IMG/VR virus record: IMGVR_UViG_3300019776_000399
Coordinates: 1-23,283 of that record
Reading direction: 5' to 3' (one strand)
Origin: a virus
DNA length: 23,283 nt
Shown: positions 1 to 23,283 of the stretch, in pieces
How positions within the stretch are numbered: position 1 is the stretch's first letter
How the letters are laid out: each line of letters begins with the position of its first letter
Notes under the pieces: generated by a model
Seen by the model: only the letters and a program-made list of their open reading frames with translations
Told to the model about the DNA's origin: nothing
Databases searched by the model: none
Position numbers and translations under genes: made by a program

Positions 1-80
1 AGGGGAAGAAGTCCGCTCGGCTTGCTCCGAGTTTTGAACCTCCCGGCCACCTTTGCCGGATGCGCATCAAAACGCCCCCT
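1..80 (+). ncRNA. Structured leader, possible C4-type antisense RNA
   Basis: Two GC-rich hairpins lie upstream of the KilA-N gene. The first is CTCGG (16-20) with CCGAG (27-31) and a 6-base loop. The second is CCGGC (43-47) with GCCGG (55-59) and a 7-base loop. C4 antisense RNAs of P1-like and other phages are short two-hairpin RNAs upstream of antirepressor genes with KilA-N or related domains, so place and shape fit. I could not align to the Rfam model and the 5' end may lie outside the window. It could simply be a structured mRNA leader. Confidence 0.35.
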
Positions 81-115
81 GCAAAGGCTTTTTAAGTCTC
101 AGCAAGGAGCGTTCT

Positions 116-973
116 ATGTCGCAATCCGTCCTCACCATCGGTGACTTCTCTGTCCGTCAACTCGGCGGCCTTTTTTCTCTCAATGATTTGCACACCGCCG
201 CTGGCGCTGCAAAACGCCATGCGCCAAATCGCTTCATGCGTTTGGACAACACTAAAGAACTGTTGACGGAATTGGGGGCCTGCCCAGAAATGGGCACCCC
301 CTCTGCGGAATCGCAGACGCCCCTTAGAACAGTCAACGACGGCACCAACAACGGCACCTACGCCTGCCGTGAGCTAGTCATCGCGTACGCAGCTTGGATA
401 AGCGCTGCATTTCACCTCAAGGTGATTCGGGTTTTTCTGCAGATTGTGATACCAGAGTCGACCTACGTAGCCTTACCCAACTACATCACAAAAGGACAGC
501 AAGGCGAAATCTCCACGCTAATCCATGAACGCTTTCCCGACGGCAGAGACTTGCCCTATGCCTGGGGACGTTTCAACAATCACTTTCGCTTAGCGAGCTA
601 CAAAGACTTGCCAGCTTCTCGCTTTGCCGAAGCTTGCGGATACATCCGCAACATGCCACCCAAGGGCAGTGTCGCGCTGCCTATCAATGCGTCCCCATCC
701 TTGCCGTTACTTAATGGCCCCGAAGAAATGGTGCAAGTGCCTCAACACGTCGTGAATGTGATCGTCAACTCAGTCGAACTGGTGCGCTCTCGCTGGAAAC
801 GTCTCATACCTGCCATTCAAGATGCCATCGGTTACGAGCTGTCAGGCTGCCTCTTTGATGTAAACGAGTGCACCAACGTAGCACTAAGACACATGGAAAA
901 ACTAGTTTCAGTTGAAACCAAAGCCAAGCTTGACCACATTCGGCAACGCCAGCTACCGCCGCCAACAGCTTAA
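116..973 (+). CDS. KilA-N domain antirepressor-type protein (ORF6C-like C-terminal part)
   Basis: A 285-residue protein. Residues about 8-110 match the KilA-N DNA-binding domain: FSLNDLHTAAG near the start, then GTYACRELVIAYAAWIS and FHLKVI, the usual end of the domain. Residues about 128-180 (GRFNNHFRLASYKDLPASRF) resemble the ORF6C domain often fused to phage antirepressors. Such proteins usually relieve lysogenic repression or act as regulators; that role is inferred. I chose ATG 116 because AAGGAG at 104-109 sits six bases before it; the frame is open from a TTG at 53 without such a site. It converges on the integrase gene and the two stop codons overlap. Only one other gene in the window is on the plus strand. 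Confidence 0.8.
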   Translation: MSQSVLTIGDFSVRQLGGLFSLNDLHTAAGAAKRHAPNRFMRLDNTKELLTELGACPEMGTPSAESQTPLRTVNDGTNNGTYACRELVIAYAAWISAAFHLKVIRVFLQIVIPESTYVALPNYITKGQQGEISTLIHERFPDGRDLPYAWGRFNNHFRLASYKDLPASRFAEACGYIRNMPPKGSVALPINASPSLPLLNGPEEMVQVPQHVVNVIVNSVELVRSRWKRLIPAIQDAIGYELSGCLFDVNECTNVALRHMEKLVSVETKAKLDHIRQRQLPPPTA

Positions 974-1959
974 GCAGCCAACTGCTTAGCGATGTCTGAG
1001 GCCGTGGCGTTGTAGTACCGCATGGCCATCTTTAGATCCTTCCAGCCCATCATCCTTGCCAGGTCCATGGGGTGCAATTTGCGCGCAAGTCGAGTCGTGG
1101 CGGTGTGTCGCAAATCATGGAACGTAAACCCACTAAGTCCGGCCCGCGCCCTGGCTTTTCTGAACAGCACATCACGTGATTCATCGTCTACCTTGAAAGC
1201 GTAGACATCATCAAAGCCACGCATTCGATTGAGAACCGATAGCGCCCCCTTGGTTAGTGGCACATTGCGCCCCAGGCCCGTTTTGCTGGTGTGCAGCACC
1301 ACGTAATTACCCTTCACATCAGTCCATTTGAGCGCGGTGATTTCACCAGACCGCATACCAGTGAACAGGGTAAACAGACTCGCGTATCCAATCGCCTGCT
1401 GAATCGTCTCAACCTTTTTCTGATGGCCAAGCTTTCTTAAAAGCTTACGCAGCTCAGGGCCGCTTACTAACCTATCTCTATGTGGCGGTGTCGGGGGCTT
1501 GCGAAGCTCAGAAAACGGGTCGTGCTTTATCCATCGCCAATCCAGGCGCGCCGTATTAAAAACAGACTGCAATAAGCCAATTTCGCGCAAGACGCTACCC
1601 GGCTTTACCTGGCGCAGACGATCATCACGCCAGAGAATAAGGTCATCCACGTCAATGCTTGCAAGGGTCTTTTTCAGAGGCAGCATGTGCTTAGGCCCCT
1701 GAAAAGCTGCTATGCGCGCTATTTCCCACTGGGCACCCTTGCGCTTGGAGCTGACCTCTTCGGCATATTTTCGCAAGGCATCTTGCAGAGTTTTTATTTC
1801 CCCCGTTTTCCCCCCGGCGGCAGCACGGATTTCTATAGCTCTACGGTCTGCCCACTCTTGCGCCTCTCTCCGTGTAGCATAAGTAGCGGAGTCGCGCACG
1901 CCCTTAATCTCAAGCTGGACGCGCCATGTTCCTTGTGGGGTCTTTTTAGGTGTAGCCAT
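970..1959 (-). CDS. int: Tyrosine-family phage integrase
   Basis: A 329-residue site-specific recombinase for integration and excision. The N-terminal part (residues 1-55) looks like an arm-binding domain and residues about 57-150 like the SAM-like core-binding domain. The catalytic set is visible: R203 in FTGMRSGEI, K226 in TSKTG, H281 and R284 in HDLRHTATTR, W306 in the His/Trp position, and Y315 in MAMRYYN as the nucleophile. Length is normal for the family and the gene looks intact. The start codon follows directly on a hairpin (1960-1977) and has no clear Shine-Dalgarno site. A perfect dyad 115 bases upstream (2074-2100) may be its core recombination site. No excisionase gene was found nearby. 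Confidence 0.95.
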   Translation of the reverse strand: MATPKKTPQGTWRVQLEIKGVRDSATYATRREAQEWADRRAIEIRAAAGGKTGEIKTLQDALRKYAEEVSSKRKGAQWEIARIAAFQGPKHMLPLKKTLASIDVDDLILWRDDRLRQVKPGSVLREIGLLQSVFNTARLDWRWIKHDPFSELRKPPTPPHRDRLVSGPELRKLLRKLGHQKKVETIQQAIGYASLFTLFTGMRSGEITALKWTDVKGNYVVLHTSKTGLGRNVPLTKGALSVLNRMRGFDDVYAFKVDDESRDVLFRKARARAGLSGFTFHDLRHTATTRLARKLHPMDLARMMGWKDLKMAMRYYNATASDIAKQLAA

Positions 1960-1977
1960 CCCCGGATTATTGCGGGG
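1960..1977 (-). promoter_or_regulatory. Hairpin abutting the integrase start codon
   Basis: CCCCG (1960-1964) and CGGGG (1973-1977) form a perfect 5-bp stem with an 8-base loop. In the integrase mRNA this stem ends at the base before ATG, so it could hide the initiation region. A regulatory role is inference. Confidence 0.35.
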
Positions 1978-2801
1978 AATTTCGAGGGGGATTCGGGGGG
2001 AGAGGTGAAAAAGAATGCGACAAACTGCGTGTCATTTCTTCTCAGGTTTGCATGTAACCTACTGATTTGAAAGAGTATGGAACGTTTTATGTTCCATACT
2101 GCTCCTATCTGTGGTGCCGATGACCGGACTAAAAATCCCTCATGGAATAAGGCTTAGCTCTATTTTTCGGGGGATAATTGGGAGGAAAAATTAAAAGGCA
2201 TTCACCATTCTATGCGCAGCCCTGAAATAGTTAAAGTAGCCGTGAGAAAATGACACTAAATGAGGTGAAGTAGCGCTTCACTAGGTCACGTCAGGCCGAA
2301 TTTTGTGACGCGTCAGGTGCGATTCCTGAGCAAGAATAAATGGATTGGGGGTGCCCGGTCGGCGCTGAGGCTTCGGTGGGATCACCGGGGCGCTTCGCTT
2401 TATCAGTCTCACCTATTCGGGATTTCCGAATAACTGTTGATAAATCATATTGGTGACGTCAACAAAATGATCTGGTCAAAAATCTACGACTTTAGGACAT
2501 GTGATAGTTGATGGTGAGCCGGTACTGATCTCCGTGCATGGACTCATGTCGATTTAAGAGGCTCGTGGGCCCGTGACGCTCTCGAACTGCATCAGTCTGC
2601 AGATTTCACCATCACGGCTGGGGATTGCCTTGTCTAAGGGCAACGACGACCTAAGCCAGACAAGCCCAAGACAATCGCTCTAACTCGAATCCGCATGCGT
2701 GATGGTCCCGGCACTTACGCGACCGGGTTACGTCCAAATAGCATAAGAGTTGAACCCCATGCGCGCAAATCATATCAAGCGAGCTGTCAAGGATTACTTG
2801 A
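1978..2801. other. Gene-free region with several inverted repeats
   Basis: No convincing gene was found on either strand, and the longest frames are antisense shadows of the neighbours. It lies between integrase and the end of the lysis cassette, where a circular phage genome of this kind would carry attP. Dyads seen: 2074-2100 (listed separately); GTGAAG/CTTCAC at 2265-2270 and 2276-2281; TATTCGG/CCGAATA at 2414-2420 and 2426-2432; CCCGGT/ACCGGG at 2354-2359 and 2384-2389; CTTGTCT/AGACAAG at 2629-2635 and 2658-2664, with a further AGACAA at 2669-2674; CCCGG/CCGGG at 2707-2711 and 2723-2727; GTCAAG/CTTGAC at 2786-2791 and 2797-2802, touching the Rz stop codon. None has a T-run typical of a terminator, and no tRNA was recognised. 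Confidence 0.6.
2074..2100. repeat. Perfect 10-bp inverted repeat with 7-base centre; candidate attP core or operator
   Basis: AGTATGGAAC (2074-2083), spacer GTTTTAT (2084-2090), GTTCCATACT (2091-2100). The arms are exact reverse complements. Tyrosine recombinase core sites consist of two inverted arms flanking a 6-8 bp overlap, and this dyad lies about 115 bases upstream of the integrase start. It could also be a repressor operator. There is no T-run on either side, so it is not a typical terminator. Confidence 0.5.
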
Positions 2802-3257
2802 CTACTGGGGCCACGCATCAATCAGGGTCTGTCGGTCGCTTGCGATTGAGTCAGCTTCGCGCGCCAGCTCTTTATATCGGCTTGTGCATTCGTCGAATAC
2901 CCCGGCGAGGGAGTCTGCGTACTCATTGAGGGTATCGCGGGCAACTGTGGGCACGTTGCGCCTGATGTCGTCAAGTTGCTTGCGCAGGCTGTCAGACTCA
3001 GCGCGAGCAGCACGAGCGGTAATGTCATTAGTCTCGTCGCGCTTTGCTTTGGCTTGTAGTGCATCGTCTTTTCTCCTTTGCCATGTGGCCGTTTGTTCTG
3101 CGCTCAGAGCTATTTGCTTGTTCAAGCGTGCGGCGTTTTCGTACTCTTCATGCTCTGCACCTTTGAGGTATGCCCAGCCCATTACGGCAACGATGAGCGC
3201 GCCAGTTGCCAAGTAGCGATAAACGGGTGAGATTGCGCCAAAGAGTGCCGGAATCAC
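2802..3257 (-). CDS. Rz: Rz-like i-spanin (inner-membrane spanin subunit)
   Basis: A 151-residue protein with an N-terminal membrane segment (residues about 13-30, YRYLATGALIVAVMGWAYL) followed by a long charged helical, coiled-coil-like periplasmic part. This is the usual shape of lambda Rz, which with Rz1 spans the periplasm and fuses the inner and outer membranes in the last step of lysis. The start is GTG at 3257, overlapping the endopeptidase stop as GTGA. The Rz1 gene is embedded in another frame. Last gene of the late operon in this window. Confidence 0.88.
   Translation of the reverse strand: MIPALFGAISPVYRYLATGALIVAVMGWAYLKGAEHEEYENAARLNKQIALSAEQTATWQRRKDDALQAKAKRDETNDITARAARAESDSLRKQLDDIRRNVPTVARDTLNEYADSLAGVFDECTSRYKELAREADSIASDRQTLIDAWPQ
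2822..3064 (-). CDS. Rz1: Rz1-like o-spanin lipoprotein, embedded in Rz
   Basis: An 80-residue lipoprotein lying entirely within the Rz gene in a different frame, the classic embedded spanin arrangement. It has a basic N-terminus, a hydrophobic stretch (MTLPLVLLALSLTAC) and a lipobox LTA-C with the lipidated Cys at residue 27. A proline-rich mature part (CPQLPAIPSMSTQTPSPG) follows, as is typical for Rz1. It should be anchored in the outer membrane and bind Rz. An internal ATG at residue 13 (3026-3028) is an alternative start that still gives a valid signal peptide. Confidence 0.87.
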   Translation of the reverse strand: MHYKPKQSATRLMTLPLVLLALSLTACASNLTTSGATCPQLPAIPSMSTQTPSPGYSTNAQADIKSWRAKLTQSQATDRP

Positions 3258-3631
3258 GAGTAAACCACCGGATCAATTTCGAAATGAGGGCCGTCTTTCA
3301 GACTCTTCCAGTCACCACCCCAGGTGATCGTGATGCCAAGCTCTTTGGCCGCAGCTTTCATGACGCGTGCAAGCTTGTCGTACAAAGGCCAGTCCCAGCG
3401 CACTTCACCGGCGACCATGGCGGCCAAGTCGACAGCATGACCCGTCAGGTGCTTGCTGTTCATCGTCTGCGATGCGCCAGCTTTGACGAGCTGCACTTGC
3501 CGTTCTTTGCTGCGCAGACCCTCGGTGACGATGAAGTCAATCGTAGTGTCTTGCGCAGCCTTCTTGACCACGGCGACAAGCTTTGGGTGTACGCCTGTCA
3601 GATTCTTCTCAGAGCGCGAATTCAATATCAT
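3254..3631 (-). CDS. Endolysin, M15-type zinc peptidase (L-alanyl-D-glutamate/D-Ala carboxypeptidase-like)
   Basis: A 125-residue peptidoglycan peptidase that should cut the peptide cross-bridges. Expected zinc ligands of the M15/VanY-like fold are present: H61 and D68 in NSKHLTGHAVDLA (pattern SxHxxGxAxD) and H116 in DGPHFEID; D107 in WGGDW is the likely catalytic acid and TEGLRS holds the conserved Arg. The frame is open to 3700, but I chose ATG 3631 because it overlaps the holin stop as ATGA and the family begins near here. It has no signal peptide, so it depends on the holin. Confidence 0.88.
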   Translation of the reverse strand: MILNSRSEKNLTGVHPKLVAVVKKAAQDTTIDFIVTEGLRSKERQVQLVKAGASQTMNSKHLTGHAVDLAAMVAGEVRWDWPLYDKLARVMKAAAKELGITITWGGDWKSLKDGPHFEIDPVVYS

Positions 3632-3828
3632 TTTTGTTGCTTCACCAAGCGGCCAAACATGCCAAAGATCAGGATTACTACGGTCAAAATCTGCACCCAA
3701 TCAGCGGGGATGGACGCTTTGAGCTCTGCTGGTAGTGCGATGTAGACTGCTTGCAGCGTTGCGGCGGCAGACATTGCCCACATACAGAACCACGTCCATG
3801 CTTTTTTTGCGTCGTCGACTAGTTTCAT
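3628..3828 (-). CDS. Holin, small two-TM protein (DUF7940-like)
   Basis: A 66-residue membrane protein. A first hydrophobic segment (residues about 12-32, FCMWAMSAAATLQAVYIALP) and a second (residues about 44-60, WVQILTVVILIFGMFGRLV) are joined by a short loop, with a basic C-terminus (KQQK). Size, two-TM shape and the pattern MKLVDD...W..ALPA match the small phage holin family adjoining M15 endolysins. It should form the inner-membrane hole that sets lysis timing. ATGA overlaps on both sides couple it to the upstream membrane protein and to the endolysin. Confidence 0.83.
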   Translation of the reverse strand: MKLVDDAKKAWTWFCMWAMSAAATLQAVYIALPAELKASIPADWVQILTVVILIFGMFGRLVKQQK

Positions 3829-4295
3829 TTGACAATCCTAAAAGTGCCCTTGTAGCGAAGCCGCATCGTCCAAAGCGGGTTGTCATCGCACGTATACGCG
3901 GCCTCACCGTCAAGCGACGCAAGTCCCTCCGCGTTCTTCTGATCAGTCTTCACCAGGAATAAAAACTTGCCCGGCGTCTTGGTGTATGACTCTTTCACCA
4001 TGGTTGGGGTGGCAGACAGAACAAAGGAATTGCCGCCCTGAACATTGGCGGCATCGGTGATTGAGAGCTTTATTTCAGCCCCGCATGACCTTGTTGTATC
4101 GAGGATGTAGGGTATCTCTGCAATCACGGTTTCACCGGCCTTAACGGCGTTATTGACGCCAATCTTCAACTCTCCCCTCGGTTCTACTGGCGACTTGTAA
4201 TTCAAGGATGCGGCCCATATTCCCCCCACTAGAATGGCCAACAAGCCCATGTACAAACCGACTTTTGTAATCCATCTATCGAAAGCAGAATTCAT
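3825..4295 (-). CDS. Unknown membrane-anchored protein in lysis cassette
   Basis: A 156-residue protein not recognised. Residues about 11-29 (KVGLYMGLLAILVGGIWAAS) form one membrane segment; the remaining 125 residues should be periplasmic and look beta-rich, with two cysteines (C71 in RSCGAEIK and C136 in YTCDDNP) that could form a disulphide. Its stop overlaps the holin start and its start overlaps the stop of the gene before it (both ATGA), so it is translated with the lysis genes. Possible roles are antiholin-like timing control or exclusion of other phages, but no motif decides. Confidence 0.7.
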   Translation of the reverse strand: MNSAFDRWITKVGLYMGLLAILVGGIWAASLNYKSPVEPRGELKIGVNNAVKAGETVIAEIPYILDTTRSCGAEIKLSITDAANVQGGNSFVLSATPTMVKESYTKTPGKFLFLVKTDQKNAEGLASLDGEAAYTCDDNPLWTMRLRYKGTFRIVK

Positions 4296-4516
4296 TTAGC
4301 GAAACCGAGTAAAAATTTGAAGACGTCCGACTTCGAGCCGGACACGAAGAAGATGATTGCAACCACGCAAGCTACGATCTTTAAGCCTTTGATGAAGCGA
4401 TTACCATATCGCTCCAGCGTGTTCCACGTGGTGCGATTGGCGCGATACTCCGCAAGCATTTCTTGCAGGTCGGGCAAGTCTTCCTCGCTGAGCTTGCAGT
4501 CCTTGGGGCATGGCAT
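4292..4516 (-). CDS. Small tail-anchored-like membrane protein, unknown
   Basis: A 74-residue protein starting MPCPKDCKLSEEDLPDLQEM, with two cysteines near the N-terminus (C3, C7), an acidic-then-basic helical region and one membrane segment near the C-terminus (residues about 43-59, KGLKIVACVVAIIFFVSG). The frame is open to 4627, but ATG 4516 is the likely start because it overlaps the tailspike stop as TGATG. Similar short membrane proteins are common before phage holins; function is unknown. Confidence 0.68.
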   Translation of the reverse strand: MPCPKDCKLSEEDLPDLQEMLAEYRANRTTWNTLERYGNRFIKGLKIVACVVAIIFFVSGSKSDVFKFLLGFAK

Positions 4517-5823
4517 CAAGCAATCCGAATAACCGTAAAGTTGGCTAACGCGGGGCTTGCTCCCGTAGTTGGGGAGATCGATGTATGCGGTCGAATCACT
4601 GATCCAGCCGGCAAAAATCCAGCCCAACTAACCGACCCGTCGAAGTTTGTTCCGGCCGAGGTAATAGAAGCAAGACGATCGGCCACCGCAATACTCTTAA
4701 TAGATGTCGTGAGTTGAGTACTATTTAGTGAGAGCCCCATATCAATAGTGGTGCTGAACTCATCTGAGTACGTGATTGCGTAGACACCGAGTGCATTGAT
4801 TGTGAAGCTCGCCCCAAGAGATGCGGAATCTGCATAAGTAATATCAGTGCCAACATTCGTCACTGTGTTTGCAAAACGGCGTATAGCAGTATTTGTGCTT
4901 CCTGAGCCATTGGCCGTATTCAGTCGAACCATGCTCCTAGTCGCTTGCTGCATCAGCACGGCAGGCACATAACTGAGAACCTCTACGGTATTTGCAGCAG
5001 TAGCCCTAAGAGTGCATGTGTCTCCCGAGCTCGTTGTGATGCTTGCCCCGGTGTTTGTGACTATATTCGCGTTGTTGGTTAGGGTAAGAGCTGCCGCAAA
5101 TCTAACAAAATAAAGCGATCCCGCCAACACGGTAAATGCCGTAATGGATGTTGTACCTGTGATATTTATATTCCGCGTTGAGAGCAGTGCTGTCAGATTG
5201 ATGGTGGCGGCGGATGCCACATCAACGCGCTGTGTATCACCCCCAATTACCATCGGCACAGAGGCACTTGCCGCACTTAGGAGCGAGTAGAAGACCTGGC
5301 TAATACCCACATCCAATGAGCCGCTGTCATTGTTTAAAACAACCGTTGTGTTTGGCGCGCCATATGTAGACGAAACCACCGTGCTGTAAATGGTGCCGCC
5401 TGTGTTCAGGCTATACAAACGACGCTTCGGTTGAAAGATATTTGTCTGGTCGCCAGCAACCGTGAAAGATGTAGCGCTAACGTAAGTTGGGGGTCCTGGA
5501 TACAAGACCCACTGCGATGGCGTCATCGTGGTATCGTTGATGCCGGTGATGTTGTCGATAGTGCGTAGGACTACATCGTTCGCATCCTTCACCACAAATT
5601 TGTAGGCAAATCCACCTTGCAGCCAAAGCTGTGTGCCTGCAGGCAAGTTTCCAGCAGAGTCCAGGATGATAGGATTGCTATGCGCAGTGCCGCTACTTGT
5701 CTGATACGTAGTGACTGGCGTAGTGGTTTGAGCAAGATACGTGGCTATCTTGCCCCCGGCAAGCGGGTCACCATTGTCGTCAAAGAGCTGCTGGTTTAGG
5801 ACGGGACTTAGGAAGTAGGACAT
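4516..5823 (-). CDS. Tailspike/tail fibre with P22-type head-binding N-terminus
   Basis: A 435-residue receptor-binding candidate. Residues 1-95 (PVLNQQLFDDNGDPLAGGKI ... WLQGGFAYKFVVKD) resemble the particle-binding domain of podovirus tailspikes, with the usual 'output, extra, sum' style beta pattern. A Ser/Thr/Ala-rich middle part resembles beta-rich fibre shaft. Residues about 295-435 (MVRLNTANGSGSTNTAIRRF ... GVYAITYSDEF ... WAGFLPAGSVIRPHTS) look like a C1q/TNF-like jelly roll, a common receptor-binding tip. No endorhamnosidase-like beta-helix catalytic motif was recognised. A terminator ends 12 bases before the ATG and no Shine-Dalgarno site is visible, so expression should need readthrough. 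Confidence 0.8.
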   Translation of the reverse strand: MSYFLSPVLNQQLFDDNGDPLAGGKIATYLAQTTTPVTTYQTSSGTAHSNPIILDSAGNLPAGTQLWLQGGFAYKFVVKDANDVVLRTIDNITGINDTTMTPSQWVLYPGPPTYVSATSFTVAGDQTNIFQPKRRLYSLNTGGTIYSTVVSSTYGAPNTTVVLNNDSGSLDVGISQVFYSLLSAASASVPMVIGGDTQRVDVASAATINLTALLSTRNINITGTTSITAFTVLAGSLYFVRFAAALTLTNNANIVTNTGASITTSSGDTCTLRATAANTVEVLSYVPAVLMQQATRSMVRLNTANGSGSTNTAIRRFANTVTNVGTDITYADSASLGASFTINALGVYAITYSDEFSTTIDMGLSLNSTQLTTSIKSIAVADRLASITSAGTNFDGSVSWAGFLPAGSVIRPHTSISPTTGASPALANFTVIRIA

Positions 5824-5835
5824 TTTTTAGGCAAT

Positions 5836-5857
5836 AAAAAAAGCCCCTTTCGGGGCC
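5836..5857 (-). terminator. Rho-independent terminator before the tailspike gene
   Basis: Read on the minus strand: GCCCC (5856-5852), loop GAAA, GGGGC (5847-5843), then seven T (5842-5836). It lies between the gp16-like gene and the tailspike, inside the late operon. Confidence 0.9.
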
Positions 5858-5877
5858 ATGTTTAGAATGCACGTCAT

Positions 5878-6015
5878 ATGACGACATTCCTGGTATTTCT
5901 TTTGAAGCCATTTTTTGTGGCCTTCTTGCTTCTGCTGGCGCTACCCTTTAAGAGATGGGCTCAGCGCTTGCCTGACGGCAAACTGAAACGCTTTCTGTTA
6001 TTCAGTTGGAATTGA
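5878..6015 (+). CDS. Small plus-strand membrane protein (possible moron)
   Basis: A 45-residue frame on the plus strand amid minus-strand late genes: MTTFLVFLLKPFFVAFLLLL as start with one or two hydrophobic helices, then FKRWAQRLPDGKLKRFLLF, a basic amphipathic tail. It fills the gap between the terminator and the gp16-like gene, overlapping that gene's 3' end tail to tail by 18 bases. The hydrophobic-then-basic pattern with a DGKLKR motif resembles small phage membrane proteins I recall, but I cannot name a family. No good Shine-Dalgarno site or promoter was seen. Confidence 0.5.
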   Translation: MTTFLVFLLKPFFVAFLLLLALPFKRWAQRLPDGKLKRFLLFSWN

Positions 6016-7614
6016 TACAAGTGGCGACGCTCTGAGCAGCACGTTCGCCGTTTTCAGCGAAGAATCTTTAGATAGACCTTGCAACAAGCTATTCGTTGAA
6101 TAGCTTGGCTTGGCCAGCCTCTGTCCGGCGCTACTCAGCAGTGCATTTCTTACTGCGGGCCTGGCCGCAACCGCAGCAACCAGTCCCGGGTTTGCAGATG
6201 CGCCACCAATACCAGCAGCTCCCAAGTCAAACAGGCTGTACGGCGCAAGCGATTTAACGGCCTGCGCGGATTTTGGAAACGCTTGCGCAAATTGAGCCGC
6301 CGTTAAAAGTTCTTCGGATAAGGGCTTGCCTTTGCCCAACTCGCGAGCTAAAGATCCAGCATTAACGCTGCTCGTTGAGTCATTCAATGCCTTTTCGACT
6401 GTATGCGCCTTAGCCATCAATTGCCGGGCGTCTCGAAAGTCCTTAAGCATCTGCACGCCATCTTTTCCGCGACTCTGCAAGCCTCTTTCAATTTGAGCCT
6501 CCAAAGCGTCAGCGGCGCCTCGTTGAGCTTTTGCTAGAGCATTGTTTCCCGATCTATAAGAGCCGCTTGCCGAATCTCTTAAAGTCCGAATCATGTCCAC
6601 GGCATCGCCCGCGTCAAACTCTTTTACTTTCAGACCCTCCAGGGCCTGGGCAACATCGTTTTTGACGGCACCGGGGAAGGATTTGGAGGCGCCCCCGAGT
6701 TGTTGAGTTAAATCGTCAAGCTTTTTAAGAAATGCCTGATCAACCTCAACCGTCCCAGCATTCCTCACCGGCTCATAGCCCTTGGTAAATGCAGTGTCTC
6801 TGAGTGTTTTGAGGGTGTCTTTGGTCAGTGGAACATCTTCGGCCAGCCCCAAGGATTTTCTAGCCAGGTCATCCGTTATTCTTTGATTTTTGATGGATGC
6901 GGCCTGTTCCGTTTTTAGCTTTCCCCCAAGCCCCTCTCCAATGCGCAGCATGGTTGATGACCCCTCCACATTGGATGGAGGCACAACATAGCCCGCATCA
7001 CGGCTTGCGCTCAGGACGGCATCTCTTTCGGCATTCTGGGCCTGTCGATTGGCAACATCAACGACATCTTTCTGTGCTCGACCCCTTAACCATGACCCAA
7101 CTTTATCGCCTATGCCTTTTGCGACAACACCTCCGGCAGCGCCGAGTGCGGCGCCTTTGGCCCTATCTCCCAAACCACCTTCGGTGGTAGCCAGGCCCGT
7201 TCCCGCGCCTATTAGTGCGGCACCTGTGTAGGTGTTGGCCCCTGGTATGAAGGCCGTAGGGGCCAGCGTGGCAATTTGTCCGACCACGGAACCAGTCGCG
7301 CCAGCGCCAGTTTTCAGCAAAGGAGAGTCCAACCGATTGGCGTCCTTGATCTCTTCGTCAGAGTACAGTCCAACGCCCTGCCCCACAGCGCGGCCAAGCT
7401 TGGCTGCCCCTTGCCCCACTCCGGCAACAAACTTGCCGACACCGCTCATGCCAATAGTCGGATCATATTTAGCCCTGTCTTCGGCCATGACTGCATCTAA
7501 CTTGGCTTTTTTTTCTTGCTCTTTCAGGTGCATTAATCCCGAGTCGGAAACCCGGGACAGGTCGCCTGATTTAAGCGCAAGCAAATCAGAATCGGATAGC
7601 TTAGAAAGATCCAT
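5998..7614 (-). CDS. Ejection (internal virion) protein, gp16-like position
   Basis: A 538-residue protein. The N-terminus has a repeated motif (LSDSDLLALKSGDLSRVSDS). Residues about 55-175 are rich in Gly and Ala with hydrophobic stretches (GATGSVVGQIATLAPTAF, GAALGAAGGVVAKG), which suggests membrane insertion. The rest is helical with many charged residues. In P22 gp16 (609 residues) is ejected with the DNA and helps it cross the cell envelope. The call rests on the place after gp7- and gp20-like genes and the overall composition; direct gp16 similarity is not certain. Start overlaps the previous stop as TAATG; AAGGG lies nine bases before. Confidence 0.7.
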   Translation of the reverse strand: MDLSKLSDSDLLALKSGDLSRVSDSGLMHLKEQEKKAKLDAVMAEDRAKYDPTIGMSGVGKFVAGVGQGAAKLGRAVGQGVGLYSDEEIKDANRLDSPLLKTGAGATGSVVGQIATLAPTAFIPGANTYTGAALIGAGTGLATTEGGLGDRAKGAALGAAGGVVAKGIGDKVGSWLRGRAQKDVVDVANRQAQNAERDAVLSASRDAGYVVPPSNVEGSSTMLRIGEGLGGKLKTEQAASIKNQRITDDLARKSLGLAEDVPLTKDTLKTLRDTAFTKGYEPVRNAGTVEVDQAFLKKLDDLTQQLGGASKSFPGAVKNDVAQALEGLKVKEFDAGDAVDMIRTLRDSASGSYRSGNNALAKAQRGAADALEAQIERGLQSRGKDGVQMLKDFRDARQLMAKAHTVEKALNDSTSSVNAGSLARELGKGKPLSEELLTAAQFAQAFPKSAQAVKSLAPYSLFDLGAAGIGGASANPGLVAAVAARPAVRNALLSSAGQRLAKPSYSTNSLLQGLSKDSSLKTANVLLRASPLVSIPTE

Positions 7615-8768
7615 TATTTCTTACCCTTGCGTCGCGCGATTTCAGCATCAATGGCTGACGAGTCCGGGCCAATTGCATTGCCTGATGGAATTTGGTAGTT
7701 GGCTCCAGCAGGTCCAGACCTTACCCTAAGGCTTTGCAAATACACAGGGATAGATGCCATTTTTTGGGCCTTGACCTGCGGGCTGTCACCAATTTGTGGT
7801 GTTAGCTCTCTAACTTTTTGTTCGGCCTCTTGCTGGGTAACACCTGCGCCAGTGGCAGCCCTAAGAACAGCCTCGCCAATTGAAGATGAGGCCTGATTGA
7901 ATTTTTGACGAGCGGCGCCAGTAAGCATATTCCCCACAGCTTTAGACCCTGGTAATACTCCACTGCCAACAAGATCTCCAAAGCCTGGGTTTGCCGCGCT
8001 CGGGTCTTCTTTTAAAACGGAAAGCATATTTTTATATGCGTTATCCGCCTGAGCCAACCAGCCCGAAGCCTTGGCTTGATCTTCCGTCAGCTTGAGTGAC
8101 CCGGGCTGATTTTTCTGTTGCGCCTCTTGACGACGCAGACTCAAATTGCCCTGCTCTACCGCCAAGCCTCCGGCTGAAATTCCTTCGCTTACTTTGTTGT
8201 GTCTTGCAGTCTCTTGGTGGGCGGCGGCGCTGATGTCTATCTGTCTATCTTTCGCGGCCTGCTCAAGGCGCTCTTTTGTCGTCAAAGCCATGCGACCAGA
8301 ATTTGCAATATAGGTCGGGTCATAAGCGGTAGGGATCTTTGAAGTGTCAATGCCTTGGCTTTGCAAGTTAGCCAAGCTTTGTGCATAGCTATTTGGATCT
8401 TTGGCCGACGATATCGCATTCAAAATAATATTGTTCTTATCGTATGCGGCCTTTAGCTGAGCGGCCTCTACATCAACCTTGATTTTGGATTGGTCTAGAT
8501 TTGCCTTTTGATAATCCTGTGCGGCTTTCAAATTTCCCGTCTTAAGAAGCGCGTTGTAATTTGCGGCTGTGTCAGCACCAAACCCCTTTACTTGATCCCG
8601 CAATGCATTCTCATCCTGCATTTCTCTTTGAGCCTTGTCCATCTTCAGCGCATTGATTTGATTGCTCTGCACACCCTGTTGAATCGCCAAAGCATCGGCG
8701 TAGTTGGCCAATGAGTTGATGGGCTTTTGCTGCTGAATCTGTCCGTAAATACTTGCGTCTACTGGCAT
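7614..8768 (-). CDS. Ejection protein, gp20-like
   Basis: A 384-residue, almost wholly helical protein rich in Gln, Ala and Lys, with no membrane segment, ending in a basic RRKGKK tail. P22 gp20 is a Gln/Ala-rich ejection protein in the same place between genes 7 and 16. Motifs such as LANYADALAIQQGVQSNQ at the start are typical of phage DNA-injection proteins. GGGG lies five bases before ATG 8768. Stop and next start overlap by one base, so the two ejection proteins are coupled. Confidence 0.75.
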   Translation of the reverse strand: MPVDASIYGQIQQQKPINSLANYADALAIQQGVQSNQINALKMDKAQREMQDENALRDQVKGFGADTAANYNALLKTGNLKAAQDYQKANLDQSKIKVDVEAAQLKAAYDKNNIILNAISSAKDPNSYAQSLANLQSQGIDTSKIPTAYDPTYIANSGRMALTTKERLEQAAKDRQIDISAAAHQETARHNKVSEGISAGGLAVEQGNLSLRRQEAQQKNQPGSLKLTEDQAKASGWLAQADNAYKNMLSVLKEDPSAANPGFGDLVGSGVLPGSKAVGNMLTGAARQKFNQASSSIGEAVLRAATGAGVTQQEAEQKVRELTPQIGDSPQVKAQKMASIPVYLQSLRVRSGPAGANYQIPSGNAIGPDSSAIDAEIARRKGKK

Positions 8769-8770
8769 TT

Positions 8771-9787
8771 TTACCCCAGGGCGTAATTAGGATTGAAGGA
8801 ATAATCTGTTGTTGGTGTATATGCCGGGGTAGATGCTGAACCCCACCCAGCATTTCCACTAGTGATTTTTTGCAGCAGTTGGTTTTGGTTGTAGTTGTTC
8901 AAGCCGTTGCTGATGCCGCTTGTCCATGCATTGCCCTGGGCAATCTTTGCCGCCCCCTGCGCATTGCCCAAAGAGGTGATGTTGTTCGCCATTGAGTTAA
9001 CCAGTGACGTCCCTTGCGCACCCGTTTGTGCCGCCGCATTCAGCCCCGAATTTGAAACGCCACTCAAATAGTTATAGGTTCTGTCTTTGGTTGCCGCATC
9101 ACGATTGAAGGCCGCGTCGTACTTTGTGCTCGCATAGTCTTGACCGAATCGCTGAGCGGCTTTGAGTGCGGCTCCAGAAAAGAGTGAGCCATTTTTGGCG
9201 GCTAATCTGTCTTGCGACTGTAGCCCCTGATCAAGTCCAAACTGATAACCGGGCTCACTCTGAAGATCCGCGCCGGTAAATGGCTTAAGCAATGAACCGT
9301 AGCTTGGATCATTGCGCGCCGCCTGTGATCTGGCCTCTTGATCTGCCCAGGCCCGCTCAACTGCCGCATTCAGTCCGGCCTCATCAACCGTGGATTGCTG
9401 AGGTTGTTGCCCCCCATAAATACCTCTAGCAATGGCAGCAATCCGGTCATCGAGAGAGCCATCAGGAGCCCAGTCAAGATAACCCGCTTGAGGTCTAGCG
9501 TCTTGAGTTTGCTGCTGAGTTGTATATTGTGAAAGAAGGCTATTTTTAATTTGTTCTTTAGTGCGGTAATCGCCTCCCGTCCCGCCGCCTAATCCAAGAC
9601 GAAAAGCAAGATCATTCGACGCTGTTGCGCCTTGATTGCGCCACGGCTCTAAATCTGTTCTTACCTGATTGAATTGTTTTTGCGTGAGGGCGTTGGCTTC
9701 ACGTGTTGCGCCAGCCTGAATGTTGGCCGCATCAGAAGCACTATCACTACCCATAAGGCCACCAGCGACCGAGGCTATAGCTTCCAT
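8771..9787 (-). CDS. DNA transfer/ejection protein, gp7-like
   Basis: A 338-residue protein, Gln/Ala/Gly/Asn-rich. The N-terminus (MEAIASVAGGLMGSDSASDA) is followed by a helical part containing LEPWRNQGATASNDLAFRLG, a motif common in phage DNA-transfer proteins, and by FTGADLQSEPGYQFGLDQGL. P22 gp7 is small (229 residues), processed and ejected at the start of infection. This one is longer. It overlaps the gp14-like gene by 13 bases; GGAG lies nine bases before ATG 9787. Confidence 0.75.
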   Translation of the reverse strand: MEAIASVAGGLMGSDSASDAANIQAGATREANALTQKQFNQVRTDLEPWRNQGATASNDLAFRLGLGGGTGGDYRTKEQIKNSLLSQYTTQQQTQDARPQAGYLDWAPDGSLDDRIAAIARGIYGGQQPQQSTVDEAGLNAAVERAWADQEARSQAARNDPSYGSLLKPFTGADLQSEPGYQFGLDQGLQSQDRLAAKNGSLFSGAALKAAQRFGQDYASTKYDAAFNRDAATKDRTYNYLSGVSNSGLNAAAQTGAQGTSLVNSMANNITSLGNAQGAAKIAQGNAWTSGISNGLNNYNQNQLLQKITSGNAGWGSASTPAYTPTTDYSFNPNYALG

Positions 9788-10152
9788 TTTTTCAACTCCA
9801 TTTTTATAACTTCACCCCGGCTGATCACTTCAAATCCAAGGTGTTCTGCGGTTTTCAGGCTGATGGCGTTATCCCGATGGATTCCGCAAGTCAGTCTTCC
9901 GTGTTTTGCGAATTCGCCGCCAATAACACGACGCAGCAATTCCCTTTTCATCCACACTCTTCGCCTGCGTGGGGCCACAAAACAATCCATCTCCTGACCC
10001 CGAAAAATGAAACATCCGCCATCAAACGGATAGATGACGCATTGCCGTTCAATCTCTCGTTTAATAGCTGGTGTCACTTCTAGACCCTTGTAGCGCCGCA
10101 AGGTTTCGGAAATCACTCGCCAAACCTCGTCAGACAATGGTTCCTGCTGCAT
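9775..10152 (-). CDS. gp14-like protein with GNAT-like C-terminus
   Basis: A 125-residue protein from ATG 10152; the frame is open to an ATG at 10185 (136 residues). The C-terminal half (CGIHRDNAISLKTAEHLGFE then VIKMEL) has the look of the last strands of a GNAT fold: an Asn/Ser-Lys-Ala helix and a G-F turn. P22 has head assembly gene 14 (DUF2824 family) at this place, before gene 7, so I call it gp14-like. The very basic run APRRRRVW precedes. A true acetyltransferase activity is doubtful because the acetyl-CoA pyrophosphate loop is not clear. Confidence 0.65.
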   Translation of the reverse strand: MQQEPLSDEVWRVISETLRRYKGLEVTPAIKREIERQCVIYPFDGGCFIFRGQEMDCFVAPRRRRVWMKRELLRRVIGGEFAKHGRLTCGIHRDNAISLKTAEHLGFEVISRGEVIKMELKKWKL

Positions 10153-10393
10153 CACGCCAAACCGTAGGCTTAACTGCCGACACATAAACCGGCTTATTCA
10201 AAGTCGTGTCGTAGTACGAGCGACCAATCCACAAAATTGACGTCGGCCTATTCGCCGTAGTTCCAGATTGAACAATTGATCCAATGGCCGCCTGCCAACG
10301 TGTAAACACCTGCCCCCATGGCACAGACAAAATGCCTCTGTCATCAGTCACCGGCGTGTCTGCGGGGTAATCGAAATTTGTTTCACGTGGCAT
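10130..10393 (-). CDS. Short tail protein with fibre-type domain, in the needle position
   Basis: An 87-residue protein, MPRETNFDYPADTPVTDDRG at the start, then a segment WIGRSYYDTTLNKPVYV ... VWRDAAGTIV. The GxxYYDTTLxKPVY pattern is the small beta domain found in many phage fibre proteins. ATG 10393 lies two bases after the gp10-like stop; an earlier in-frame start at 10423 overlaps that gene. P22 has its tail needle gene 26 here, a trimeric coiled coil of 233 residues, but no heptad pattern is seen. Role as a short plug or needle base is inference. Confidence 0.68.
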   Translation of the reverse strand: MPRETNFDYPADTPVTDDRGILSVPWGQVFTRWQAAIGSIVQSGTTANRPTSILWIGRSYYDTTLNKPVYVSAVKPTVWRDAAGTIV

Positions 10394-10395
10394 AT

Positions 10396-11802
10396 CTATT
10401 GCTGAACCATGTAGCGCGCCCAAGCCGCCACAAACACCGTCTTGACGGGATCTGTGATTCGGAACTTGACCAAAAAATCACGCGCTTGCCCCAAGCGATT
10501 CCAAACCGCCCTATGTCTGTATTTGCCAATGCGTCCAAATGAGGTCCAGTTTTCAGAGCCGTAGGTATGGCCGCCATCACGAGAGATACTCATCATGATT
10601 TGTGGGTCTTCGCCCTGCCCTGTTTGCAGGCCTACGCCAGCTTCCATCTCCAGCCAGAGCTGCGAAATAGTGGAAGGCTGACCCGTTTTTTGATGCCGCG
10701 AAATAATCTCTCTCGCAATTGGCAAGCCGTTGTCTGTGTAAGTGTTCTCGTCTAGCTTGTACAGATTGCCGTTGCGGTAGTCACTGACATACGATCCATT
10801 CAGATAGTTGATCTGAATCTCGCCAAAGTGACGTCCACCATCGGATTGCAATTCGCTCCAAGCATTCGATAGTCCGTCATACAACCAGGACTCTCCGGGC
10901 GTCGGGAAGTTGATCTGATAGAACGCATGCCCCGACTTCATGTAGGAGTACCCAGAGGCGTTTGACACTGCGGCATACTGCGAGAACACATAGTCCATCT
11001 CTGGGTTACTCGCCGCATCAGCTTGATAACCATTCAACACTGCAACCTGAACTTGTCCAAGCCTGTTCTTGCGCAAGAAGATAAGCGAATTGTCAAACTT
11101 GGCCAAACTCCAGCGAGCCGCAAGGCCCCACTCTATTGCGCTTGCGCCGATACGAGCAAAAGGGAAGTCTGCCGCCCCACTATCACCCCAGAATTCCGTG
11201 GTGCTTTCACCAAACAAAACCAACTGGCCGTTATCAGCAATGACACGCACCAGGTTATCTGGTGAGCTTTCGGCGGTTGCAAAATCCAGTGCGTCCCAGC
11301 TCAGCCCGTCATACAAAGCGGAAATGTTGAATTGCCCAGAGTCAGGCTTAGTCACAACGAAATATCCATTCAGAAATGTGCATGTCGTCGCCCCGGGGAA
11401 ATCAGGGTCGGTAATTTGCACAAAAGCGAGAGTATTGAAGTTGTAGATGTAGCCATAGGCGCCATCAACAATCAACATCTGAGTGCCGTTGTCCGTAATG
11501 TCTACTCGTCCACCCGTCGTGAGCAGTGCTCCCAAATTGGAGGTTGTGCCGTCATTCGAAACGCGGTATAGCGCCCCGCCATTTACAACATACTGAAAAT
11601 CACCCTTTTGATAGTAGCCTCGTGCCGGGTTTGCTCCCAGGCTCACGAAGGCCAATAAGCCTGGCGTTGGGAACAGAGACAGCCCATTCGCCTCAGGGTC
11701 TTTCTGAATTTCAACAAATAAATTCAGACGCTTTTGCGCGCAAACGTTTACTGATTTGCCGACGTTTCCGATGCCGAAAACTGGCACATTCTTCAGCATC
11801 AT
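10396..11802 (-). CDS. Tail hub / packaged DNA stabilisation protein, gp10-like
   Basis: A 468-residue beta-rich protein, nearly the length of P22 gp10 (472). It begins MMLKNVPVFGIGNVGKSVNV and contains QKRLNLFVEIQKDPE, the usual N-terminal pattern of gp10-family tail hub proteins, followed by beta-propeller-like repeats (YGYIYNFNTLAFVQITDPDF, GQLVLFGESTTEFWGDSGAA). It should bind below gp4 and close the portal channel after packaging. Its start overlaps the gp4-like stop as ATGA. Confidence 0.88.
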   Translation of the reverse strand: MMLKNVPVFGIGNVGKSVNVCAQKRLNLFVEIQKDPEANGLSLFPTPGLLAFVSLGANPARGYYQKGDFQYVVNGGALYRVSNDGTTSNLGALLTTGGRVDITDNGTQMLIVDGAYGYIYNFNTLAFVQITDPDFPGATTCTFLNGYFVVTKPDSGQFNISALYDGLSWDALDFATAESSPDNLVRVIADNGQLVLFGESTTEFWGDSGAADFPFARIGASAIEWGLAARWSLAKFDNSLIFLRKNRLGQVQVAVLNGYQADAASNPEMDYVFSQYAAVSNASGYSYMKSGHAFYQINFPTPGESWLYDGLSNAWSELQSDGGRHFGEIQINYLNGSYVSDYRNGNLYKLDENTYTDNGLPIAREIISRHQKTGQPSTISQLWLEMEAGVGLQTGQGEDPQIMMSISRDGGHTYGSENWTSFGRIGKYRHRAVWNRLGQARDFLVKFRITDPVKTVFVAAWARYMVQQ

Positions 11803-12500
11803 AGATACCAGTTATCCCAATAACCGTAGCCATTTCCAGGTATGCCATAGGGCATATCCATGCGCGGTATCTCAGCGTTTGATCGCTTGATAAGTCGCCT
11901 TGCGCTGGACGCTTGAGCGGTCACTTGCTGCGGGACCGGGATTTGATATTCGGGGGCTATTTCCTCCGCCAAACTGAACGCTAATGCCTTCTCATATCCC
12001 GGGGGTAAATCGACGTCAGTTGTTAAATTTGGGAAGCTTTTAATAAGCTTGTTAGACCATAGATGCAAGTCCATGGACGCAGCCGGGATAGGCCAAGGTG
12101 TAATCGTGATGTCCGGATATTTCATCCAACACCAGATCGAACAGGGGATGCCAATCACCAGGCCTTTAAGACTAATGTTGTTGTAGTCTTGCTGTGTCAG
12201 TAGCTCCAGCGGATAAGAAACCTGCTGGTAAACAACGTACGAAGATGCGTCAATCGTTACTGGCCGAGTCGTCACAAATGAACCCGTTGGTCCAACAGTC
12301 ACAGACGCTTGATTTGCCGCCAATGGAATGACATCTTCGGACTTGGCGTGAACCAGAAGGTTCTGATTTGCCCACAAATCCAGCATGGAATTTAAGGATT
12401 GCAAACCGTCCTGAGCCTCATCGGCATTAGGATCTTCGCCGATCGAATAGACGCCCAAAAGCCTCTGAGCGCGTTTGATCAGATCAAGTGCTGTTGCCAT
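11799..12500 (-). CDS. Tail accessory (head completion) protein, gp4-like
   Basis: A 233-residue protein. The N-terminal part (ALDLIKRAQRLLGVYSIGED, DGLQSLNSMLDLWANQNLLV) matches the P22 gp4 / tail-4 family. That family binds the portal ring and starts tail assembly; P22 gp4 is 166 residues, so this is longer. The C-terminal part (ALAFSLAEEIAPEYQIPVP) is also typical of related head-tail connectors. A UUCG-type hairpin lies seven bases before ATG and no Shine-Dalgarno site is visible. Confidence 0.85.
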   Translation of the reverse strand: MATALDLIKRAQRLLGVYSIGEDPNADEAQDGLQSLNSMLDLWANQNLLVHAKSEDVIPLAANQASVTVGPTGSFVTTRPVTIDASSYVVYQQVSYPLELLTQQDYNNISLKGLVIGIPCSIWCWMKYPDITITPWPIPAASMDLHLWSNKLIKSFPNLTTDVDLPPGYEKALAFSLAEEIAPEYQIPVPQQVTAQASSARRLIKRSNAEIPRMDMPYGIPGNGYGYWDNWYL

Positions 12501-12507
12501 GTAGAAA

Positions 12508-12523
12508 CGGGGCCGAAGCCCCG
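12508..12523 (-). promoter_or_regulatory. Stable TTCG hairpin just before gp4-like start (weak terminator-like)
   Basis: On the minus strand CGGGGC (12513-12508 complement of the right arm order), loop TTCG, GCCCCG, then GTTTC-type sequence. The perfect 6-bp stem with a C(UUCG)G loop is very stable as RNA, but only three T follow, so termination would be weak. It sits where the ribosome site of the next gene should be. Confidence 0.5.
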
Positions 12524-12535
12524 CCCTGTTTCAGA

Positions 12536-13243
12536 TTACTGATACAACCAAGCGATAGGCCCTACGTCCGCCGTAAAGGTGGTCGGAGGTGTAAAGCTTG
12601 TAGCCAACGTACCGAACGTGCCGGTAGCCGAGGAGGTCATCTGGTTGCCCCCGTTAGCAGCAGCCCAAGTGCGCAACGTGTCAGTCGTACCGTTGGCCTG
12701 ATAGACCAAGAAGTAACGCCCAGGAGTTAGAAGCACGGGAGCAATGAATGCACGGTTTTGGAAGCTGTTTGCACCAGCAGTCACAGCACCAGCCAGAGCG
12801 CTGGACTGGATGAAGTTACCTGCAGAGTCGTAAATAGCAACTAAGCCGTTGTTAGTCCCAACGGTCGCGCCATTCAACACGCCGATGCCAGTCCAAGCAG
12901 CCTCATGCGGGACATAGATTTCACACCGATAGGAAGTACCAGACACCAAAGTAGTGTTAGTACCCAAGGATGCAAAAGCCAAAATGGTACCGTTGGGCAA
13001 TGTGCGAGGGCCTGTAGGGGTGGTGGGCGCCGCATAACCAGGCCCTGTATTCAAGATGCGCGGATTACCACCGACGGTGGCGTTTTGGTACATCGCGGTA
13101 TTGGCTGCGAAGGTCTGCGCAGGCTGACCAGTTGCAGCGATAGCCATACCTTGAGCGATCAATGCAGCCTCAGTGGAATCTGAGAATACAACGGTCGCGC
13201 CAGAGGCGTAACCCTGATAAGAACGATTTAAAACTACTGCCAT
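12536..13243 (-). CDS. Unknown structural (decoration- or head-fibre-like) protein
   Basis: A 235-residue protein from ATG 13243, with AAGGAG seven bases before it; the frame is open to 13303 inside the coat gene but without such a site. The start VVLNRSYQGYASGATVVFSD and EAALIAQGMA resembles the N-terminal parts of small head-associated phage proteins. The remainder (TSYRCEIYVPHEAAWTGIGV, YFLVYQANGTTDT) is beta-rich and could be an exposed jelly-roll or Ig-like domain. Its place directly after the coat gene suggests a capsid decoration or head fibre. P22 has no gene here. Confidence 0.68.
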   Translation of the reverse strand: MAVVLNRSYQGYASGATVVFSDSTEAALIAQGMAIAATGQPAQTFAANTAMYQNATVGGNPRILNTGPGYAAPTTPTGPRTLPNGTILAFASLGTNTTLVSGTSYRCEIYVPHEAAWTGIGVLNGATVGTNNGLVAIYDSAGNFIQSSALAGAVTAGANSFQNRAFIAPVLLTPGRYFLVYQANGTTDTLRTWAAANGGNQMTSSATGTFGTLATSFTPPTTFTADVGPIAWLYQ

Positions 13244-13254
13244 TTTTTTTCTCC

Positions 13255-14469
13255 TTAGACGGTGTAGTACTTGACAGAAAGCTCTGGGTAGGTCGCAGCC
13301 CATCCGAAGAGAACGTCAAGACGCATGTTTGAAACATCGTTGGTGCCGTCGTAGTACTCGGTCACTTTCAGCGTGAAGCCTTCGTGCGTTTCCTGGTGGA
13401 CATCCTGAACACCATTCCTGTTTGGCATCCACATAGGCACCATGGCCAAGGTGAACGCGTCGCGGTGATACGCGATGTTTGTCGAGTAAGACGTAGAAGC
13501 AGAGCCGCGAATCACATAAGGCTGGGCCGTAGTGGGCGATGCGGTCACGTTTTGGAATGCACCGCTAGTCACAATGGCCGGACTAATGGGAATGCTGGTA
13601 GCGCCTTGGGCCACATCAGCGGTCACAACGAAGTCCATCAGCACACCTGTAGAGATGCGGCTTTGTGGGTTGACGGCAAATACGCCCGGCAAGTTAATAA
13701 CGGTGCCACGTGTCAATGTGCCAGCAGCAACAGCCACCACGGTAATCGTGGAGCCGGTTTGGTTTGCCCCGTTAATGTTGGTAGCAGTCGCTGCGCCGTT
13801 CGTGTGAACGTCAACGTTTTGGTCTACAGCGGGGTGAATGCTGAAGCTATCCTGCATGTAGCCAGTGTTGTACTGTTTGCCGACAGTCGAGCCGTTATTG
13901 AACAGCCCAGCCATACCCTGAATCATTGCGCCATTGAGGGCAGGATTCATGATGAAGCTACGGCGGCTGTCGCGCGCAGGAGGTGCGGCCATCTCGTCCA
14001 GACGACGATTTACGTCGGTCATAGCAGCCAACGCGTTCCCTTGAGTTGTAGGCAGCGCCCCGGTTGGGTTGATCAGGTTGTAGGTGCTGTAGTGAGCAAG
14101 TTGCAAACCCTGACGATCGATCTCGTTGGTGACAGTCGCAACTGCTGCTGCAATCTTGTCCTCCAGGCGAGTCAAGCTTAGGGTGCGCTCATTGCTGTTG
14201 AAGCTAAGATCGCAACCGCCTTGAGACAGCGTCAAAGGCACAGTCGTTTCAACCGTTGCCTGGGGGTTAGCCACACGACCAGCGCGGTATTGATAGCGCG
14301 GAGGTTTGCGGATGTTGATGGTGCTGCCAGGCGCATAGCCCTGGCTCATCGTTCCCGTGAAGGTATCTTCCCAATCACGGTTTACATTTTTCGAAAAGCT
14401 CAACATGTTTTCCAAAATAGCCAGGGCTGTTTTGGTCACAATCGAGCACGTTACTAAGACGTTAGACAT
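13255..14469 (-). CDS. Major coat protein, P22 gp5-like
   Basis: A 404-residue protein (P22 coat 430). It starts MSNVLVTCSIVTKTALAILE and contains GTMSQGYAPGSTINIRKPPR, the characteristic N-terminal pattern of the P22 coat family, followed by LTRLEDKIAAAVATVTNEID. Residues about 220-320 (VTVVAVAAGTL..., PGVFAVNPQSR) match the inserted beta domain typical of the family. C-terminus is LFGWAATYPELSVKYYTV. AAAGG lies before ATG. A duplicated hairpin and a terminator precede the gene. Confidence 0.93.
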   Translation of the reverse strand: MSNVLVTCSIVTKTALAILENMLSFSKNVNRDWEDTFTGTMSQGYAPGSTINIRKPPRYQYRAGRVANPQATVETTVPLTLSQGGCDLSFNSNERTLSLTRLEDKIAAAVATVTNEIDRQGLQLAHYSTYNLINPTGALPTTQGNALAAMTDVNRRLDEMAAPPARDSRRSFIMNPALNGAMIQGMAGLFNNGSTVGKQYNTGYMQDSFSIHPAVDQNVDVHTNGAATATNINGANQTGSTITVVAVAAGTLTRGTVINLPGVFAVNPQSRISTGVLMDFVVTADVAQGATSIPISPAIVTSGAFQNVTASPTTAQPYVIRGSASTSYSTNIAYHRDAFTLAMVPMWMPNRNGVQDVHQETHEGFTLKVTEYYDGTNDVSNMRLDVLFGWAATYPELSVKYYTV

Positions 14470-14482
14470 TTAAATACCTTTC

Positions 14483-14532
14483 GGCGCATCACTGCGTTGG
14501 AAAAGAAAAAGCCCGGGCGCATCACTGCGTTG
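14483..14532. repeat. 17-bp direct repeat, each copy a hairpin, in the coat 5' leader
   Basis: GGCGCATCACTGCGTTG occurs exactly at 14483-14499 and 14516-14532. Each copy contains CGCA-TCAC-TGCG, a 4-bp stem. On the coat mRNA one copy is the top of the terminator and the other lies just before the ribosome site. See the findings. Confidence 0.9.
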
Positions 14533-14537
14533 CGGGC
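14501..14537 (-). terminator. Rho-independent terminator between scaffold and coat
   Basis: Read on the minus strand: GCCCG, an inner CGCA-GTGA-TGCG hairpin, CGGGC, then TTTTTCTTTT. It lies 32 bases before the coat ATG inside the head operon, so probably reduces but does not abolish coat transcription unless RNA polymerase is antiterminated. Confidence 0.78.
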
Positions 14538-14553
14538 CACTGAGGTGCTAGGT

Positions 14554-15354
14554 TTACCGGACCCAGCGCGAACCTGACTTCTTCATCAACTCCTTAAAGT
14601 CGGAGTAAGACGCGTTGGAAAAGTTCTTGCCGGTTGACGCTCCACCAGATCCGCCCACAGGTGTGATCGGCTTTGGTAGCGTCGTTTTTTGAACTACTTG
14701 CGACAACTTGATTTCAAGCTTGCCTATTTCGGCAATTTGTCTAGCTGGCGTCAGCTTGGCAATTCGATCAGCCTCATCAGGATTGCTCGTTAGATGCGCA
14801 ACGACTTTGGGCCCTACGTCTGATTCACGTATGGCTGCAGCCATGGCATGGCTAATCGGCAGCTCTTCGAATACATCCGCATCAAACCCAGGCAACTTGC
14901 TTGCCGCATCAACAACTTTTTGATTCGCATCATTCAGTTTTTGAACTTCTGTTTGTCGCTGGTTTTTTTGCGATTGAGCGTCACGCTGGGCATCACGCCA
15001 ATCCATCAAACTATCCTCATACTGCTCCTGCGTGGCATAGTTGTCGCGCTGAGGCCGTGGAGGCGTGTTATCTGGCTGGTGGTGACCTTCCTGCTGCTGG
15101 CTCGCTAATGTTCCGAGGGCTTCCCTGTAAGCTCTTCGCTCTGCTATTGCTGCTGCTTTCGCTTTAGCTCTTTCAACTCGATCACGCACTTCCTCTTCGG
15201 TGTACGTTTTCGGAACCGCAGGTTCTTTTCCATCCGAGCCTTCAGTCTGCGAATCTGAGGGGGGAGTTTCGGTCTGTGCAGTGGCCGTCACCTGTTGTTG
15301 AACTTCGCTAGAAGCGGGCGTGTCTTGCCCTGTCAACGAATTTACGTCAGACAT
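14554..15354 (-). CDS. Scaffold protein, gp8-like
   Basis: A 266-residue acidic-basic, highly charged helical protein (P22 gp8 303). Disordered Gln/Thr/Ser/Pro-rich N-terminus, TYTEEEVRDRVERAKAKAAA helix, long Gln-rich coil (RDAQRDAQSQKNQRQTEVQK), then a basic C-terminal tail (DFKELMKKSGSRWVR) where gp8 has its coat-binding helix-turn-helix. It should guide procapsid assembly and leave on packaging. Placed between portal and coat as in P22; AAGGA lies before ATG 15354. Confidence 0.88.
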   Translation of the reverse strand: MSDVNSLTGQDTPASSEVQQQVTATAQTETPPSDSQTEGSDGKEPAVPKTYTEEEVRDRVERAKAKAAAIAERRAYREALGTLASQQQEGHHQPDNTPPRPQRDNYATQEQYEDSLMDWRDAQRDAQSQKNQRQTEVQKLNDANQKVVDAASKLPGFDADVFEELPISHAMAAAIRESDVGPKVVAHLTSNPDEADRIAKLTPARQIAEIGKLEIKLSQVVQKTTLPKPITPVGGSGGASTGKNFSNASYSDFKELMKKSGSRWVR

Positions 15355-15417
15355 GCTTTTCCTTCTTTAAAAGGGTGGCGCGAGCCAGTTCCCGGGAGAC
15401 GCCCAGGCGCGTTTGCC

Positions 15418-17598
15418 CTATTCGGGGCGAATTTCTTCAGACGCCTCAGACTCTCCGGGCGTAAAAAAACCACCCTCAGGCGGTTGTTCTTGCACTATCT
15501 CCGCTTCAGGCGGTGGGATTTGTGTGGTCAATATTTCTTGCAGCATCTGCATAACAACCGGCTTAAGCGCCTCTGGCGTCATGAATGGCTCTAGCGTTTT
15601 AAGTCGCTCGGTCTCGGCTCTGTACTCTTCCAAGACCTGCTTCATCTCATTAAATTCACTTTCATCGCGTAGTCTTTCTGACTCAACCACGCGCTTACCC
15701 TCTTCAATCTGTAATTGCGTCTGATTTTTCAGCACATCAGCGGCCTGAGTCTGCTCCAGTTGTTCAATATGCTGCTGCATCGCCTCAATAATCTGATTGG
15801 CTTGCTGCGCATGCTGTTTGAGCTGCATGTTTTCTTGCTCAGCGTTAACGCCACCCTCGTCATCGCGCAAATTCGGCGGCAAAGATTTTTCAATGCGCTT
15901 GGCAATTTGATCTGATCCCGGGAAGTCGAAGGAGCGAACGACCAAATCTCCAGCAACAGCCATAAGCTGGGGGTTCTTGGTTGAAAGCTCAGTAAGTGCC
16001 GCTGCGGCCTCTTGCCGCTGAGTTTGAAAGCTCGGTCCGGTATCAATCGCGACGTCATATCGCCCGACATTTGGATTGAACGATTCGTCAACCTGATCGT
16101 TAACTATTTTTGCGTGTGCTTGCGCCATTTGCGGATCAAGACGGACGCCTTTTTCTTTACCATCCAAGCCCAAGATCCGCACAACCTGCTGCTTTTTATA
16201 GACCTTTGGAATCAGATCAAGCAACACACGTGCCTCGTAGTGCAAAGCGCGTATGAGGTTGTCAGGAAAGTGGAATGTTGCTATCTCACCTTGCGCTTTT
16301 AAGCGCTGAATACCTACACCAGACTGAGCCTCGCTCTTGATCCCGAAATTGGCATTTTGTTGTCCACTTGCCGCGCGCATTTCTTCGGTCGCGACTTGCA
16401 ACATCTGCACTTGAGCCGATGGCATCACGGCGGGAGGCTGACGCACGGGAGGCGGCAGGGGACGCCCTTCTTCGTCAAACGCGTTAAATGGAAGATAAGC
16501 CCGATTGTCTTGGTTTGCACCGCTCCAAATGGACTCATACCCCTCAAGTGCTTCAGCCGCCGCGATGTATGGGATCTTAGTTTGCAAGGCGACCGTCTCA
16601 ACCGCCGCCGAGAAGCTGTAGTTAACCATGCGGGCCGTGTCTTTGAGGTCTCTAACGAGGCCTTTACGTACGATCTGCCCGTCGACGTTCAGCTCTTTAC
16701 CCACTAAGGTGATGATGGGGAGGTAAGAGCCGGGCCACTCAGTCTTTTCAACGGGGTCTTCGCTGTCACCAACTAGTTTGCACCAGTACCATTGCGACCG
16801 CTGAGTTTTGCGCTCCGTGTGAATAGCTTCTGGCGGTAGCTCTACACCTTTTAGCTGGCTTTTGAGCAATATTTGCCCATCAGTAAGTAAGTAAAGAACG
16901 TCGTCTTTGTACTCACACCAGAAATACTCCGCTTCACGCACCGTGTCTTGTGTGTACCAGCCTTTATCACTGTTTTGCACCCACGACGCAAACTCAAGGT
17001 TGGGGTATCTCTCTTGAAACAATGCCTTTGACAGGTCATTAAAAATGAACCCCCAACACGCATCAGAGCGATCAGGAAGAACGGAATCAGGGTCGATTAG
17101 CACTAGGCGCGGATTGACAATAGGCTCTATCAGAATCTGCTGATCAAAGCTGTCATAGCTGACGTAATCAGTGCGAATGCGCCAGTACCCTTCACCGCCA
17201 TAGATCGAGTGCTCTGCAGCCAGGTCATGGGCCGTATCTGCCGATGATTGAGCCTGTATGCTGCGGATCAATCCGCCCATGATCTCAGCCGTCTTCTGAT
17301 CTGCCCCACCATCCACCGGCAAGATGCGCACACTTGGGCGGTTTTGTCGGATGTTGTTAATGATCTGGTTGCAATGCTGCGCCGTTGTGTTGATCGTCAA
17401 GCATGGCTTACGGTTGACATTGCTGCGTGTGCGATAGATGTCATCCGGCCATTGCCAGTTGTTATCACTATCACCCATGACAAAGCGCGTATCAGCCAAA
17501 GCCTTTTGCCGGTTGTCTTGGTAAAAGTCATTGGCGCGCTGAAACCTCTTGCGCGCCACCTCTACAACCGAACCGTCGCTCTCTTTGTCGTCAGACAC
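15418..17598 (-). CDS. Portal protein, P22 gp1-like
   Basis: A 726-residue protein from GTG 17598 (P22 gp1 725). This start overlaps the upstream stop by eight bases and has GGAG seven bases before; the frame is open to an ATG at 17649 (743 residues) but without such a site. Typical motifs: VEVARKRFQRANDFYQDNRQ at the start, INNIRQNRPSVRILPVDGGA, SIYGGEGYWRIRTDYVS, and a long Gln/Glu-rich helical part (residues about 590-690) corresponding to the barrel or crown. It forms the dodecameric DNA channel and headful sensor. Confidence 0.92.
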   Translation of the reverse strand: MSDDKESDGSVVEVARKRFQRANDFYQDNRQKALADTRFVMGDSDNNWQWPDDIYRTRSNVNRKPCLTINTTAQHCNQIINNIRQNRPSVRILPVDGGADQKTAEIMGGLIRSIQAQSSADTAHDLAAEHSIYGGEGYWRIRTDYVSYDSFDQQILIEPIVNPRLVLIDPDSVLPDRSDACWGFIFNDLSKALFQERYPNLEFASWVQNSDKGWYTQDTVREAEYFWCEYKDDVLYLLTDGQILLKSQLKGVELPPEAIHTERKTQRSQWYWCKLVGDSEDPVEKTEWPGSYLPIITLVGKELNVDGQIVRKGLVRDLKDTARMVNYSFSAAVETVALQTKIPYIAAAEALEGYESIWSGANQDNRAYLPFNAFDEEGRPLPPPVRQPPAVMPSAQVQMLQVATEEMRAASGQQNANFGIKSEAQSGVGIQRLKAQGEIATFHFPDNLIRALHYEARVLLDLIPKVYKKQQVVRILGLDGKEKGVRLDPQMAQAHAKIVNDQVDESFNPNVGRYDVAIDTGPSFQTQRQEAAAALTELSTKNPQLMAVAGDLVVRSFDFPGSDQIAKRIEKSLPPNLRDDEGGVNAEQENMQLKQHAQQANQIIEAMQQHIEQLEQTQAADVLKNQTQLQIEEGKRVVESERLRDESEFNEMKQVLEEYRAETERLKTLEPFMTPEALKPVVMQMLQEILTTQIPPPEAEIVQEQPPEGGFFTPGESEASEEIRPE

Positions 17599-17935
17599 CA
17601 ATGGACTCCGATACTTTCGTTTTGTTAGGGGTGTGCTTTTGCGCTGCACGAGCCATCAGAATGGGATTTGCTTGAATCTTCACAAAATCAAATTTCTTGT
17701 ACCAACTGGCCAAATCTCTTAGCCCGTTTGAATTGCCGTATTCCTTGGGCTGCACCATCAATACCTTATGTTGGATGTCGGCGTCTCTGCACGCCTGCTT
17801 GAGCAACGATGTGGCATAGCCAGCCTTCCTGTTCAACGGGTCGGTCCAAATATTCGTAATTTCGTAGACGCCATCAAGCACTTTGCTTGGTACGCACTGC
17901 AGACTGGAAAAATTGTTTGAGTAGCTCTTTTTCAT
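17591..17935 (-). CDS. Small GNAT-family acetyltransferase-like protein
   Basis: A 114-residue protein from ATG 17935, overlapping the terminase stop as ATGA (a further in-frame ATG lies at 17944). GNAT features: beta strand GVYEITNIWTDP, then motif A with the acetyl-CoA pyrophosphate loop R36-K-A-G-Y-A (NRKAGYATSLLKQAC), then VLMVQPKEYGNSNGLRDLAS and the final strand WYKKFDFVKIQANPILMARA. It should acetylate an amino group of an unknown target. Its place between large terminase and portal has no P22 counterpart, so it is an insertion in the packaging module. Confidence 0.75.
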   Translation of the reverse strand: MKKSYSNNFSSLQCVPSKVLDGVYEITNIWTDPLNRKAGYATSLLKQACRDADIQHKVLMVQPKEYGNSNGLRDLASWYKKFDFVKIQANPILMARAAQKHTPNKTKVSESIGV

Positions 17936-19347
17936 GCCATCCATCCGCCACTACCGTGGTACATGTGTACCTCTAGGTTGTGATCGCGTTTCTTTTTAGG
18001 TCCGCGCATGAATTCAAGGCCTCGGCCAAACAAGCTCATGACATCCACTGCATCGTCATACTTTCCAGCCGGGAAGCGCAATAACTGAGACAGCAGTCTG
18101 TCTTTCCACGGCGCGTTCTTAGGCAAGAAAACTTTTCCCATGCTTGCCATAGCCTGTATCGGTCTAGCACGCGTAGGTTTGTCATTAATGCTTGGCAGCC
18201 ATTCAATCCGGCAATACGCTTCACGGCTCTGCATACGACGCATTAAGAAAGGTTCTACAGCCTTTTTTATTACACCGGACTCGCCAAACCAGCACAAAGG
18301 CTCATGCTCTACTATCAATTCACATTGAGCTTCTATCCACGCATCTGATGCCGTCTGTCCATACCACCAGCCTGCTATGTAGATGTTGTTATTTGCATCT
18401 ACACCAGCAATGCCATGCTCGGTATAGTCGCCATCACCATCGGTCACCGCGTAATCCGATGCGCCGTAGTACCTCAGGTTTGGGGGCAGTTCGTCGTACT
18501 CACCGAACCATCCGACCTTGAAGTAGTCGCCGTCATCAGGGATGGGGTTCTGTTGGTACAAGGCATTCCAATCCCGCGCCGGCAGCACGGACCTGATTTG
18601 CTCCAAACGCTCCAGCGGATACCACTCAGGCCAGAGCGGGTTACCTGCACTGTCAATCGCAGGCAGGCTCAAAAGCTCCCACTTGTCCCCGCCGTCCTCT
18701 TGGTCCGCCAGCAGCCTTCCAGAGAGGTCGTCGTCGTGCCAACGCGTGTTGATGACGATCACCGCGCCACCAGGCATCAGGCGCGTGTACGCGGTCGAGG
18801 TGTACCAATCCCACACCCGTTGCCGCGTGATCTCGCTGTCTGCTTCTTGGCGATCCTTGAACGGGTCGTCAATAAGCAGGATGTCCGCGCCACGGCCAGT
18901 AATCGCAGTGCCCACGCCAGCAGCGACGTACATCCCGCCTTCGTCGGTGTGCCACCTGTTCGCCGCCTTGCTGTCCTGAGCAAGCAACGACTTGAACAGG
19001 GCCGAGAACTCGGGGCTACCGACAATGTTCCTAACCTCGCGGCCAAAGTCGCTGGCAAGATCCGAGTTGTACGAGGCAGCAATGATCTGCTTGCCCGGAT
19101 TGCGACCAATGAACCACGCAGGGAACCTACGGGAAGCAAGCTCAGACTTCCCGTGTCGCGGCGGCATCGTGATCATTAGCCGCTTGATCTCACCCCGCTC
19201 TACAGCCTCCAAGGCCTGAGCAATGCGCTCATGGTGCGGCGCAGGCTCATAAGCAGCGTTCGTGTACTCGGCAAACGCTAACAGTGACTCACGCGCTCTA
19301 CGACGCGCTAGCAGCTCAATCGCCGCCTTTTGTTGCGATAGCTGCAA
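17932..19347 (-). CDS. terL: Terminase large subunit (ATPase and nuclease)
   Basis: A 471-residue DNA packaging motor. ATPase: Walker A M61-PPRHGKSE-69, Walker B ILLID-D161, motif III T201-RWH. Nuclease of RNase H fold: D298 in YGASDYAVTD, E356 in WFGESGVIKKA, and D431/D432/D435 in KYDDAVDVMS. The C-terminal nuclease is of the terminase-6C kind. It packages into the procapsid via the portal; family and headful context agree with P22-like permuted genomes. It overlaps the small subunit by 32 bases. Confidence 0.95.
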   Translation of the reverse strand: MQLSQQKAAIELLARRRARESLLAFAEYTNAAYEPAPHHERIAQALEAVERGEIKRLMITMPPRHGKSELASRRFPAWFIGRNPGKQIIAASYNSDLASDFGREVRNIVGSPEFSALFKSLLAQDSKAANRWHTDEGGMYVAAGVGTAITGRGADILLIDDPFKDRQEADSEITRQRVWDWYTSTAYTRLMPGGAVIVINTRWHDDDLSGRLLADQEDGGDKWELLSLPAIDSAGNPLWPEWYPLERLEQIRSVLPARDWNALYQQNPIPDDGDYFKVGWFGEYDELPPNLRYYGASDYAVTDGDGDYTEHGIAGVDANNNIYIAGWWYGQTASDAWIEAQCELIVEHEPLCWFGESGVIKKAVEPFLMRRMQSREAYCRIEWLPSINDKPTRARPIQAMASMGKVFLPKNAPWKDRLLSQLLRFPAGKYDDAVDVMSLFGRGLEFMRGPKKKRDHNLEVHMYHGSGGWMA

Positions 19348-19732
19348 GCTCTTCGTCTGTTAGGTCGGTGACATTTTTAATGCCAAGCGTGCCACTATGC
19401 TCAACCGCGCTCTTATCTCGATACGCAGGATTGCGCAATGCAGCACGTCTAGCGCACTCTTGTGCATAGGCCTTTGCCGCGCTTGCATCAATGCCACCTT
19501 GCTTATCTAAGGCGCTTGCAATAGTGTCTAGCCCGCGATCAAGCCACGCTTCGGCGCTCCCGATGCGGGCGTTTGCGGATCGCTGGATATTTTCAGGCCG
19601 ATTCAGCCACCTCGACAAATCTCCAGCATCGACCTTCAGCGCACGCGCTATTTCAGCTTGGCTGTGGCCGTTTTCAATTTTGCTGCAGATCGCCTCAAGG
19701 CCAACCTTTTCCAGGATTTCGCTTGTCGTCAT
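19316..19732 (-). CDS. terS: Terminase small subunit (HTH)
   Basis: A 138-residue protein, close to Sf6 gp1 (140). N-terminal helix-turn-helix at residues about 12-45 (ICSKIENGHSQAEIARALKV then DLSRWLNRPENIQ), then a long helical part (AWLDRGLDTIASALDK) for oligomerisation, and a C-terminal tail DLTDEELAAIATKGG that may contact the large subunit. It recognises pac and starts packaging. The start overlaps the stop of the small gene before it as ATGA. Confidence 0.85.
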   Translation of the reverse strand: MTTSEILEKVGLEAICSKIENGHSQAEIARALKVDAGDLSRWLNRPENIQRSANARIGSAEAWLDRGLDTIASALDKQGGIDASAAKAYAQECARRAALRNPAYRDKSAVEHSGTLGIKNVTDLTDEELAAIATKGGD

Positions 19733-19905
19733 TTAGGACGCGGACCCCAAAGCGGTGACGTCTTGAGTCCCCACTTCCACTTTTTGCTTCTGATTTTTAT
19801 TTTCAATCCGGGCGTCACATAGTGGCCCAATAACTCATCTCTGCAAGTCATTAGCACGCAATAAAACCCATATTTTTCGCGCGGAGACTGGATGAGGAGC
19901 TGCAC
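19729..19905 (-). CDS. Small basic Trp/Lys-rich protein before terminase, unknown
   Basis: A 58-residue frame from GTG 19905: VQLLIQSPREKYGFYCVLMT at the start, ending GLKTSPLWGPRPK, with a core KIRSKKWKWGLK. It starts three bases after the stop of the upstream gene, with GGGG in front, and its stop overlaps the small terminase start as ATGA. That fit between both neighbours supports a real coupled gene. The basic, Trp-rich tail could bind nucleic acid. No family recognised. Confidence 0.58.
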   Translation of the reverse strand: MQLLIQSPREKYGFYCVLMTCRDELLGHYVTPGLKIKIRSKKWKWGLKTSPLWGPRPK

Positions 19906-19908
19906 TTA

Positions 19909-20205
19909 TTACCCCAATCTCAATGCGAGTACAGAGCCAGATTCGGTTAGCTCATATTTCGTAGCTTTAATCCCAGCATGTCCCCTCATTGCCGATTTTG
20001 CCGCCAGCACTAGCATTGCTTCGGCGTCCTCACGCGTACACCATGGCTCTCCATCGCGTGTGGGCTCGATATATTGTGATGCTTGCCACTTGGGAGATGC
20101 AATTGCTCCTTGTGGCAAATCCAGGTCAGCCACGGTCGGGTTAGAGGTGAGCTCACTAGGGGCGGGCTCCGCCTGTTGTGCCTGTTGTGCTTGTTCGTCT
20201 GACAT
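19909..20205 (-). CDS. Unknown 98-residue protein
   Basis: The frame is open to 20391 but most of that would overlap the gene before it; ATG 20205 lies one base after that gene's stop, so it is the likely start. The N-terminus is acidic, Gln- and Ala-rich and disordered (MSDEQAQQAQQAEPAPSELT, including a short QA-Q repeat). A folded part follows (WQASQYIEPTRDGEPWCTRE, AAKSAMRGHAGIKATKYELT). Coupled to the 440-residue structural-type gene; role unknown. Confidence 0.68.
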   Translation of the reverse strand: MSDEQAQQAQQAEPAPSELTSNPTVADLDLPQGAIASPKWQASQYIEPTRDGEPWCTREDAEAMLVLAAKSAMRGHAGIKATKYELTESGSVLALRLG

Positions 20206-20206
20206 A

Positions 20207-21529
20207 TTAAAGCTCTCTCGCGGTAATGGCTGGAGTTGCTGATGCGGCAATGATGTTGATTGCTGCGCTTGGCGTAACTGCGGCGGGGCTCTCGAAATAT
20301 CCGCCGTTTGCGGCGATCTTGATATTACCGCCGCCAGCAGTAGCAACAGCGGTGGCACCAATATTGATCCATACGTCAATAGCTGTGTCATTTTTGATAT
20401 AAAAACCGTGCCGCGCAGAGTTTGCCGCCATAAGCTGCTGACTGGTAGTGCTGGCCGTAATGCTGCGATCTGTGCCGGTAGACGGTGCCGCTACGGTATA
20501 TGCCCCAGTCGTATCACCCTTGGGCCGATCCCACGTCGAGCCGTTGTAATAGTGGGGTGCCACCATCAGTAGGCGTATGGTGGCATTGGTCGAGGCGCTA
20601 TCGTAATTGATAGCGTTGGTCATGTTGGCGTTTGAGATGCCGTCTTGACCAGTATTGCCTATCCCCACCATGCGCGACAGAACCGCGCCATATTGATCTA
20701 TTGCGATATTTGCGCGCTGCCCGTCAGTGACAGAGACGCGTGTGGAGTCATACTTGGCCCCGATTTTTATCGGATTACCCGTGTCAGTCGCGGCGGCTGC
20801 TGCATTACCCTGGACCGCAAATGTCGTATTTTGGATTACAGCCGATAGATACGTGGGCGCAAAAGGGACCTGCGAAAAGCGGGATGTCGCCTGCACGCTA
20901 CCGCCGCCGATTGCGACACTTATACGCAGCCGGATATATCTGCCAGGTATGGCAAATACGATGATCGAATTGCCAATGGATGACTGTGGCGTAATTGCTG
21001 CGGCGGTAGCGGCGGTGGTTGAATTTTGAATAATGTACGGGATGGCATGAAAAGTGACGTTGTCGTTGGAGCACTCAAGCAGCATCTGTCCGCTACTCAC
21101 GGTACCGGAGGTGGTGAGCTGGATTGACCCAGATCTGTATCCATCGACATCGATAGCCGCGCTACCAGCAACAGCCGTCAAGATGTTGTTGATCAGATTG
21201 ATCTGACCCGATTGCCCGACAATATCTAAGTCCTCCTGATAGGTGTAGACCGCTCCAGATGAGTCTATCGATATCTCCTGGACATTACCGCTTTTGTCAA
21301 CTCCGCCGATCCTCACAGGATTACCTACAGCGGCCACCCCATCAGCCGTATTGCCCTGCACCTGCTGAGCGCTTGCGCCTGTGCCGCCGCCGCTCGAATT
21401 GACGACATAAACGGCGGGAGCATGACTACCATCGCTTTGGTCGACCAGCTTTTGCAGTACAGGGGGGCCTTGATTTTCACCGGCCTGTATTGCGACGGTG
21501 CCGGATACCTGCTTGAGTCTATCTACCAT
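20207..21529 (-). CDS. Structural-type (fibre or head-appendage) protein of 440 residues, unknown
   Basis: A Ser/Thr/Ala/Gly-rich, beta-rich protein typical of virion proteins. An internal repeat is clear: residues about 56-96 (Q..QGN...GNPVRIGGVDKSG then ISIDSSGAVYT) and 239-285 (VQGN...GNPIKIGAKYD then IAIDQYGAVLS). Between them a segment with IPGRYIRLRISVA looks like a discoidin- or carbohydrate-binding-like strand set. It is the first gene after the tandem terminators, so first of the late operon; P22 has no structural gene before terminase. The ATG has no Shine-Dalgarno site of its own. Confidence 0.75.
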   Translation of the reverse strand: MVDRLKQVSGTVAIQAGENQGPPVLQKLVDQSDGSHAPAVYVVNSSGGGTGASAQQVQGNTADGVAAVGNPVRIGGVDKSGNVQEISIDSSGAVYTYQEDLDIVGQSGQINLINNILTAVAGSAAIDVDGYRSGSIQLTTSGTVSSGQMLLECSNDNVTFHAIPYIIQNSTTAATAAAITPQSSIGNSIIVFAIPGRYIRLRISVAIGGGSVQATSRFSQVPFAPTYLSAVIQNTTFAVQGNAAAAATDTGNPIKIGAKYDSTRVSVTDGQRANIAIDQYGAVLSRMVGIGNTGQDGISNANMTNAINYDSASTNATIRLLMVAPHYYNGSTWDRPKGDTTGAYTVAAPSTGTDRSITASTTSQQLMAANSARHGFYIKNDTAIDVWINIGATAVATAGGGNIKIAANGGYFESPAAVTPSAAINIIAASATPAITAREL

Positions 21530-21539
21530 GATCGGACAT

Positions 21540-21563
21540 AAAAAAAGCCCTCACTTGGAGGGC
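21540..21563 (-). terminator. Second of two tandem terminators before the late operon
   Basis: On the minus strand GCCCTC (21563-21558), loop CAAGT, GAGGGC (21552-21547), then seven T (21546-21540). The T-run ends only about 10 bases before the start of the next gene. Confidence 0.92.
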
Positions 21564-21621
21564 TGTACTAATAAAAACGCGCGCGGAACATTGGGAGCCG
21601 GTCCTAAATAAAGCACAATGC

Positions 21622-21642
21622 AAAAAGCCCTCCGTAGAGGGC
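21622..21642 (-). terminator. First of two tandem terminators before the late operon
   Basis: On the minus strand GCCCTC (21642-21637), loop TACG, GAGGGC (21632-21627), then five T (21626-21622). The six-base stem arms are identical to those of the next terminator. Confidence 0.9.
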
Positions 21643-21698
21643 CTATGAATGAACTTACCGGCGCGCCGCCGCCTCCAAATGGACGGGCGACCTATATG

Positions 21699-22133
21699 CT
21701 AATGCGGCGTCGTGGGGAGGACGATAGCACAGTTTTTTGCTTTGTCAAGCGGCTTTGCAATTTTAGTGATAGCCACCAGTCGCGTCCTTGCGGCATTAAG
21801 GATCATTTGCAGCATGCGCATGTCGACCCCTATTTTTTTGCACTGAGCTGAGATACTAGAGCGATGGACATAGGCCCATGAGAGCGTTGATTGCTGAGTG
21901 ATTGCGAGCTGTCTAATGCTGGCTTGCAGGGACTCTGCATCCTTGCTATCGACGCGATTTAGAGAGGCGTCTGACTCGGCTCTAACGCGCGGCGGTGAGG
22001 GCGTATTGCGAAACATCGGGCAAATGCCTATTGACTCAGGATTTTTGCACCACAGCCCCCAATTGTGGAGCCGCTCATCAATTGCTCTATGCTCTGGTGG
22101 CACGTAGTTAAAGTCGATCCGCTGTCTTGTCAA
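21699..22133 (-). CDS. Putative late antiterminator, Q-like
   Basis: A 144-residue protein starting at TTG 22133 (AGGAG seven bases before). The start region has EHRAIDERLHNWGLWCKN, the RLxxWGxW pattern of Q-type phage antiterminators. The C-terminal part (SLQASIRQLAITQQSTLSWA, then YVHRSSISAQCKKIGVDMRM) looks like a sigma-like helix-turn-helix. It is the last gene before tandem terminators and the late operon, with a strong promoter inside its 3' end, as Q in lambda. Function is inferred from this context and motif; two cysteines (C29, C38) may bind a metal. Confidence 0.65.
   Translation of the reverse strand: MTRQRIDFNYVPPEHRAIDERLHNWGLWCKNPESIGICPMFRNTPSPPRVRAESDASLNRVDSKDAESLQASIRQLAITQQSTLSWAYVHRSSISAQCKKIGVDMRMLQMILNAARTRLVAITKIAKPLDKAKNCAIVLPTTPH
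21721..21748 (-). promoter_or_regulatory. Putative late promoter (PR'-like)
   Basis: On the minus strand the -35 is TTGACA (21748-21743), a perfect consensus, a 16-base spacer follows, then the -10 TATCGT (21726-21721) with TGC just before it, an extended -10. Transcription would start near 21713 and meet the terminators at 21642 and 21563. It lies inside the 3' end of the Q-like gene. Confidence 0.68.
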
Positions 22134-22482
22134 ATTTAAGCTCCTGTATTTTTACTTTGACCATGCCGCCCACTACTGGAGCTACCGAAAAAGTCGTGAC
22201 GAACCGGCTGTCGTCCACCTTGAGCGCATCAGCAATGCCATCTCTAGCTGCTTTAAAAGCAGCCACTAAGCCATCATCGTCACGCTTGCGCTTGTCTGGT
22301 GGATAAAACATCAGTGCGAAAGAGATGGGCCCGTCATACGTCCATTGCACCGCCCCCTGCTCTAACGCCTGGTAATAACAAGCCTCACGATAAAGCTTTG
22401 TCTTGGTGCTCTTTATGCGCCAATGTGGGCGAGCATTTGGGTGTAGCTCGCGCGGCGGCCACGGCATGATTAGCTCTATCAC
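22108..22482 (-). CDS. rusA: RusA-type Holliday junction resolvase
   Basis: A 124-residue endonuclease that cuts four-way junctions and could remove branches before packaging. Typical RusA features are the N-terminal PWPPRELHPNARPHWRIKST and the catalytic set DDDGLVAAFKAARDGI with ALKVDDSRF: three adjacent Asp, a Lys nine residues further, and an Asp pair about 20 residues on, as in E. coli RusA (D70, D72, K76, D91). Length matches E. coli RusA (120). I chose GTG 22482 because it overlaps the upstream stop as GTGA and has GGGG five bases before; a GTG at 22488 is also possible. Confidence 0.88.
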   Translation of the reverse strand: MIELIMPWPPRELHPNARPHWRIKSTKTKLYREACYYQALEQGAVQWTYDGPISFALMFYPPDKRKRDDDGLVAAFKAARDGIADALKVDDSRFVTTFSVAPVVGGMVKVKIQELKFDKTADRL

Positions 22483-22673
22483 ATGCACCCCACATGCGCA
22501 AACATCAGCTCGCGCTCTTCGAGCATTTCGCGGAGCCTGAATTTTTGCTTATCTCTATCAAGATCAGCGTCAGTTCTGTCGTCTGATTCGCAAAAGCTGT
22601 ACTCATATTCGGCATCGCAAACAGCCTCAACCTGCCGCATCACCTGCTCGACCCACTCGTCAGATTTGGTCAT
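22479..22673 (-). CDS. Small acidic protein, unknown
   Basis: A 64-residue protein. The start at ATG 22673 is favoured because GGGAGG is six bases before it; an ATG six bases earlier would be too close to that site. It is acidic and helical (DEWVEQVMRQVEAVCDAEYE), then charged (ESDDRTDADLDRDKQKFRLR). Overlaps the next gene (RusA) by four bases and the gene before by 14. No family recognised. Confidence 0.62.
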   Translation of the reverse strand: MTKSDEWVEQVMRQVEAVCDAEYEYSFCESDDRTDADLDRDKQKFRLREMLEERELMFAHVGCM

Positions 22674-22833
22674 TGGCATCCTCCCTCATGGCTAGCTCAT
22701 ACATGTGCTGATCTAGCATCTTTGCAAAATCATCAATAGCAGCATCCAAATCAGCTTGCGTGGGCGTGGGGGTGTAATGCTTCGCGACAAATTTTTCGAA
22801 GTCCCGCTTTTGTGATGCAGTCAGCTCATGCAT
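22660..22833 (-). CDS. Small acidic helical protein, unknown
   Basis: A 57-residue frame from ATG 22833: MHELTASQKRDFEKFVAKHY, then ADLDAAIDDFAKMLDQHMYE. It has GAGG seven bases before the ATG, overlaps the gene before by 13 bases and the next by 14. The pattern of overlaps and ribosome site supports a real gene in the same operon. Function unknown. Confidence 0.62.
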   Translation of the reverse strand: MHELTASQKRDFEKFVAKHYTPTPTQADLDAAIDDFAKMLDQHMYELAMREDANDQI

Positions 22834-23174
22834 GTGATCACCTCGGCATTGATGAGCCTGCCGTTTTCGACGGTCAGCTCAAGATAAGGGCCGGCATGAT
22901 GACCCGCAATCGGCTGTACGAGCGTATAAGGCCATGCGCGGTCCTCAGCAAAATGCATGTCAATCCCAATCAATGCAAATCTTTTTAAGAGGCGCGGTTG
23001 AGGCTGCGGGGACTCAGGCTTGATGCGAAATTTAACTTCGCCAGCCTCGAAAAGTCTAAGTGTATTGTCCGCGGTTAAATCAATCCAGCCGATGCTACTC
23101 AGCCATTGCACCTTTCCGGCATCCGCCAACCATCGCAGCGCTTCCGCATGCTTATGCGGCTTTCTTTCGCTCAT
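22821..23174 (-). CDS. Unknown 117-residue phage protein
   Basis: Starts MSERKPHKHAEALRWLADAG, with AAGGAG six bases before the ATG. The N-terminal half (VQWLSSIGWIDLTADNTLRL, EVKFRIKPE) reads like a short beta domain of early phage proteins that carry a 'W..pgw.D' type pattern, the C-terminal half (GPYLELTVENGRLINAEVIT) is beta-rich too. Located in the early/middle gene block with other small genes. No function can be assigned. Confidence 0.72.
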   Translation of the reverse strand: MSERKPHKHAEALRWLADAGKVQWLSSIGWIDLTADNTLRLFEAGEVKFRIKPESPQPQPRLLKRFALIGIDMHFAEDRAWPYTLVQPIAGHHAGPYLELTVENGRLINAEVITCMS

Positions 23175-23189
23175 TTTTTGCTCCTTGAT

Positions 23190-23283
23190 TCACAAATCGC
23201 TGTTGCCGTAGCCGTAGCCGTAGCCGTAGCCGTAGCCGTAGCCGTAGCCGTAGCCGTAGCCGTAGCCGTAGCCGTCGCCGTAG
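23190..23283 (-). CDS. Partial gene: C-terminal Gly-Tyr repeat tail
   Basis: The 3' end of a gene whose start lies beyond the window. On the minus strand the last residues read YGDG, then eleven YG dipeptides, then NSDL and TGA (23190-23192). Other frames of the hexamer give Leu-Arg or Thr-Ala repeats, but the YG frame is the one with a proper end just before the ribosome site (AAGGAG) of the next gene. The function of the missing N-terminal part cannot be told; a low-complexity tail could be a flexible or sticky linker. Confidence 0.6.
   Translation of the reverse strand, partial: YGDGYGYGYGYGYGYGYGYGYGYGYGNSDL
23205..23282. repeat. Hexanucleotide tandem repeat (GCCGTA, 13 units)
   Basis: Thirteen units of GCCGTA run to the window end, one with a single change (GCCGTC at 23271-23276). 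The unit length is a multiple of three, so changes in copy number keep the frame. The array may go on past the window. Confidence 0.95.

Follow-up and report, generated by a model that had tools for sequence, protein, structure and literature searches.

In known Q systems, the elements bound by the Q protein are located in the spacer between the -35 and -10 hexamers. In phage lambda, where the Q gene, pR' and tR' stand in this order, the -10-like pause hexamer AACGAT is found at +1 to +6 when counted from position 44587, which we take to be the start of the late transcript. Another such system is that of phage 21 (Q/pR'/tR'; PF06530; structures 6P18, 6P19 and 6JNY), whose Q protein narrows the RNA exit channel (PMC6606751). 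A third example is AlpA/PalpB/tB in Pseudomonas aeruginosa, which controls a host lysis operon and in which alpB carries a -10-like CACGAT at -1 to +5 (PMC9371919). Two RNAs also have to be considered here, namely the put RNA of HK022, which serves early operons, needs no phage protein and, in the case of putL, comes immediately after its promoter (PMC9378689), and StxS, a small RNA of Stx phages that originates between PR' and tR' (review PMC7873438).

The stretch of viral DNA analysed here (the window) is 23,283 nucleotides long (IMG/VR record IMGVR_UViG_3300019776_000399). It holds a Q-like gene, a promoter and two terminators before the late operon, all on the minus strand and all as an earlier note on this DNA had claimed (Table 1). 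With a probability of roughly 0.87, we read this system as a 21Q-type late switch in front of late genes. It would be a mostly ordinary one, a divergent 21Q-type switch in a P22-like phage, in which the variant part is a conserved leader between promoter and terminator that the earlier note overlooked.

Table 1. Features of the late switch and its neighbourhood in the window.
Feature	Position	Strand	Remarks
RusA-like Holliday junction resolvase	22108..22488	-	PHROG_34, 5e-24; directly upstream of the Q-like gene and overlapping it
Q-like gene, 144 aa	21699..22133	-	divergent 21Q-type antiterminator subfamily, as supported by PHROG, fold and profile linkage
pR'-like late promoter, TTGACA-16 nt-TATCGT	21721..21748	-	inside the 3' end of the Q ORF; relatives have equivalents
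Candidate sigma-dependent pause (-10-like) element CACGAC	21709..21714	-	predicted +1 to +6; putative
Conserved late-leader element, ~65-75 nt	21650..21714	-	nucleotide HMM; no Rfam match
Predicted leader hairpin GTCGCC-cg-TCC-ATTT-GGA-GGCGGC	21668..21691	-	RNA fold
Intrinsic terminator 1 (tR'-like), U-rich tail	21615..21644	-	hairpin 21644-21625; start ~+70
Intrinsic terminator 2	21536..21564	-	hairpin 21564-21546; at +148; core stem as in terminator 1
First late gene, 440 aa	20207..21529	-	no family match
Terminase large subunit	17932..19347	-	PHROG_38, 1.7e-109; start of P22-like late operon

The Q-like ORF begins with TTG and is preceded by AGGAG (22145-22141), 7 nt upstream of the start. 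Downstream of the switch lies a late operon for packaging, head and lysis, whose PHROG assignments (portal, scaffold, coat, the Ad3 and Hc3 connectors, a DNA-ejection protein) bear out the earlier description of the phage as P22-like. The terminase genes are preceded by the 440-residue gene and a 160-residue gene (19909-20391), neither of which belongs to a Pfam, PHROG or NCBIfam family. The label 'betaproteobacterial' found no support, as the IMG/VR record gives no host evidence and the leader of the close relatives did not turn up in 399 genomes sampled from the order to which Achromobacter genome G001 belongs. At the far end of the window from the switch, a KilA-N/ORF6C-domain antirepressor-like gene (53-973) adjoins an integrase gene on the opposite strand (970-1959). 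At the end upstream of the switch, 13 copies of the hexamer GCCGTA (23205-23283) reach the contig end.

Searches with the window protein found no antiterminator family in Pfam (matches listed at E<=1) or NCBIfam; the gathering score of PF06530 (Phage_antitermQ) was not reached, with no match to this family at E<=1, no lambda Q or 82 Q model was among the Pfam matches listed at E<=1, and a PDB sequence search returned nothing relevant. In PHROG, it matched PHROG_19609 (unknown function) at 6.5e-5 and PHROG_79, 'anti-termination Q-like', at 0.0032, the latter being matched by a close relative at 9.9e-5. Relatives were sought among the ORFs of phages chosen for the likeness of their terminase, which gave L114 (2e-12), L117 (4e-9) and L002 (0.003). 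When 50,697 phage records were searched by tblastn, the window, L117 and closest-relative proteins had no match, and the L114 protein had weak, partial matches in Vibrio phages and nothing more. A four-sequence profile of this set (A3) found matches in 13 of the 399 genomes of the G001 order, including L171 at 6.8e-7, which is a genuine PF06530 member (1.1e-7, above the cut-off), and L168, a full member of PHROG_19609 (2.8e-57). In a family from which 398 genomes were searched, a wider profile (A5) had matches in 74, many of these matches covering the C-terminal half only.

The AlphaFold2 model of the protein, built from 15 diverse aligned sequences (pLDDT 79.7), has an N-terminal helix packed on a sigma-4-like helix-turn-helix (HTH), which is the fold of phage 21 Q. 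When it was compared with PDB chains, the best six by Z were all phage 21 Q, with Z of 9.8-11.0 over 109-122 residues (6p18_Q, 11.0 over 114 residues; 6jny_B, 10.7; 6p1b, 10.5; 6p1a, 10.4; 6p1c, 10.2; 6p19, 9.8), and a seventh 21Q structure, 6jnx_P, had 8.8; the other matches, to sigma region 4 and other proteins, reached Z of at most 8.9 over fewer residues. As the Foldseek E-values are weak (~0.1), the fold argument is carried by ranking and coverage and not by the E-value. Because the model has the 21Q fold and L171, a homologue found by profile, belongs to PF06530, the protein can be typed, where the earlier note had held it to be not clearly one of the classical Q types; its suggestion of a divergent antiterminator is supported by the same predicted fold and profile linkage, together with the conserved architecture described below, and the type in question is that of 21Q. 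The Cys pair it pointed out is present (C29 and C38), with C29 kept in most close relatives and C38 not, so that the pair is not a conserved metal site. In two other homologues (L173, 1237-1812; L174, 1459-1953), a Cys-rich insert (CxxC...CxxC, zinc-ribbon-like) is found between the N-terminal helix and the HTH. The 21Q-type switch would thus be extended to proteins that databases list as of 'unknown function', namely PHROG_19609 and unlisted relatives.

The promoter has the perfect TTGACA and the extended -10 that the earlier note had placed within the 3'-terminal part of the Q-like gene, the TG lying one base upstream of the -10, and its predicted transcription start is 21714/21713. While it is the best sigma70-like site within 19 kb, it is not beyond chance when taken alone (one found in a local scan against 2.3 expected), so the case rests on the comparison with relatives. 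Defined as a strict promoter near the stop codon (9/12 or better) followed 25-260 nt further on by a strict terminator, the arrangement was found at the gene end in 21 of 84 non-redundant Q homologues and at none of 502 other ORF ends from the same loci (Fisher p ~2e-19); the former count is a lower bound, since many relatives have a weaker -35 and so escape the strict definition, and by hand count 16 of 76 are left once eight loci fetched by a TTGACA-containing pattern are excluded. A late promoter adjoining the Q gene is thus seen in the window and conserved in its relatives. This architecture, the fold and the link to PF06530 argue for the lambda/P22 late-switch logic that the earlier note had assumed.

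Just after the promoter, 5-7 nt from the -10, lies a candidate pause hexamer, placed as are the elements of lambda and alpB, that reads AACGAC in the leader-bearing group and CACGAC in the window, the last base being C where the pause consensus has T. AACGAC is invariant in 15 non-redundant relatives, but it belongs to the pattern by which they were searched. In the -35/-10 spacer, neither a conserved motif among the relatives nor a Q-binding repeat was found.

Between this promoter and the late genes lie the two intrinsic terminators, each a hairpin with a U-run, which top a local scan that gave nine terminator-like sites against 2.3 expected. They span ~+70 to +178 from the predicted start, in agreement with the earlier 70-180 bases; of the identical stems attributed to them, the core GCCCTC/GAGGGC is indeed common to both, while the stems are not identical throughout. 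Terminator 1 lies where the leader-bearing relatives mostly have theirs (~+68 to +84). A second terminator within 500 nt was seen in one of 20 relatives (L345), and as one at +148 is atypical among leader-bearing phages, terminator 2 of the window looks like a local addition or reinforcement. An insertion breaks up the late terminator of L320 and L324, and a further terminator-like sequence is found there ~290-340 nt after the leader start, as would be expected if the switch needs a terminator. The insertion itself (L320, minus strand, ~12035-11700; L324, 1885-2250) is bounded by CCAAAACG...CGTTTTGG, and ARAGORN found no tRNA in it.

The leader came to light as TCCAT-n-GGAGGC, a motif common to the window, L114 and L117 between promoter and terminator, which occurs seven times in 4.5 Mb of loci on both strands, one of these occurrences duplicating the window site. 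When viral contigs were scanned for promoter and motif together, 80 sites were obtained, of which 13 are at the end of Q homologues (E 1e-27 to 1e-51), and these brought out further conserved sequence. A second scan, with a pattern that includes neither promoter nor terminator (AACGACTGAGC-n-GTCGCCC), gave 33 stretches, at least 22 of them with the whole leader and an adjoining Q homologue. In these viral contigs the consensus of the leader, starting near +1, is AACGACTGAGC...GTCGCCC[GA]TCCAT..GGAGGCGGC...CCGGTAAAGCTCA. A nucleotide HMM of 20 relatives, with the window excluded, matches the window at 21705-21654(-) with a score of 31.4 bits and an E-value of 2.5e-9 when the window is searched, or 3.7e-7 when 3.45 Mb are; L114, L318 and L296 are matched more weakly. 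The E-value is somewhat flattering as the motif was partly seeded from the window, though the segments GTCGCCC, GCGGCG and CCGGTAA were not. In an Rfam search the leader had no relevant match.

The transcribed leader is highly conserved to ~+70 and the promoter spacer poorly so. As pause and Q-binding DNA does not extend past the early transcribed region in known systems, this conservation is hard to explain by such DNA alone. Nor does it come from overlap with Q coding sequence, since in five relatives (L345, L352, L354, L358 and L340) promoter and leader follow the Q stop codon at a distance of 320-480 nt. RNA structure in the leader is plausible, with the predicted hairpin paired in 94-96% of cells among 24 leaders; covariation in these leaders is not above that of shuffles, which neither backs nor rules out the fold because the leader sequence hardly varies. 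A covariance model (R1) gave nine matches in 369 genomes, none with a convincing adjoining Q homologue, and this shortage is weak evidence since the outer helix of the model was misplaced. Two other candidate functions were rejected. An attenuator-like switch, with leader GGAGG pairing to terminator CCTCC, was no stronger for cognate than for non-cognate pairs (mean -8.3 vs -8.6 kcal/mol), and for a leader peptide there is an ATG immediately followed by TAG in three relatives and no ATG in others, with loop lengths that shift the frame.

An unrelated conserved leader, ACAAnYTGnTCCGG...ACCGAGTACGCG..GCGGCC, is present in 37 Q loci from the genome search (L168, L183-L186 and L192-L241), where it always follows the Q homologue, on that gene's strand and at a distance of 16-812 nt, and none was found elsewhere in 0.59 Mb on both strands; examples had no match in Rfam. 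The arms CCGGT and ACCG in it seem to be complementary, and in L202, among others, changes in them are paired. That two unrelated leaders are conserved beside one protein family suggests that the leader is of importance to switches of this type. Such leaders raise a question for models of Q action, in that the leader is far better conserved, to well past the pause, than the spacer where Q is thought to bind, and many natural pR'-tR' regions are now available for comparison.

By analogy with described systems, we infer promoter activity, a pause, DNA binding and antitermination for this switch. From its place within the last part of the Q gene, the promoter would fire constitutively, and its transcripts would stop at terminator 1 (and 2) after ~100-180 nt. 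Once made, the Q-like protein would attach to the promoter DNA and load on an RNA polymerase that a sigma-dependent pause keeps near +1 to +16. There it would constrict the RNA exit channel in the manner of 21Q, so that polymerase carrying it could pass both terminators and reach the head, packaging and lysis genes; the loading and read-through step is modelled on 21Q (PMC6606751) and AlpA (PMC9371919). A different role for the HTH protein, as a sigma-4-like activator of the late promoter with terminators that merely block read-through from upstream, would fit its sigma-region-4-like C-terminal half and a weak match to the sigma-70 model TIGR02989. We regard it as quite improbable, as the likeness to 21Q takes in both the N-terminal helix and the HTH (109-122 residues), the -35 of the promoter is perfect as it stands, and in the window and relatives alike the terminators sit after the promoter and before the late genes.

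Within the 21Q-type reading, the leader RNA probably either assists antitermination in cis or is released as a small RNA. That it acts as a stand-alone antiterminator like put, the Q-like protein being secondary or acting elsewhere, seems hardly probable at all: it does start near +1, much as putL sits close behind its promoter (PMC9378689), and has ~70 nt with predicted hairpins, but a 21Q-like gene stands beside it in all leader-bearing phages examined and its fold is without covariation support. A trans-acting small RNA with no part in antitermination, corresponding to the short pR'-tR' transcript of a lysogen, is a possible if rather doubtful role, one that bears on the function of the leader and not on the Q switch itself; the predicted transcript of ~105 nt ends in an intrinsic terminator and StxS has a similar origin (PMC7873438), whereas the conserved stretch takes in the segment at the pause position. 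Somewhat less likely still, and offered tentatively, is that the ~75-nt leader is a functional RNA working in cis with the 21Q-like protein in a two-part, protein-plus-RNA antitermination, where it might keep Q locked on the emerging transcript or suppress pausing and termination as put does. If the leader RNA does work with the 21Q-like protein, the separate leader of Burkholderiales prophages would be a second such solution.

Compared with lambda, the gene order is alike and the CACGAC of the window occupies the place of lambda AACGAT, whereas the protein is of a different type and the promoter lies inside the Q gene and not after it. We know of no comparable conserved leader in the AlpA system. 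The window shares with that system the 21Q-like fold class, the -10-like hexamer and the downstream intrinsic terminator, although the operon controlled by AlpA is a host one and no sequence homology between AlpA and 21Q is reported (PMC9371919). StxS (PMC7873438) resembles the predicted leader RNA in coming from a late promoter-terminator region. The put RNA is alike in being a ~70-nt leader right after a promoter with predicted hairpins; put acts on early operons with no phage protein, as opposed to the leader type of the window, which is always beside a Q-like gene (PMC9378689). With phage 21 the window has in common the predicted fold, a late promoter followed by a terminator and the position before the operon, and it differs in a protein that has no Pfam Q match, in its two terminators and in its conserved leader.
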